Assembly: GCF_023243045.1 (NCBI RefSeq)
Contig: NZ_JALKFX010000031.1
Coordinates: forward strand, 1-63,356
Direction: 5' to 3'
Source of the DNA: Frankia sp. AgB32
GTDB taxonomy: Bacteria; Actinomycetota; Actinomycetes; Frankiales; Frankiaceae
Length of the DNA: 63,356 bases
The position numbers and the translations under genes were made by a program. Below the pieces are notes generated by a model that was not told the DNA's origin, made no database searches, and saw only the letters and a program-made list of their open reading frames with translations. This document shows, piece after piece, positions 1-63,356 of this stretch (the first letter of the stretch is position 1; every line of letters begins with the position of its first letter).

Positions 1-183
1 GCCGGGGCCCGGTCCCACGCCACCAACCGCCACTCCGGCCCGACACCGATCGACCCGACCACCGGCCGACCCGTGCGACCGCGCCGCCCACCGACCCGAT
101 CGACTGGTCCGTCGATCGGGTCCGGCGCGCGGCGCGCCCGCGGAACCCGCACCGTTTGAGCAAACGATCATCGGGGGGCACCC
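1..183. other. Intergenic DNA with a 10-bp stem-loop
   Basis: No convincing coding frame is seen before the TTG start at 184. The stretch contains a perfect inverted repeat, positions 95-104 and 111-120, with a 6-base loop. It could terminate a gene lying left of the window or sit in the leader of the gene at 184. There is no T-run after it, so a terminator role is inferred only from the stem. Confidence 0.4.
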
Positions 184-1917
184 TTGACGACGACCCCAGC
201 GGAATCGCCCACGTCCGGCGCGTCGAACGCGACCGCCCCCGCCGCGGAGCCCCGGGGGAAAGCCCGCCCGGCGATCCTCACCGTCGACGACGATGCGAGC
301 GTCTCCCGCGCGGTCGCGCGCGACCTGCGACGGCAGTATGGCGAACGGTACCGGATCGTGCGCGCGGAGTCAGGGCCGCAGGCGCTCGACGCGCTGCGGG
401 AGATGAAGCTGCGCGGTGACCGGGTGGCGGTGCTGCTCGCCGACTTCCGGATGCCGGAGATGAACGGCATCGAGTTCCTCGAACAGGCGATGGACCTGTA
501 TCCAGCGGCGCGTCGGGTGCTGCTGACCGCCTACGCCGACACCACCGCGGCGATCGACGCCATCAATCTGGTCGATCTCGACCACTACCTGCTCAAACCC
601 TGGGATCCGCCGCAGGAGAAGCTCTATCCGGTCGTCGACGCCCTGCTGGATGCCTGGCTCGCCACCGACCACACCCCCGTTGCCGAGACCAGGGTGGTCG
701 GCCACCGCTGGTCGGCACGCTCGCACGAGGTGCGCGACTTCCTGGCTCGCAACCAGGTGCCCTACCGCTGGTACCTGTCCGACGAGCCGGAGGGTGCCCG
801 GCTGCTGACCGCGGCGCAGGCCTCCGCCGACACGCTGCCCGTCGTCATCACGCCCGACGGCGTCGCCCTGACCGATCCGACCGACGCGGAGCTCGCCGGC
901 CGGGTGGGGTTGAGCACCACGCCGACCGCGGACTTCTACGACGTCGTGGTGATCGGCGGCGGGCCGGCGGGGCTCGGCTCGGCGGTCTACGCCGCGTCCG
1001 AGGGGCTGCGCACGGTCCTCGTCGAGCGGATGGCCACCGGCGGCCAGGCGGGGCAGAGCTCGCGGATCGAGAACTACCTCGGTTTTCCGGACGGCGTGTC
1101 GGGCGCCCAGCTCACCGACCGGGCCCGCCGGCAGGCGATCAAGTTCGGCGCGGAGGTGCTCACCACCCGCGACGCCGTCGCGCTGGAGGTCAACGGACCC
1201 GCCCGCACAGTGCGCTTCGACGACGGGCAGGAGATCTCCGCGCACGCCGTCATTCTCGCGACCGGGGTGTCGTACCGGCAGCTGACGGCCCCGGGGCTCG
1301 ACGAGTTCACCGGTCGCGGGGTGTTCTACGGGTCGGCGCTGACGGAGGCCCCGTCGTGCGCCGGGCAGGAGGTGTACATCGTCGGCGGGGCGAACTCCGC
1401 CGGGCAGGCCGCGATGCACTTCGCCCGCCACGCCCGGCGGGTGACCCTGGTGGTGCGGGGAAGCTCGCTGGAAGCGTCGATGTCGCACTATCTGATCCAG
1501 CAGATCGCCGCGGTGGAGACGATCACCGTGCGGACCTGTACCGAGATCATCGCGGCCGAGGGCGACGGCCACCTGGAACAACTCACCCTGCGGGACAACT
1601 CGACCGGCCAGACCGAGATGGTCGACACCCAGTGGGTGTTCATCTTCATCGGCGCCGCGCCGCGCACGCGCTGGCTCGACGGAGTGCTCGTCCGCGACGA
1701 GCGCGGATTCGTCCTGGCCGGCCCGGACCTGCTCGTCGACGGGCGCCGGCCGGCCGGCTGGTCGCTGGACCGCGACCCGTACCACCTGGAGACATCCGTC
1801 CCCGGCGTGTTCGTGGCCGGGGACGCGCGGGCGGAGTCGGTGAAGCGGGTGGCCTCGGCGGTCGGCGAGGGCGCGATGGCGATCGCGCTGGTCCACCGGT
1901 ATCTGGAGAAGCGCTGA
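184..1917 (+). CDS. Fused response regulator / thioredoxin-reductase-like FAD oxidoreductase
   Basis: The 577-residue protein starts at TTG, with a G-rich ribosome site (GGGGGG) just upstream. Residues about 30-150 are a receiver domain with acidic pocket D35-D37, phospho-acceptor D87 in LLADFRMP, T115 and K138, so phosphorylation looks possible. Residues about 165-245 resemble a glutaredoxin-like fold but have no CxxC. Residues about 252-577 form a thioredoxin-reductase-type flavoprotein with an FAD-binding GGGPAG near 258, a second dinucleotide site at VGGANSAG near 400, and the C-terminal FAD motif GVFVAGDA. The redox CxxC expected near 383-392 is absent; only one Cys (about 392) remains. 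NCBI names this architecture fused response regulator/thioredoxin-disulfide reductase. The next gene, a histidine kinase, starts 46 bases downstream and is the likely partner. Electron acceptor unknown. Confidence 0.85.
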   Translation: MTTTPAESPTSGASNATAPAAEPRGKARPAILTVDDDASVSRAVARDLRRQYGERYRIVRAESGPQALDALREMKLRGDRVAVLLADFRMPEMNGIEFLEQAMDLYPAARRVLLTAYADTTAAIDAINLVDLDHYLLKPWDPPQEKLYPVVDALLDAWLATDHTPVAETRVVGHRWSARSHEVRDFLARNQVPYRWYLSDEPEGARLLTAAQASADTLPVVITPDGVALTDPTDAELAGRVGLSTTPTADFYDVVVIGGGPAGLGSAVYAASEGLRTVLVERMATGGQAGQSSRIENYLGFPDGVSGAQLTDRARRQAIKFGAEVLTTRDAVALEVNGPARTVRFDDGQEISAHAVILATGVSYRQLTAPGLDEFTGRGVFYGSALTEAPSCAGQEVYIVGGANSAGQAAMHFARHARRVTLVVRGSSLEASMSHYLIQQIAAVETITVRTCTEIIAAEGDGHLEQLTLRDNSTGQTEMVDTQWVFIFIGAAPRTRWLDGVLVRDERGFVLAGPDLLVDGRRPAGWSLDRDPYHLETSVPGVFVAGDARAESVKRVASAVGEGAMAIALVHRYLEKR

Positions 1918-1963
1918 CCGGCGTGGAGCAGCCGAGGCGGTGGGTCGAGACGGGAGATCGACG

Positions 1964-3400
1964 ATGACTCAGGTTCCGTGCAGCGCCAGCGAGCTGCGCA
2001 CCCTGTTCCTGTTCGAGAAGCTGGCCGACGACCAGCTGGCCTGGCTGTGCGAGCGTGGGCACGTCGAGCAGATGCGGCCCGGCCCGGTCTACACCGAGGG
2101 TGATCCGGCGGAGTGCTTCTACGTGCTCATCGAGGGCGCGGTGGTGATGTCGGCCCGGGTCGGCGCGGACGACGTCGAGGTGCTGCGCACCGACCAGCGC
2201 GGCGTCTACGCCGGCGCGTGGCACGCCTATCTCGGCGACCGGGTCCCCCAGCTCTACAAGAACTCGCTGCGGGTGACCGAGCTCAGTCGCTTCTTCGTTC
2301 TCGGCGCCGAGGACGTCGCGATGATGATGCGCGAGTGGTTCCCGATGGCCCTGCACCTGCTCGAAGGCCTGTTCTTCGGCATGCAGAGCACCCAGCAGGT
2401 CGTCGGCCAGCGGGAACGCCTGCTCGCGCTGGGTTCGCTGTCCGCAGGGCTGACCCACGAGCTGAACAACCCGGCCGCCGCGGCCGTGCGGGCCACCGCC
2501 GCGCTGCGCGAACGGGTCGCCGGCATGCGCCACAAGCTCGGCATGATCGCGTCCGGCCCGTACGAGCGTCCGGAGCTGGAATCCCTCGTCCGCCTGCAGG
2601 AGGAGGCGGTGGAGCGGGTCGCCAAGGCGCCGACGCTCAGTCCGATGGAGGCGACGGACCGCGAGGACACCCTCGGCGACTGGCTGGACGAGCGGGAGAT
2701 CGGCGACGCGTGGGACATCGCGCCGATCTTCGTCCAGGCCGGCTTCGACGTCGACTGGCTCGAGCACGTGGCCGCCTCGGTGCCCCCGAGCGTGCTCGGC
2801 GGCGCGCTGCGCTGGCTGACGTACACGGTCGAGAGCGAGATGCTGATGCGGGAGATCGAGGACTCGACCAGCCGCATCTCCTCGTTGGTCACCGCAGCCA
2901 AGCAGTACTCGCAGATGGACCGGGCGCCCTACCAGACCGTCGACATCCACGAGCTGCTCGACAGCACTCTGATCATGCTCGGCCGCAAGATCGGCGATGA
3001 TGTCGACATCCGGCGGGACTACGACCGGTCGCTGCCGCCGATCCCGGCCTACGCCGCGGAGCTCAACCAGGTCTGGACGAACCTCATCGACAACGCGGTG
3101 TCCGCGATGGCCCACCGGGGAGTCCTCTCGGTGCGCACGTTCGCCGACCACGACAGCCTCATCGTCGAGATCGGCGACACCGGGCCGGGTATCCCCGCGG
3201 AGATCCAGGGACGGATCTTCGAACCGTTCTTCACGACGAAGGCGGTCGGCGAGGGCACCGGGCTCGGCCTGGACATCTCGTGGCGGATCGTCGTGAAGAA
3301 GCACCACGGCGACCTGCGCGTCGAGTCGGCTCCCGGCAACACCCGGTTCCAGGTCAGGCTTCCGTTCGTCGCGCCGCGTGAGGTCACGCTACCGGGCTGA
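1964..3400 (+). CDS. Histidine kinase with N-terminal cyclic-nucleotide-binding-like domain
   Basis: The 478-residue protein is given the ATG at 1964 because GGGAG lies about 7 bases upstream; an in-frame GTG at 1940 is a weaker option. Residues about 10-135 match a CRP/CNB-type sensor fold (EGDPAECFYVLIEGAV). A His-containing dimerisation box SLSAGLTHELNNP puts the phospho-His at H165. The C-terminal third is a GHKL ATPase with N box (LIDNAVSAM), DTGPGIP and GTGLGLD. No membrane segment is visible, so this is a cytosolic sensor. It probably phosphorylates the receiver domain of the preceding flavoprotein (same strand, close spacing). The 3' end overlaps the convergent SDR gene by 17 bases. 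The ligand of the CNB-like domain cannot be told from sequence. Confidence 0.85.
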   Translation: MTQVPCSASELRTLFLFEKLADDQLAWLCERGHVEQMRPGPVYTEGDPAECFYVLIEGAVVMSARVGADDVEVLRTDQRGVYAGAWHAYLGDRVPQLYKNSLRVTELSRFFVLGAEDVAMMMREWFPMALHLLEGLFFGMQSTQQVVGQRERLLALGSLSAGLTHELNNPAAAAVRATAALRERVAGMRHKLGMIASGPYERPELESLVRLQEEAVERVAKAPTLSPMEATDREDTLGDWLDEREIGDAWDIAPIFVQAGFDVDWLEHVAASVPPSVLGGALRWLTYTVESEMLMREIEDSTSRISSLVTAAKQYSQMDRAPYQTVDIHELLDSTLIMLGRKIGDDVDIRRDYDRSLPPIPAYAAELNQVWTNLIDNAVSAMAHRGVLSVRTFADHDSLIVEIGDTGPGIPAEIQGRIFEPFFTTKAVGEGTGLGLDISWRIVVKKHHGDLRVESAPGNTRFQVRLPFVAPREVTLPG

Positions 3401-4163
3401 GGCCCCCGTCGAGGTTGATCGCCGCCCCGGTGATGTACCCGGCCCGCGCGGAGAGCAGGAACGCGACGAGGTCGGCGAAGTCCTGGGCCGCCCCGAAACG
3501 ACCGAGCGGGATGCCCGCCGCGGCGCCCTGCTGCTCGTACAGCTGCTCGACCGGAATGCCCTGCGCCGCCGCGGCCCTCTCCCACTGGCCGCTGCGGACC
3601 AGCCCCACGAGCACCGCGTTGACCCGCACCCCGGCCGGCCCGAACTCCTTCGACAGAGCCTTCGTCAACGCGAGCCCGGCGGCGCGGGTCACCGACGACG
3701 GCATGGAGCCCGCGCCCGGCGCGCGGGCCGCCACCGCCAACGAGTTCACGATGGCGCCGCCGCCGGCCTCGCGCAGCAGGGGCAGCACCAGCCGGCTGGC
3801 CCGGATCGCCGCGTGCAGCTTCAGGTCCAGGTCGGCCTGCCAGACCTCGTCGGTGTGCTGCTCGAACGGTCCGGCGGAGCTCGCCCCGGCGTTGTTGACC
3901 AGGGCGTGCACGGCGCCCCACCGGTTGGTCGCGGCGGCGACGAACCGGCTCAGCGCCGCCGGGTCGCGGACGTCGGCCACGATCGGCAGCACCTCCCCCG
4001 GGCCGTCGGCGGCCTGGACCGCGACGGCGCGCAGCCGCGTCTCGTCCCGTCCGCAGAACGCCACCCGGGCCCCCTCGGCGGCAAGCGTGCGCACCAGCGC
4101 CGCTCCCAGGCCGTCGGACCCACCGGTGACCAGCACCACCCGCTGCGAAAGTTGAAGGTCCAT
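3384..4163 (-). CDS. SDR-family oxidoreductase with altered catalytic residues
   Basis: The 259-residue protein has the classical short-chain dehydrogenase fold: NAD(P)-binding TGGSDGLG near residues 12-19, NNAG near residue 90, and C-terminal GYITGAAINLDGG. ATG at 4163 follows GGGAGCGGG, deciding the start; the frame stays open upstream but without SDR homology. In the active-site region the usual YxxxK is replaced: after NSLAVAARAPGAG the sequence reads SMPSSVTRAAG, so Tyr is Ser and Lys is Arg. The general fold is secure; the reaction is not, and the protein may be a non-canonical or inactive SDR. Substrate unknown. It is convergent with the kinase gene and overlaps its last 17 bases. Confidence 0.8.
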   Translation of the reverse strand: MDLQLSQRVVLVTGGSDGLGAALVRTLAAEGARVAFCGRDETRLRAVAVQAADGPGEVLPIVADVRDPAALSRFVAAATNRWGAVHALVNNAGASSAGPFEQHTDEVWQADLDLKLHAAIRASRLVLPLLREAGGGAIVNSLAVAARAPGAGSMPSSVTRAAGLALTKALSKEFGPAGVRVNAVLVGLVRSGQWERAAAAQGIPVEQLYEQQGAAAGIPLGRFGAAQDFADLVAFLLSARAGYITGAAINLDGGLSPVA

Positions 4164-4714
4164 CCCGCTCCCGTCGACGTCGGTCCGCACCGACCTGCGT
4201 CCACCCAACCACGCGACCGGCCGGCGACCGCCCCGGACGGCATGCGCACGGGCCGTTCGGGTATGACCGCCGGTGAGCCGCACGGGTGGGGTGAAGTGAG
4301 GATCTGTGGCACAGCAGCGCCTCTGGCCCGCTACCGGTTGTGTCTCCAGATCGCCACGGCGGAGATCGTCGGCGACGAGAGCACGATGATCGCCCTGGGA
4401 CGATCGCCGGGGACGTCGCCACCGCCACGCAGCTGGCGACGCTGCGGGCATCGCGGTGCGACCTCGTCTTCGGTCCTGCGGTGGGCGGCCCGACGGCGCG
4501 CCTGCCCCGGCTCGGCGACCCGCGCTCGCCCCGACCGGAGCCGGTAGGGTCCTGACCACCACGGAAAAAGAGTTATATCTCCGAATTGAGTGCGCACATT
4601 TTGCTTCGCGGAGACAGGTCGCGCCCCGGTCGGTGGCGCCTCGTTCGTCCGGGACGGTACAAACAGAGCAGGTGGTACGTCTCACTCAGTCGACGGAACA
4701 GGAGGTTCAACATC
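4164..4714. other. Intergenic region with possible gene remnant and AT-rich promoter stretch
   Basis: This 551-base gap separates the divergent SDR and small-protein genes. On the plus strand about 4320-4400 and 4400-4554 have strong third-position GC bias in two different frames (for example IATAEIVGDESTMIAL, then AGDVATATQLATLRAS), ending at a TGA at 4552-4554. That pattern suggests a frameshifted gene remnant with no recognisable family. From 4561 to 4605 the DNA turns AT-rich and is the most likely promoter for the gene at 4715. Confidence 0.3.
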
Positions 4715-5029
4715 ATGGGTGTTCAGACGAAATCGGGTGCCCGTTTCCGGTCCGCCGTCGACCAGACGGAGATCATCGTCGTGCGGCCGGCGAGCGAGCC
4801 GGTCGACCTACGCTGCGGCGGCCACCCGGTCGTCGCGATCGGCACGGAGGTCCCCGGGAGCCTCACCCTGGACCCCGCCTTCGCCGGTGGCACGCAGCTG
4901 GGCAAACGCTTCGCCGACGCGGACTCCGGCCTGGAGCTGCTGTGCACGAAGGGCGGTGAGGGAGCGCTGTCGATCGGCGAGACCCCGCTGCCGCTCAAGG
5001 ACGCCAAGCCGCTGCCCTCCTCGGACTGA
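4715..5029 (+). CDS. Small conserved-looking protein of unknown function
   Basis: The 104-residue protein starts at ATG 4715 behind a clear GGAGG at 4701-4705. No signal peptide or membrane segment is seen. It contains two Cys contexts (LRCGGHP near 36-41 and LLCTKGGEG near 80) and ends in KPLPSSD. Their spacing could allow a small metal site, but this is inference. It ends 13 bases before the acyl-CoA synthetase start, so the two are almost certainly co-transcribed, linking the protein loosely to acyl activation. No function can be assigned. Confidence 0.7.
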   Translation: MGVQTKSGARFRSAVDQTEIIVVRPASEPVDLRCGGHPVVAIGTEVPGSLTLDPAFAGGTQLGKRFADADSGLELLCTKGGEGALSIGETPLPLKDAKPLPSSD

Positions 5030-5042
5030 AGGGTTCCTGCCG

Positions 5043-6542
5043 ATGCACCTCGGAATGCTGCTGGACATGGCCGCCGACGGGATGGCGGACCGGGTCGCGC
5101 TCGGACCGCTGGCCGACGGCCTCACCTTCGCCGAGCTGGCCCGCCGGGCCCGCCGCCTGGGCGCCGCCCTCGCGCTACGCCCGGGCGAGCGGGTCGGGCT
5201 GATCGACCTGAACTCCTCCGCCGTCCCGCTGACCCTGTTCGGCTCGGCGATCGCCGGCAGACCGTTCGTGCCGATCAACTACCGGCTGGCGGACCCGCAG
5301 CTGCGGGCGATCGTCGCCCGCACGGCGCCGGCCACGATCATCGTCGGCGAGGGTGTCGCCGACCGGGTCGGACCCATCGACGGCATCGAGTTCCTCAGCC
5401 GGGCACAGGCGCTGGCGCTGGCCGAGGACCCGGCGGGCGTGCAGGCCAACGGGTGGGCAGGCGAGCCGGAGGACATCGCCGTCCTGCTGTTCACCAGCGG
5501 CACGACCGGTGAGCCCAAAGCCGCCGTGCTGCGGCACAGCAACCTCGCCGAATACATCATCTCGACGGTGGAGTACGCCGGATCCACCGAGGACGAGGCC
5601 GCGATCGTCAGCGTGCCGCCGTACCACATCGCGGGCATCTCGGCCGTGCTGTCCTCGACCTACTCCGGGCGCCGGGTGGTGCAGCTCGAGGCGTTCGAGC
5701 CGCACGCCTGGGTGGACACCGTCCGGTCGGAGTCGATCACCCATGCCATGGTCGTGCCGACGATGCTCGGCCGCATCCTCGACGTCGTCGAGGCGGACGG
5801 CGCGGGCCTGCCGTCGCTGCGCTCGCTGTCCTACGGCGGCGGGCCGATGCCGCTGTCGGTCATCGAGCGCGCCGTCGGGATGCTGCCGGACGTCGGCTTC
5901 GTCAACGCCTACGGCCTGACCGAGACGTCCAGCACGATCGCTGTGCTCGGCCCGGACGACCACCAGGCGGCGTTCGCCAGCGACGAACCGGCGGTGCGGG
6001 CCCGGCTCGCCTCCGTCGGCCGGCCGCTGCCCACGCTGGAGGTGTCGATCCGCGACCTCGCCGGCGAGGAGGTCCCGGTCGACGAGCGTGGGGAGATCTG
6101 GGTGCGCGGCAGCCAGGTGTCCGGCGAGTACCTCGGCCGAGGCACCACGCTGGACTCCGACGGCTGGTTCCCCACCCGGGACGAAGGCCATCTGGACGCC
6201 GAGGGCTTCCTGTTCGTCCACGGCCGTCTCGACGACGTGATCGTGCGCGGCGGGGAGAACCTGTCCCCGGGTGAGATCGAGGCGGTGCTGCTCGAACATC
6301 CGGCGGTGCTCGAGGCCGCGGTCGTCGGCATCCCCGACAAGGAGTGGGGCGAGGGAGTCGCCGCCGCCGTCGTCACCTCGGGTCAGGTGACCGAAGAGGA
6401 ACTCAGGACGCACGTGCGCACCCGACTGCGCTCCAGCCGCACCCCCGACCGCATCCAGTTCCGCGCGGAACTGCCGTTCAACGAGAGCGGCAAGCTGCTG
6501 CGCCGGGTGCTGCGCGCCGAGCTCGCGGACGCCTTCGCCTGA
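5043..6542 (+). CDS. Acyl-CoA synthetase (class I adenylate-forming enzyme)
   Basis: The 499-residue protein activates a carboxylic acid through an acyl-adenylate and transfers it to CoA (family knowledge). Visible motifs are the phosphate-binding loop LLFTSGTTGEPKAA, YGLTETSS, the hinge region GRLDDVIVRGGENLSPGEIE, and the C-terminal catalytic lysine in NESGKLLRR. The ATG at 5043 has GAAGGG overlapping the stop of the upstream gene, indicating translational linkage. Length is typical of short- or medium-chain acyl-CoA ligases and the N-terminus is compact. Substrate cannot be inferred. A GC-rich palindromic terminator follows at 6572-6596. Confidence 0.88.
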   Translation: MHLGMLLDMAADGMADRVALGPLADGLTFAELARRARRLGAALALRPGERVGLIDLNSSAVPLTLFGSAIAGRPFVPINYRLADPQLRAIVARTAPATIIVGEGVADRVGPIDGIEFLSRAQALALAEDPAGVQANGWAGEPEDIAVLLFTSGTTGEPKAAVLRHSNLAEYIISTVEYAGSTEDEAAIVSVPPYHIAGISAVLSSTYSGRRVVQLEAFEPHAWVDTVRSESITHAMVVPTMLGRILDVVEADGAGLPSLRSLSYGGGPMPLSVIERAVGMLPDVGFVNAYGLTETSSTIAVLGPDDHQAAFASDEPAVRARLASVGRPLPTLEVSIRDLAGEEVPVDERGEIWVRGSQVSGEYLGRGTTLDSDGWFPTRDEGHLDAEGFLFVHGRLDDVIVRGGENLSPGEIEAVLLEHPAVLEAAVVGIPDKEWGEGVAAAVVTSGQVTEEELRTHVRTRLRSSRTPDRIQFRAELPFNESGKLLRRVLRAELADAFA

Positions 6543-6571
6543 CCCCACCGACCGCCGGGAACCCGGCCGAT

Positions 6572-6596
6572 CCCCGCGGGGCCGATCCCCGCGGGG
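6572..6596. terminator. Bidirectional terminator-like stem-loop between convergent genes
   Basis: Two copies of the self-complementary decamer CCCCGCGGGG (6572-6581 and 6587-6596) are separated by 5 bases and can form a 10-bp stem. It lies between the end of the acyl-CoA synthetase (6542) and the end of the minus-strand membrane gene (6649), so it can serve both. No T-tract is present, as is common in high-GC actinobacteria. Confidence 0.55.
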
Positions 6597-6648
6597 CCGG
6601 CCGCGCGGGAAGGCACTCCCACGCACCACGGACGACCGGATCCGGACG

Positions 6649-7619
6649 TCACCGACCGGGCCCGGCGGACCGGGACCGGCGCGGGCGCACCCCGGCGCGG
6701 GCACACCGGTCCCGCACCGCCGCCGCGGCGACGCAGACGGCCGCCAGGAACACCGAATGGCCGATGCTCCACGCGAGGCGGGCCGCCGCCGGGGCATCGG
6801 TCCCGGCGGCGCGCCGCACGCCGCCGACGAGCACGGCCGCGACGACGGCGAACCCGGCCAGCCGGGCCGCGCGCCGCCACGGCAGCGCCGGTCCGACGAG
6901 GACCGCGGGCACGGCGATCGGGGCGAGGGTCGCCCAGTGGGCGCCGGCTCCCGCCGCGCCGGTCGCCACGACACACGTGGCCGCCACGGCACCGCGCAGC
7001 GGGACGCCTTCGGCGATCCGCGCCGGACCACCGGCCTGGGCCACCACCGGTTCCGCGCCCCCGCTGCCCTGCCGCCACCGGCAGCCCCGCCCGCGGGTCG
7101 CCCGCGGCAGCGCTGGAACCCGCCGCACCGACGGCATCCGCGCCCGGCGCCATCGAGGCCAGGGTGATCGTCGCCGGGGTGACGCCCTCCCGGAAGGTCC
7201 GGCCGTCCGTTCCGTAGCGAACGGGGCGGGACAACGCCGTGGTGCCGAACCGGCGCCGGTCCCGGAGCTGATCGCGCCAGATCACCAGGGCCAGCACCAG
7301 AAACATGGCCGCAAGCATCGCCGTGGCGATGAGGATGCGGTCCCATTCGAATGCGGAGTGCACGCGTCCGTCCGAGGCTGCCGTCAGGCCGCGGATCCAT
7401 CCGCGCGGCCGTGGTCTCGGCCGGCCCGATCGGCACAGCGACCGCCGCGGCGACGGGCAGCGCCCTGTCCCCGGGGTGGGCCGACCCGGTGCCGCCCGCG
7501 CCCGGAGGGCCGTCCACCAGGCCGATCAGAACCAGCAGGGACGCCACCCACACCGCGCGCAGGCGCTGACGGTCGAGGGTGGCCAGACAACGAGGCGTGA
7601 TGCCCGGCGGGCCGGCCAT
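6649..7619 (-). pseudogene. Membrane-protein gene split over three frames (two apparent frameshifts)
   Basis: Coding signal runs continuously on the minus strand but changes frame twice. From 7619 (ATG) the frame reads an N-terminal hydrophobic segment (RAVWVASLLVLIGLVDG). Near 7363 it shifts to a frame encoding a membrane helix (LIATAMLAAMFLVLALVIW) and a soluble stretch. Near 7060-7075, beside a GGGGG run, it shifts again to a frame with further hydrophobic segments and stops at 6649. Each piece has strong third-position GC bias, and both shifts go in the same direction (one surplus base). It is either a real pseudogene or two sequencing errors in an intact gene of about 320 residues. Family not recognised. 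Confidence 0.5.
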
Positions 7620-8272
7620 CGCGCCGGCAGCGACCCGGAGGGGAGTTTCCCCGCCAAGACAGCCGGCTGCCGATTACCGGGGGTGGGGATTCCGCCTGCA
7701 GTCCGGCTCCGGCCGGCGCCGAAGAGTGGCCCGTCCCGACGGGACAGCCGCGCCAGCCCACCCGCAACGAGGTGTCGGCTATCCGTCATGCGCGGGTCGC
7801 GGGATTCCGCGAAGGCGGCACACGACCGGTTTCATGGCCCCACCAGAGCCGCACTTCCGAGGCCGCGACATGTTTTCCGTGGGCCGAAAGCCCTGCGGCA
7901 GCACGAGATCGGCGCCGCTGGGCGGCGGACCGTCGACGGAGCGGGACCCACTGAGACCGGAACAATCCGACCGATCGGAAACAGCATCCGCGACCGGGGC
8001 ATTCCACCACCGATCCACGTCGACACGCTTCCAGCTGCCTTCCTGGACACCGACCCTCCCCCGCCATATTTTCAATTCACACACCACCCAGCCGCCAGGC
8101 AACGGATTCCAGCCAAACACGCAGCCGGGCAGCAGGAATGCGGTGTGAGTGCGCGCCCACAGCCATCACGCCAATGAATCGCCACTCATTACTCGGACGT
8201 GATGGCCGGGCGCCCACTGCGCCGCCCTGGGGAGCGGCGGTTATTCACCTTTCAACATTCCAAGGAGCCTAC
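7620..8272. other. Long intergenic region, no convincing gene
   Basis: This 653-base gap has lower GC and weaker codon bias than its neighbours, and no frame shows a ribosome site plus biased codons. It sits upstream of the secreted inhibitor gene at 8273. The final 200 bases, which are relatively AT-rich (for example 8060-8085 and 8235-8262), are the likely promoter and leader. Confidence 0.4.
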
Positions 8273-8809
8273 ATGAACAGCACCGCAATGCGCCGTGGCC
8301 TGGTTGTTGCCTTCGGCGGCCTGGCGCTCGCCGGCGTCGTGGCCGTGGGACAGCCCGCCAGCGCCGCAAGCCCTGTGAACACGTCCGGGCCGGTCCCGCC
8401 CGCGGCGGTCTCCGCGGTCGGCGCCGCCAGCGCTGCCCAGACGTCGGCGACCGCCCGCAACCAGGGCGGCGGCGTGCGGGCGTCGCACCTCGACGGCGTC
8501 TGCAACACGTACAGCAGCGGATACGGCGACCTCTGCCTGTGGTATCTGCAGAACTACACCGGCAGCCACGCCGACTTCTACTTCGGCGACGGCAACCTGA
8601 ACGACAACTACTTCAACAGCCCGGGCGCCGGCCAGGGTCAGCGGGTGGGCAACAACTCGGAGTCGGACTGGAACTACGACCGGCACCTGACCGCCCGTGT
8701 CTTCACCGGGGTGAACTACACCGGTGTCGCCGGTGATATCGCGCCGTACACCGGCGGAAACTTCAACTCCACCTTCCGCAACAATGTCGAGTCGTTCTAC
8801 TGGGTCTGA
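8273..8809 (+). CDS. Secreted peptidase inhibitor, family I36-like (beta/gamma-crystallin fold)
   Basis: The 178-residue protein begins at ATG 8273 with AAGGAG at 8262-8267. It has a Sec signal peptide: charged start, hydrophobic core LVVAFGGLALAGVVAV, and a likely cut after PASA (about residue 32). The mature C-terminal part has two cysteines bracketing YSSGYGDLC and aromatic/Gly/Asn-rich crystallin-like strands ending VESFYWV. This matches the Streptomyces metalloproteinase-inhibitor (SMPI, MEROPS I36) type. It lies in the same direction as a secreted S8 protease 1.1 kb downstream, so it may act on that protease or on foreign ones; family I36 is classically against metalloproteases, so the target is uncertain. 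Confidence 0.75.
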   Translation: MNSTAMRRGLVVAFGGLALAGVVAVGQPASAASPVNTSGPVPPAAVSAVGAASAAQTSATARNQGGGVRASHLDGVCNTYSSGYGDLCLWYLQNYTGSHADFYFGDGNLNDNYFNSPGAGQGQRVGNNSESDWNYDRHLTARVFTGVNYTGVAGDIAPYTGGNFNSTFRNNVESFYWV

Positions 8810-8872
8810 TCCCCGCCCCTACGACGACTGACCGTCCCACACCGCTCCACCGGTAACGGGCCGACCTGCCGG

Positions 8873-8901
8873 CCGGTTCCCGCCCTTGCGGCGGGAACCG
8901 G
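8873..8901. terminator. Stem-loop downstream of the inhibitor gene
   Basis: A perfect 12-bp stem (8873-8884 with 8890-8901) with a 5-base loop starts 63 bases after the inhibitor stop. Outer bases 8839-8846 and 8904-8911 can also pair. This is a good factor-independent-like terminator separating the inhibitor from the gene at 8971. Confidence 0.6.
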
Positions 8902-8970
8902 TCGCGGTGTGTCCGCGCGTCTCGCGGAGCCTCGGTGGCGGGCGGATCGGCAGTACGTAAAGGACTTCCA

Positions 8971-9909
8971 ATGCCATCTCGGATGGGTCGCGGACACCGG
9001 CGCGACGGATCGCGCCGCCGGACCAGGACGGCACGCTCCAGCGCCGCCGTGAGGTGGGCACTGGCAGCGGCGCTGACCGTGCCCGCGGCGGTCGGCGCCG
9101 GATGCGGCGGGGCGACCTCGAACCCCGCCACAGGCGTCGCGCCGGCCCTGACCGACGCGTCCCACCTGCGGCTCCCGCTGGACCGCTACCTGCTCACCCC
9201 GCACGACGCGGACCTGGTGGCCCGCGCCCACCGCGTCCTGCTCCGCCGCTGCGAACAGCGCTTCGGGATCACCGGGCCGCCCGAGCCCCCGGCGACGGCC
9301 GGGCCGCGAACGCTGAACGAGCGCCGCTACGGCATCACCGACCGCGCGCTGGCCGCCACCGCCGGTTTCCGGGTGTCGGCCAACGGCCCTGTCACGGTGC
9401 CGAAACCGACCGAGCCGGCGGACCCCCGCACGTTGGACGTGCTCAGCGGCGAGGGCCGCCGGGTCGTCGACGGCCAGCCCGTTCCGCCGGGTGGCTGCTC
9501 CGGCGAGGCCAAGCGGCGCCTGGGTGCCGGCGCGCCGGCCGGTGCCGACCGGTTCCTGGCCGAGCGACTCAGCCGGGACAGCTACTTCCGCGCCGAGAGC
9601 GACCGGCGGGTGCAGGCCGCGATGCGTGCCTGGTCGATCTGCATGCAAGAACACGGATTCACCTATCCCACCCCGCTGGCCGCCGCCGCCGATCCGCGCT
9701 TCCGCGCCGGCCCGGTGACGCCCACCGAGATCGCCACAGCGACGACCGACATCGACTGCAAGGCGCGGGCCAACCTGGTCGGCGTCTGGTCCACCCTCGA
9801 AGCCGACCTGCAGCGCCCCGCGATCGCCACTCACCGCGACGCGCTGGACACGCTGCTGCGGGCGAACGACGCCGAGCTGCGCGTCGTCCGCGGCCTCGAC
9901 CTGCGCTGA
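8971..9909 (+). CDS. Exported protein with conserved-looking cysteines, unknown function
   Basis: The 312-residue protein is given the ATG at 8971, which has AAAGGA at 8959-8964. The N-terminus has a run of Arg, a hydrophobic stretch ALAAALTVPAAVGAG and a Cys directly after, resembling a lipobox but with Gly at -3, so anchoring as a lipoprotein is possible. Further cysteines occur in LLRRCEQRFG, PGGCSGEAK, WSICMQEHGF and DIDCKARAN. The C-terminal half is predicted helical. It is followed within 22 bases by the S8 protease, suggesting one operon. No family recognised. Confidence 0.7.
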   Translation: MPSRMGRGHRRDGSRRRTRTARSSAAVRWALAAALTVPAAVGAGCGGATSNPATGVAPALTDASHLRLPLDRYLLTPHDADLVARAHRVLLRRCEQRFGITGPPEPPATAGPRTLNERRYGITDRALAATAGFRVSANGPVTVPKPTEPADPRTLDVLSGEGRRVVDGQPVPPGGCSGEAKRRLGAGAPAGADRFLAERLSRDSYFRAESDRRVQAAMRAWSICMQEHGFTYPTPLAAAADPRFRAGPVTPTEIATATTDIDCKARANLVGVWSTLEADLQRPAIATHRDALDTLLRANDAELRVVRGLDLR

Positions 9910-9931
9910 CCGACCACAGGAGACCACCGGC

Positions 9932-11305
<1,374 letters not shown>

Positions 11306-11321
11306 GCCCGGCCGGGGATGC

Positions 11322-11543
11322 TCAGGCGGCCGGCCGCTTCGCGCGAAAGCGGAAGCTGCCGGCCTCCCGGTCCACGGTGACCTGCTCGAACCCGACCGCG
11401 GCGAGCCGGTCGGGCAGGCGGTCGGGATCGACCACGACCATGGTGTCCCGCAGGTGCAGAAGCCGAAAGACAGCGCTTGCCACGCCGTCGCTGCCCGCGA
11501 ACACCCCGCCCGGCCGCAGGACACGGAACGCCTGGACTGGAGC
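11322..11543 (-). pseudogene. C-terminal remnant of a SAM-dependent methyltransferase
   Basis: The minus-strand frame ends at 11322 and reads AFRVLRPGGVFAGSD, then LHLRDTMVVVDPDRL, VGFEQVTVDREAG and FRFRAKRPAA. This is the typical last 70 residues of a class I methyltransferase (LRPGG before strand 5, then the C-terminal strands). The SAM-binding half is missing: upstream of 11543 the homology stops, GC drops, and another gene is read in the opposite direction. It is read as a gene decapitated by insertion or deletion at about 11545, the probable left edge of foreign DNA. Confidence 0.6.
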
Positions 11544-12706
11544 TTTTCCTGCCTGACCCTGGCCGGGCTTCCTCCCAGGGTTTCCTCGTTACTCACCTGG
11601 AAGCCACGGCTGCGACCATCGCTCCAGTACTCCGCGCGGTGGCCCGACGCCGCGGCACAGTCGACATCGATACCGCGCCGGAGGCACTTCTACCTGCCGG
11701 GGTCAGTGTTCACACGACTGGAAAGCGTTACACACTGGCCTTCATGACGCGCGGTGCCGCTCGACTCGCCGACCCGGATGAAGCGGCGCAGGTCCCGCAC
11801 TGGTCGCCTGTCGAGCGATGGCTGTGGTTGCTGGCCTCGCGGTCTGCGCATTCGGACTATCCGCCCGATCCCGACGACGCCGATGCGCTCCTCGCTGGTC
11901 TGGTGAGGCTCTCCGCGGACTGGCGCGCTCTGATCAACCGGGACGGTGCCGCCTTTCTCGGACTGCGCCGAGACCTCGGCGCCAGCGACCCCTATTTCGG
12001 GTTCGCGAAGGTTTACATGCACACGGTGTACCTCGATGCCCTGCTCCTGGGTATGACCCAGCGGCTGAGCATCGACCAGTTGACTGACAGCGCTGCTCGA
12101 TCTTTCCAAAGCCGTGATCTTGCCAGCCACCTCATGGAGCTGGAGATCCGGGCAGCGCACTTCCGAGCGATGTACTGGCTGCGGGACACCGGCGACCATG
12201 GGCATGCCACCCAGATTCTCGCCGCCTACCAAGGCCAGTATGATCTGGACGCTCGGTTCCACCTGGTGGTCAACGAGATTTCAGAGCTGGCCCGGGTCGT
12301 CCAGGCCCGGGGAAACGAGCAGGTGAGCGCGGCCCTGGGCGTCATCACAGTGCTCGGGCTCCCGATCGGCGTCACGCTGGGCATCGTCCAGATCATCGGC
12401 GCGAATGGCGTGGTTCCGGTTTCGGTGGCGCTGGGCGCCTCATTTTCGGCTACAGCGGTGATTCTTCATGTCCACGAAGTTCGGCCGCTTCCTGGCCCGC
12501 CAGCTGGCGCGCCGCCTGCCCTGACCTCCGCCGTAACGCCTGCTCTCGTTGCGCCAAGCCAGCCGGCCTGGCCACCCAATCATGGCGGCCTGCCCGCTCC
12601 GTTGGCCCGGAGATGGGGCTCGACACTTACGGGAGCCAGAGCGGCGCTCGGCCCGGCCCCAACACCAGTGTGGGTTAGCCTGGACTCACGGCGAAAGATG
12701 TCGTGA
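11477..12706 (+). CDS. Hypothetical protein with two C-terminal membrane helices (start uncertain)
   Basis: The open frame gives up to 409 residues, but its first 22 codons are antisense to the methyltransferase remnant and are unlikely to be real. An in-frame GTG at 11639 is a later candidate, and the true N-terminus may be lost at the junction. The body is soluble and helical (SHLMELEIRAAHFRAMYW), followed by two hydrophobic segments (ALGVITVLGLPIGVTLGIV; VVPVSVALGASFSATAVIL) separated by a short NG-containing turn. A long helix plus two C-terminal helices recalls the CorA-like layout, but no GMN motif is seen. Codon bias is weaker than in core genes, consistent with transfer. Function unknown. 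Confidence 0.55.
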   Translation: MPRRRCPRTPRPAAGHGTPGLELFLPDPGRASSQGFLVTHLEATAATIAPVLRAVARRRGTVDIDTAPEALLPAGVSVHTTGKRYTLAFMTRGAARLADPDEAAQVPHWSPVERWLWLLASRSAHSDYPPDPDDADALLAGLVRLSADWRALINRDGAAFLGLRRDLGASDPYFGFAKVYMHTVYLDALLLGMTQRLSIDQLTDSAARSFQSRDLASHLMELEIRAAHFRAMYWLRDTGDHGHATQILAAYQGQYDLDARFHLVVNEISELARVVQARGNEQVSAALGVITVLGLPIGVTLGIVQIIGANGVVPVSVALGASFSATAVILHVHEVRPLPGPPAGAPPALTSAVTPALVAPSQPAWPPNHGGLPAPLARRWGSTLTGARAALGPAPTPVWVSLDSRRKMS

Positions 12707-12943
12707 CAAAAATGCCCACCCGACAGAGTCGGGCATAACCAGAGTTGGGTGGAGCTACGAGGATGGACATTGAACCCCGATCTTGACCTCTACCTGCGGG
12801 AATGGCGTCGGCGGAGCTTGAGCTAATACTAAGAGTGGCTGTTCGTCACGTTCGGCGACGGACGGCCGTGGTGTGGGATGGGTTCGGGTGACCTGGAACG
12901 CGCCCGTGGGGGTCTTCCTCGCGGGCGCGTTCCGCGTTCGGGG
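12707..12943. other. Convergent intergenic region with two stem-loops
   Basis: A short stem with CCCGAC/GTCGGG arms lies just after the stop at 12706 (about 12723-12737). A much stronger perfect 12-bp inverted repeat occupies 12895-12906 and 12922-12933 (15-base loop). No coding frame is supported. The second stem sits 11 bases beyond the end of the minus-strand gene at 12944 and is its probable terminator. Confidence 0.55.
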
Positions 12944-13198
12944 TTACTTCTGGTCGTTGGCTGCGCGGGTGGCTGGTGTGTGCGCGGTGATGGCTTTCGG
13001 AGCTTCTTCGGATGCTGGGATGCCATCGTCGGCGGTGTCCACGCAGCCGCCTTGGTAGAGCCATCGCACCCGCACAGCGCCGGGAATCATGTGGTGTAGT
13101 CGTCTGGCAATGTCGATGAGTTCTCGTCCTCCGCCGAATCCGTCGTCGACGATGAGGCGAGATGACGCTTTATCGGTGTAGTTCACGATCAGGATCAC
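12944..13198 (-). CDS. Small hypothetical protein (element-encoded)
   Basis: The frame from GTG 13198 gives 84 residues. The GTG overlaps the TGA of the upstream gene by four bases (GTGA), a translational-coupling arrangement that decides the start. The sequence begins with a hydrophobic strand (ILIVNYTDKASSRLIVDDG), has a helix ELIDIARRLHHMIPG, a single Cys in YQGGCVD, and an Ala-rich tail. GC is lower than in core genes. No family recognised. Confidence 0.55.
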   Translation of the reverse strand: MILIVNYTDKASSRLIVDDGFGGGRELIDIARRLHHMIPGAVRVRWLYQGGCVDTADDGIPASEEAPKAITAHTPATRAANDQK

Positions 13199-13512
13199 GT
13201 CGTTTCCTGGTGGCCCTGATCGTCGTTTTGCTGTGTCGCGTGGGCGGCGACGTAGAGCTTGAAGGTAAGTGTGGCTTTTGTCTTGTTGGCAGTGACCCCG
13301 GTGAGTCGCGCGTCGGCAGGAATGAGGAGAGAAATGGCGGAGGTGAGATCCGACGCTCGAATGCCATTGTCGACGTCGAGCGTGGCCGCGTTGTCGCGGT
13401 AGCGGGCAGCGGTTCCCGGCATTGACCGAAGACGGATGTCTTTGGGCTCCCATGGTTCCGGAGCCTCGTGATTCGCTGCTGTGATCGGTGTGGCGCCCAT
13501 ACGTAGATTCAC
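13195..13512 (-). CDS. Small hypothetical protein (element-encoded)
   Basis: The 105-residue frame starts at GTG 13512 with AGGAG four bases upstream; ATG 13500 is an alternative with poor spacing. It contains DNGIRASDLTSAISLLIP, ARLTGVTANKTKATLTFKLY and a His/Gln-rich C-terminus. It overlaps the next small gene by four bases, so the two are expressed together. Both lie downstream of, and on the same strand as, the XRE regulator, 227 bases away. Function unknown; the coupling argues that the two products act together. Confidence 0.55.
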   Translation of the reverse strand: MNLRMGATPITAANHEAPEPWEPKDIRLRSMPGTAARYRDNAATLDVDNGIRASDLTSAISLLIPADARLTGVTANKTKATLTFKLYVAAHATQQNDDQGHQETT

Positions 13513-13739
13513 CCGCTCCTGATCTTCCAGGTGTCGCCGTTCGGAATTGATATGTCCGGGAGCGGCTGCCCGGGTCCGGGAATCGAGGGGATTGAGCGAG
13601 GGAGCCCCTCGCGTCGACCGAACCCGGGCGCCTGTGAAGAAATCTAGAGTGTACGGATGAACGACGCGAGACGCGGCGCATGGCAGTTGCCGGTCCGCTC
13701 GCCTTTGGACTACCACGTAGCGTGGTAGTCGCCTGCTTC

Positions 13740-14984
13740 CTAGTCGGTCAGCTCCATGAAATCGACAAGGGAACGGAGTTCCTGGCTCAACGGGCGCTTG
13801 CGGCTCCGCAGGATCGCCGACAGGACGTCTTTTCCCTTGCGCTGATGCCGGAGCCATTCGGGCGAGTTCTGCCGCAGGTGAACGAGAACATCCGCCGCGT
13901 CGCGATGGTCACGAAGCGCGGCATGGGCGGCTGCGACGTCGAGGAGATGCCGACTGAGGTTGTCGGACCGGTAGCGGTCCGACCGTGGCGCGGGTATGCG
14001 ATCCGCAAGCCGTAGGACACCCCGCGCGTCACCCATGATCATCAGGGATTCGGCGCGTTTCATGGCCACGACGGCCGGGCCAAACGTCGTCAGGTACTGG
14101 TGATAGCCGTCCGGTGGTCGGGCCATCGATACGCGGGTGGCTGCTGTCTCGGCGAGTGACAGGAATTCGTCGGAGGAATCACGGCGGTTGTCGCGTATTG
14201 CGGCGGCCGAACCGCGCAGCAGCAGCCAACCCCATGCCGAAAGCTCCGCGTCGCTGGCAGTGGACATGCGTGGCTCGATAGCCTCGGCGGTGTTCCGGGC
14301 AAGATTCTCGGCGTCGCCGAACCGGCCTTGCCGGATGAACAGCCATGCCTGAGAAATAGCGCCCGATGCTGCCGTAAGGCTGTCTCCCGCGCTGGTCGCG
14401 TCCTGTATCGCGTCGCGAATCGCGGCATAGGCCAAATCGTATTGGCGCACCTGCGTGAGGAACCAGCCGGCAAGTTGGTAGATTTCGGCGCGTAGCCGCA
14501 GCAGCGGGGATCGTGTTTCGACGGTGGCCCGGTCGATCAACTGGTGGCTGTCGCGAACCATGCGGGGGAGCATCATCGCGACCGCGTCGAAGTCATCGGC
14601 ATGGTAAAGGCGGACCGCTTCGGACAGCGCGGCCCGTAGGTCAGCTTCCTGAACGTCGCCAGACGTTTCCGCGCCGAAGGTCACGATTCCACGGATGCCG
14701 ACGACCGGAGTCAATACCTGACGCAGCGGAAGGAGATTCAGCTTGTCTCCCTCTTCCGCATCCGGCACCGGACCGGGGGAAGTAGAGCCGAAAAGTGATG
14801 AAGTCTCGACATCGAGCGCCCGAGCCAGCGCGTGTAGCGTTTCGATCCGAGCACTTCCGCCCTGTTCGATCTTACGGACGGTGGAAACACTGAGTTCGGC
14901 CGTGTGGGCGAGAGCTTCCTGAGTGAGGCCGCGCCGATGACGCAGGTTCTGGAGATGGATTCCCGGTGCCAGCTCGCCTGTCAT
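13740..14984 (-). CDS. XRE-family regulator with TPR-like C-terminal region
   Basis: The 414-residue protein is given the ATG at 14984 (AGAGGG upstream). Residues about 8-62 form a Cro/C1 helix-turn-helix (LRHRRGLTQEALAHTAELSV, TVRKIEQGG, LHALARALDV). The rest is an Ala-rich array of helix pairs (LRLRAEIYQLAGWF, AISQAWLFIRQGRF, DNLSRHLLDVAAAHAALRD) typical of TPR ligand-sensing regions, as in actinomycete signal-responsive XRE proteins. Its upstream DNA (15182-15311) holds an array of GTGCAC palindromes and a large inverted repeat, candidate operator sites. It probably controls its own element, including the two small genes downstream. Codon use is less GC3-biased than core genes. Confidence 0.8.
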   Translation of the reverse strand: MTGELAPGIHLQNLRHRRGLTQEALAHTAELSVSTVRKIEQGGSARIETLHALARALDVETSSLFGSTSPGPVPDAEEGDKLNLLPLRQVLTPVVGIRGIVTFGAETSGDVQEADLRAALSEAVRLYHADDFDAVAMMLPRMVRDSHQLIDRATVETRSPLLRLRAEIYQLAGWFLTQVRQYDLAYAAIRDAIQDATSAGDSLTAASGAISQAWLFIRQGRFGDAENLARNTAEAIEPRMSTASDAELSAWGWLLLRGSAAAIRDNRRDSSDEFLSLAETAATRVSMARPPDGYHQYLTTFGPAVVAMKRAESLMIMGDARGVLRLADRIPAPRSDRYRSDNLSRHLLDVAAAHAALRDHRDAADVLVHLRQNSPEWLRHQRKGKDVLSAILRSRKRPLSQELRSLVDFMELTD

Positions 14985-15533
14985 GACGCCCTCTTCTCGC
15001 CCACGTACGGGGGTCAACTCCAGGATACGGCGACGTGGCGCACAGACCGAGGCTCGCGGAGGCAGCGTGACGAGCGCGCCGAACCCCATTCCGCGTGCTG
15101 CCTCCCGGCGCCCGGCGGAATCGTGATCATGGCTGTCGGGTAGCGCGCGCCCTGGCCGTCGGAGGCTGCCGTCCGGCCGGTGTGCACGCTCCGGTGGCCG
15201 CTGGGCGCCAACGCGCGCAGACGCGCGTGCGCGCGTTGGCGCTGTGCATGCACACCTCGGTGCACACCCCGTGCACGCCGGTTGCAAAGCCCCGTGCACA
15301 CCCTCGTGCACACCGGTCGGCCGTCTGGCAGCGACCTGCCGGGGCACGAACACCCGCAATCACGAATGCCTTTTATCGGAAATCGACTTTCCGCGTTCAA
15401 ACCATGATTTTCGTCCTGCCTTTCAGGGGTGTTCTTCGGTTCGCAGCCATGAGATAATTAGGGTGCGATAGGCGTGTCTTGCCACACGCCGACTCGGGTG
15501 ATCGTCAGTGCAGCTCGTGAGAGTGGGGTGGCT
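14985..15533. other. Structured intergenic region upstream of the XRE regulator
   Basis: No convincing gene is present. The region carries a 15-bp perfect inverted repeat (15205-15242), five GTGCAC hexamers and a GTGCATGCAC decamer between 15182 and 15311, and an AT-rich stretch 15360-15460 with a -10-like GATAAT at 15453-15458. A 7-bp stem (15471-15477 with 15484-15490) follows. Confidence 0.6.
15182..15311. repeat. GTGCAC palindrome array and 15-bp inverted repeat
   Basis: GTGCAC occurs at 15182, 15260, 15271, 15294 and 15306, and GTGCATGCAC at 15244-15253. Between the first two lies a perfect inverted repeat, 15205-15219 with 15228-15242, loop 8 bases. The spacing between hexamers is irregular (11, 23, 12). 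It resembles an operator or iteron cluster, not a CRISPR. Being about 200-330 bases upstream of the XRE start, binding by that regulator, or by a replication protein of the element, is inferred. Confidence 0.7.
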
Positions 15534-15713
15534 ATGACATCTCTGTGGATCTTCGCTGGCCGTTGGGGACATCGGCAGGATGCGTCAATGCGGCACATGC
15601 ACGGCTGTCTGACGCTGCGCGGCAGGCACGTTCTTGCGACCGCTGTCGAACCCGGACGTCAGGCGGTAGCTGTCGTGAAAACCGCCATCACGCGACACGG
15701 TGGATCACCATAG
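15534..15713 (+). CDS. Possible small hypothetical protein
   Basis: A 59-residue frame starts at ATG 15534, preceded by GAGTGGGGTGG. It begins TSLWIFAGRWGHRQD and is rich in His and Arg; a GTG start at 15474 would add 20 residues. Support comes from a possible promoter (GATAAT at 15453) and a perfect 10-bp stem-loop that begins directly after the stop codon. Codon bias is weak, so it may not be a gene. Confidence 0.35.
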   Translation: MTSLWIFAGRWGHRQDASMRHMHGCLTLRGRHVLATAVEPGRQAVAVVKTAITRHGGSP

Positions 15714-15741
15714 CTGTCACGCTATTCACTCAGCGTGACAG
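15714..15741. terminator. Perfect 10-bp stem-loop directly after a short ORF
   Basis: Arms 15714-15723 and 15732-15741 pair perfectly around an 8-base loop (ATTCACTC). The stem begins on the base after the TAG at 15711-15713. There is no T-run. Confidence 0.5.
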
Positions 15742-15752
15742 TAGCGGGATGT

Positions 15753-15788
15753 CCGCGACCAGGTAGCGGCATCGCTGTCTGGTCGCGG
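15753..15788. repeat. Second perfect 10-bp inverted repeat
   Basis: Arms 15753-15762 and 15779-15788 are perfectly complementary; the 16-base loop can itself form a 4-bp stem (AGCG/CGCT). It lies 11 bases after the previous stem-loop. It may be a terminator pair, a protein-binding site or part of the recombination region of the element. Confidence 0.6.
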
Positions 15789-15927
15789 GACCCTGCGGCC
15801 TGTTTGAGCTGGGCAAATGTCTGAGGGTAGCCGTAGCGGCCTTGGGTCGCTGCCGCGCGTGCCCGCGTAGGGCGGGGGGCGACGGGCCGGGGCGCCGCTA
15901 CTGCCACCCGGTCGGTTTCGACGTTTC

Positions 15928-16152
15928 TTGGATGATCCGGATCACGCGAGAGAAACGGGTATCGGCTCGTTGGACGCGGCACGCCGTGAAAAAGTTCAAG
16001 TCCTCGCCGAACATCAGCCAGAAATCGACTGCGACGACTTCGCAGCCGCGATAACAGCATGGGTTGACATCCTCATCCACGAAAAAGCGGACGGCAAAAT
16101 GGACGCTCCCGCCCCGCCCCGAAAGAAAGAAGGGCGAGCGAGGAAACGGTAA
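15928..16152 (+). CDS. Small hypothetical protein upstream of the recombinase
   Basis: A 74-residue frame from TTG 15928 reads DDPDHARETGIGSLDAARRE, then EIDCDDFAAAITAWVDILIH and a very basic tail (PPRKKEGRARKR). No good ribosome site is visible, so the start is unsure. It ends 75 bases before the serine recombinase on the same strand, a common position for small element genes. The basic tail could bind DNA. Function unknown. Confidence 0.45.
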   Translation: MDDPDHARETGIGSLDAARREKVQVLAEHQPEIDCDDFAAAITAWVDILIHEKADGKMDAPAPPRKKEGRARKR

Positions 16153-16227
16153 TCAAAAAGCCGAATTTCGTAGGGTCGCGCTGTGCTACCATGCCCGCGA
16201 CGATCACCACGGAAATGAGGTACACCC

Positions 16228-18072
16228 ATGCCCCCGAAATATATCGCGGGATCTCCTGTGCCAGTGCCGGCATCTACCGCCCGTCGACTACGTGCCGTTT
16301 TCTACCTTCGGGTGTCGACGAAATCCCAGGTCCGCACCGACTATGATCCGGAAGGCATCTCGATTCCTGCGCAGCGGGTCGCGTGCGGGGCGAAAGCCGA
16401 GGCATCGAATGCCGACATGGTCGGTGAGTATGTCGAGCCGGGCGTGTCCGCGCACAAGAACCTGGAACGCCGCGAGGCTTTCCGGGCGATGGTCAACCGC
16501 ATTGAGCGGGACCGCGACGTCGATATCGTGATCGTCTATCAACTCAGCCGTTTCGCGCGGGACCGGTACGAAGACGCCGCGTTCACGCTGCGACTGCGGA
16601 ACCTCGGTGTTCTTCTCGTGTCCGCAACGGAGAACATTGACGAGACACCGGCCGGTGAGCTTCTCCACGGGATGCTGGCCGTGATCAACCAGTATCAGTC
16701 CGCTGCCAGCGGGAAAGATATTTCCTACAAGATGCGGCAGAAAGCCGCGAATGGCGGAACCCCTGGTCTCGCGCCGATCGGCTATCTCAACGTCCGTATC
16801 CGCAGCGACGGGCGGAACATCGCGGACGTGATCCTTGACGAGGACCGGTGGCGACTTGTGCAATGGGCTTTCGAGCGGTTCGCGACCGGTGCGTGGACGG
16901 TGGACAGCCTGACCGGTGAACTCAACCATCGCGGCCTGACGAACCGCGCCAGCGGGAAACGCCCGAAACGTCCCCTGCAATCCTCGCATGTGCACAAGAT
17001 GCTGACGAACCGCTACTACGTCGGCATTGTCACCTTCGACAAAGTCGAATATCCGGGCGGCCGGCATCCTACCTTCGTGGCGGAGAAAACGTTCACCAGG
17101 GTGCAGGGAATACTGAAGTCCCGGGCGACCGCCGGCGACAAGCCGAGCAAGCATTTCCATCCACTGAAGGGCAGCCTGTTCTGTGGCCACTGCGGATCGG
17201 CTTTCGGCATCACGAAGGCGACCGGACGGCACGGCGGTACATACCCTTACTTCTACTGCCTTGGCCGGCAGCGCGGAAAATGCAGGCAGCCCTATGTGAT
17301 GATCGACGTCGTGGAGAAACTCGTCGCGGACTGGTGGCGCCGCGTCGAGATCACCTCACGGCAGAAAGCCCGCATTCGTGACATCGTCCTCGACAGCGCG
17401 CAGACCCTCGTGACGAACGGCACCGAACAGGCCGACCGACAGAAACGCCGCATCAACGAGCTGGAAAACGAACGACGGTCATGCCTACGCGCCTACTACA
17501 ACGGCGCCATCGGCGAAGAACTTCTCAAGGAAGAGCAATGGCGGATAGACAGCGACCTTGGCAAGGCACGCGCCATGCTCCATTCCTGCCAAGGGGAATG
17601 GCAGGCGATCGGCGGAATCCTCGACCGGCTGCTGAGCCTCTGCGACGACAGCCACACTCTTTACACCACCGCACCCGCAGTCGTGCAACGCCAACTCAAC
17701 CAAGCCGTTTTCCGGCGCTTCTGGATCATCGACAAGGGGATTCACGGAGCGGATCTGTTTCCCCCACTAGCCCAACTCCTCGGCGACGATCTTGCTGCAC
17801 TGCTGAACCAGGAAACCGAGAATATGATCAAAGCTCAGAACGCCACAGAAGCTCCAGAAAACCCAGACCTACACATCCCCACCAACGAACCGTCTACGTC
17901 CGCCTACGGCGACGACGGGCCACGCCGCGGGCAGACAGAAGCGCCGCTCGGCATCTATCCGAACGGCGCAACGCCTTTCCAGGGACAGAGGGGGGAAGAT
18001 CGTGTTCCGAACTTCACCACTCTCGTGGAGCTGAGGGGATTCGAACCCCTGACCCTCACACTGCCAGTGTGA
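16228..18072 (+). CDS. Large serine recombinase (integrase)
   Basis: The 614-residue frame starts at ATG 16228 with GAGG upstream. It has the resolvase N-terminal catalytic domain (FYLRVSTKSQ, nucleophile Ser30; YQLSRFARDRYEDA), a recombinase DNA-binding domain (GLAPIGYL, LVQWAFERFATGAWT, MLTNRYYVG), a zinc ribbon (LFCGHCG with YFYCLGRQRGKC) and a long coiled coil (about 390-470). This family catalyses site-specific integration and excision of phages and mobile elements. The last codons (ELRGFEPLTLTLPV) are antisense to tRNA-Ala(GGC), and the stop lies inside the tRNA, so the native C-terminus may have been changed by integration. GC and codon bias are lower than in core genes. Confidence 0.9.
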   Translation: MPPKYIAGSPVPVPASTARRLRAVFYLRVSTKSQVRTDYDPEGISIPAQRVACGAKAEASNADMVGEYVEPGVSAHKNLERREAFRAMVNRIERDRDVDIVIVYQLSRFARDRYEDAAFTLRLRNLGVLLVSATENIDETPAGELLHGMLAVINQYQSAASGKDISYKMRQKAANGGTPGLAPIGYLNVRIRSDGRNIADVILDEDRWRLVQWAFERFATGAWTVDSLTGELNHRGLTNRASGKRPKRPLQSSHVHKMLTNRYYVGIVTFDKVEYPGGRHPTFVAEKTFTRVQGILKSRATAGDKPSKHFHPLKGSLFCGHCGSAFGITKATGRHGGTYPYFYCLGRQRGKCRQPYVMIDVVEKLVADWWRRVEITSRQKARIRDIVLDSAQTLVTNGTEQADRQKRRINELENERRSCLRAYYNGAIGEELLKEEQWRIDSDLGKARAMLHSCQGEWQAIGGILDRLLSLCDDSHTLYTTAPAVVQRQLNQAVFRRFWIIDKGIHGADLFPPLAQLLGDDLAALLNQETENMIKAQNATEAPENPDLHIPTNEPSTSAYGDDGPRRGQTEAPLGIYPNGATPFQGQRGEDRVPNFTTLVELRGFEPLTLTLPV

Positions 18073-18099
18073 TGCGCTACCAGACTGCGCCACAGCCCC
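18026..18099 (-). tRNA. tRNA-Ala(GGC)
   Basis: The minus strand folds as a full cloverleaf. The acceptor is GGGGCTG paired with CAGCTCC, with discriminator A. The anticodon loop CTGGCAG gives anticodon GGC, and the T arm has GGGGTTCGAATCCCC. CCA is not encoded. Its 3' end faces the serine recombinase, whose reading frame enters it, marking this as the likely attachment site. A TATAAA-like -10 lies about 13 bases upstream of the 5' end. Confidence 0.92.
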
Positions 18100-18177
18100 A
18101 ACTACTGTTCTTTTATATCAGACCGAGACGACCTCGGTGTTTTGCCGGTTCCGGGGCCGAACCGCAGCGCCCGGAAG

Positions 18178-18879
18178 CTACTTCGGCAAGTGTACAGGCT
18201 CCGTGTCGGACCCGGCCGAGCCCCCCTGACTGGGCAGGATGGACTCGGACAGTCCCGATCCGGTGGCGCCGACCTTACCAGGCAGCAGCGGACCGGCGTT
18301 GTGCTCGGTGAGGCGGAACCCGCCCTCGACGAGGCGCAGCAGGGACCACCGGCAGTTCGCCAGCGGTCCGAAGTGCCACCACAGCTCCGGCGGCAGCCCC
18401 AGCACGTGGCCGATCAGGGATCGGCCGGTGCCACCGTGCAACACGAAGACGATGAGGCCGTCCGGGGCCGCGGGCAGCCCGTCCGCGCGGATCTCGTCGA
18501 GCAGCGCCCCGGCCCGGGCGGCGACCTCCCGGTAGGTCTCGCCGCCGCCGCGCCGCACGTCCTCGCCCGCGCGCCAGGCGCGGTCCTCCGCCGGGAAGCG
18601 CTCGGCGGCCTCGGCGCCGGTCAGGCCGGACCATCCACCGAGGTCGATCTCGCGCAGCCGGGCGTCCGTGCGGAACGGAAGCTCGAGACCGGCCGCGGTG
18701 TCGCGGCAGCGCTGCAGGTCGGAGGAGACGACGAGCTCCGGGTTCATCGCGCGGATCAGCGGGGCCACGGCGGCGACCTGGGCGCGGCCGGTGACATCGA
18801 GCGGCGCGTCGGCGTGCCCCTGGAACCGGCCGGCGTCGTTCCAGGTCGTCCGGCCGTGCCGCCAGAGGAGCAGCCTCAT
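18178..18879 (-). CDS. Histidine phosphatase family protein (phosphoglycerate mutase-like)
   Basis: The 233-residue protein carries the family signature LLLWRHGRTTWND at the N-terminus (phospho-His in RHG), FQGHADAPLD, the second-Arg region, and the late HGG motif (VFVLHGGTGRSLIGHVLG). ATG 18879 overlaps the rsfS stop by four bases (ATGA), so translation is coupled. This position right after rsfS is common in actinobacteria, where the protein is annotated as a histidine phosphatase or glucosyl-3-phosphoglycerate phosphatase. The exact substrate is not shown. The C-terminal 35 residues are low-complexity. Confidence 0.85.
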   Translation of the reverse strand: MRLLLWRHGRTTWNDAGRFQGHADAPLDVTGRAQVAAVAPLIRAMNPELVVSSDLQRCRDTAAGLELPFRTDARLREIDLGGWSGLTGAEAAERFPAEDRAWRAGEDVRRGGGETYREVAARAGALLDEIRADGLPAAPDGLIVFVLHGGTGRSLIGHVLGLPPELWWHFGPLANCRWSLLRLVEGGFRLTEHNAGPLLPGKVGATGSGLSESILPSQGGSAGSDTEPVHLPK

Positions 18880-19301
18880 GGGGTGGTTGTCGCCCCGCCG
18901 CGCGGGTCGCCCGCCGCCGAGGCGCCGGCGGCGGCACCGACCGTCGCGTCGGTGAACGGGATCACCGGGCAGTCCTTCCACAGCCGTTCCAGCGCGTAGA
19001 ACACGCGCTCCTCGTCGCTCTGCACGTGCACGACGATGTCGACGAAGTCGAGCAGGACCCAGCGGCCCTCCCGTTCGCCCTCGCGCCGCACGGGCTTGGC
19101 GCCGAGCTGCCGCAGCTTCTCCTCGACCTCGTCGACGATGCCCTTGACCTGGCGTTCGTTGGCGGCGGAGGCCAGCACGAAGCAGTCGGTGATGGCGAGG
19201 CGCTCGCTCACGTCGAGGACAAGCAGCTCGTGGCCGAGCTTGTCGGCCGCGGCCTGGGCGGCGGCGAGGGCAAGCTCGACGGCTCGCGGGGAAGCGGTCA
19301 C
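18876..19301 (-). CDS. rsfS: Ribosome silencing factor RsfS
   Basis: The 141-residue protein has the RsfS/Iojap core: HELLVLDVSERLAITDCFVL, NERQVKGIVDEVEEKLRQLG, GRWVLLDFVDIVVHVQ and a conserved tail W KDCPVI. RsfS binds ribosomal protein uL14 and blocks subunit joining when nutrients fall (family knowledge). The GTG start at 19301 has AGGAGAG upstream. It is preceded by nadD about 190 bases away, the usual order nadD-rsfS-phosphatase. An Ala/Gly-rich extension of about 20 residues ends the protein. Confidence 0.92.
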   Translation of the reverse strand: MTASPRAVELALAAAQAAADKLGHELLVLDVSERLAITDCFVLASAANERQVKGIVDEVEEKLRQLGAKPVRREGEREGRWVLLDFVDIVVHVQSDEERVFYALERLWKDCPVIPFTDATVGAAAGASAAGDPRGGATTTP

Positions 19302-19490
19302 GCTCGGGTTCTCTCCTGGATGCCGGCGTGCGCGGGCGGGTCACGTCGGGCTGCCCACGCGCCGCCCGCGGATCGGGCGGCTGGGTCCAGCGTGACACAT
19401 CCGCGCGCGGGCAGGGCACCCATCAGGCCGGCGATGCACCGAAACCCGTGCTATACGGGCCTGCGATACACGTCAGTCGGCGCGTACCGG

Positions 19491-20078
19491 TCAGTCCGGG
19501 GACTGGTAGAGATGCCGTTTGGCGATGTAACGCACGACCCCGTCCGGGGTGAGATACCAGATCGGCGCACCGCGCCCGACCCGCTCCCGGATGTCGGACG
19601 AGGAGATCGCCAGGGCGGGCACCTCCAGCAGGCTCACCGTGTCCGGCGGCAGGGTGGCGTCGAGCGCGAGCTGGTAGCCGGGGCGGCTGACACCGATGAA
19701 GTGGGCCAGGGCGAACAGCTCGCGGTGGTCGCGCCAGGTGAAGATCTGCGCGAGCGCGTCCGCGCCGGTGATGAAGAACAGCTCGTCGTCCGGCCGGGAA
19801 CCGCGCAGGTGCCGCAGCGTGTCGATCGTGTAGGTCGCGCCATGCCGGTCGATCTCGATCCGGCTGACGGTGAACTGCGGGTTCCCGGCGGTCGCGAGGA
19901 AGGTCATCAGGTAGCGGTCCTCGGCCGCGGACACGACGCGGTGGACCTTCTGCCAGGGCTGCCCGCTCGGCACGAAGACGACCTCGTCCAGGTCGAACAA
20001 CGCGGCCACCTCACTCGCGGCCACCAGGTGGCCGTTGTGGACCGGGTCGAAGGTCCCGCCCATCACACCGAGTCGCAC
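19491..20078 (-). CDS. nadD: Nicotinate-nucleotide adenylyltransferase
   Basis: The 195-residue enzyme makes deamido-NAD from nicotinate mononucleotide and ATP in NAD synthesis. Visible motifs are the nucleotidyltransferase [12 protein letters not shown] at the N-terminus and the C-terminal [10 protein letters not shown] (the SSTxxR motif), followed by [15 protein letters not shown] 20078 is chosen because the protein starts directly before MGGTFDP and no upstream homology exists; the ribosome site is weak. It lies upstream of rsfS on the same strand. The gap 20079-20301 separates it from divergent pgm. Confidence 0.93.
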
Positions 20079-20301
20079 CTGTCGGACCCTAACCCCGCGT
20101 GTGTGGCACACGCCTGCCACCCGCGGCCGGGCAGGAGATGTCCCACACCGACCGTCACCGGAGACGATGGCTGTCACCAGCGCAGACCCTCCCGATCCGC
20201 GGCGGCGGACCGGGACGGACCGGCCGCGCGGCAGGCGATCCCGCTAGGCTGAAGGCAGGCCGCCGGCCAGCCCCGCTCCCGACCGCGAAGAGGCGCCGCC
20301 C

Positions 20302-21948
20302 ATGCCGACCAGCCCACGCGCGGGCCAGCCCGCCGCCGCCGAGGACCTCATCGACGTCGACGCGCTCGTCGCCGCCTACCACGACCGCCATCCCGATCCC
20401 GCCGACCCGGCGCAGCGGGTCGTGTTCGGCACCTCGGGGCATCGGGGTTCGGCGCTGCGCGGCTCGTTCAACGCCGACCACATTCTCGCCACCACCCAGG
20501 CGATCTGCGAGTTCCGCGCGGCCGCCGGGGTCGACGGGCCGCTGTTCATCGGTGTCGACACCCACGCGCTGTCCGCGCCGGCGCTGGAGAGCGCCCTGGA
20601 GGTGCTCGTCGCCAACGGGGTGGACGTGCGGATAGCGCCGGACGGGCAGGCCACGCCGACCCCGGTGATCTCGCACGCGATCCTCGGGCACAACCGGGCG
20701 GGCGGGACGGGTCGCGGGGCCGCCGACGGCATCGTGGTCACCCCGTCGCACAACCCGCCGGCCGACGGCGGGTTCAAGTACAACCCGAGGCACGGCGGCC
20801 CGGCGGACACGGCCGTCACGAAGGTGATCCAGGACCGGGCGAACGCCCTGCTGGAGGCCGGTCTCGCCGGGGTCGCCCGGGTCGCGTACCCGCAGGCACG
20901 GGCCGCGTCCGTGGTGCACGACCACGTCAGCGCGTACGTGGAGGACCTGGCCGACGGCGTCGATCTCGACGCGATCCGCGGGGCCGGCGTGCGGATCGGC
21001 GTCGATCCGCTCGGTGGCGCGAGCCTGGTCTACTGGCAGGCGATCGCCGAGCGGTTCAAGCTCGACCTGGAGGTCGTGAACACCGCCGTCGACCCGACGT
21101 TCGCCTTCATGACGACCGACTGGGACGGCAAGATCCGGATGGATCCGTCCTCGCCGTACGCGATGGCCTCGCTGCTGCGCCTGGCCGGCTCGTTCGACGT
21201 GGCGCTCGCCAACGACGCCGACGCGGACCGGCACGGCGTCGTCACCCCCGGCGCGGGCCTGCTGAACCCGAACCACTTCCTGTCGGCGGCGATCGACTAC
21301 CTGTTCGGCCACCGCGACGGCTGGCCGGCGGGCGCGGCGATCGGCAAGACGCTGGTGAGTTCCAGCATGATCGACCGGGTGGGCGCGGGTCTGGGCCGGC
21401 CCGTTGTCGAGGTGCCGGTCGGCTTCAAGTGGTTCGTCGCCGGGCTCACCGACGGCACGCTGGGTTTCGGCGGGGAGGAGAGCGCGGGCGCCTCGTTCCT
21501 GCGCCGCGGTGGCGGAGTGTGGACGACGGACAAGGACGGCATCATCGCCTGCCTGCTCGCCGCCGAGATGACGGCGGTCACCGGTCGCGATCCGGGCCGG
21601 CTCTACGAGGAACTGACCGCGCGCTACGGCGCGCCGGCGTACCGCCGCGTCGACGCACCCGCGTCGGCGGCGCAGAAGAAGGTACTGGCCGCGCTGACCC
21701 CGGCGAGCCTTGGCGCAACCATCGTCGCCGGCTCGCCGGTGACGGCGGCGCTGTCGCACGCGCCGGGCAACGACGCGCCGCTCGGCGGGGTCAAGGTCGT
21801 CACGGCCGACGCGTGGTTCGCCGCCCGCCCGTCCGGCACCGAGGACGTCTACAAGATCTACGCTGAGAGCTTCCGTGGGCCGGACCATCTCGACGAAGTG
21901 ATCGCCGAGGCCCAGACGATCGTGGACGCGGCGCTCGCCGGCGGCTGA
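20302..21948 (+). CDS. pgm: Phosphoglucomutase, alpha-D-glucose type
   Basis: The 548-residue enzyme interconverts glucose 1-phosphate and glucose 6-phosphate, linking glycolysis with glycogen, trehalose and cell-wall sugar synthesis. It has FGTSGHRGS near the N-terminus, the phosphoserine loop [13 protein letters not shown], the metal-binding NDADADRHG, the sugar-binding FGGEESAG and the phosphate-binding [12 protein letters not shown]. Length is typical of bacterial Pgm. ATG 20302 has GAAGAGG upstream. It is transcribed divergently from nadD. Confidence 0.95.
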
Positions 21949-22002
21949 CCGACGTCTCACGGGCGGGTCCCGTCGCGAAGCCGAAACTGTCTCGAGGAGG
22001 AG

Positions 22003-23091
22003 ATGTCCGTGCAGGAAGTCCGTGGAGTGATCGCCCGTGCCAAGGGGGCGCCGGTCGAGGTGGCCACCATCCTCGTGCCGGCGCCCGGCCCGGGCGAGGC
22101 GGTCGTGCGGATCCAGGCCTGCGGGGTCTGCCACACCGACCTGCACTACCGCCAGGGCGGCATCAACGACGACTTCCCGTTCCTGCTCGGCCATGAGGCC
22201 GCCGGGATCGTCGAGGAGGTCGGCGACGGCGTCACCGATGTGGCGCCGGGTGACTACGTGGTGCTCAACTGGCGCGCTGTCTGCGGGAACTGCCGGGCGT
22301 GCCGGCGGGGTCGTCCCTGGTACTGCTTCGCGACGCACAACGCCACCCAGCCGATGACCCTGACGGACGGCACGACGCTGTCGCCGGCGCTCGGGATCGG
22401 CGCGTTCATCGAGAAGACACTGGTGCACGCCGGCCAGTGCACGAAGGTCGACCCGGCCGCCCGGCCGGCGGCGGCGGGGCTGCTCGGCTGCGGCGTGATG
22501 GCGGGCATCGGCGCGGCGGTGAACACCGGGGGCGTCGGCCGCGGCGACTCGGTCGCGGTCATCGGCTGCGGCGGCGTCGGGGACGGCGCGATCGCCGGGG
22601 CCCGCCTCGCCGGCGCCGCGAAGATCATCGCCGTGGACACCGACCCGCGCAAGCTGGATTGGGCCCGCGGGTTCGGCGCCACCCACACGGTCAACGCGAA
22701 GGAGAGCGACCCGGTCGAGGCGATCCGGGCGCTCACCGACGGGTTCGGCGCGGACGTCGTCATCGAGGCCGTCGGCCGGCCGGAAACGTACAAGCAGGCG
22801 TTCTACGCCCGCGACCTGGCCGGCACGGTCGTGCTCGTCGGGGTGCCGACGCCGGACATGACGCTCGAGCTGCCGCTGCTGGACGTGTTCGGCCGCGGCG
22901 GCGCGCTGAAGTCGTCCTGGTACGGCGACTGCCTGCCGTCACGGGACTTCCCCCTGCTCATCGACCTCTACCGGCAGGGCCGCCTCGACCTCGACGCGTT
23001 CGTCACCGAGGAGATCGCCCTCGACGGCGTCGAGGACGCGTTCGCCCGGATGCACTCCGGCGACGTGCTGCGTTCGGTGGTCCTCCTCTAA
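22003..23091 (+). CDS. mscR: S-(hydroxymethyl)mycothiol dehydrogenase (formaldehyde detoxification)
   Basis: The 362-residue zinc-dependent MDR enzyme oxidises the formaldehyde-mycothiol adduct with NAD. The catalytic zinc site is in [15 protein letters not shown] and GHEAAG; the structural zinc lobe is [15 protein letters not shown]; the NAD site is [40 protein letters not shown] is typical of this class. A strong GAGGAGG precedes ATG 22003. Mycothiol is an actinobacterial thiol, supporting the taxonomic call. The MBL-fold hydrolase often found next to mscR is not here; an acyltransferase remnant follows instead. Confidence 0.9.
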
Positions 23092-23195
23092 TCGGTTCAG
23101 TGGCCGCCGTGCCGGGGAAAGTGGCGACGCACCGGCCGTCGGGGCAACACAGCCTGCCTTTTCCCGTCACCGGCACGGCGCTCGACAAGGTCATG

Positions 23196-23405
23196 CCGCG
23201 GGTCGGCCGGGTGCCCGCCGCGGGCGCCGCCCTGATGATCAGCCTCGGCCTCGCGAGCGCGTCGTACCACCTGGTGGAGCGGCCGGTGCAGCGGCGCCGG
23301 CCCGCCTGGACGAACCCTGGTTCCGGCCGGCTCCCCCGCCAGCGCCCGGCCGGCGTCCCGCCGGCCGCGGCCAGCCCGGTCAGGACGGCAGCAGACGCTC
23401 GATGA
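23196..23405 (+). pseudogene. C-terminal remnant of an acyltransferase-3 (OafA/YrhL) protein
   Basis: The plus frame ending at 23405 reads AALMISLGLASASYHLVERPVQRRR. A last membrane helix followed by SYxLVERPV and basic residues is the signature end of acyltransferase-3 membrane proteins. The remaining roughly 300 residues are absent, with mscR immediately upstream, so this is a deletion remnant. It overlaps the end of the minus-strand VWA gene by 26 bases. Confidence 0.5.
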
Positions 23406-24807
23406 ACTGCTGGAGCTGGTCGACGTTGCGGCATTCGACCATCTCGTCGACCAGCTCGGCGTAGATCTCCGACGCCGAGTCGCCGGAACCCCAGTAGGCG
23501 CGCGGCTCCGGATTGAGCCAGTACGAGTGGCGGGCCTGCCCGCACAGCTGGCGGAAGACGTTGGCCGACGTCGCCCGGTAGTTGTTGCGCGCGTCACCGA
23601 GGATGAGCAGCGACGTCCGCGGGCCCACCGCGTCGGAGTAGCGCTCGGCGAACACCTCGATGGCCCGGCCGTAGTCGCTGTGCCCGTCGTAGTAGACGAG
23701 GTCGGCCTCCCGGGCGATGCGCGCCATCATGTCGCCGAGGTCGAGCCCGCGCAGGAACCGGGTGACCTCGTCGGTGCTCTCGATGAACGCGAACGCGCGG
23801 ACCTTGGTGAACTGCTCGCGCAGGGCGTGGGTCAGCATCAGCGTGAAGTGGGCGAACGACGACACCGAACCGGAGACGTCGCAGAGCACGACCAGTTCGG
23901 GCTTGTGCGGCTTGCGCGGCCGGTGCTTCGTCTCGACGGGCACCCCGCCGGTCGCCAGCGACGCGCGGACGGTGCGGCGGAAGTCCAGCCGACCGTCGCG
24001 GCCGAGGTGGCGCCGCGCGGTCAGCCTGGTCGCCAGCCGCCGGGCCAGCGGATACACCTGCCGGCGCAGCTCCACCAGGTCACGCTGGGAGGCGCGGAGG
24101 AACTCGACCTGGTCGTCCAGGGGCCGCACCGCCGTGCGCTCGATCGCCTCGACGCCGCGTTCCTCCGCCATCCGGCGGCGCACCTCGGCGGCGACCATCT
24201 CCTCGAACGACCGGATCCGGTCGGCGATCGTCTGCCGGGCCGCCCGCTCGGCGAGGCCGCCGCGTTCCTGGTCACCGAGCAGTGCCGCCAGCAGTTCCGC
24301 GATCAGGGTCTCGGCGGACATCGCGCGCAGCGCCCGGTAGAGGAACCAGGACCGCCCCGAGCTGCCCGGCGCGGAACCGAACGCGTTCACCGCTCGGCGG
24401 GCCAGCGAGCGCAGCGACTCGTCGTCCCCGTCGCGCAGGGCGTCGCGCAGCTCGTCGCGCAGGGCCCGGCGCAGCGCCTCGAGGTCCTCGGGGGTCAGCT
24501 CGCCGGGCTCCGCCGTGGCGTCCTCGCCGAGCGCGCCATCGGCGGACTGGTCGGCGTCCGGGTCGTCCAGCGAGACGCCATCCCCGATGCGGGGCGGGAA
24601 GTACAGGTCGAACAGCGTGTCGAAGGCCGGCCGGTACAGCGGGCGCTTACACAGCGTCGCGGCGAGCGCCGCCCGCACGGCGTCCCGGTCCAGCCAGCCC
24701 AGGGCCCCGACGGCGGCGGCGGCGTCCACCGTCTCGGCGCTGCTGACCGGGATGCCGGCCCGGCGCAGCGCCGCGGTGAACATGACGGTGCGGTCCAGCA
24801 GGTTCAC
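23380..24807 (-). CDS. VWA domain protein, CoxE-like
   Basis: The 475-residue protein starts at GTG 24807. Its N-terminal half is helical and charged (FTAALRRAGIPVSSAE, LYFPPRIGDG, then an acidic stretch rich in Asp/Glu). The C-terminal half is a von Willebrand A-type domain with the metal-site start LVVLCDVSGSVSSFAH (DxSxS) and later SLLILGDARNNY. CoxE-type VWA proteins work with a MoxR AAA+ ATPase to mature or insert cofactors into enzyme complexes. The MoxR gene lies 54 bases upstream on the same strand. The client is not encoded nearby, so the role is unknown. Confidence 0.85.
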   Translation of the reverse strand: MNLLDRTVMFTAALRRAGIPVSSAETVDAAAAVGALGWLDRDAVRAALAATLCKRPLYRPAFDTLFDLYFPPRIGDGVSLDDPDADQSADGALGEDATAEPGELTPEDLEALRRALRDELRDALRDGDDESLRSLARRAVNAFGSAPGSSGRSWFLYRALRAMSAETLIAELLAALLGDQERGGLAERAARQTIADRIRSFEEMVAAEVRRRMAEERGVEAIERTAVRPLDDQVEFLRASQRDLVELRRQVYPLARRLATRLTARRHLGRDGRLDFRRTVRASLATGGVPVETKHRPRKPHKPELVVLCDVSGSVSSFAHFTLMLTHALREQFTKVRAFAFIESTDEVTRFLRGLDLGDMMARIAREADLVYYDGHSDYGRAIEVFAERYSDAVGPRTSLLILGDARNNYRATSANVFRQLCGQARHSYWLNPEPRAYWGSGDSASEIYAELVDEMVECRNVDQLQQFIERLLPS

Positions 24808-24861
24808 GCTGGCGCCCCCCCTGTCGGTCTGGTTCGCGGTCTGGTCCGTGCTGGGATCGGG

Positions 24862-25749
24862 TCAGTTCGAGCCGAGTTTGAGCTGGTCGATAGCGCGTGC
24901 CTGGTCGCTGGCGTGCTTGAGCACAACCCCGAGAGTGGACGCGACCGCGGCCTCGTCGAAGGTGTCGAAGCCGAGCGCGAGCACGGTGTGCGCCCAGTCG
25001 ATGGACTCCGCGATGGACGGCGCCTTCTTCAGCTCCATCGCGCGCAGCGCGCGCACGACGCGCACCAACGCCTCGGCGAGCTTCTCCGGCAGGTCCGGGA
25101 CGCGGGAGAGCACGATCTCCTTCTCTCGCTCGGCCGAGGGATAGTCGAGGTTGAGGTAGAGGCAGCGCCGCTTGAGAGCCTCGGACAGCTCGCGGGTCGC
25201 GTTCGAGGTGAGGATGACGAACGGCTTGCGGGTGGCGGTGATGGTGCCCAGCTCCGGGATCGTCACCTGGAAGTCGGACAGCACCTCCAGCAGCAGCCCC
25301 TCCACCTCGACGTCGGCCTTGTCGGTCTCGTCCACGAGCAGCACGGTGGGCTCCTCGCGGCGGATCGCGGTGAGCAGCGGCCGCGAGAGCAGGAACTCCT
25401 CGCTGAAGATGTCGTCGTGAGCCTGCTGCCAGCCCTGCGTGCCGGCCTCACCGGAGCCGGCCTGAATACGCAGGAGCTGCTTCTTGTAGTTCCACTCGTA
25501 CAGGGCTCGCGCCTCATCGAGGCCCTCGTAGCACTGCAGGCGGATCAGTTCCGCGCCGACGGCGCTGGCCAGTGCCTTGGCCAGTTCTGTCTTGCCGACG
25601 CCGGCCGGCCCTTCGACAAGCAGCGGTTTACGGAGCCGGTCGGCCAGGAAGACGGTGGTGGCGATCGCCTCGTCCGCGAGATAGCCAGTGGCGCCCAGAC
25701 GTTCCCGCACCTCGGCGACATCCGCGAATGCGTGTTCCTGCAGCGACAT
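24862..25749 (-). CDS. MoxR-type AAA+ ATPase
   Basis: The 295-residue protein starts at ATG 25749 with GGAAGGTGG upstream. Walker A is VEGPAGVGKTELAK, Walker B is PTVLLVDETDKAD, sensor 1 lies in FVILTSNATRELSEAL, and an arginine finger region is in LKRRCLYL. Such ATPases act as chaperones paired with VWA proteins, here the CoxE-like gene directly downstream. Length and domain content are typical. A frame upstream stays open but has no homology, so ATG 25749 is preferred. Confidence 0.9.
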   Translation of the reverse strand: MSLQEHAFADVAEVRERLGATGYLADEAIATTVFLADRLRKPLLVEGPAGVGKTELAKALASAVGAELIRLQCYEGLDEARALYEWNYKKQLLRIQAGSGEAGTQGWQQAHDDIFSEEFLLSRPLLTAIRREEPTVLLVDETDKADVEVEGLLLEVLSDFQVTIPELGTITATRKPFVILTSNATRELSEALKRRCLYLNLDYPSAEREKEIVLSRVPDLPEKLAEALVRVVRALRAMELKKAPSIAESIDWAHTVLALGFDTFDEAAVASTLGVVLKHASDQARAIDQLKLGSN

Positions 25750-25895
25750 GGCCACCTTCCGTTCGCATGTCAAGCATCGCCACGTCCATAGTGCCAGGAC
25801 GCTGGCCAAGGCGCGTCCAGCACATCGCGGTCGACCCGCGGCGCGTGGCGCCGCGGTGTCACCGGACCGGAAACATTTTCGCGCGAACGGCGGCG

Positions 25896-27527
<1,632 letters not shown>

Positions 27528-27628
27528 CCCCTCACCGTCGGCGCCGCACTCCGCCCTCCAGTGTCGCGGGCCGAGCGGGCGCCCGCACGAGATGCGCCCG
27601 CGGGCCCACGCTACGGGCCGGTGTGCGG

Positions 27629-28888
27629 TCAGCTCACGAGATGACCGTCACCCACGCCGATCCAGGTCGTCGAGGTCAGCTCGGCGAGGCCCATCGGGCC
27701 ACGGGCGTGCAGCTTCTGGGTGGAGATGCCGATTTCGGCGCCCATCCCGAACCGCTCTCCGTCGGTGAACCGGGTCGAGGCGTTGACCATCACCGCCGCG
27801 CTGTCGCAGGCCAGGGCGAAACGCCGGGACGCACTCAGCGAGCGGGTCACGATCGCCTCGGTGTGCCCGCTCCCCCAGCGGCGGATGTGCGCGACCGCGT
27901 CGTCGAGCGAGTCCACCACCCGCACGGCCAGGTCGAGCGAGAGGTACTCGGCCGCCCAGTCGTCCTCGGTGGCGGGCACGGCACGCGGGTCGACGGCGCG
28001 CACCGCGTCGTCGCCGTGCACGGTGACGCCCACACCGTGCAGCGCCGCGAGCACCCGGGGGAGGAACCGCCCGGCCACGTCCCGGTGCACCAGCAGGGTC
28101 TCCGCGGAGTTGCAGACCGAGACCCGGCTGGTCTTCGCGTCCAGCGTGATCGCCACGGCCTGGTCGAGATCGGCCTGCGCGTCGACGTAGACGTGGCAGT
28201 TACCGACCCCGGTCTCGATCACCGGCACCGTCGACTCCTCGACGACGGCCCGGATCAGCCCGGCGCCGCCGCGCGGGATGAGCACGTCGACCAGGCCCCG
28301 CAGGCGCATCAGGTGCTTGACCGACTCGTGGTCGAGCCCGGGGACGAGCTGGACCGCGTCGGCGGGCAGAGCGACCGCCACGGCCGCGTCCCGCAGGACT
28401 CCGACCAGCGCGGCGTTGGACCGCGCGGCGGAGGCGCTGCCGCGCAGGAGCACCGCGTTGCCGCTCTTCAGGCACAGCCCGGCGGCGTCGACGGTGACGT
28501 TCGGCCGGGCCTCGTAGATGATCCCGACGACGCCGAGGGGAACCCGGACCTGCCGCAGCTCCATTCCGTTGGGCAGCACCCGGCCGCGCACCACCTCGCC
28601 GACCGGATCGTCCAGCGCCGCGACCTGGCGCAGCCCGTCGGCGATGCCGGCCAGCCGGGCCGGGGTGAGGGTGAGCCGGTCGACCATCGCGGGCGCCGTC
28701 CCCGCGGCCCGCGCGGTCTCGACGTCCTCGGCGTTGGCGGCGAGGATCTCCGCCGACCGGACCGGGAGCGCCTCCGCCATCGCCAGCAGGGCGCGGTCCT
28801 TGCGCTCACGGCTGAGCGGGGCCAGCTCGGCCGCCGCCGCCCGGGCGCGTACCGCCACGTCTCGGACAGCCTCCGCAGAGGTGTTCAT
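27629..28888 (-). CDS. proA: Gamma-glutamyl phosphate reductase
   Basis: The 419-residue enzyme reduces gamma-glutamyl phosphate to glutamate semialdehyde, step two of proline synthesis. Motifs include [42 protein letters not shown] and the catalytic cysteine in [19 protein letters not shown] 28888 has GAGGA at good spacing. It is separated from proB by the oppositely oriented sbcD-sbcC pair and about 4.7 kb, whereas many relatives keep proB-proA adjacent. Confidence 0.95.
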
Positions 28889-29124
28889 CTCGGGATCCTC
28901 CGTAAGTGCGGGCGCTGCGGCGCAACCCACTCCTGCGAGGCTACCGGCGACAGACGGCACTCGCCGGGCGCTCGGCGAGCCTGCCGTCCGGCTCGCCGAA
29001 CAGGTCGGCCATGCAGCGCGCCGCGCCGCCACACCACCGACGCCGGGGCCCGCGACCGTCACGGAGATGACCGGTGCCGACCCCCGTTGCCGGCCGGCGC
29101 CGCCCGCCTGCCTACCGTGCTCCC

Positions 29125-30351
29125 ATGCTCGCCCTGCACACCTCCGACTGGCATCTCGGCCGCGGACTGCACGGCCACGACCTGCTGGCGGCCCAGGCCG
29201 CGTTCGTGGACCACCTCGTCGAGGTCGTCCGGGCGGAGTCCGTGGACGTCGTCCTCGTCGCCGGGGACGTGCACGACCGGGCGATCCCGCCCGTGCGCGC
29301 GCTGGAGCTGTTCGACGAGGCACTCTCGCGCCTGCGCGACGCGGCCGCCCACGTCGTGGTGATCAGTGGCAACCATGACGCCGCCCGCCGCCTGGGCGAC
29401 AAGTCCGGGCTGCTCGACCAGCGGATCAGCATCCGGACGAATCCCGCCGCGGTGGCCACGCCCGTCGTCCTGGCCGACGCCGACGGACCGGTGCGCGTCT
29501 ACCCGATCCCCTACCTGGAGCCGACGACGGCCCACGGCCTGCTGCCGGACAACCCGGGCGCCGCTGCCGACGGCGGCCAGGCGGGTTCGGCGGCCTCCCC
29601 GAGCCGGCCAGCCGACGATCCGCCCACCGAGGCGGTGGGCGGCCGGTCGCAGGCCGCGACGATGCACCGGGCCATGCGGGCGGTGCGGGCCGACCTCGCC
29701 CGCCGGCCGGGAGGCCGGGCCGTCGTGCTCGCCCACGCCTGGGTCACCGGCGGCGCGGCCAGCGACAGCGAGCGCGACATCTCCGTCGGCGGCGTGGGCA
29801 ACGTGCCGGCAGGCCTGTTCGACGGCATCACCTACACGGCGCTGGGCCACCTGCACCGCCCGCAGTCGATCACTCCCGCGGTGCGCTACAGCGGTTCGCC
29901 GCTGGCCTTCTCCTTCTCCGAGGCTACCGACCCCAAGCAGACCCTGCTCGTCGAGCTCGGCCAGGACGGCCTCGTCGGCGTGCGCGGGATACCGGTGCCC
30001 GCGCAGCGCCGCCTGGCGGTGCTGCGCGGCACCCTCGCCGATCTGCTCACCGCACCGGCGTACGGACAGCACGAGGCCGACTTCGTCGCCGCCGTGCTCA
30101 CCGATCCGGTTCGCCCGCTCGACGCGATGACGACGCTGCGTCGCCGGTTCCCGCATGCGCTGCGCCTGTCCCACGAGCCGCCGCCAGGCACCGCGGAGAC
30201 CCGTTCCTTCGGCGAGCGCACCCGGGGTCGCTCCGACCTGGAGATCGCCACCGCGTTCGTCGGCCATGTCCGCGGCGCGCCGTCGGGCCGCGAACGGACG
30301 CTGCTCGCCGAGGCGCTCGGGGCGGCCCGGCTGGCCGAGGACGCGGCCTGA
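29125..30351 (+). CDS. sbcD: Exonuclease SbcCD subunit D
   Basis: The 408-residue nuclease subunit starts at ATG 29125. Metallophosphoesterase motifs are [13 protein letters not shown] (DxH), [10 protein letters not shown] (GDxxD), [10 protein letters not shown] (GNHD), a later AHAWV histidine and GHLHRPQ (GHxH). With SbcC it cuts hairpins and DNA ends during replication and repair. Its TGA overlaps the sbcC ATG by one base (TGATG), so translation is coupled. A Pro/Ala-rich insert (about residues 148-180) interrupts the core. Confidence 0.93.
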
Positions 30352-33300
30352 TGCGCCCGCACCGGCTGAGCCTGGCGGCCTTCGGCGCCTTCCCCGGGCG
30401 GATCGACGTCGACTTCGACCAGCTGGGCAGCGGCGGGTTGCTCCTGTTGTGCGGGGAGACCGGCGCGGGCAAGACCACGCTGCTCGACGCGCTCGGATTC
30501 GCCCTGTTCGGAAAGGTCCCCGGCCTGCGAGGCAAGATCGACGGCGGGCCCGACCTGCGCTCCCACCACGCGGCGGCGGACACCTGGCCCTCGGTGACCC
30601 TCGAGTTCACGTCGGGTCCGGACCGCTACCGGATCACCCGCACCCCCGCCTGGGAGCGGCCCCGGCGCGGCGGTGGATCGACCCGCGAGCACCCGACCGC
30701 GACCCTGCGCCGGCGCACCGGCGAGACCCGCACGCGCGACCACGCGGACGACTGGGAGACCCTCGCCAGCAGGCCGCAGGATGTCGGCCACGAGATCGGC
30801 CAGCTCCTCGGCATGTCCGACGAGCAGTTCTTCCAGGTCGTGATGCTGCCGCAGGGACGTTTCGCGGACTTCCTGCAGGCCGGCCACGACGACCGGGAGA
30901 AGCTGCTCAAACGACTGTTCCGGGTCAGCCGGTTCGAGTTCACCGAGCAGTGGCTGCGGGATCGAGCGAAGATCAGCCGGGAGGATCTCGCCGAGGCGAG
31001 CGCCGCGCTCGATCGTGTGGCCGCGCGCATCGCCCAGGTCGCCGCCGCTCCCCTGCCGACCGCCGACGCGGCCCGGCCGGCGTCACCCGACTGGGCCGCC
31101 GGCCTGGCCGGCGCCGCCGCGGCGGCTGCCGGAGCGGCGGCGAGGGCACTCGACGCAGCGCGGACGGACCACGACAGGGCAGAGGAAACGCTCAGACGCA
31201 CCGTCGAGCTCGGGCGTCGCATCGAACGGCGCCGGGAACTCGCCGCGCGGCGCGACGAACTGGACGCGGCCCGCCCGGCGATGGATCTGCTCGCCGCCGA
31301 GGCCGAGGCGGCCCGACGGGCGGCGCTGGTGCTCCCCGCCCTCGCCGACCTGCGCGCACTCACCGACGCCGCGCACCGCGCACGGGAACTGGCCCAGGCC
31401 GCCCAGCACCGACTGGACGGCCATCCGGCTGGGCTGGTGCCGTCCGGGCCGCAGCCCCCGGACGGTGACGACGCGGCGACGGACGATCTCGGCGCGGCCG
31501 ACAGCGCCGGTTCGGCCGACGACGACGGCGGCGAGCGGGACGGGCCGGCTCGGATCCGGCGGCTCACCGCGGCGCTGGGCCGGTCGCACCGCGAGAGCGG
31601 ACGGCTGGAGCGGCTCGCGGGACTGCTCGCCGATGCCGAGCGGGACGAGCAGGACGCGCAGCAGGCCGACGACAACGCCGCTGCTCATCGCCGTGACGTC
31701 GACGTCCTCACACACCGGCTGACCGTCGAGCTGCCGGCCGCGCGCGCCGACGCCGACGCCCGCGTCGTCGCGGGACGCGTGGCCGGCGCGGACCTTTCCC
31801 GGCTCACCGAGCAGGCCCGCCGGGCGCGGGAGCTCGCCGGGGCCGCCGCCGAGCACGCCACCGCACGGGCGGCGGCGGACACGGCGGACGGGCTTGCCCG
31901 CGCCGCCCGCGAGCACGCGGACCGGCTTCGCCGCGACCGGTTCGACGCGATCACCGCGGAACTCGCCGCGCTGCTCGACCAGGGCACACCATGCCCGGTG
32001 TGCGGGTCCCTCGAGCACCCTGATCCCGCCAAGGTGCGGGCCCACCAGGTGAGCAAGGACGAGGAGCTCGCCGCCGGCCGGGAGGCCGACCGGCTGCTGG
32101 CCGAGGCCACCACCACGCGTAGCGGCGCCGACCGCGCCCACGAACGAGTGCGCTCCGCGCACGCCGAGCTGACCCGGCCGACCCCGGGTGCCGACCAGGC
32201 CGACCAGGCCGACCAGGCCGACCAGGCCGACCAGGCCCACCAGGCCCACCAGACCCACCAGACCGACCAGGCCGACCTGCCCCGCACAGCGCCGGCGCTC
32301 GGCGGGCTGCTCGCGGCGGTGCCCGCGGCGTTGACCCAGCTCAGCGAGCTCGCCGACGCCCTGGACGCGGCGGTGGCCGGGTGTGCGGCCGCCGCGGGCG
32401 ACCTCGCCGACGCCGAACGGGCCGTGGCCGACCTGCGCCATGACGAGACCGAGACAACCGCCCGGGCCGCGGCGAGCCGGGCGGGCGTCGACGCGGCGCT
32501 GCGCGCGGCGGCGCAGGCCCGCGAGCGCGCCGCCCAGCGGCTCGCGGGCATCCCGGTCGACCTGCGTGACGGCGCGGCGCTGGCCGAACGGCAGGCCGCG
32601 GTCGCGACGCTCGCCGCCGACCAGGAGACCGCACACACCGCCCTCGTCGCCACGCAGCGGGCCGGCGAGTCCCTCCGGCGGGCCCTGCGCACCGCGCTCG
32701 ACCTCGTCCGCCAGGCCGGCTTCGCCGATCAGGACGCCGTCGTCGCCGCCGGGGGCGACCCGGCCTGGCTGACCGCGGCGGACGCCGAGGTCCGGGCGCA
32801 CCGGGAGGAGACCGCCGCGGTCGCCGCCGCCCTCGCCGATGACGATCTCGCCGTCGACCCGGACAGCCCCGTGCCGATCGCCGAGCACACCGCGGCAGCC
32901 GCGGCGGCCCGCGCGGCACACGAGGCCGCCGTGACGCTCTGCGCGCCCGCGACGAAGCAGGCGGATGACCTGGCCGACCTGCACAACGGCTACGCCGAGG
33001 GATACGCGCAGCTGCGCCCGCTCCAGGCGGACGCGGACGAGCTGCACCAGCTCGCCGAGCTCGCCGCCGGCCGCGGTGGGAACACCGAGGGCATGCCGCT
33101 GTCGAGTTTCGTGCTCGCCGCGCGGCTGGAGGAGGTCGCGGTCGCGGCCAGCGGTCGGCTCGCCGCGATGAGCGGCGGGCGGTTCACCCTCGTCCACGAC
33201 AGCACCGAACGCCGCGACCGCCGGCGCCGGGCCGGCCTCGGCCTGCTCGTCGAGGACGCCTGGACCGGCCGGCGCCGGCCGACCGGCACGCTCTCGGGCG

Positions 33301-33584
33301 GTGAGACGTTTCAGGCCGCGCTGTCGCTCGCGCTGGGTCTCGCCGACGTCGTGACGGCGGAGGCCGGCGGGCGCCGCCTGGACACCCTGTTCATCGACGA
33401 GGGCTTCGGCTCGCTGGACGCGGACAGCCTCGACGAGGTGATGACCGTCCTCGACGAGCTACGCTCCGGCGGGCGGCTCGTCGGCCTGGTCAGCCATGTC
33501 GCCGAGCTGCGCCAGCGCATCCCGAACCAGATCCGGGTCGTGAAGGGAACCACCGGCAGTCACGTCGAGACGACGTTCGGCTAG
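30351..33584 (+). CDS. sbcC: Exonuclease SbcCD subunit C (SMC-like ATPase)
   Basis: The 1077-residue ATPase has Walker A LLLCGETGAGKTTLLDALGF near residue 40, the Q-loop/DEQFFQVVMLPQGRF, a central zinc hook TPCPVCGSLEHPDP near residue 548, the signature motif GTLSGGETFQAALSLALG and Walker B TLFIDEGFGSLD. Long Ala/Arg/Glu coiled coils flank the hook. Unusual is a run of repeated Asp-Gln-Ala triplets at about residues 614-640. Length is in the normal range. It overlaps the convergent proB gene by four bases. Confidence 0.95.
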   Translation: MRPHRLSLAAFGAFPGRIDVDFDQLGSGGLLLLCGETGAGKTTLLDALGFALFGKVPGLRGKIDGGPDLRSHHAAADTWPSVTLEFTSGPDRYRITRTPAWERPRRGGGSTREHPTATLRRRTGETRTRDHADDWETLASRPQDVGHEIGQLLGMSDEQFFQVVMLPQGRFADFLQAGHDDREKLLKRLFRVSRFEFTEQWLRDRAKISREDLAEASAALDRVAARIAQVAAAPLPTADAARPASPDWAAGLAGAAAAAAGAAARALDAARTDHDRAEETLRRTVELGRRIERRRELAARRDELDAARPAMDLLAAEAEAARRAALVLPALADLRALTDAAHRARELAQAAQHRLDGHPAGLVPSGPQPPDGDDAATDDLGAADSAGSADDDGGERDGPARIRRLTAALGRSHRESGRLERLAGLLADAERDEQDAQQADDNAAAHRRDVDVLTHRLTVELPAARADADARVVAGRVAGADLSRLTEQARRARELAGAAAEHATARAAADTADGLARAAREHADRLRRDRFDAITAELAALLDQGTPCPVCGSLEHPDPAKVRAHQVSKDEELAAGREADRLLAEATTTRSGADRAHERVRSAHAELTRPTPGADQADQADQADQADQAHQAHQTHQTDQADLPRTAPALGGLLAAVPAALTQLSELADALDAAVAGCAAAAGDLADAERAVADLRHDETETTARAAASRAGVDAALRAAAQARERAAQRLAGIPVDLRDGAALAERQAAVATLAADQETAHTALVATQRAGESLRRALRTALDLVRQAGFADQDAVVAAGGDPAWLTAADAEVRAHREETAAVAAALADDDLAVDPDSPVPIAEHTAAAAAARAAHEAAVTLCAPATKQADDLADLHNGYAEGYAQLRPLQADADELHQLAELAAGRGGNTEGMPLSSFVLAARLEEVAVAASGRLAAMSGGRFTLVHDSTERRDRRRRAGLGLLVEDAWTGRRRPTGTLSGGETFQAALSLALGLADVVTAEAGGRRLDTLFIDEGFGSLDADSLDEVMTVLDELRSGGRLVGLVSHVAELRQRIPNQIRVVKGTTGSHVETTFG
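32193..32276 (+). repeat. Tandem 9-base repeats in sbcC
   Basis: About nine copies of a 9-base unit (GACCAGGCC and variants with CAC or ACC) encode Asp/His-Gln-Ala/Thr triplets. They lie just after the zinc hook in the returning coiled coil. A 3-residue period does not fit a heptad coiled coil, so it may form a flexible linker and change length by slippage. Confidence 0.85.
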
Positions 33585-34693
33585 CGCGCCGGCAGGAGCA
33601 GCACCAGGTCGTCGCGGTGCACGACCTCGCGCTCGTAGGAAGGGCCGAGTTCCGCGGCGAGCTCACCGGTGGACCGGCCCAGCATCGCCGGCAGTTCCGC
33701 GGCGTCGAACGCGACCAGCCCCCGAGCAACCGGTCGGCCCTCGGGGTCGACCAGGTCGACCGGGTCCCCGGCGACGAAGTCACCGTCGACGGCGGTGACC
33801 CCCGCCGGCAGCAGCGACGCCCGGCGCCGGACGACCGCGGTGACCGCGCCGGCATCCAGCCTGAGCCGGCCCTCGGCGGCGCTGGCGTGCGCGAGCCACA
33901 GCAGCCGGGAGGCCCGGCGCGGGCCCGTGGGGTGGAAGACCGTGCCGACCTCGTCGCCCCGCAGCGCCGGGGCCGCGTTCGCCGCGGACGTGATGATCGC
34001 ACGAAGGCCACCGGAGGCCGCCATCCGGGCAGCTTCGATCTTGGTCGCCATCCCGCCGACGCCGACGCCGGCGGTACCGGTGCCGCGGGCGGTCAGCCCG
34101 GCCAGATCCGCGTCCGAGCGGACCTCGCGGACCAGGTTCGCCGGGCCCTGCCGGGGATTGGCGTCGTAGAGGCCGTCGACGTCCGACAGGAGCACGAGCA
34201 GGTCGGCCGAGACGAGGTGGGCGACGATCGCGGCGAGCCGGTCGTTGTCGCCGAAGCGGATCTCCTGGGTGGCCACGGCGTCGTTCTCGTTGATGATCGG
34301 GACGACGCCGAGTTCGAGCAGCCGGTCAAGCGTGGTCCGCGCGTTGCGGTAGTGGGTGCGGCGGACGACGTCGGTGGCGGTCAGCAGCACCTGGCCGACC
34401 CGGAACCCGGCCCGGCCGAAGGCCTCGGCATAGCTGTGGACCAGCGAGCTCTGCCCCACGCTGGCCGCGGCCTGCTGGGTGGCGAGGTCGCGCGGCCGCC
34501 TGGTCAGCCCGAGCGGAGCCAGGCCCGCGGCGATCGCACCCGACGACACGAGCACAAGCTGGCCCGCCCTGGGCAGCAGTGCCGTCACGAGCCGGTCGAG
34601 TCGCTCGACGTCGAGCCCGCCGGCGGCCGTCGTCAGCGACGACGAACCGACCTTGACGACGACCCGCTGCGCGTCGGCCACGAACGCACGCAC
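33581..34693 (-). CDS. proB: Glutamate 5-kinase
   Basis: The 370-residue enzyme phosphorylates glutamate, the first and feedback-inhibited step of proline synthesis. The N-terminal amino-acid-kinase domain shows VVVKVGSSSLT, LVLVSSGAIAAGL, PIINENDAVAT, FGDNDRLAAIVA and GGMATKIEAARMA. A C-terminal PUA domain occupies about 275-355. GTG 34693 has GGGGAAGA upstream. It is 41 bases downstream of obgE on the same strand, the conserved rplU-rpmA-obg-proB order. Confidence 0.95.
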   Translation of the reverse strand: MRAFVADAQRVVVKVGSSSLTTAAGGLDVERLDRLVTALLPRAGQLVLVSSGAIAAGLAPLGLTRRPRDLATQQAAASVGQSSLVHSYAEAFGRAGFRVGQVLLTATDVVRRTHYRNARTTLDRLLELGVVPIINENDAVATQEIRFGDNDRLAAIVAHLVSADLLVLLSDVDGLYDANPRQGPANLVREVRSDADLAGLTARGTGTAGVGVGGMATKIEAARMAASGGLRAIITSAANAAPALRGDEVGTVFHPTGPRRASRLLWLAHASAAEGRLRLDAGAVTAVVRRRASLLPAGVTAVDGDFVAGDPVDLVDPEGRPVARGLVAFDAAELPAMLGRSTGELAAELGPSYEREVVHRDDLVLLLPAR

Positions 34694-34734
34694 GTCTTCC
34701 CCACCCTCCGTACCGATCTTCTGTTGTGCCGGCG

Positions 34735-36285
34735 TCAGGAGTCCGGGTTCCGCTCCAGGGTGCCGACGGCCAGGTCGGGCGCGCCGTCCTGGATGTCGCC
34801 GAGGACGCGACCGCGCTGGGAGCGGGCGATCCGCTCGGCGCGCGTCAGCCGGACCGAGGTCCGCAACCGGTCGTCACTGCCACGCGGGCCGAGGGTCGCG
34901 CCGGTCGGGCTCGTGGGTTGCGCACCGTCCGGCTGGTCCTCGGCGTCCGCCGCGGCCGCGCCCGCCGCCGCGATCTCCGCGGCCAGGGCGCCGCCGCTCA
35001 GCGTCGGCTCCCATTCGAAGGTGACCGCCCCGATCGTGACATCGACACCGGCGGTCGCGCCGAGCCGGGCGAGCTCCTTCTCCACGCCCAGCCGGGCCAG
35101 TCGGTCCGCGAGGAAACCGATTGCCTCGTCGTTGGTGAAGTCGGTCTGGAGGACCCAGCGCTCGGGCTTCCGGCCCTTGATCAGGAAGCCGTCGTCGTGC
35201 GTGGACACGGTGAAGTCCGGCTCGTTCACCGCGCGCGGGCGCAGGACGACCCGGGTCGCGACCTGGGTCGGCTGTGCCGCCCGGTGCTCGGCGACCTTCT
35301 CCGCCAGGGCCAGCGACAGCGCGTGGACGCCGCGCCTGGTGGCGCTGCTGATCGCGAACACCGGGAGACCACGGACCCGCAGCTCGGGCGCCACCATCTC
35401 GGCGAGTTCGGCCGCGTCGGGAACGTCGATCTTGTTCAGCACGACGAGCCGGGGCCGGTTGGACAGGTCGGCCGAGTAGGCGGCGAGCTCGGCCTCGATG
35501 ACGTCGAGGTCGGTCAGCGGATCACGGCCGGGCTCCAGCGTGGCGCAGTCGAGCACATGGACGATCAGCGAGCAGCGTTCGATGTGCCGCAGGAACTCCA
35601 GGCCCAGTCCACGCCCCTGGCTGGCGCCGGGGATGAGCCCGGGGACGTCCGCCACCGTGTACGGCGGGTGGTCGCCGGCCTGGGCGACGCCGAGGTTCGG
35701 CGCGAGCGTGGTGAACGGATAGTCCGCGATCTTCGGCCGGGCCGCGCTGAGCACCGACACCAGGGACGACTTGCCGGCGCTGGGGAAACCGACGAGGGCG
35801 ACGTCCGCGACCGTCTTGAGTTCGAGGGTCGCGTCGAGCTGCTCACCGGGTTCGCCGAGTTCGGCGAACCCGGGCGCCTTGCGGCGGGCCGACGCGAGCG
35901 ACGCGTTGCCGCGGCCGCCGCGGCCACCGCGGGCGAGCACGTAGGCGCTGCCGGCCCCGACCAGGTCGATGACCTGCTCGCCGTCGCCGTCGAGGACGAC
36001 GGTGCCGTCGGGCACCGGCAGGATGAGGTCCTCCCCGTCGGCGCCGTGCCGGTTGGACCCCTGCCCGGGCCGACCGCGCGAGGCCCGCTGATGGGGATGG
36101 AAGTGGAAGTCGAGCAGCGTCGTGACGCTGGGGTCGACGATGAGCCGGATGTCACCGCCCCGCCCGCCGTCCCCACCGTCCGGGCCGCCGAGTGGCTTGA
36201 ACTTCTCCCGGTGGATGGACGCGCAGCCGTGGCCACCGTCCCCGGCCGCCGCGTGCAGGATTACCCGATCGACAAAGCTCGGCAC
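34735..36285 (-). CDS. obgE: GTPase Obg/CgtA
   Basis: The 516-residue GTPase is needed for 50S subunit assembly and stress control. It has the glycine-rich Obg fold ([32 protein letters not shown]), G1 [11 protein letters not shown]2/G3 with [10 protein letters not shown] and [12 protein letters not shown]4 LNKIDVPD, and an Obg C-terminal (OCT) domain about residues 345-430. The start is GTG 36285, with AGGGAGG at good spacing; the longer frame upstream has no homology. The last 80 residues form a low-complexity tail. It sits between rpmA and proB. Confidence 0.95.
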
Positions 36286-36560
36286 TGCCGCCGCCTCCCT
36301 TACCCCGTCTGTGGCCTCCACCGGGTCGGTGGCACCTGGCGCGTCGATGACCTTCGGCCGGCCGTTGGACCTCCGCACCCACCGGCAGCCGCGCCCAGCA
36401 CCACCCGGCGGGCCGGACACGGCACCCGGGCATACAACCAAAACCGCGCGCACCGGACCCCGGAGCGGGATGGTGCGCGCGGTGTGGGTAGCCGAACCTG
36501 CCACAACGGAGGCTGCGGGCGAGCCCGCGCTCCGCCGCCTGGTCAAGTCCGGCCGGACGA

Positions 36561-36827
36561 TCAGGCCGCGGGCGCCGCCTCGATGACCACGTTCACAACC
36601 CGCCGGCCGCGGCTGCGGCCGAACTGCACGTGCCCGGGCGACAGCGCGAACAGCGTGTCGTCCTTGCCGCGCCCCACCAGCTCGCCCGGGTGGAAGTGGG
36701 TCCCCCGCTGGCGGACGATGATCTCGCCGGCCTTGACGAACTGACCGCCGAAACGCTTCACGCCGAGGCGCTGTGCGTTGGAATCCCGACCGTTGCGCGA
36801 GGAGCTCGCGCCCTTCTTGTGCGCCAT
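36561..36827 (-). CDS. rpmA: Ribosomal protein bL27
   Basis: The 88-residue protein matches bL27 end to end: [47 protein letters not shown] and [12 protein letters not shown]. The N-terminus that reaches the peptidyl-transferase centre starts directly with MAHKKG, so no cleaved prepeptide of the Firmicutes type exists. It begins 4 bases after the rplU stop. Confidence 0.97.
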
Positions 36828-36831
36828 TGCG

Positions 36832-37149
36832 TCAGGCCTTCCCGGTGTCGATGCCGGTCACCTTGAGCCGCGTCAGCTTCTGGCGGTGGCCCTGACGCTT
36901 GTGGTAGCCGGTCTTGTTCTTGAACTTGTGGATCCGGATCTTCGGACCCTTGACGACGCCGACAACCTCGGCGGTCACCGCGACCGACGCGAGGGCGTCA
37001 GCCGCATGGGTGACCGAGTCACCGTCGACGAGCAGGAGCGCCGGAAGGTTCACGGCCACACCCGGCTCTCCGGGAAGGAGTTCGACGTCGACGACATCGC
37101 CGACGGCGACCCTGTGTTGCTTGCCGCCGCTGGCAACGACCGCGTACAC
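36832..37149 (-). CDS. rplU: Ribosomal protein bL21
   Basis: The 105-residue protein starts at GTG 37149, with AGGGAGA upstream, and reads [20 protein letters not shown], then [20 protein letters not shown] and [13 protein letters not shown], all bL21 signatures. An upstream open frame exists but has no L21 homology. It leads the rplU-rpmA-obgE-proB block; a 38-bp palindrome lies about 260 bases upstream. Confidence 0.96.
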
Positions 37150-37587
37150 CAGATCTCCCTGCTGTTGTTTTGCCGCTGTAACCGTGGGCGACGAGGCCGC
37201 CCACGGAGCTTTGGGTGCGCATGCCCCGACCTGCGGCCGCACAGCGGCCGGCCGGAGACTCCCGGGCGGGCCGAGCCCAGCCCGGAGGAACATGCGGCCT
37301 CCACCTTACAGGTCATCGGCACTCCGGTGACGATCGGGAGTCCCCGGCGTCGGCTGCCCGGCCAGCGATCCGACCCGCCCTCCGCCGGCGGGGCGACACC
37401 GGCCGCGCGCCGGTCCGTCCGCGTGGGACATGTCCCACGCGGACGGACCATGTAGGCGGATGACCCATACGGGCCATGGTGAACCGCCCTCGTCAGAGAG
37501 AAACATGGACCGTCCACCAGGCGTGGACCCAGGACAACGTGAGCGGGCACCGCGCTGGAAACGACGGCACATCGGGGGTGACGAGGA
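37150..37587. other. Divergent intergenic region upstream of rplU
   Basis: This 438-base gap lies between rplU (minus) and the membrane-protein gene at 37588 (plus), so promoters for both should be here. The only outstanding structure is the perfect palindrome at 37412-37449. No gene is supported. Confidence 0.5.
37412..37449. promoter_or_regulatory. Perfect 38-bp palindrome upstream of rplU
   Basis: Bases 37412-37430 are the exact reverse complement of 37431-37449, with no central spacer (the centre is GACATGTC). It lies about 260 bases upstream of rplU and 140 bases upstream of the plus-strand membrane gene. As DNA it could be an operator for a dimeric regulator; as RNA it would fold into a long hairpin acting as terminator or attenuator. 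Which strand carries it in a transcript is unknown. Confidence 0.7.
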
Positions 37588-38127
37588 ATGATCTGGCAAC
37601 TGCTGGTCGGCGCGGCGGGTGTCGGGACGGCCCTTGCCCTGGCCATCGCGTGCCGTCCGGCTGCCGCGGTCGCCCGTCGTCACGGCTCGGTGCCGGGAAC
37701 GGTGCCGGCCGCCACCGGCGCGCTCGCCGTGCTCGCCGTCATCGGCGTGGTCCTGACCGCCTTCGCCGGGCTGGCCGCCTGGGCGGGCGCCTGCTGGCTG
37801 CTGTGCACCGCGGCGGCCGCCGGGTGGATCGCCGTGCGGCGTCGCGACCCGGCCGCGTGGGGGCTCATGGCGCCGGAGCCGGTCCGCGTGGTGTCCCGGG
37901 AGCGGATGAGCGCCGATCTGGCCGATCAGGACGACCTGGTCCAGTCACTGACCATCGCGTCGTACGCGTTGCAGATGGGTGATGCCGGTCGCGCCCGGCA
38001 GGCCGTCGAGGTCGCGCTGTCCCGCTCCCGGGCGACGTTGGACGTGCTGCTGCGCGAGGATTCCGGGCGCGGCTTCGTCCGCTCCGCTCCGGCCGCGCAG
38101 ACCCCGGCGGGTCCGACCGCCGCCTGA
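37588..38127 (+). CDS. Small membrane protein, unknown function
   Basis: The 179-residue protein has three likely membrane segments (about 2-22, 42-62 and 65-83), then a basic stop-transfer (AVRRRD) and a cytosolic helical part (DLVQSLTIASYALQMGD, GRARQAVEVALSRSRATL) that looks like a single TPR-type helix pair. It ends in a Pro/Ala tail. The ATG at 37588 is preceded by GGGGGTGACGAGGA. It is transcribed away from rplU and towards RNase E/G. No family recognised. Confidence 0.7.
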   Translation: MIWQLLVGAAGVGTALALAIACRPAAAVARRHGSVPGTVPAATGALAVLAVIGVVLTAFAGLAAWAGACWLLCTAAAAGWIAVRRRDPAAWGLMAPEPVRVVSRERMSADLADQDDLVQSLTIASYALQMGDAGRARQAVEVALSRSRATLDVLLREDSGRGFVRSAPAAQTPAGPTAA

Positions 38128-38175
38128 CCGAGCCGGCGCCCTCTCCGAGCCGGCGCCCTGACCAACCCGCCTGAC

Positions 38176-38226
38176 CGTCGAAGACGCCACCCGAGGCACA
38201 CCCGCACTGTCGCGGCGTCTTCGACG
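38176..38226. terminator. 13-bp stem-loop between convergent genes
   Basis: Arms 38176-38188 and 38214-38226 are perfectly complementary (25-base loop). The element lies between the membrane-protein stop (38127) and the RNase E/G stop (38294), fitting a shared terminator. A direct repeat of a 15-base GC-rich unit lies just upstream at about 38129-38160. Confidence 0.6.
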
Positions 38227-38293
38227 CCCGACGTCCGCCACGGCCGTTCGGCCGTCGGTACCGGTCGGGATGGACCGGTACCGACGGCGCGGC

Positions 38294-41200
38294 TCATCCG
38301 CTGGTGCTCTCCGCGGGCGACGGCCCCGGCGGCGCTTCCGCACCCGGCTGGGAGACCGGCCGGGAAGCCCGGCGTCGCCGGCCCTTCGCCGGCTTGACCG
38401 CCTCCGCCCCGCCGTCCACGACGGCGACGCTGTCGGGGTCGTCGGAGTTGGCATAGACCGGCGCGGGGGCGTCCTGCTCCGCCGCCGCAGCGGGCAGGTC
38501 CACGCTGTCGTTCACCGCGGCGGCTGGCTGCTCGCTGGCCGGCGCCGAACTCTCCGGCGCCGAACTCTCCGGCACGGAGCTCTCGGGCAGCACGGAGGAC
38601 TCGGGCAGCACGGAGGTCTCCGGCACGGTGAGCACAGTGCCGGAGTCGGTACCGCCGGCCTCGGGTACCTCGGTTACCGTGGCGGACCCGCCCCCGGCCT
38701 GGCTCGACGTTGCCGTCGGCGCGGGGCCACCGGCCGACCGCGTGGCAGCACCGCGCGAGCGCCGGCCTGAGCCGCTCGGCGTGGACCCACCGGCCGCCGG
38801 CTCGGACTGCCCGTTGCCGCCGCCGGTCACCGCGGCGGGTACCGGGTGGCTGTGCCCGCTGTGGCCACTGCCGTTGGCCGAGCCGTTCCCACTGGCCGAG
38901 CCGTTGCCGCTGACGGAGCCGTTGCCGTTGGCAGAGCTGCCGTTCAGGTGGATGACCACCCCGCGGCCGTTGCAGTGGATGCACGACTCGCTGTAGGCCT
39001 CCAGGAGACCCTGCCCGACGCGCTTGCGGGTCATCTGGACCAGCCCGAGGCTGGTGACCTCCGCGACCTGGTGGCGGGTCCGGTCCCGGCCGAGGCATTC
39101 GGTGAGCCGGCGCAGGACCAGTTCCCGGTTGCTTTCCAGGACCATGTCGATGAAGTCGATGACGATGATTCCGCCGATGTCCCGCAGCCGCAGCTGACGG
39201 ACGATCTCCTCGGCGGCCTCGAGGTTGTTCTTGGTGACCGTTTCCTCGAGGTTGCCGCCCTTGCCGGTGAACTTCCCGGTGTTGACGTCGACGACGGTCA
39301 TCGCCTCGGTCCGGTCGATCACCAGCGATCCGCCGGAGGGCAGCCACACCTTGCGGTCGAGTGCCTTGGCGAGCTGCTCGTCGACCCGGTAGTCGGCGAA
39401 GAGGTCGCCGGTGCCGGCGTAGCGGCGGATCCGGGGTCGCAGGTCGGGCGCAACGGTGTCGATGTACTCCTCGATCGTCTGGGCCTCGCCGGACCCCTGG
39501 ACCACCAGTTCGGTGAAGTCCTCGTTGAAGATGTCGCGGATCACCCGGACGACGAGGTCGGGTTCGCCGGAGAGCAGCGAGGGCGCGGACGCCTTCTTCG
39601 ACCGGCGCTGGATGTCCTCCCACTGCGCGGCGAGCCGCTCGACGTCGCGGGAGAGCTCGGCCTCGCTGGCGCCCTCGGCGGCGGTGCGCACGATGACGCC
39701 GCCGTCCTCCGGCGTGATCTTCTTGAGGATGCTCTTCAGCCGGGCCCGCTCGGTGTCCGGCAGCTTGCGGCTGATGCCCGCGTTCTGGCCGTCCGGAACG
39801 TAGACCAGGTAGCGGCCCGGCAGGCTGATCTGGCTGGTCAGCCGGGCGCCCTTGTGACCGATCGGGTCCTTCGAGACCTGCACCAGCACGGACTGCCCGG
39901 ACTTGAGCACCTGCTCGATCTTGCGGGGCCGGCCGTCGAGCCCGGAGGCGTCGTAGTTGACCTCACCCGCGTACAGCACGGCGTTGCGGCCCTTGCCGAT
40001 GTCGACGAAGGCCGCCTCCATGCTGGCCAGCACGTTCTGCACCCGGCCGAGGTACACGTTGCCCGCGTAGGACGCGGAACTGGCCCGGGTGACGAAGTGC
40101 TCGACGAGCACGCCGTCCTCGAGGACGGCGATCTGCGTGCGATCGCCGGCATGGCGCACGACCATCCGGCGCTCGACCGCCTCGCGGCGCGCCAGGAACT
40201 CGGCCTCGGTGACGATCGGCGGACGGCGCCGCCCGCTGTCCCGGCCCTCGCGCCGACGCTGGCGCTTGGCCTCCAGCCGGGTCGAACCGCTCAGACCGCG
40301 GACAAGATCCTCATCGCGCCGCGTTTCGCGGACGTGCACGACCGTGTTGGGCGGATCGTCCACCACGGCCGGTTCGTCCCCGCCGGTCCGGCGGCGCCGC
40401 CGACGCCGTCGGCGCGAGTTGCTGCCCCGCTCGTCATCCGCGTCGGAGTCCGCGTCGGAATCGGCACCGGCCTCGCCGTCGGAGTCGGTCGCGTCGTCGC
40501 TGCCGGTCGCCTCGGCCATCGGGTCCGACTCCGCGGACCAGTCGTCGATGTCGGCGTCCGTCGACTCACCGGCATCGCCCTCGGCCCCATCGCCCTCGGC
40601 CGCATCGGCCGAGGGCTCGGAGCCGTCCTCGTTCTCACGGGCGCGGCCCCGACCGCGGCGACCGCGGCGACGACGGCGGGTCGACCCGGAGGCGCCACCG
40701 CCCTCGTCGTCCTCGTCGAACTCGCCGTCCTCCTCCGCCGCGGGGAGCTCCGTCGGCGCGCTGTCGGCCGTGGTGACCAGCGTGTCGTCGTCAGGCGCGG
40801 TGCTGGGTGCGGCGTCGACCGGCTGCTCGTCGGCAGCGGCGACGTCAAGGTCGGACGCCTCGTCAACCTGGCGTTCGGGCTCGCCACGGGTCCAGCGCGG
40901 CTCGGCCGCGGCCGGCACGGGCGCCTGGAAGGTGACCATGGCCACCGGACGCCGGGCCGCCGGGCGGGCCGCCGGAGCCGGCGTTTCCTCCCCGACACCG
41001 GTCCAGGTGGGGGCGGCCACCCGCCGGGTTCGCGTCCGGGAGCGGCCACCGGTCGAGGCGGGAGCGGCGTCACCGTCCGCGGCCGGGGCGGGGCCCGCGT
41101 CGGGGCCGGACGTCACGGCCTCGACAACCGGCTCCGCCGTCGCTACGCCCGGCTGGTCGGCGAGGTCGTCCTCGTCCATCGCCGATGCGTGGCCGGCACG

Positions 41201-42181
41201 GACGGCGCCGGCCTCCGTCGGCACCGCGTCACCGGCCGGGGAATCCGTCGGCCCGGCATCCGCGGCACCGGCCACCGGCGCTGATCCGCTCGACTCCGCG
41301 ACCGTCGGCGCCGGCCCGGCGTCCGCGGCCGAGCCGTCCGTCGTGGCCTTCGCGCTCGACGCGCGACGCCGGGTGGTGCGCGCCCTGGTCCGGGGCGCGG
41401 GAGCGGTCTCGCCGCCGGCCTCGGGCATGTCCGACCCGGTCGCCGCGGCCGGAACAGTCCCGGCGTCCGGTGCGGACTCGATCTGCTCCACGGCCGGCGG
41501 CTCGAGGCCCGCGTCCGGCGCGGTCGGCGAACTGACCGGGCCGGAGGTGGCCCGACGGGCCCGGGTGCGGCGCGGCCGGGGGGTTTCCTCGGCCGGCGGC
41601 GTCGCCGGCTCGGCCGCGGAGACAACCGCGGGTGCCTCGCCGGCACCGTCAGTGCTGGGCATGGCGGCGCCGACCCCGTCGGTGCCGGTGGTCGAGGCGC
41701 CGACGGGTGCCGGATCGGCCGGCGCGGTGTCCCGGACCGCACGGCGGCTGCGGGCACGGCGCGGCGGCACCTCTGGCTGGGCCGGGTCGGCGGTCGCCGA
41801 CCCGGGTGTCGCGTCGATGGGTGGCGGGGCGGCTGCGTCCGCCACGGCCCCGGCGGGAACCGCCGGATCGGTGGTGGGCTGCGCCGAGGAGGCCGGGCCG
41901 GATGGCTCCGTCGGGGCGTCAACCGCGTCGCCGGACTTCGCGCGGCTTGGCCGGCTCGACGGCGCCTTGGCGCCGCTGGTGGCCCGGGTGCGCCGACGAG
42001 CGGGCGGCGGACTGGCCGCTGCCGGCTCGGCCTCACCCGCGGGCGAGGCTGCTTCCGGGCTGGTCACGCTGTCGGGCTGATCGGGGGGCGGGCCGGCGGC
42101 CCGTCCCGCGGCCCGGCGCCGCCGCGGCGCGGGGCGGGTGGTTTCGGTCTCTGTCTGGGTGGTCAGGTCATCGTCGGGCAC
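38294..42181 (-). CDS. rne: Ribonuclease E/G
   Basis: The 1295-residue endoribonuclease processes rRNA and starts mRNA decay. Residues 1 to about 620 are a low-complexity Ala/Pro/Thr/Asp-rich region with Arg-rich blocks. The catalytic core, about 640-1080, has an S1-like start (GDRTQIAVLEDGVLVEHFV, GNVYLGRVQNVL), then EAMTVVDVNTGKFTGKG, GIIVIDFIDM and the zinc-link CIHCNGRG near residue 1066. The C-terminal 220 residues are repeats of Gly-Asn-Ser and Pro-Glu-Ser-Ser. This core-in-the-middle layout is typical of actinobacterial RNase E, with an unusually long N-terminal part. GTG 42181 is the start. Confidence 0.93.
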   Translation of the reverse strand: MPDDDLTTQTETETTRPAPRRRRAAGRAAGPPPDQPDSVTSPEAASPAGEAEPAAASPPPARRRTRATSGAKAPSSRPSRAKSGDAVDAPTEPSGPASSAQPTTDPAVPAGAVADAAAPPPIDATPGSATADPAQPEVPPRRARSRRAVRDTAPADPAPVGASTTGTDGVGAAMPSTDGAGEAPAVVSAAEPATPPAEETPRPRRTRARRATSGPVSSPTAPDAGLEPPAVEQIESAPDAGTVPAAATGSDMPEAGGETAPAPRTRARTTRRRASSAKATTDGSAADAGPAPTVAESSGSAPVAGAADAGPTDSPAGDAVPTEAGAVRAGHASAMDEDDLADQPGVATAEPVVEAVTSGPDAGPAPAADGDAAPASTGGRSRTRTRRVAAPTWTGVGEETPAPAARPAARRPVAMVTFQAPVPAAAEPRWTRGEPERQVDEASDLDVAAADEQPVDAAPSTAPDDDTLVTTADSAPTELPAAEEDGEFDEDDEGGGASGSTRRRRRGRRGRGRARENEDGSEPSADAAEGDGAEGDAGESTDADIDDWSAESDPMAEATGSDDATDSDGEAGADSDADSDADDERGSNSRRRRRRRRRTGGDEPAVVDDPPNTVVHVRETRRDEDLVRGLSGSTRLEAKRQRRREGRDSGRRRPPIVTEAEFLARREAVERRMVVRHAGDRTQIAVLEDGVLVEHFVTRASSASYAGNVYLGRVQNVLASMEAAFVDIGKGRNAVLYAGEVNYDASGLDGRPRKIEQVLKSGQSVLVQVSKDPIGHKGARLTSQISLPGRYLVYVPDGQNAGISRKLPDTERARLKSILKKITPEDGGVIVRTAAEGASEAELSRDVERLAAQWEDIQRRSKKASAPSLLSGEPDLVVRVIRDIFNEDFTELVVQGSGEAQTIEEYIDTVAPDLRPRIRRYAGTGDLFADYRVDEQLAKALDRKVWLPSGGSLVIDRTEAMTVVDVNTGKFTGKGGNLEETVTKNNLEAAEEIVRQLRLRDIGGIIVIDFIDMVLESNRELVLRRLTECLGRDRTRHQVAEVTSLGLVQMTRKRVGQGLLEAYSESCIHCNGRGVVIHLNGSSANGNGSVSGNGSASGNGSANGSGHSGHSHPVPAAVTGGGNGQSEPAAGGSTPSGSGRRSRGAATRSAGGPAPTATSSQAGGGSATVTEVPEAGGTDSGTVLTVPETSVLPESSVLPESSVPESSAPESSAPASEQPAAAVNDSVDLPAAAAEQDAPAPVYANSDDPDSVAVVDGGAEAVKPAKGRRRRASRPVSQPGAEAPPGPSPAESTSG

Positions 42182-42312
42182 GGGTTAAGAAGCCTCTCGG
42201 GCTCCCGGGCGCGCTGCCTGGTGCAGTCGCGGCCGCGCAGAAGCCACTGTCTCGGCCGACGCGGTTACCGCGCCGGTAAATCCTGCGACGCCCAGCAGCA
42301 TCACGCCGAGGA

Positions 42313-43062
42313 CTAACCCACCAGCCGGCCAGCGTCATTGCGGTCCGGAGCCAGCGGGTCCGCCAGCGTCCCGTCTTCGAGCAGCCGGCCCTGTTCCAGC
42401 CGAATGGGCTCGGGAGGCGCCGACGGGCGCAGACCGGCCACCACATCCAAGGCAGTCAGCACGTCGTCTGGTCGCACAGCGGGCGTCGTATGCCGCACGA
42501 CCAAATCCAGTATCGCACATGTGTCGTTCCCTGCACGACAGTCGGCCAAGATCACGGCTGGACGCACGTCGAACCGGCGACGACCGTCCTTGGTCGCCCG
42601 CTCGACCTCGACGCTGTCTCTCCGCAGGAACTCGGCCACGGCGTCCCGCAGTGCCGGCTCGGCGACGCTCGGCAGCCGGACCAGCCACCGCGAGGCGTTG
42701 ATCCGCTCGGCGAGCGCCGCACCGCCGGCCGGCACGACGCGCAGCACGTCCAGGCCCGGCGGCAGGCTCGCGTCCAGCGCGGACCGCAGCCGCTCGGGCT
42801 CCGCCGGCGCGGACAGCGCGAACTCGACGTACTCGGCCTCACTGGCGGCACCGGTGGGCGCCGCGCCGACCCAGGAGATCCGCGGATGCGGGTTGAAGCC
42901 CGCGGAGTAGGCCATCGGCACCTCGGCCCGGCGCAGCCCACGCTCGAAGGCCCTGGCGACGTCCCGATGGGACAGGAAGCGCAGCCGGCCCCGCTTGGCA
43001 AAGCGCACCCGCACCCGCGCGACGACCGGCGGGGGCGGCGGCCCCTCAGGCTGGCGCGGCAC
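42313..43062 (-). CDS. TIGR03936 family protein (radical-SAM-associated)
   Basis: The 249-residue protein has the family opening VRVRFAKRGRLRFLSHRDVA, then RRAEVPMAYSAGFNPHPRIS and YVEFALSAPAEPERL. GTG 43062 overlaps the end of the upstream radical SAM gene by 17 bases and has GGTGGG upstream; a further GTG at 43125 would enlarge the overlap to 80 bases. The family is nearly always next to, or fused with, the TIGR03960 radical SAM protein, as here. Its biochemical role is not established. Confidence 0.85.
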   Translation of the reverse strand: MPRQPEGPPPPPVVARVRVRFAKRGRLRFLSHRDVARAFERGLRRAEVPMAYSAGFNPHPRISWVGAAPTGAASEAEYVEFALSAPAEPERLRSALDASLPPGLDVLRVVPAGGAALAERINASRWLVRLPSVAEPALRDAVAEFLRRDSVEVERATKDGRRRFDVRPAVILADCRAGNDTCAILDLVVRHTTPAVRPDDVLTALDVVAGLRPSAPPEPIRLEQGRLLEDGTLADPLAPDRNDAGRLVG

Positions 43063-45052
43063 TGCCCACCGGGCTCGGGTCGCCGCCGTCCACCGGGCTC
43101 GGGTCGCCGCCGACCGCCGGGCCACCGGCGCTCACGCCGATCACCGGCAGCAGCGAACGCCCGGTCGGTCCGATCTGCGTGTCGGTCCCCATCGTCGGGC
43201 AGACCCCGCAGTCGTAGCAGGGCGTCCACCGGCAGTCGTCGAGTTCGGTGCCCCGCAGCGCCTCCTGCCAGTCGGCCCATAGCCAGTCACGATCGAGGCC
43301 CGCGTCGAGGTGGTCCCAAGGGAGCACCTCGCGTTCCTCCCGCTCGCGGGTGGTGAACCAGTCCAACGAGGCACCCAGGGGTTCGAGCTCGGCCGCGCAG
43401 GCCTGCTCCCACCGCTCGAACGAGAAGTGCTCGGTCCAGCCGTCGAACCTGCCCCCCTCGCGCCACACCCGCTCGATCACCTTGGCGACGCGGCGGTCAC
43501 CGCGGGCCAGCAGGCCCTCGATGGCCCCGGGCCGGCCGTCGTGGTAGCGGAAGCCGACGGCGCGGGCGATCTCCTTGTCGGCGCGGACCGTGTCGCGCAG
43601 CAGCTTGAGCCGGGCGTCGATCACCTCGGGCGAGGCCTGCGCGGCCCACTGGAACGGGGTGTGTGCCTTGGGCACGAACCCGCCGATCGACACGGTCGCG
43701 CGGATGTCGCGGTGCCCGCTGGCCTTACGGCCGGCGCGGATCACCTGCCGGGCGAGATCGGCGATCTCGAGCACGTCCTCGTCGGTCTCCGTCGGCAGCC
43801 CGCACATGAAGTACAGCTTCACCTGCCGCCAGCCGTGCGCGTAGGCCGTGCTGACCGTGCGCACCAGGTCCTCGGCGCTGACCATCTTGTTGATGACCCT
43901 GCGCAGCCGCTCCGAGCCGCCTTCGGGGGCGAAGGTGAGCCCGCTGCGCCGGCCGCTGCGGGAGAACTCGTTGGCGAGCGTGACGTTGAAGGCGTCGACC
44001 CGCGTGGAGGGCAGGCTGAGCGAGACCTTGTCGTTCTCGTAGCGGTCGGCCAGAGCGGTCGCGATCGTGCCTATCTCGGTGTGGTCCGCGCTGGACAGCG
44101 ACAGCAGGCCGACCTCGTTGAACCCGGTGGCCCGCAGCCCGGCGTCGACCATGGCACCGATCGTCTCGATGTTGCGCTCGCGCACCGGGCGCGTGATCAT
44201 CCCGGCCTGGCAGAACCGGCAGCCCCGGGTGCAGCCGCGGAAGATCTCGACGCTCATCCGCTCGTGCACGGTCTCGGCGAGCGGGACGAGCGGCGCCTTC
44301 GGATAGGGCCAGGAGTCGAGGTCGGACAGGGTGTGCTTGCTCGGCCGGGCCGGGATGTCGGACCGGTTCGGCCGGACCGCCTCGATCCGCGCGTCGGCGC
44401 GGTAGGAGACGTCAAAGAACGCCGGGACGTAGACCAGCTGGCGACGGGCGAGGCGGGCGAGCAGCTCGGTGCGCCCACCGGGCGCACCCTCGGACTTCCA
44501 GGCCCGCACGACGTCGGAGATACCGAGGACGGCCTGTTCTCCGTCGCCGAGCACGACCGCGTCGACGAACGCGGCGATCGGCTCGGGGTTGAACGCGGCG
44601 TGGCCGCCCGCGATGACCAGCGGGTGGGCATCGGTGCGCTGATCGGCGTGCAGCGGGATGCCGGCGAGGTCGAGCGCGGTGAGCAGGTTGGTGTAGCCCA
44701 GCTCGGTGGAGAAGCTGACGCCGAACAGGTCGAAGTCGCCGACGGCGCGGTGGGCGTCCACGGTGAACTGGGGCAGGTCGTGCTCGCGCAGCAACGCCTC
44801 GAGATCGGGCCACACCGAGTAGGTACGTTCGGCGAGCACGTCGGGCTGCTCGTTGAGGATCTCGTAGAGGATCTGCAGCCCCTGGTTCGGCAGGCCGACC
44901 TCGTAGGCGTCCGGATACATCAGGCACCAGCGGACGACGGCGGCGTCCCAGGGTTTGACGATGGAGTTCCCCTCGCCACCGACGTACTGCACGGGCCTTC
45001 GCACCCGCGGGAGCAGCGGCTCCAGGCGAGCGAACAGCGACTGTCCGGACAT
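43046..45052 (-). CDS. TIGR03960 family B12-binding radical SAM protein
   Basis: The 668-residue protein has an N-terminal cobalamin-binding-like region (about 80-210: FDLFGVSFSTELGYTN, LVIAGGHAAFNPEP, DAVVLGDGE) and a radical SAM domain with the cluster motif CTRGCRFCQAG near residue 275, then FAPEGGSERLRRVIN. Late Cys residues (CYDCGVCPTMG) may bind another cluster. ATG 45052 is chosen over a further upstream start at 45076. It overlaps the TIGR03936 gene, its usual partner, and precedes RNase E/G. The reaction is unknown. Confidence 0.88.
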   Translation of the reverse strand: MSGQSLFARLEPLLPRVRRPVQYVGGEGNSIVKPWDAAVVRWCLMYPDAYEVGLPNQGLQILYEILNEQPDVLAERTYSVWPDLEALLREHDLPQFTVDAHRAVGDFDLFGVSFSTELGYTNLLTALDLAGIPLHADQRTDAHPLVIAGGHAAFNPEPIAAFVDAVVLGDGEQAVLGISDVVRAWKSEGAPGGRTELLARLARRQLVYVPAFFDVSYRADARIEAVRPNRSDIPARPSKHTLSDLDSWPYPKAPLVPLAETVHERMSVEIFRGCTRGCRFCQAGMITRPVRERNIETIGAMVDAGLRATGFNEVGLLSLSSADHTEIGTIATALADRYENDKVSLSLPSTRVDAFNVTLANEFSRSGRRSGLTFAPEGGSERLRRVINKMVSAEDLVRTVSTAYAHGWRQVKLYFMCGLPTETDEDVLEIADLARQVIRAGRKASGHRDIRATVSIGGFVPKAHTPFQWAAQASPEVIDARLKLLRDTVRADKEIARAVGFRYHDGRPGAIEGLLARGDRRVAKVIERVWREGGRFDGWTEHFSFERWEQACAAELEPLGASLDWFTTREREEREVLPWDHLDAGLDRDWLWADWQEALRGTELDDCRWTPCYDCGVCPTMGTDTQIGPTGRSLLPVIGVSAGGPAVGGDPSPVDGGDPSPVGSAAPA

Positions 45053-45149
45053 GCACGCGAGCCTACGGCACGGCACGCGGGTACTCCGCCGCCGTCCGTC
45101 TCCGGCCGGGGACGGAACCGGGGCAAAACCCGACGAAGCTACGACGAAG

Positions 45150-46385
45150 CTACATGGCGTAGGGGTCGGACCGGGACCGCAGCCGCACGTTCTGCAGCAG
45201 TCCGACCGCGATCATGTTCGCGAACATCGACGATCCGCCGTAGGACAGGAACGGCAGCGGCAACCCGGTCACCGGCATGATCCCGAGGCACATTCCGATG
45301 TTGACGAAGGACTGGAAGGTGAACCAGCAGACCACCCCGGTCGCGATGAGCGCGCCGAAGGAGTCCTGGGAGTCGAAGCCGATCGACAGCGCCCGCCACA
45401 GCACCACACCGAGCAGCACGACGATCCCGCCGGCGCCGAGGTACCCCAGCTCCTCCCCCGCGACGCTGAACACGAAGTCGGTCTGCTGTTCCGGGACGAA
45501 CTGCCCCTGGGTCTGCTGACCGTGCAGCAGGCCCCGGCCGGTGAACCCGCCGTTCGCAATCGCGATCATCGCCTGGGAGACGTTGTAGCCGGTCCCGGAC
45601 GATGCCTTGTTGCCCGAGGCGAACGAGGTGAGCCGGGCCTCCTGGTATGGCTGGAGCAGGTGGAACTCGAGGATCGCGCCGCCGAACAGCACCCCACAGA
45701 GAACCAGTCCCAGCACCCAGCGCCGCGGCGCGCCGCTGATCGCCAGCATGCCGAGGATCGTGAAGACCAGCACCATGACCGTGCCGAAGTCCGGCTGCAG
45801 CATGATCAGCCCGATCGGCACCACCGTCAGGCCGAGGACGAGCAGGACGTCACCATGCCCGGGCGCGCTGCGCCGGATGCCGGTGTTGCGGTTCTCGCCC
45901 TTCTCCCCCAGGATCATCGCCGCGCCGACGACCAGCGCCACCTTGGCGAACTCCGACGGCTGCAGCTGGAAGCCCGCGGGCAGCACGATCCACGAGTGCG
46001 CGCCGTTGATCGTCGAGCCCAGCACGAGCACCGCGACGAGTCCGACGAGCGAGCCCAGGTAGACGAACGGCGCGTAGGCGCGCAGCACCCGGTAGTCGAC
46101 CACCGTGGCGACGGCGCCGAGCACCAGTCCGATGGCCAGGTTCAGCAGATGGCGCTTGAGGAACGTCTGCGGGTCGCCGCCGGCCTCGTCGAGACGCTGT
46201 CTGGTCGCCGACCAGACCAGGAGCGCGCCGATGACGGACAGGGCGATCACACACAGCTGCAGCGTCCAGTCGAGGCGCCGCAGCGGCGAGTGCCGCCCGG
46301 ACGCCCGGTCCCGCAACTGCCCGATCCGTCCCCGGATCGGCACCGGGGACGAGCGCAGCGCGGTCGGTCCCGCCTCCTGGGTCAC
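45150..46385 (-). CDS. rodA: Rod-shape peptidoglycan polymerase RodA (SEDS family)
   Basis: The 411-residue protein has about ten membrane helices and polymerises lipid II glycan strands together with PBP2. SEDS features include GAHSWIVLPAGFQLQPSEFAK, LQPDFGTVMVLV, a large extracellular loop with NVSQAMIAIANGGFTGRGL and the final GLPLPFLSYGGSSMFANM. GTG 46385 follows GGAGGAGA. It lies downstream of mrdA on the same strand, separated by a very strong hairpin. Confidence 0.93.
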   Translation of the reverse strand: MTQEAGPTALRSSPVPIRGRIGQLRDRASGRHSPLRRLDWTLQLCVIALSVIGALLVWSATRQRLDEAGGDPQTFLKRHLLNLAIGLVLGAVATVVDYRVLRAYAPFVYLGSLVGLVAVLVLGSTINGAHSWIVLPAGFQLQPSEFAKVALVVGAAMILGEKGENRNTGIRRSAPGHGDVLLVLGLTVVPIGLIMLQPDFGTVMVLVFTILGMLAISGAPRRWVLGLVLCGVLFGGAILEFHLLQPYQEARLTSFASGNKASSGTGYNVSQAMIAIANGGFTGRGLLHGQQTQGQFVPEQQTDFVFSVAGEELGYLGAGGIVVLLGVVLWRALSIGFDSQDSFGALIATGVVCWFTFQSFVNIGMCLGIMPVTGLPLPFLSYGGSSMFANMIAVGLLQNVRLRSRSDPYAM

Positions 46386-46407
46386 GCCGTCTCCTCCTCC
46401 AACCGGC

Positions 46408-46450
46408 GCCCCGTCCCGGGTGGTGCGCGACGCACCACCCGGGACGGGGC
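46408..46450 (-). terminator. Perfect 20-bp hairpin between mrdA and rodA
   Basis: Arms 46408-46427 and 46431-46450 are exactly complementary around a CGA loop. The hairpin lies in the 99-base gap between the mrdA stop and the rodA start. It may terminate most mrdA transcripts or act as an mRNA-stabilising or processing stem within the operon; no T-run follows. Confidence 0.75.
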
Positions 46451-46484
46451 CTGGGCAACGGCCCGGCGGCTCGCCGGGGCCGGC

Positions 46485-48794
46485 TCAGGGCGGCGCGCGG
46501 CTCGGCGCCAGCGCACCCGCCGTGGGTGACGTCGCCATGGGTGACGTCGACACCGGCGGCATCACCCGCGGCGACGTCGCCACCGCGGACACCGGGGTGG
46601 CCGCCCCGGATCCCAGCGCCGCCACGGTGGGTGTCGTCGCGGTGGTGATCGTCGAGGCCGGGGTCGCGGTGATCGGCGCGCCCGGGGAGGTCGGCGCGGC
46701 CGGGGTCAGCGCGCCGACGGCCGGGGACGCGGCGATCGTGCCGTCGGCGTTGATCCGCGGCAACGCCGCCGGCGGTTTGCCGCCGGGCATCGCCGCCTGC
46801 TGGCCGATCCCGTAGATGGCCTGGTAGATCCGTTTGACGACCGGGCCGGCGTACTGGGCACCCTGGCCGGAGTCCGGGATCGTGACCACGACGGCGAACT
46901 GTGGGTTGTTCGCCGGGGCGAACGACGCGAACCAGGAGGTGTCGCCCTTGCCCTCGACCTCGGCGGTGCCGGTCTTCGCCGCGATCGGGATCTGGTCGTT
47001 CGGCCAGTCGGCGAAGACGCCGGTGGCGGTGCCGCCCGGTTCACTGGCCACGCCGTGCAGGCCGTCGCGGAGGTACGCGAGGACGTCCTGGGACACCGGT
47101 AGGGTGCCGGTCTTCGTCGGCGGGTAGGTCCGCACGACCTTGCCGTCGGGCGAGACCGCCGCCTTGGCCAGCGTGGGCTTCCACAGTGTGCCGCCGTTGG
47201 CGATGGCCGCGTAGGCGCTGGCCAGCTGCAGCGGACTCACCGCCAGGTACTGGCCCTGGCCGATGGCGAACTGGGCTGCCGCACCGCCGTTGTACAGGTA
47301 TCCGTCGACGCAGGCCTCGGCGGCGTACTTGCGGAACCGCTCCGCCTTCGTCGGATCGGGCTCCTCCGGGTAGCCGTTCTTCGCCCGCCGGCAGTAGGAG
47401 TCCTTCAGTTCCTCCCAGATCGCCTTCGCCCCGGCCCGGTCGACGACCGATCCCTTCGTCTCCCCGGGCAGGTCGATCCCGGTGGCCTTGCCGAAGCCCA
47501 TCGCCTCGGCCATCCGGGCGAAGTACTCCTCGGGGGGCGCGTAGGGGCCGCGGCCGTTGCGCAGGCCGCCGTCGGCGAGCCACGCGTCATAGGCGAACTG
47601 GTCGAAGATGACGTCACAGGAGATGACCAGCGCCTGGTGCAGGGTGATCGGCCCGGCGGACTCCCCGTCGAAGTTGTGGAAGGTCTGGTCGCCGATCTGC
47701 AGGGTCTGCGAGCAGGGGAACTTCTGGTCCGGCTTCGCCCCGAGGTTCTGCATGGCGACGGCGGTGGACACCGCCTTGAAGGTCGACCCGGCCGCGCCCG
47801 AGCCCTGGTACGCCCGCGAGAGCAGCGGGATGCCGTTCGCCGGGTCGGACAGCGCCCGGTAGTCCTGCTCGGACACGCCGCCGACGAACACCGACGGGTC
47901 GTAGGACGGCAGGCTCGCCATCGCCACCACGCCGCCGGTGCGCACGTTGAGGACGACGGCCGAGGCGGTCCGCGCTCCCCCGCCGAGGGAGTTGATCGTG
48001 TCCTGCAGTGCCTGCTCGGCTGCCTGCTGGACGTCGAGGTCGAGGTTGAGCACGAGGTGGTCGCCGCTGACCGGGGCGGTGGTGGAGGCGGTCCCGGCCA
48101 CCCGGCCGAACCGGTCGACCTCGAGGCGTTCCACGCCGTCGGTGCCGCGCAGCTCGTCGTCGTAGGTGTTCTCCAGCCCGGCGACGCCGATGAGGCTGTT
48201 GAGGTGGTAGCCCTTCTCGTCGCCCTGTTTGTCGAGCTGGTCCTGGGTCACCGGGGCGAGGTAGCCCAGCTCGTGGGCGGCGAGCGAGCCGTGCGGGTAC
48301 TCGCGCACGGCCTGCAGGTCCGCGGAGACGCCGGGGAAGCGGTCGGGATGCTCGATGACGGCCAGTGCCTGCTGCGGGGAGACGTCCTTGGCGACCGGCA
48401 CGGGCTGGTAGGGCGAGCCGTTCCAGCAGGGCGGCTTGATCTGGGCCGCGCAGAACCGGATGCGCTTGGTCAGATCGTCGGCCGGGCTGCCGATCACCGA
48501 GGCGAGCCGGGCCAGCACCGCCCTGCCGTGGTCGGGCTGCCGGTCCGTCGTCGACCGGTTCACCGAGATGACCAGGGAGGTGCGGTTGCGCACAAGCGGC
48601 TGGCCGCGGTCGTCGAGGATCATCCCGCGGGTCGCGGGGGTCACCACCTCGCGGACCCGGTTCGTCTCGGCCACCTGCCGGTAGTGGTCGCCGTCGAGGA
48701 TCTGCAGCACCCACAGGCGGGCACCGAGCGTGACCAGCAGCGACAGCACCAGGACCCGGAGCAGCAGGACGCGGATCCGCATCCGGTCGTTCAT
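46485..48794 (-). CDS. mrdA: Penicillin-binding protein 2 (elongation transpeptidase)
   Basis: The 769-residue transpeptidase crosslinks peptidoglycan in the elongation complex. After a short basic start and one membrane anchor (LLLRVLVLSLLVTLGARLWVL) it has a dimerisation/pedestal domain, then the penicillin-binding domain with active Ser in GSTFK (about residue 337), an SCD motif in place of SxN, as in classic PBP2, and KTGTAEV. Two extra Cys-rich patches (FCAAQIKPPC; CRRAKNG) are unusual. A Thr/Ala/Pro tail of about 100 residues ends the protein. ATG 48794 overlaps the mreD stop by four bases. Confidence 0.94.
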   Translation of the reverse strand: MNDRMRIRVLLLRVLVLSLLVTLGARLWVLQILDGDHYRQVAETNRVREVVTPATRGMILDDRGQPLVRNRTSLVISVNRSTTDRQPDHGRAVLARLASVIGSPADDLTKRIRFCAAQIKPPCWNGSPYQPVPVAKDVSPQQALAVIEHPDRFPGVSADLQAVREYPHGSLAAHELGYLAPVTQDQLDKQGDEKGYHLNSLIGVAGLENTYDDELRGTDGVERLEVDRFGRVAGTASTTAPVSGDHLVLNLDLDVQQAAEQALQDTINSLGGGARTASAVVLNVRTGGVVAMASLPSYDPSVFVGGVSEQDYRALSDPANGIPLLSRAYQGSGAAGSTFKAVSTAVAMQNLGAKPDQKFPCSQTLQIGDQTFHNFDGESAGPITLHQALVISCDVIFDQFAYDAWLADGGLRNGRGPYAPPEEYFARMAEAMGFGKATGIDLPGETKGSVVDRAGAKAIWEELKDSYCRRAKNGYPEEPDPTKAERFRKYAAEACVDGYLYNGGAAAQFAIGQGQYLAVSPLQLASAYAAIANGGTLWKPTLAKAAVSPDGKVVRTYPPTKTGTLPVSQDVLAYLRDGLHGVASEPGGTATGVFADWPNDQIPIAAKTGTAEVEGKGDTSWFASFAPANNPQFAVVVTIPDSGQGAQYAGPVVKRIYQAIYGIGQQAAMPGGKPPAALPRINADGTIAASPAVGALTPAAPTSPGAPITATPASTITTATTPTVAALGSGAATPVSAVATSPRVMPPVSTSPMATSPTAGALAPSRAPP

Positions 48795-49333
48795 CGCCCG
48801 CCTCGCCGGTGTTTCCCGGCCAGCCGGCGCGAGCCGAGGAGTAACGCCGGATACAGGAACGGGGTCACCAGGGCCGCGTAGACGCCGGTGACCAGCGCCC
48901 GGCTGATCGCCTCGCCGCCGGTCAGCGCCGCTTCACCGAGGATCGAGGTGATCGCCACGTAGGCCAGGGTGCCCAGCACGCTGGCCCCGCCGATCACCAC
49001 CAGGGGAACCGCCACCGACCGCTGCGCCTCATCCATCACCAGGCCAACAGCGTAGCCGATCAGGCACAGAACGAGAGCAGACTGACCGAGGACGTGACTC
49101 GACGCCAGATCGGCCAACAGCCCTACCACAAAGCCGCTGATCGACCCGACGAGCGGCCCCTCGATCAGCGCGATCGCCGCCAGCAGGGCAAGGACGAGGT
49201 CGAGTCGCCCGCCGGGCAGGTCCAGCCGGGCGATGACGGAGACCTGCACCACCAGGGCCACCACGAGCAGCCCGATCGCGGCGGCGAACGTACGCGGCCG
49301 AATGGTGTCGGCGGACTCGAACATGTCCAGCAT
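48791..49333 (-). CDS. mreD: Rod-shape protein MreD
   Basis: The 180-residue integral membrane protein has about five or six hydrophobic segments (AAIGLLVVALVVQVSVIA, LVLALLAAIALIEG, SISGFVVGLLADLAS and others). MreD proteins are poorly conserved in sequence; the assignment rests on size, topology and position between mreC (6 bases upstream) and mrdA (four-base overlap). The frame opens with ATG 49333. Confidence 0.88.
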   Translation of the reverse strand: MLDMFESADTIRPRTFAAAIGLLVVALVVQVSVIARLDLPGGRLDLVLALLAAIALIEGPLVGSISGFVVGLLADLASSHVLGQSALVLCLIGYAVGLVMDEAQRSVAVPLVVIGGASVLGTLAYVAITSILGEAALTGGEAISRALVTGVYAALVTPFLYPALLLGSRRLAGKHRRGGR

Positions 49334-49339
49334 GCCGGC

Positions 49340-50284
49340 TCAGCCCACCCCACCCTGAGCGGCGCCCGGCGCGGCCGACGGCTGCGCGGCCGTTGACGGC
49401 GCGGAGCTGGCGGCGGGCGGCGGCTGGGCCGCGACCGGGCGGGGCGTCAGCAGCCGATCACCCGGATCGGCCGGCGGCCGGCCGACCACCACCCCGACGA
49501 GGTCCAGGGAGCCGACCGACACGTACGGCTTGACCTCCGCGGTGCGGGACAGGCCGCCGACGTCCGTCACCTTCGTGACCTCGCCGATGGGCACCCCGGC
49601 GACGTAGTCGGAGCTGCCGAAGGTCACCAGGCGGTCACCCTTCTGCACCCGGTACGACGCGTCGTACAGGGTGAACACGAGCGAGCTCGGGCCCTGGCCA
49701 CCGGCCACCGCCCCGAGCAGCTGGGTGCGTTCGAGCCGGGCGCCGATCCGGCTGTTCGGGTCGCAGGCCAGCCGGATCACCGCGGTGTGCGCGGTCACCG
49801 ACGAGACCGTGCCGACCAGGCCGTCGGCGTTCAGCACGGTCTTGTCGACAGCGACGCCGTCGGCGCGCCCCGCGTTGACCGTGACCGTCCAGTCGGTGCC
49901 GGTGACGTCGCCGATCGCGATGACCTTCGCCGGAATGATCGAGTACTGGCCTTTGTCGGCGAGCAGGCGCAGGCTGGACAGCTCCCCCGCCAGCCTGGTG
50001 ATCTCCTTGTCGTCGGCGAGCTGCCGGCGGAGCTGCGCGTTGTCCTGGGCGAGGCGGTCCGCGCGGTCGTGGTAGCGGTTGGGATGGGTCAGCGAGGAGG
50101 CCGTGCGGCCGATCGGGCGGACCACCGCGGTCACCCCGTCCTCGATGCCGCCGAACGCGGAGTGCATGGCGCCGCGGACCCCGGTCGCCGAGTGGCCCGT
50201 GCGGTAGTCGAGCGTGATCAGCGCGAACGCGACGACGAGCAGAGCGGCGATCACCAGGCGGGTTCGCCTCGTGTCACGCCCCAC
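49340..50284 (-). CDS. mreC: Rod-shape protein MreC
   Basis: The 314-residue protein has one N-terminal membrane helix (LVIAALLVVAFALITL), a coiled coil (about 75-110: HDRADRLAQDNAQLRRQLAD) and a C-terminal beta domain (VTVNAGRADGVAVDKTVLNA, GLVGTVSSVTAHTAVIRL) that scaffolds PBP2 in the periplasmic space. GTG 50284 with GGAGG six bases upstream decides the start over a longer frame. A Pro/Ala tail ends the protein. It follows mreB across 258 bases. Confidence 0.93.
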   Translation of the reverse strand: MGRDTRRTRLVIAALLVVAFALITLDYRTGHSATGVRGAMHSAFGGIEDGVTAVVRPIGRTASSLTHPNRYHDRADRLAQDNAQLRRQLADDKEITRLAGELSSLRLLADKGQYSIIPAKVIAIGDVTGTDWTVTVNAGRADGVAVDKTVLNADGLVGTVSSVTAHTAVIRLACDPNSRIGARLERTQLLGAVAGGQGPSSLVFTLYDASYRVQKGDRLVTFGSSDYVAGVPIGEVTKVTDVGGLSRTAEVKPYVSVGSLDLVGVVVGRPPADPGDRLLTPRPVAAQPPPAASSAPSTAAQPSAAPGAAQGGVG

Positions 50285-50542
50285 AACGGCCTCCGAAAAT
50301 GATCTCAGGTCCCGGGCTGCCGGGAGGTGGGCGCCGGACAGCACGGGACGACGGCCCGCGCACACGACGGGCTGACGATGGCCGGGTCACGACAGGCCGA
50401 TGGCCCGGGCACGGCCCGCGGCCCGTCGCTTCGGTCGGACGATCGGTGTCGCCGCGACGTTCCCGGATCTGACACGAACTCCCCGTTGCGGCGATGCCAG
50501 CCGGAGAGCCCCCAGGTGGGCCGGGGAGTCCGGCTCGGCGTA

Positions 50543-51574
50543 CTACCGCCGCGGTTCGGAGATGAGCACCTGCTGGAGCGCCTCGAACTCCTCGACGCAC
50601 TTGCCCGACCCCATCGCCACGGAGTGCAACGGGTTCTCGGCGATGTGGATCGGCATGCCGGTCTCGTGACGCAGCCGCTCGTCGAGCCCGCGCAGCAGCG
50701 CGCCGCCGCCGGTCAGCACGATCCCCCGGTCCATGATGTCACCGGACAGCTCCGGCGGGCAGCGGTCGAGCGTCACCTTCACCGCGTCGATCACCGCGTT
50801 GACCGGTTCCTCGATGGCCTTGCGGATCTCCTCGGCGGTCACCACGATCGTCTTCGGCAGGCCGGTGACGAGGTCGCGGCCGCGGATCTCCGCGCTGGGC
50901 TCGTCCGGGACCTTGTACGCCGAGCCGATCGCCATCTTGATCTCCTCGGCGGTGCGCTCGCCGAGCATCAGCGAGTACTCCTTCTTCACGTAGGAGATGA
51001 TCGCGACGTCCAGCTCGTCACCGGCGGTGCGGATCGACTGGCTGGTGACGATGCCGCCCAACGAGATCACGGCGACCTCGGTGGTGCCGCCACCGATGTC
51101 GACGACCATGTTGCCGGTCGGCTCGTGGACCGGGAGGCCGGCACCGATGGCGGCGGCCATCGGCTCCTCGATGATGTAGACCTTGCGGGCGCCGGCCTGG
51201 TAGCCGGCGTCCTTGACGGCCCGCTGCTCGACCCCGGTGATTCCCGACGGCACGCACACGACCAGCCTGGGCTTGGCGAAGTGGCGACGGCGGTGCACCT
51301 TCTGGATGAAGTACCGCAGCATCCGCTCGGTCGTCTCGAAGTCGGCGATGACGCCGTCCTTCAGCGGCCGGACCGCCACCACGTTGCCGGGAGTGCGGCC
51401 GATCATCCGCTTGGCGTCGGTGCCGACGGCCAGGATGCCCGAGGTCGTGGTGTTGATCGCCACGACACTCGGCTCGTTGAGCACAATCCCGCGGCCACGC
51501 ACATAGACCAGCGTGTTGGCAGTACCGAGATCGACGGCCATGTCACGACCGAGGAACGACAGCGAACTGGACAT
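50543..51574 (-). CDS. mreB: Rod-shape-determining protein MreB
   Basis: The 343-residue actin homologue organises the elongation complex at the membrane. Visible sites are the phosphate-1 loop [25 protein letters not shown], the phosphate-2 loop [18 protein letters not shown], and the adenosine motif [16 protein letters not shown] 51574 is the family-typical start ([16 protein letters not shown]), with AAGGT upstream at a longish spacing. Three direct repeats lie 68-117 bases upstream. It leads mreB-mreC-mreD-mrdA-rodA. Confidence 0.96.
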
Positions 51575-52034
51575 CGTCGGGTACCGACCTTCCCGGGGGA
51601 TGCGGTCCTGGCCGCCTCCGGCACGGCGACGGGAGTTGGCTGGAGTCACCAGGTAGCGGAGTCACCCGGTAAGCGGAGTCACCAGGTAACCAGGGGAAGC
51701 GCGTGGAACACGGACAGGGGTCGTGGTTCGGGCGGGGTCACCCGGTGCGCCCACCAGGTTGCATCGCGGTGACCGACCTCGTCGACCGCCGCGACGCACC
51801 GTGCACGCTCCGGGCAGGTACTTGAAGGGTAGACCGCCGAGCGGCCCACCGCCGGCCCCACCGACGGTGGGGACGCTCGTGTCACCCTTGGTCGGGATCG
51901 ACCTCGACTGGGGGTGGATGAACCACGAAGCCGATACGCCCAGCATCGGCCGTGCCTCCTACCGGAGCGTGGCCGACCTCGATCGACTCACCCCCGCCGG
52001 ACGCCCGCCAGCCGTCACGCAGCCGGCCCGGACG
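51575..52034. other. Intergenic region upstream of mreB with direct repeats
   Basis: The 460-base gap between ndk (stop 52035) and mreB (start 51574) should carry the mre promoter. Three 16-17-base direct repeats lie at 51642-51691 and a weaker copy near 51734. No gene is supported. Confidence 0.5.
51642..51691. repeat. Three direct repeats upstream of mreB
   Basis: Units of the form GGAGTCACCaGGTAaGC start at 51642, 51658 and 51675; a fourth degenerate unit (GGGGTCACCCGGTGCGC) starts near 51734. The head-to-tail spacing of 16-17 bases is about one and a half helical turns, and each unit contains a GTCACCnGGT near-palindrome. This looks like an operator array for the mre cluster; the binding protein is unknown. 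Confidence 0.7.
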
Positions 52035-52448
52035 TCAGCTCAGGCCGGGGAAGAACAGGTCGATCTCGCGCTTCGCGGACTCCGGCGAGTCCGAGCCGTG
52101 CACGAGGTTCTGACCGATCTCCAGCGCGTAGTCACCGCGGATCGAGCCGGGGGCGGACTTCACCGGGTCGGTGGCACCGATCAGCCCGCGGGCGGCCTCG
52201 ACGGCGCGCGGCCCCTCGGCGACCAGGGCGACCAGGGGGCCCGACACGATGAAGTCGACGAGCTCGCCGAAGAAGGGCTTGGCGGAGTGCTCGCCGTAGT
52301 GCGTCTCGGCGACGGAACGCTCCAGCGTGCGCAGTTCGAGAGCGATCAGGGTGAGTCCCTTGCGTTCCAGCCGGCCGACCACCTCACCGACGAGGCCACG
52401 GCTGACGCCGTCCGGCTTGACCAGGATGAGGGTGCGCTCGGCGGACAC
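52035..52448 (-). CDS. ndk: Nucleoside diphosphate kinase
   Basis: The 137-residue enzyme transfers the gamma-phosphate of ATP to nucleoside diphosphates through a phospho-His. The match is end to end: [39 protein letters not shown], and the active site [16 protein letters not shown] (phospho-His in VHGSD). GTG 52448 is the start. It stands between mreB and the folC-like gene on the same strand. Confidence 0.96.
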
Positions 52449-52576
52449 GGTTCTCCTTCACGATCATCGACATCGTCGTCTTAGTCGGGAACCCGTGGGC
52501 CCCTCGTCAACTTACAGGGTGCCCGCGACACGTTCATGGCCGGACCGGGCCACCTCGGGGCGCACCGGCTCCCGCC

Positions 52577-54073
52577 TCAGGAACCGAGCAGGACCCTCGC
52601 CCGGCCCACGACCGGCGCCGAACCAGTGACCAGCACGCCCGCGCCGCCCAGGTCGGCGTCCTGCTCGGCCAGCCGGACGGCGTCGTCGATCGCGTCGTCC
52701 AGGCGCGGGGCCACCTCGACCCGGTCCACGCCGAACACGCCGGTGGCGACGGCCGCGAGGTCGTCCACGGGAAGCCCGGCCGGGCCCGCCCCCGAGGTGA
52801 TGACCACGGCGGTGAGAACCGGTTCCAGGGCGGCCAGAACGCGGGCGGCGAGCGCCTCGTCACCGTCGATGGCGACGACGCCGATCAGCACCTCGAACGT
52901 GAACGCCTCGTCCAGGGCGCTCACGAGCGCCGCCGCGGCGGCCGGGTCCCGGGCGACGTCCAGCACGATCGACGGCGAGGTGCGCACGATCTCCAGGCGG
53001 CCCCGCCCGTCCACCCGGGCGAGGCCGGCGCGGACGGCGTCCAGGTCGAGCTGGTTCTGGCCACCGCCGAGGAATGCCTCGACGGTGGCGAGCGCGACGG
53101 CGGCGTTGTGCGCCTGATGGGCGCCGTGCAGCGGCAGGAACAGCTCGTCGTAGGTGCCACCGAGACCCTTGAGCACGACCATCTGGCCGCCGACGGCGAT
53201 CCGCCGCCCGACCACGCCGAACTCCATGCCCTCCCGGGCGACGGTCGCGCCGACGCCGGCCGCCCGCCGCAGCAGCGCCCGCGCGGCCGGCAGCGCCTGC
53301 TGGGCGAGGACGACCAGGGCGTCCGCGTGGATCGCCGCGCCGACCCGCGCCGCGATCCGGTCGAGTGCGGCCGCCTCCCCGTCCGCGGCGCCCGGGCCCT
53401 TCCCCGGATCGTGCTCGGCGCCGGGGATGACGTCAGCGGCGTCCGGACAGCCGGGGACCGCATTGCCGAGGACCGCATTGCCGAGGACGGTGTCCTCTTC
53501 GCCTTCCCCGGGAACGGAGACCGGGGTCACCGCGGCCACCGGGGCGACGAGCAGGTCCGCCAGGTCACCGAGTTCCGCGGAGCCGTCCCAGCCGGACTCG
53601 ATGACCGCCAGGTCGACCGGGGCGTCGGCGAACGCGGCGAAGGCCACCGCGGCGAGCAGCTCGAAGGCGCTCAGCGGCCCGTCGTCCTCCACCAGCGGCA
53701 GGTAGGGAGCGACATCCTCGTGGGCCCGACCGAGCGCGTCGGCCTCGATCACCGCGCCGGTCAGCCCGATCTGGGCGACGGCGCCGAGCCAGTCGGGCGA
53801 ACTCAGCGAGCCGGTCCGGATGCCGAACTCGTCGAGCAGCGCGGTGATCATGGAGACCGTGGAACTCTTCCCCACCGAGCCGGCGACGACGATGCTGGGA
53901 AAGGTCCGTTGCGGCTGGCCGAGCACGTCGAGCAGCCGGCGCAGCCCGGGCAGCCCCGGCCCCGGGCGCACGCCCGCGCGCTGCGCGTACGCGGCGGCGA
54001 AGGAGGGCGGCCCGGCCCCGGTGGGTTCCCCGGGACCTGCGGTGGTTCCGGCGTTTGCCGCGGTGCCTGTCAC
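52577..54073 (-). CDS. FolC/Mur ligase-like protein, divergent paralogue of folC
   Basis: The 498-residue protein has a Mur-ligase layout: an N-terminal P-loop region TFPSIVVAGSVGKSSTVSMI where FolC has GTNGKTST, the central ligase fold (LPLHGAHQAHNAAVALATVE, the HNaxNa-like helix), and a C-terminal Rossmann-like domain (GRLEIVRTSPSIVLDVARDP in place of LDGAHNP). An acidic, Gly-rich insert near residues 190-240 contains a short tandem repeat (VLGNAVLGNAVPG). GTG 54073 is the likely start. It is transcribed divergently from true folC 153 bases away. Loss of the DGAHNP motif suggests a changed substrate or activity. Confidence 0.7.
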   Translation of the reverse strand: MTGTAANAGTTAGPGEPTGAGPPSFAAAYAQRAGVRPGPGLPGLRRLLDVLGQPQRTFPSIVVAGSVGKSSTVSMITALLDEFGIRTGSLSSPDWLGAVAQIGLTGAVIEADALGRAHEDVAPYLPLVEDDGPLSAFELLAAVAFAAFADAPVDLAVIESGWDGSAELGDLADLLVAPVAAVTPVSVPGEGEEDTVLGNAVLGNAVPGCPDAADVIPGAEHDPGKGPGAADGEAAALDRIAARVGAAIHADALVVLAQQALPAARALLRRAAGVGATVAREGMEFGVVGRRIAVGGQMVVLKGLGGTYDELFLPLHGAHQAHNAAVALATVEAFLGGGQNQLDLDAVRAGLARVDGRGRLEIVRTSPSIVLDVARDPAAAAALVSALDEAFTFEVLIGVVAIDGDEALAARVLAALEPVLTAVVITSGAGPAGLPVDDLAAVATGVFGVDRVEVAPRLDDAIDDAVRLAEQDADLGGAGVLVTGSAPVVGRARVLLGS

Positions 54074-54226
54074 GGCGTTGATCCTACGAGTTCGGAGCAC
54101 CGGTGACGGCCGACGTCCACCCGAGCCGCCGCCCTGGCCGTCCGTTTCCGTCAGCAGGAAGCTCGGCTCGTCCGGGTTGTGCCGGTCGCTACTGTCAAGC
54201 CCAGACAGCGAGGGTGGGAGTGACTG

Positions 54227-55528
54227 GTGACATGGACCTACGAGGCGGCGAGCGCCGCACTGGCCGAATCGGTGGACCTGGAGAAGCAGGCGATCACCGC
54301 TGAGCCGCCGGTGCCCAGCCTGGACCGGATGCGGGAGCTCGCGAGCCGGCTCGGCGACCCCCAGCGCCGGATCCCCGTCATCCATCTGACCGGCACGAAC
54401 GGCAAGACCTCGACGGCCCGGATCGCCGCCGCGCTGCTCGACGCGGCTGGCCTGCGGGTCGGCCTCTACACCAGTCCACACCTGGAACGAACGAACGAGC
54501 GGCTCGCCGTGAGCGGCCGGCCGATCGACGACGACGAGTTCGCCCACGCCGTCGGTGCCGCGGTGGACGCCGCCGCGCCGATGACGTCCCGCCCCACCTT
54601 CTTCGAACTGCTGACCGCGGCGGCGTACCACTGGTTCGCCGAGCGGGCCGTGGACGTCGCGGTCGTCGAGGTCGGCCTGCTCGGCCGCTGGGACGCCACC
54701 AACATCGCCGACGGCCGGGTCGCAGTCGTCACCGGCATCGGCGCCGATCACCTCGACTATGCCGGCAGCATGGCCGGCGTGGCCCGGGAAAAGGCCGGCA
54801 TCGTCAAGCCCGGCGCGCGGCTCGTCCTCGGCGACGTCGAGGACCGTTTCGACGACGTGTTCACCGCGACCCCGGCCGCGACGGTGCTGCGGCTGGGCCC
54901 GGACTTCGGGACGGCGGGCGGGCGGCCCGACCCGGCGGGGCGCCGGGTCGACCTGCGCACGCCGCGGGCCCGTTATGACGATGTGCTGCTGGCGCTGCAC
55001 GGGACCTATCAGGACGCCAACGCCGCGTGCGCGCTGGCGGCGGTGGAGGCGTTTCTCGACGGCCCGCTGCCGGCCGCGGTCGTCCGCGCCGGGCTCGGCG
55101 CCGTGCGGGCACCCGGCCGGCTGGAGATCCTCGGTCGCGGGCCGTTGCGGGTGCTGGACGGCGCGCACAATCCCGCCGCCGCAGCGGCGCTGGCCACGTC
55201 GCTCACCGAGGAGTTTCCCGGGCGGCGCTGGACGGTCGTCTACGGCGCGCTGCGCGGGCACGACTTCGAGGGAACCCTCGCGGAGCTACCCGGCGATCGG
55301 ATCGAGGCGCTGGTCTGCTGCGAGCCCGCTTCGCTACGGGCGATCCCGGTGGACCAGCTCCTGGCTGCCGCCCGCCGGCTGGGGCACCCGGCCGTCGAGG
55401 CGCCCACCGTGGCGGCCGCGGCGGCGCTCGCTGTGGAGCGGGCCGGAGCGGACGGGGCGATCCTGGTGACCGGGTCCTTCTACCACCTCACCGAGGCGCG
55501 CCGCGGGCTGGCCGACATGCGCCAGTGA
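54227..55528 (+). CDS. folC: Dihydrofolate synthase / folylpolyglutamate synthase
   Basis: The 433-residue Mur-type ligase adds glutamate to dihydropteroate or folates. It has the P-loop IHLTGTNGKTSTARI, YTSPHLERTNERL, the substrate loop EVGLLGRWDATNIA, HLDYAGSMAGVAREKAGIVK and the C-terminal LRVLDGAHNPAAAAAL. GTG 54227 has GGGAG six bases upstream. A divergent folC-like gene faces it across a 153-base promoter region; clpX follows in the opposite direction. Confidence 0.94.
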   Translation: MTWTYEAASAALAESVDLEKQAITAEPPVPSLDRMRELASRLGDPQRRIPVIHLTGTNGKTSTARIAAALLDAAGLRVGLYTSPHLERTNERLAVSGRPIDDDEFAHAVGAAVDAAAPMTSRPTFFELLTAAAYHWFAERAVDVAVVEVGLLGRWDATNIADGRVAVVTGIGADHLDYAGSMAGVAREKAGIVKPGARLVLGDVEDRFDDVFTATPAATVLRLGPDFGTAGGRPDPAGRRVDLRTPRARYDDVLLALHGTYQDANAACALAAVEAFLDGPLPAAVVRAGLGAVRAPGRLEILGRGPLRVLDGAHNPAAAAALATSLTEEFPGRRWTVVYGALRGHDFEGTLAELPGDRIEALVCCEPASLRAIPVDQLLAAARRLGHPAVEAPTVAAAAALAVERAGADGAILVTGSFYHLTEARRGLADMRQ

Positions 55529-55548
55529 GGGCAGCCCGCCGCTCAGGT

Positions 55549-55565
55549 GCCGGCGGACCGCCGGC
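55549..55565. terminator. Short stem-loop between convergent folC and clpX
   Basis: A 7-bp stem (55549-55555 with 55559-55565) with a GAC loop lies 20 bases after the folC stop and 32 bases before the clpX stop. It may serve both genes; the stem is short, so confidence is moderate. Confidence 0.4.
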
Positions 55566-55596
55566 CCGCGGCGGGCGCTGCGGACGATGGCCGGTC

Positions 55597-56886
55597 TCAG
55601 GCCGACTTCTCCTGACGGGGCGCCCGCTTCGAGGCGACGTCCCGGGGCACGAGCGTCGGATTGACGTGTTCGAGGACGACCTCGCGGGTCACGACCACCC
55701 GCGCGACGTCCTTGCGGCTCGGGATGTCGTACATCACCGACAGGAGCACCTCCTCCATGATCGCCCGCAGGCCGCGGGCGCCGGTGCCGCGCAGGATCGC
55801 CTGGTCGGCGATGGCCTCCAGCGCGTCGGAGGTGAAGTCGAGATCCACGCTGTCCAGCTCGAACAGCCGCTTGTACTGGCGGACGAGCGCGTTCTTCGGC
55901 TCGGTGAGGATGCGGATCAGCGCTTCGCGGTCAAGGTTCGACACGCTGGTGATGACCGGCAGCCGGCCGATGAACTCGGGAATCATCCCGTACTTGAGCA
56001 GGTCCTCCGGCATGATGTCGCCAAAGACGTCGGTGGCGTCCGGGTCGTCCTTGCCGTGCAGGACGGCGCGGAAGCCCAGCGACTTCTTGCCGATCCGGGA
56101 CTCGATGATCCGGTCCAGCCCGGCGAAGGCGCCACCCACGATGAACAGGACGTTCGTCGTGTCAATCTGGATGAACTCCTGGTGCGGGTGCTTACGGCCA
56201 CCCTGCGGCGGCACGCTCGCGGTGGTGCCCTCGAGGATCTTCAGCAGGGCCTGCTGCACGCCCTCGCCCGACACATCCCGAGTAATGCTGGGGTTTTCCG
56301 ACTTACGGGCTATCTTGTCGACCTCGTCGATATAGATAATGCCCGTTTCGGCCTTTTTGACGTCATAATCGGCGGCCTGAATGAGCTTGAGCAGGATGTT
56401 CTCGACATCCTCGCCCACATAGCCGGCCTCGGTGAGCGCGGTCGCGTCGGCGATGGCGAACGGGACGTTCAGCATCCGGGCAAGCGTCTGGGCGAGCAGC
56501 GTCTTGCCACAGCCGGTCGGGCCGAGCAGCAGAATGTTGCTCTTGGCGAGCTCGACCTCGCCCTTACCGCCCTCGCCGCTGCCGGAGCCACCGGCCTGCA
56601 CCCGCTTGTAGTGGTTGTAGACGGCGACGGAGAGGGTCTTCTTCGCTGTCTCCTGGCCGACGACGTAGCCGTCGAGGAACTCGTAGATCTCCCGAGGCTT
56701 GGGAAGCTCGTCCCACTTGAGCTCGGAGGACTCGGAGAGCTCCTCCTCGATGATCTCGTTACACAGATCGATGCACTCGTCGCAGATGTAGACGCCAGGG
56801 CCGGCGATGAGCTTTTTCACCTGCTTCTGCGATTTACCGCAGAACGAGCACTTGAGCAGGTCACCGCCATCACCGATGCGTGCCAC
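55597..56886 (-). CDS. clpX: ATP-dependent Clp protease ATPase subunit ClpX
   Basis: The 429-residue unfoldase begins with a zinc-binding domain ([17 protein letters not shown] and [14 protein letters not shown], four Cys), then the AAA+ core with Walker [27 protein letters not shown], Walker [14 protein letters not shown], the ClpP-binding IGF-like loop region near RIGKKSLGF, and sensor-2 [17 protein letters not shown] 56886 is the family-typical start (VARIGDGG). It is separated from clpP2 by 339 bases and so may have its own promoter. Confidence 0.97.
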
Positions 56887-57225
56887 CGAGGACTCAGTCC
56901 CTTCGCCCAGACGATGGTGTCGCCTGCATGTCAGGGGCGGTTGACACCGCCCGGTCGTCGCGTGTCTGCCTGCAACCATCCCCGTGGGGACGGTACCCCG
57001 CCAAGCGACCCGGTGAGTGCCCTATCGCTCGGCTCATACCGGTCAGCCTACGGTCACCGTGGCCGTCCCCGCGCGCCCACGCCGTCCCCTTAGGCCAACG
57101 CGTCACACGTCGAACCTGCTGGCCGGATTCAATCCCGTCGGCGCGCCGTGCGTGGTATCCGCGCCGGAGCAGATACATGGGCAGCAATCGCCCCGGCGCG
57201 GGCCGCGCGACCGACGGGACCCACC
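56887..57225. other. Intergenic region between clpP2 and clpX
   Basis: The 339-base gap has lower GC in places and no supported gene, inverted repeat or terminator of note. It is the likely location of a clpX promoter, but I cannot name -35/-10 boxes with confidence. Confidence 0.4.
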
Positions 57226-57909
57226 TCAGCTCGTGGTGGCCAGCCGGGAGGACTTCCGGGTCTTGATGACCTCGTCGATGAGGCCGTATGCCTTGGCCTC
57301 GTCGGCGCTGAAGATCTTGTCTCGCTCGGTGTCCTTGCGGATCTCCTCTTCCTTCTTGCCGGTGTGCGCGGCCAGCATCCGCTCCAGCAGCGAGCGCATC
57401 CGCAGGATCTCGCGCGCCTGGATCTCGATGTCGCTGGACTGGCCCTCGCCCTGCGCGGACGGCTGGTGGATCAGGATCCGGCTGTTCTCCAGCGCGAACC
57501 GCTTGCCCGGCGTACCCGCCGCGAGCAGCACCGCCGCCGCCGACGCCGCCTGCCCCATGCAGATCGTCGAGATGTCCGGCCGCACGAACTGCATCGTGTC
57601 GTAGATCGCCGTCAACGACGTGAACGACCCACCCGGCGAGTTGATGTAGATCGAGATGTCCCGGTCGGGATCCTCCGACTCCAGGAACAACAACTGCGCC
57701 ATCACGTCGTTCGCCGACACGTCGTCGATCTGCACACCCAGGAAGACGATCCGCTCCTTGAGCAGCTTCGAGTACGGATCCATGCCGTACTCGCCGCGGG
57801 AGGTCTTCTCGATGATGTTCGGCAGGACGTAACGGCCCTGCGGCTGCGCGGCGGCAGCCTGGCGGGCCTGCTCAGACCGCACCTGATGGTAGAGGGTCTC
57901 GTTGAACAT
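57226..57909 (-). CDS. clpP2: ClpP proteolytic subunit 2
   Basis: The 227-residue serine protease subunit has the catalytic Ser in [15 protein letters not shown], His in [10 protein letters not shown] and Asp in the DTERD helix. The axial entry motif YINSPGG is present. Actinobacteria need two different ClpP rings stacked together; this partner lies 54 bases downstream of clpP1. ATG 57909 (MFNETLYHQ) has a ribosome site GGAGGCAG upstream. Confidence 0.95.
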
Positions 57910-57963
57910 GATGGCTGCCTCCGGGAACGGATGACGGTGGCGGTCCGGCCGAGCGGGGACCGC

Positions 57964-58599
57964 TCAGCTCACCGGGCCTTCGCTGGGGACCTGACGGGCC
58001 TGCTGGACGACTTGGTCGACGAAGCCGTAGTCCTTCGCCTCCTCGGCGGTGAACCATCGGTCCCGGTCGGAGTCACGCTCGATCTGCTCGATCGGCTGAC
58101 CGGTGTGGAACGCGATGCGCTCCTGCATCATCCGCTTGGTGTAGAGCATCTGCTCCGCCTGGATGGCGATGTCCGAGGCCGTTCCGCCGATGCCGCCGGA
58201 GGGCTGGTGCATCATGATCCGCGCGTGCGGCAGCGAGTAGCGCTTGCCTGGCGCCCCGGCACAGAGCAGGAACTGCCCCATGGACGCGGCGAGGCCGAGC
58301 GAGACGGTCGCGACGTCGTTCTCGACGAACTGCATCGTGTCGTAGATCGCCATACCCGCGCTCACCGAGCCACCCGGCGAGTTGATGTAGAGGAAAATGT
58401 CTCGGGTCGGGTCCTCGGCGTTGAGCAGCAGGAGCTGCGCGCAGATCGTGTTGGCGATCGAGTCCTCGACCACTGATCCGAGGAAGACGATCCGGTTGGC
58501 CAGCAGGCGGTTGAACACCTGGTCGTCGAAGGCTGGTCCACCCTGGCCGGGCGAACGGAGCTCCGGACCGGGCAGGCGCGGAACTGCGAGGTTACTCAC
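57964..58599 (-). CDS. clpP1: ClpP proteolytic subunit 1
   Basis: The 211-residue paralogue has Ser in [16 protein letters not shown], His in [11 protein letters not shown] and Asp in the DSDRDRW helix, with [12 protein letters not shown]. It differs from clpP2 around the substrate groove and N-terminus, as in heteromeric ClpP1P2 systems. GTG 58599 is the start (GTG AGT AAC), with GAGGAGC upstream. It heads clpP1-clpP2 and follows tig. Confidence 0.95.
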
Positions 58600-58911
58600 G
58601 GTCAGCTCCTCGGCTTCCTCACATGGGGCGGCTGATTGACCGGCTCGACACTATCTGTGACACGCGTGAGTTCCGGCCGTTCAGGCTCGTTGTTCGCGCT
58701 GGGCGTGAGGACCGGCCGGTCCGGACGGCCGCCCCGACGACGGGCCGCGACATCCGGCGACGCAGGGTCGACATCGGGCGGGTCAAACCGGACCCGCCGC
58801 CCGTTCGGCCCGCGAGGGGGCAGTTTCGACATACCCCCCCCGAACAGCGATGGCCCGAACGGTGATGGCCCCCGGACCGGGTCCGGGGGCCATCGGGGAA
58901 CTCAGGCGGCG
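58600..58911. other. Intergenic region between tig and clpP1
   Basis: The 312-base gap contains the tig terminator (58865-58893) and should hold the clpP1 promoter. No gene is supported. Confidence 0.5.
58865..58893 (-). terminator. tig terminator hairpin
   Basis: A perfect 13-bp stem (58865-58877 with 58881-58893) with a three-base loop lies 19 bases past the tig stop. It has no T-run but is one of the strongest hairpins in the window. Confidence 0.7.
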
Positions 58912-60402
58912 TCAGATGTCGCGGTCACCGCTGCCGCCGGCAGTCGCGTCGGCGGCGGCCGTCGCGTCCTGCTCGGGCTCGCCGTCAGCGGCGGCCTCGA
59001 CCTCGGCCGCCTCGCCCTCGACGCCTTCGACCTCGCCCTCGACCTCGCCCTCGACGCCTTCGATCTCGGTCTCGTCGTCGGCCGCGGGGCGGGCCGGCAG
59101 CAGGAGCTGCACGTCGTTGCCCTCGCCGTCGACGACCTTGGCGTTCTCGAGGAGCAGGAAGAGCGCCTTGGTCCGCAGGACGTCGGCCATCAGCGCCTGC
59201 AGCCCCTCGCCCTGGGCAAGCTGCTGGGCGAACACGTCAGGCTGCATGCCGGACCGCTGGGCCCGCATGATCACCTGCTCCATGAGCTCGCCCTGGTCGA
59301 TCCCGATCGACTCGGCGTCGATGACCGCGTCGAGGATGAACTGCGAGCGGATCGCCTTGCCGGCCGTCTCCCGGACCTCGGCGTCGAACTCCTCGGCGGA
59401 CTGGCCGAGGGTTTCGAGGTAGCTGGCCCGATCGGTGCCGATGTGCTCCAGCTCGTGCGTCAGCCGGTGCTCACGGGCCTCGATCTCACCGGTGAGCAGC
59501 GAGTCGGGAACGGGGACCTCGACGCGCTCCAGCAGGCTCTCCAGGAGCTTCTCCCGGGCCTGGCCGACCTGCTCGGTGCGACGCGACTGCTCCAGCCGGC
59601 CGCGCACATCGGCCCGCAGCTCGTCGAGCGTGTCGAACTCGCTGGAGGTGGTGGCGAAGTCGTCGTCGAGGTCGGGAAGTTCCTTCTCCTTGACCCCGCG
59701 GACGGTCGCGGTCACCTGCGCCGGCTTGCCGGCCTGGTCGCCACCGAGCAGCTCGGTGGTGAAGGTGCGCGACTCGCCGTCGGCCGCACCGATGATCGCC
59801 TCGTCCAGGCCCTCGACGAGGTTGCCGCTGCCGACCTCGTAGGACAGCCCGGTCGCCTCGGCGCCCTCGACCGGCTCGCCGTCGGCCTCGGCCGACAGGT
59901 CCAGCGAGACGAAGTCGCCCGTCTGCACGGGCCGCTCCACCGGGGTGAGCTGGGCGAACCGGTCCCGCAGCGCGCCGAGCTGCTCCTCCACCTGCTCATC
60001 GGTCACCTCGACCGTGTCGACGGTGATCGACAGGTCGGCGAACTCGGGCAGGGTGAGCTCGGGCCGGACGTCGACCTCCGCCGTGAACACCAGCTGGCCG
60101 CCGTCGGCGAACTCGGTGATGTCCACTTCCGGCCGCGACAGCACGTCGACCTCCTCGGCCTGCACGGCCTCGGAGTAGAGCTGCGGCAACGCCTCCTGGA
60201 CGGCCTCGTCGAGGATGACGCCGCGACCGATCCGCTGGTCGAGGATGCGGGGCGGGACCTTGCCCGGCCGGAACCCCGACACCTTCACCTGGCGGGCGAG
60301 CTTGCGGTACGTGGCGTCGAGCGAGGGCTTGAGCTCGTCGAAGGGCACCTCGACGGTGAGCTTGACCCGGGTCGGGCTGAGGGTCTCCTTGGTGGCCTTC
60401 AC
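58912..60402 (-). CDS. tig: Trigger factor
   Basis: The 496-residue ribosome-bound chaperone and prolyl isomerase has the N-terminal ribosome-binding signature VSGFRPGKVPPRILDQR, a central FKBP-type domain (about 150-240: VQTGDFVSLDLSAE, GLSYEVGSG, LVEGLDEAIIGA) and the helical C-terminal arms (SQFILDAVIDAESIGI). The last 60 residues are an acidic Glu/Ala tail with Val-Glu-Gly repeats, common in actinobacteria. Its position upstream of clpP1P2 and clpX is a conserved arrangement linking folding and degradation. Confidence 0.96.
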   Translation of the reverse strand: MKATKETLSPTRVKLTVEVPFDELKPSLDATYRKLARQVKVSGFRPGKVPPRILDQRIGRGVILDEAVQEALPQLYSEAVQAEEVDVLSRPEVDITEFADGGQLVFTAEVDVRPELTLPEFADLSITVDTVEVTDEQVEEQLGALRDRFAQLTPVERPVQTGDFVSLDLSAEADGEPVEGAEATGLSYEVGSGNLVEGLDEAIIGAADGESRTFTTELLGGDQAGKPAQVTATVRGVKEKELPDLDDDFATTSSEFDTLDELRADVRGRLEQSRRTEQVGQAREKLLESLLERVEVPVPDSLLTGEIEAREHRLTHELEHIGTDRASYLETLGQSAEEFDAEVRETAGKAIRSQFILDAVIDAESIGIDQGELMEQVIMRAQRSGMQPDVFAQQLAQGEGLQALMADVLRTKALFLLLENAKVVDGEGNDVQLLLPARPAADDETEIEGVEGEVEGEVEGVEGEAAEVEAAADGEPEQDATAAADATAGGSGDRDI

Positions 60403-60457
60403 GGCGCGGCGGTCTCCTGGTACGACGTTGGACGGGGTGACACGCCGAGGCTATCGG

Positions 60458-60530
60458 TCGGGGCGGGGAGACTCGAACTCCCGATCTCCTGCACCCAAAG
60501 CAGGCGCGCTAGCCACTACGCTACGCCCCG
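60458..60530 (-). tRNA. tRNA-Pro(TGG)
   Basis: The minus strand forms a cloverleaf with acceptor CGGGGCG/CGCCCCG, discriminator A, anticodon stem CCTGC/GCAGG with loop TTTGGGT (anticodon TGG), and T arm GGGAGTTCGAGTCTCCC. CCA is not encoded. It lies upstream of tig. Confidence 0.93.
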
Positions 60531-60577
60531 AGGCGTTGCACGCTTATCCTACGGGGTAAGCTCGCCTCGATCACCAT

Positions 60578-60648
60578 GCGGGTGTAGCTCAATGGCAGAG
60601 CCCCAGCCTTCCAAGCTGGCCATGCCGGTTCGATCCCGGTCACCCGCT
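60578..60648 (+). tRNA. tRNA-Gly(TCC)
   Basis: The plus strand gives acceptor GCGGGTG/CACCCGC, anticodon stem CCAGC/GCTGG with loop CTTCCAA (anticodon TCC), and T loop GTTCGATC. A CCA follows directly at 60649-60651, so the CCA end is genome-encoded here. It is divergent from tRNA-Pro, 47 bases away. Confidence 0.93.
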
Positions 60649-60651
60649 CCA

Positions 60652-60979
60652 GTCCCGGACCGCCCGCGGGCGGTCTCGGCAGCTCGGCGCCAGGCCCGTG
60701 GGGCAGCGCGGGGTCGCCGTGTTCACCGGCGGTGCCCTTCGCCGATCGACTCCGGCCGGGGCGGCCGATGCCACGCTGTGGTCTGTTCAGTCCGGGTCGA
60801 CGCCGTGGGCATGCCGCGATGGCATGCTTCCCGCGTGCGTCGCACGAAGTCCCGGCTCCCACCAGGGATGCAGCCGACCGTGCACGTCGGTCGAGACCCC
60901 ACCGGGTACACGGGGTGTTACTCGCGCGGGTATTTTCCATTTTGGCCGATAGATCCCGAGATGTTCGGAGGTCCGTATC
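60652..60979. other. Intergenic region after tRNA-Gly
   Basis: The 328-base gap has no supported gene. It ends with an unusually AT-rich patch (about 60915-60965) before the GGAGG ribosome site at 60967-60971, the probable promoter of the methyltransferase gene. Confidence 0.4.
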
Positions 60980-63010
60980 GTGACCAGACGCCGCGACTGG
61001 CTTCCGGTGATTGTCGGGATCGGGATCGGGGTGAACACGGCGCGACTGCGCGGCCGGCTGCACGCCCTCGAGGTCATCGACCTCCAGGGCGATGACGTCA
61101 GGGCCGACGCCGGCGCCGACGGCCTCGGGGCCGCTGACCCCTCCGCCGGATCGCCCACCTCCGCCGGATCGCCCGCGGGGACCCACTATGCGCTGCTCAC
61201 CGCACCGGGGATCCGGCTGAGCGCCGAACAGCGCCGCGCCGCCACCGCGCACGCCCGCCGCCGCGAGCTCGACGTGCTCGATCTCGTCCCGGCGCGGCTG
61301 CCCGCCGGCCGCGTCCTGGACCTGGCCCGGATGGTCGACCCGACCACCTACCGGACGAGTCGGCTGGCGCGTGGCCGCAGCGCGGGATTCGCCCTGCTCG
61401 TCGACCAGGACCTGCTGGTCCGCGCCGGCGTGGCCACGGCGGACCAGCCGCGGTTCCACGCCCGCTCCGAGATCACCGATCTGACCGAGTCCGAGATGGT
61501 CGCCGCGGTCCAGCTCGGCAAGCGGCATGCCGCCGCCAGCACCGACCTCGCCGTGCTGCCGGGCCTGGTCGGACCGGATACCGACCACGGGGCCGGTCGG
61601 CTCGCGCTGCAGCGGGCGGCGTATGCCTGGGAGCCGCTGCAGCGCGTGCTGCCCGCGCTGCGCGACGGTGCCGTCCTGGGCGGCGCGGCGGGCAACCCGG
61701 CCGGCGCCGCCGCCGCGTTTGCCCTGTCCTGGCTGCAGCCCGCCGTGGTCGGCGGCCGCCGCGTGCGCGTCGCGCCGGGGGCATTCGCGTGCAGCCCGAT
61801 CACCCGCCGCTCCGTCGCCGCCGCGCGGGTTCGACACGCCTGGGCGACCAGCCGTGAGCTGGCCACCCACCGGGGCTCGGGCGACGCGAACCAGCCGGTC
61901 GACAGCACGCCCGCGGTGCCCGGCGGGCAGGCCGCCCCGCGGCGCGACCCGCTCGTCGTCTCCGTCCGGCCCGATCCGGCCGCGGTCGCGCGAGCGCGGC
62001 CTGGCTACCGGGCAGAGCTCGCCGCGGGTCTGGACCGGTTCTTCGAGCCGGCCCAGACCACCTGTCCCTGGTGCGGCGGACCGAACATCAGTCCGCGCAT
62101 GCGCGGGCGCGAGGTCGCCCAGGGCAAGCCCGGCGTCTTTCGGGTCGATCGCTGCGCGGACTGCGGCCACTCCTTCCAGAATCCGCGCCTGAGCCCCGGC
62201 GGACTGGACTTCTACTACCGGGATTTCTATGACGGCCTCGGCGCGGCCGGAATGGAGGAGGTCTTCGGGCACAGCGACGAGCCGTACCTCGCCCGGGCCC
62301 GCCAGCCGATCCCGACGCCCCGGAACTGGCTGGACGTCGGCGGCGGCCACGGGCACTTCTGCAACTCGGCCCGCGTCGTCTGGCCGACCACCCGCTTCGA
62401 CGCCCTGGACATGGGCGCCGGCATCGAGGAGGCGGCACGGCGCGGCTGGGTGGACCACGCCCACCGCGGCTCCTTCCCGGATCTCGCCGGGGAGGTGAAG
62501 GGCCGCTACGACGTGATCAGCATGTTCCACTACCTGGAGCACACCCGGGACCCGCGGGCGGAGCTGGACGTCGCCGCGACCGTCCTGGAGCCCGGCGGCC
62601 ACCTGCTGATCGAGGTGCCCAATCCGGACAGCGCGGCAACGCGTTGGTACGGCAGCCTCTGGCCCGGCTGGCTGATTCCCCAGCACCAACACCTCATCCC
62701 GGCCGCTAACCTCGTCCAGGCACTCACGGAGCGCGGATTCGAGGTGCTGGCGCCGGCCTTCGGCGAGGTCCACCAGAAGGGTGATCCCGTGATCGCCACC
62801 TACGGCCTGCTGCAGCGGCTCGCGCCGTCGCCGGCGCTGCCCTGGCGCGAGGTCGACCATCCCGGTCGAGAGCGGGCGAAGCGCGTCCTGGCGATCGCGG
62901 CGCTGGCCCCGGTCTTCGCCGCGGGACTGGTCGTCGACGAGCTCAGCCGGCCGTATCTCACCTCCGGGACCAGGTCCAACGCCTACCGGATCCTCGCCCG
63001 TCGGCGGTGA
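60980..63010 (+). CDS. Unknown domain + zinc ribbon + class I methyltransferase
   Basis: The 676-residue protein starts at GTG 60980 with GGAGG eight bases upstream. Residues 1 to about 340 are an Ala/Arg-rich domain I do not recognise (LDLARMVDPTTYRTSRLARG, VAAVQLGKRHAAASTDLAVL, AGNPAGAAAAFALSWLQPA). Residues about 362-395 form a zinc ribbon (CPWCGG and CADCGHSFQNP). Residues about 445-620 are a SAM methyltransferase (NWLDVGGGHGHF, VISMFHYLEHTRDP, LEPGGHLLIEVPN, HLIPAANLVQALTERGF). The ribbon plus methyltransferase resembles sugar or cell-surface methyltransferases of the Methyltransf_23 type. A hydrophobic C-terminal segment (AIAALAPVFAAGLVV) suggests membrane contact. Substrate unknown. 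Confidence 0.8.
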   Translation: MTRRRDWLPVIVGIGIGVNTARLRGRLHALEVIDLQGDDVRADAGADGLGAADPSAGSPTSAGSPAGTHYALLTAPGIRLSAEQRRAATAHARRRELDVLDLVPARLPAGRVLDLARMVDPTTYRTSRLARGRSAGFALLVDQDLLVRAGVATADQPRFHARSEITDLTESEMVAAVQLGKRHAAASTDLAVLPGLVGPDTDHGAGRLALQRAAYAWEPLQRVLPALRDGAVLGGAAGNPAGAAAAFALSWLQPAVVGGRRVRVAPGAFACSPITRRSVAAARVRHAWATSRELATHRGSGDANQPVDSTPAVPGGQAAPRRDPLVVSVRPDPAAVARARPGYRAELAAGLDRFFEPAQTTCPWCGGPNISPRMRGREVAQGKPGVFRVDRCADCGHSFQNPRLSPGGLDFYYRDFYDGLGAAGMEEVFGHSDEPYLARARQPIPTPRNWLDVGGGHGHFCNSARVVWPTTRFDALDMGAGIEEAARRGWVDHAHRGSFPDLAGEVKGRYDVISMFHYLEHTRDPRAELDVAATVLEPGGHLLIEVPNPDSAATRWYGSLWPGWLIPQHQHLIPAANLVQALTERGFEVLAPAFGEVHQKGDPVIATYGLLQRLAPSPALPWREVDHPGRERAKRVLAIAALAPVFAAGLVVDELSRPYLTSGTRSNAYRILARRR

Positions 63011-63132
63011 CGGCGGGCAACGGCGGGCAACGGCGGGATCTGTCGCGGCAACGCGCGGGCCGGCGTCGGCCCGCGCTGACCCCGAGCGCCGAGCACGTGA
63101 CGTAGCCTTCCGGCGACGGAGGGGGACGTCGG

Positions 63133-63356
<224 letters not shown>

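Follow-up and report, generated by a model that had tools for sequence, protein, structure and literature searches.

A compact integrative element of Frankia sp. AgB32 with a predicted serine integrase that reads into its tRNA-Ala(GGC) target

Positions 12749–18032 of the analysed DNA are identified as an integrative element of about 5.28 kb with the core GTGGAGCT at each end. This compact element very probably belongs to a clade of large serine recombinases (LSRs) specialised for the 3' ends of tRNA genes and sometimes of tmRNA genes, in which the T-arm is the predicted host half-site and integration would exchange the C-terminus of the LSR. The DNA, referred to as the window, consists of positions 1 to 63,356 of the forward strand of contig NZ_JALKFX010000031.1 (GCF_023243045.1) from Frankia sp. 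AgB32. At the level of sequence, the comparisons below establish the element ends, the empty sites, a 5-bp motif shift, both reading frames and a partial conservation of the circular-form tail. Serine integrases are valued tools, and the determinants of their direction and target are still being worked out. The features of the element are listed in Table 1.

Table 1. Features of the predicted element and its tRNA-Ala(GGC) target, in window positions
Feature	Position	Strand	Basis
attL host (B) half, former downstream flank of tRNA-Ala, hairpin by eye	12684..12748		Alignment to relative G007 (L075)
Core GTGGAGCT at attL, left element end	12749..12756	+	Identical to 18025–18032
Predicted P' half-site of the element, coding also for the circular-form LSR tail with its stop (VELRGWTLNPDLDLYLREWRRRSLS*)	12749..12826	+	Comparison of element ends
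Small cargo ORF, start uncertain	12944..13219	-	ORF only
Small cargo ORF, 101 aa, overlaps the preceding ORF	13195..13500	-	ORF only
XRE-family HTH regulator, 414 aa	13740..14984	-	Pfam HTH_3; phrog_5823, E 9e-122
74-aa ORF directly before the LSR	15928..16152	+	Kept in three other elements
LSR (integrase), 614 aa in the integrated form	16228..18072	+	Domain and PHROG matches, homologs
Predicted element (P) half-site within LSR codons (AAGATCGTGTTC...)	17996..18026	+	Mirror of P' GAACCCCGATCTT, hand alignment
Core GTGGAGCT at attR, 3' end of the tRNA, right element end	18025..18032	+	Sequence comparison
tRNA-Ala(GGC), host target, T-arm proposed as host half-site	18025..18099	-	tRNA call; identical in 12/12 genus loci fetched

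The recombinase, its tRNA target and the element boundaries

The LSR contains the domains PF00239 (Resolvase, 89.8 bits), PF07508 (Recombinase, 36.4 bits) and PF13408 (Zn-ribbon, 43.8 bits), all above the Pfam cut-offs, and matches the phrog_95 integrase family with an E value of 8e-76. With Recombinase and zinc-ribbon domains after the Resolvase domain, the gene product is identified as a predicted large serine integrase. A structure predicted with AlphaFold from an alignment of two rows was unusable (mean pLDDT 37) and was set aside. The LSR stop codon lies 48 nt within the antiparallel tRNA-Ala(GGC) gene, the 3' end of which faces the LSR ORF, as the first-pass annotation of this DNA had described. 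The sequence of this tRNA does not differ among the 12 loci of the genus that were fetched, so it would be restored exactly on integration. The remainder of the genome provides two tRNA-like matches to it (76% and 80%) and a 16-nt piece.

In G007, the closest relative without a match to the LSR, the tRNA-Ala site is empty and the gene order is S8 peptidase, methyltransferase, AraC-type regulator and tRNA-Ala. The flank of this tRNA aligns to positions 12684–12756 of the window with a score of 57, and the next best place on the scanned plus strand of the window scores 30. The flanks of five elements are unrelated to the left of the core and conserved to the right of it. At a second site, the left flank of an element in tRNA-Ile (genome G012) aligns as far as the core with the empty sites of five relatives (scores of 77–108, compared with shuffled maxima of 28–35). 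At a third site, one attL flank of genome G011 matches the empty site of G009 with 158 identities over 174 positions and a score of 266 (control flank 24). The two left ends in G011 are identical at 474 of 474 nt to the right of the core and unrelated on the left (27/100); they are not one identical element at two tRNAs, as identity between their LSR copies is 86.3% across 1581 nt, and the copy on contig C66 is split across two frames. The left flank of the element in QA3 did not match any of 12 tRNA-Ile loci of relatives. With an empty site in relatives, the displaced flank at the far end and an intact tRNA, the locus is classified from its sequence as a tRNA-targeting integrative element.

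The first-pass annotation had described a single, possibly decayed element from about 11545 to 18026, and had named a clean empty site joined at these positions and a repeated 3' tRNA core at the left edge as features to look for. Its claim of one integrated element ending at tRNA-Ala(GGC) is upheld by the empty sites and attL. The GC content decreases from approximately 0.70–0.73 to 0.61–0.65 across about 11.5–18.0 kb, in agreement with the reduced GC it had reported from about 11545, and this drop, together with a break in similarity to G007 at 11533, would suit a left edge in that position. The G007 empty-site flank gives only a background match at 11500–11640 (score 16), whereas the host DNA expected outside attL is found at 12684–12748 and homologous elements start at the equivalent of 12749, which makes the longer element very improbable. 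The predicted empty site thus exists in G007, but its left join maps to 12749 and not to 11545. The repeated core is also present at 12749, but it is only 8 bp long, and a plain search of the window did not find a second copy of the 39-nt 3' end of the tRNA (best match 23/39, elsewhere). The 8-bp core taken alone carries a caveat, as the same stretch has seven further 8-bp matches and two of 9 bp within 10.5–17.9 kb. It is scarcely credible that the LSR gene is resident and immobile and overlaps the tRNA by chance: the empty sites already contradict this view, the same ends are seen again on elements at other tRNAs, and none of the 12 other tRNA-Ala(GGC) loci of the genus that were fetched has an LSR beside it (107–150 nt visible in each, more in most).

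The break at 11533 falls within a 190-aa G007 ORF with a Pfam methyltransferase domain, and the corresponding 60-aa fragment in the window has no Pfam match. The decapitated methyltransferase of the first-pass annotation is consistent with this truncation, but it is not part of the element, since it lies outside attL, where positions 11534–12683 replace the N-terminus of the G007 methyltransferase and the AraC-type gene. The truncation is interpreted as an event separate from the integration of the element.

Attachment half-sites and the predicted C-terminal exchange

The motif GAACCCC occurs at 12772–12778 in P' (offset 24–30) and at 18043–18049 in the tRNA (offset 19–25), and is therefore 5 bp further from the core in P'. 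In LSRs, a 5-bp shift of the zinc-domain motif separates attP from attB, according to the available text of PMC3783163. The same shift is identified here on the tRNA side only, and the other attB half, to the left of the core, contains no mirror motif, so recognition of the host site may depend on one half-site. The P half-site exhibits similar letters at equal distance from the T-loop in 24–44 of 54 attR junctions per position, these junctions being 53 distinct strings with several close kin among them; two attR rows without a recognisable T-loop were dropped. The LSR would pair its own attP with a host site of which the tRNA T-arm (GGATTCGAACCCC) and acceptor end are the recognised half. Crossover would take place within GTGG, presumably catalysed by the LSR, with GG at tRNA positions 72/71 as the predicted central dinucleotide. 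The element end would supply the same last bases, keeping the tRNA complete.

One attP half is predicted to lie within the last LSR codons, and for this reason the LSR frame would span the crossover point. On the circle, position 18024 would be joined to 12749, and the LSR would end in a tail encoded at the opposite end of the element (VELRGWTLNPDL...), 25 residues long here and 29 in most relatives. Integration would remove this tail and add a C-terminus that is the antisense of the tRNA (VELRGFEPLTLTLPV), with both forms presumably expressed. The suggestion in the first-pass annotation that integration altered the integrase C-terminus gains support from attL, the empty sites and the predicted circular-form tail. 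A pattern search of 35 genomes of the family identified 13 P' sites in 10 of them, comprising the five sites used to build the pattern and 8 new ones, and a reversed control pattern found none. The tail frame is open for at least 20 codons in 12 of the 13 sites and stops at codon 30, after 29 residues, in eight; the tail in the window stops early, at codon 26. One locus (L269) is a natural P–P' junction that is read in frame.

LSRs were surveyed in 148 genomes of the class with the PF07508 profile (E <= 1e-8), which retrieves only LSRs with this domain from a sample that includes many kin of the genome of the window. Among the 142 matches, eight genes cut by a contig end were dropped, and 41 of the remaining 134 LSRs read into an RNA gene (39 tRNA, 2 tmRNA). 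One clade of 20 rows with a support of 100 includes 18 LSRs that enter a tRNA, one that enters a tmRNA and one truncated at a contig end. In an attL search at 15 more distant loci, the best candidates scored 11.5–14.0, compared with 14.5–16.0 at the three known sites, with no clear winner, and these were not counted. Nor could the left ends of eight distant loci be fixed by comparing these loci among themselves; a further locus, L286, was left out.

Two accounts of the exchange are considered, both within the preferred reading of an element that targets RNA gene 3' ends. The exchange may be a neutral by-product, with attP lying by chance where the LSR gene ends and the tail kept only as attachment-site DNA, an account that we place slightly below an even chance. 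The strongest conservation is indeed inside the half-site, in the first 36 nt or so, with a pN/pS of 1.68 in codons 13–19 (0.48 over codons 4–19) and codons 20–29 freely variable, and the integrated tail differs with each tRNA, so that the LSR must tolerate many tails. A by-product does not readily explain the synonymous bias of codons 4–12, which is confined to the LSR frame (pN/pS 0.20 vs 1.99 and 2.41 in the other frames), or why codon 30 is a stop in 7 of the 11 rows compared when the codons around it vary freely; L265, which has a broken frame, and L268, a copy of L261, were excluded from the pN/pS values and from the codon-30 count. It also sits poorly with the 41 LSRs that enter an RNA gene, against one in the survey that stops within 150 nt before a tRNA and two more within 350 nt. 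Alternatively, and more tentatively, the exchange may act as a switch, with the circular tail favouring integration or high activity and the tRNA tail leaving a quiet or partner-dependent enzyme, a logic resembling that of integration-dependent immunity. The partial conservation of the tail and its stop is consistent with a switch, as is reading phase 0 at the core in 27 of 38 open survey loci, although the other two phases account for 11 of the 38. The available texts also hold a precedent in attP sites inside repressor genes (PMC8092301) and the proposal by McMurdie and co-authors that dsiB is fully functional perhaps only on the circle (PMC3146451). Against a switch, its functional role is a proposal drawn from sequence, the tRNA tails differ among sites, and no ssrA-like tag is seen by eye at the tail ends. 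The wider reading, in which the recombination product of a widespread actinobacterial clade is a switch, the enzyme sequence records the state of integration, and the universal T-arm and acceptor end open many tRNA and tmRNA genes, is likewise doubtful. If it is true, the same enzyme lineage can colonise many such genes because its host half-site is universal.

Relation to described systems

An overlap between a serine recombinase gene and an RNA gene was already noted in 2011 for the ssrA islands of Dehalococcoides, where, in the available text, dsiB overlaps with its 3' end an att site within the gene of a small stable RNA, and its stop codon is reached only outside the integrated element (PMC3146451). 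These islands differ in their tmRNA target, insertion in the T-loop, 20-bp repeat and six-gene module with a second recombinase, dsiA; here, the target is tRNA-Ala, and no second recombinase was identified among the element ORFs searched. For Dehalococcoides, a 3' fragment was proposed as requisite, whereas here the fragment is located and the stop mapped, the likeness described being one of gene anatomy. Serine recombinases at tRNA genes, described as rare, are also reported for Mycobacterium AICEs in tRNA-Leu (PMC3218068) and phage phiRSM in tRNA-Ser (PMC4471427), and the portions of both papers that were available contain no description of an ORF running through the att site. Unlike the Mycobacterium AICEs, the element has no Rep or TraB among the ORFs searched, and the attP of phiRSM is reported between two genes, unlike that of the element. 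The first-pass annotation had called tRNA use less usual for LSRs, which agrees with PMC3218068 and with the available account of mycobacteria, where the serine attB sites, six out of 29, and one serine PICI lie outside tRNA genes and tRNA use is rare (PMC10654092), but not with the 41 of 134 scorable LSRs found here. The survey suggests that, within the sampled Actinomycetes, it is not rare for serine recombinases to use tRNA genes. A clade of this kind, which takes a universal feature of tRNAs as its target and whose own coding sequence the reaction rewrites, would offer a natural experiment on what the extreme C-terminus does. The point where an LSR frame enters a tRNA may also serve as a simple att-site finder, and C-termini of the GFEPLT or GFEPAT type in predicted recombinases should be treated with caution, as they can be tRNA antisense.

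Integration-dependent immunity of mycobacteriophages was reportedly described by Broussard in 2013. As presented in the available text of PMC8092301, integration changes the C-terminus of a protein there because attP lies inside its gene, an anatomy like the one proposed here. The altered protein in that system is the repressor and the enzyme is a tyrosine integrase, whereas here the LSR gene contains an attP half and the altered protein would be the serine integrase itself. The A118/LI, Bxb1 and phiC31 integrases share the domain order and the distinction of attP from attB by the 5-bp-shifted motif (PMC3783163, available text). The clade described here differs in that a feature common to all tRNAs would serve as its host half-site and that many tRNAs are used by a single lineage. 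A literature search covering few subscription papers found no account of the circular-form tail or of a T-arm half-site, and the term tRNA does not occur in PMC10083194.

Gene content and other copies

Three further copies of 5.3–5.5 kb with the same gene order are located at tRNA-Ile or tRNA-Ala, giving four elements in all; QA3 and F. torreyi CpI1 both carry copies. The XRE regulator that the first-pass annotation had recognised exhibits 74–81% identity in these copies. It is present in all four elements and was rejected as a sign of decay; with the layout kept in the three other copies, the earlier reading of the element as possibly decayed is probably wrong. The 74-aa ORF exhibits local identities of 78%, 65% and 42% in the three copies and has no family match in Pfam, PHROGs, PADLOC or NCBIfam; our guess is that it encodes a directionality factor. 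The ORF at 12944..13219 has no PHROGs, PADLOC or NCBIfam match and no BLASTP match in the three other elements, and the overlapping ORF has a Frankia-40 domain match below the cut-off (18 bits vs 40).

The five element ORFs searched have no PHROG match to phage structural or packaging genes, and no FtsK/SpoIIIE-type transfer gene or replication initiator, the hallmarks of actinomycete ICEs, was identified among the element ORFs searched, a search that short or unusual genes could escape. The LSR is not a cassette chromosome recombinase of the SCC type, with 62 bits for CcrB and 55.9 bits for CcrC against an NCBIfam cut-off of 900. The phage and plasmid collections contain no close relative of the LSR: phage LSRs are 22.6–29.9% identical among the matches listed (30 of 393), and none of the 393 covers 80%. 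One caveat to the element model is that QA3 carries a gene related to that of the XRE regulator (76.6% across 1358 nt) near tRNA-Ala with no LSR (L076), with shorter matches at L077 and L080; it may be an older remnant or simply a resident gene.

Element ends and the empty tRNA-Ala site

The window spans an entire contig (C199) in a draft genome of 6.68 Mb. The frame of its large serine recombinase (LSR) gene enters the opposite-strand tRNA-Ala(GGC) gene by 48 nt to give the C-terminus ...TTLVELRGFEPLTLTLPV. The first-pass annotation had placed the LSR stop codon inside the tRNA gene, and this is borne out, with the two genes antiparallel. Loci of relatives were retrieved via the right-hand neighbour gene of this tRNA. 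In 12/12 other genus loci the tRNA adjoins the same neighbour gene and is identical in sequence, and none has an LSR immediately beside it; in two of these loci the contig runs out after 107 and 121 nt. The empty site anticipated in related strains was found. In the closest relative (G007), the DNA left of the tRNA aligns to window 12684-12756 with a score of 57 (runner-up place 30, window + strand scanned), which indicates that the old tRNA flank was displaced by 5.28 kb and sets the left and right ends of the element (attL and attR in the table).

A repeated tRNA 3' core had also been expected at the left edge. An 8-bp sequence, GTGGAGCT, is common to attL and attR, but the 39-nt tRNA end, used as a query, has no match at attL. 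The 8-bp core alone means little, since seven further 8-bp and two 9-bp matches of the stretch recur within 10.5-17.9 kb and the 39-nt end is absent. It is on the flank match and the replicate elements described below that the case for the ends rests. Support is good for the element as well as for its ends and target.

The left edge at about 11545 and the decapitated methyltransferase, both formerly assigned to the element, fall outside it. Similarity to G007 ends at 11533, within a G007 methyltransferase gene that is followed there by an AraC-type regulator, which puts this break 1.2 kb beyond the left end of the element. The lower-GC DNA to its right is a replacement separate from the LSR element. 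The ORF in this region has homologs with 45-47% identity in seven other genomes (40 searched), plus one short weak match. The S8 peptidase further left scored 112.7 bits with the type VII secretion mycosin model, below the cut-off of 278.75.

Features of the window and of loci in related genomes
Feature	Location	Position	Size	Description
S8 peptidase	window	9932-11305		inhibitor I9 propeptide domain
ORF	window	11477-12706		weak CorA-like PADLOC match, E 1e-7
Replacement	window	11534-12706		lower GC; in place of methyltransferase N-terminus and AraC-type gene of G007
attL	window	12749	
Repeat region	window	15150-15760		between XRE gene and small ORF; short GC-rich repeats, hairpin-like sequence (by eye)
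LSR	window	16228-18072	614 aa	Resolvase, Recombinase and zinc-ribbon domains
attR	window	18025	
XRE-gene relative	QA3, L076	8328-9666		76.6% over 1358 nt
tRNA-Ile 3' end copy	G009:C133	16582-16622	41 nt	93% identical
Broken second LSR copy	G000:C111, L122	150366-152254		pieces 42-70% identical, stop codons
tmRNA-entering LSR	G072, L103	2998-3372		ssrA 3' end
tmRNA-entering LSR	G045, L139	403-762		ssrA 3' end

Replicate elements in related genomes

Three further elements (Frankia sp. QA3, G012, G031) and a remnant (G025) carry the P'-side sequence (P' being one of the two attP halves) at their left ends. The five P' left ends are unrelated left of the core and conserved over ~54 nt to its right. 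Each of the four full elements measures 5.3-5.5 kb, and all share the order tail (the predicted circular-form LSR C-terminus, encoded at the P' side), ~0.9 kb, XRE regulator (74-81% identical), small ORF and LSR; within the ~0.9 kb, no gene is conserved between the window element and the other three. Their targets are tRNA-Ala(GGC), tRNA-Ile(GAT) twice and tRNA-Ala(CGC). Five empty tRNA-Ile sites align with the left flank of the G012 element as far as the core, with scores of 77-108 (shuffled maxima 28-35), and the left flank of the QA3 element has no match among 12 tRNA-Ile loci of relatives.

Genome G011 carries one LSR copy at tRNA-Ile and another at tRNA-Ala(CGC), with a mutual identity of 86.3%. 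Its two P' ends are identical at 474/474 nt right of the core and at 27/100 left of it, and one attL flank shares 158 identities over 174 columns with an empty site in G009. Related elements are thus using two target genes within one genome.

Several further loci were observed. The XRE-gene relative in QA3 lies ~280 nt from tRNA-Ala with no LSR there and is either an older remnant or a resident gene; two additional genomes (L077, L080) have shorter matches close to this tRNA. The tRNA-Ile 3'-end copy in G009, ~1.9 kb before the intact gene, suggests another, older insertion at that tRNA. For the broken LSR copy in the window's own genome, no tRNA was found in 140-160 kb of the contig, the nearest found being tRNA-Ala(CGC) at ~170.1 kb. 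The repeat region of the window is a possible replication or regulatory region.

Attachment-site architecture and the predicted circular-form tail

Counted from the start of the core, the motif GAACCCC occupies nt 24-30 on the element side and nt 19-25 in the tRNA T-arm, 5 bp closer. This shift corresponds to the zinc-domain motif shift that tells attP from attB in LSRs, as described in PMC3783163. LSR codons at 17996-18007 contain the mirror motif for the other half of attP, AAGATCGTGTTC, and hand alignment puts the symmetry centre on the GG of GTGG; the left host (attB) half has no such motif. Across 54 LSR-tRNA junctions aligned on the T-loop, the letters of the GTG core are kept in 54/54, 52/54 and 49/54. 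At 32-38 nt from the T-loop lies a P motif of GG-TTCGA type, each letter of which is found in 24-44 of the 54, and the motif is absent from some groups (Leu-GAG and part of Arg-CCG).

When the element ends are joined in frame, they encode ...TTLVELRGWTLNPDLDLYLREWRRRSLS*. A search pattern built from the five P' sites identified 13 sites in 10/35 family genomes, eight of them new, and the reversed control pattern identified 0. The LSR frame is open for at least 20 codons at 12/13 sites and stops exactly after codon 29 at 8/13, whereas one alternative frame stops by codon 8 at 13/13 and the other exceeds 15 codons at 4/13. The pN/pS of tail codons 4-12 is 0.20 in the LSR frame versus 1.99 and 2.41 in the others, and that of codons 4-19 is 0.48 versus 1.03 and 1.26. 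Codons 13-19 alone give 1.68, which counts against a coding reading, and codons 20-29 are free to vary; codon 30 is nevertheless a stop in 7/11 compared rows. It follows from the sequence that the LSR tail is exchanged on integration. That this exchange is a by-product is today at least as likely as that it regulates the enzyme.

An unbroken in-frame P-P' junction is present in G025 (L269, C117, ~1488). A degraded LSR frame precedes it, and tRNA-Ala(CGC) follows after ~1 kb; the junction is probably a seam left by a former tandem insertion.

LSRs entering RNA genes

A scan of 148 genomes of the class for PF07508 (E <= 1e-8) yielded 142 loci, of which 134 were scored and 8 were cut by contig ends. 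A tRNA is entered or read through by 39/134 LSRs, antiparallel in 39/39; their stops lie no more than 200 nt from the tRNA start (29), 216-525 nt past it (7) or over 800 nt past it (3). Three more LSRs stop 115-323 nt short of a tRNA and two enter tmRNA (ssrA) 3' ends. Of 38 open loci, 27 have the frame at the core in phase 0, five in phase 1 and six in phase 2. On a FastTree of 124 LSRs, with tmRNA not counted as tRNA, the tRNA label changes 12 times versus 31.9 when shuffled (0/500 as low), though this clustering is inflated by near-copies and deeper joins are unsure owing to long branches. The window's clade (20 rows, support 100) has 18 LSRs entering tRNAs (Ala, Arg, Leu, Val, Glu), one entering tmRNA and one (G039) that has a tRNA-like tail and is truncated at a contig end.

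Ghinet and co-authors (PMC3218068) described serine recombinases in tRNA genes as rare, their examples being phage phiRSM1 and eight AICEs of mycobacteria in tRNA-Leu. In Dehalococcoides, McMurdie and co-authors (PMC3146451) found that dsiB invariably overlaps its ssrA attachment site, where it has no stop of its own, and suggested that full function may be confined to the circular form. The overlap of recombinase and attachment site is therefore not itself new, having been seen for dsiB. As far as the literature was searched, the new features comprise a circular-form tail that has been located together with its stop, a half-site in the T-arm showing the 5-bp shift, and the breadth of tRNA species in Actinomycetes.

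The tmRNA-entering LSR of G072 is a member of the window's own clade. The genome holding the window also encodes an LSR of a different clade (L001, C217), which reads through tRNA-Arg(CCG).
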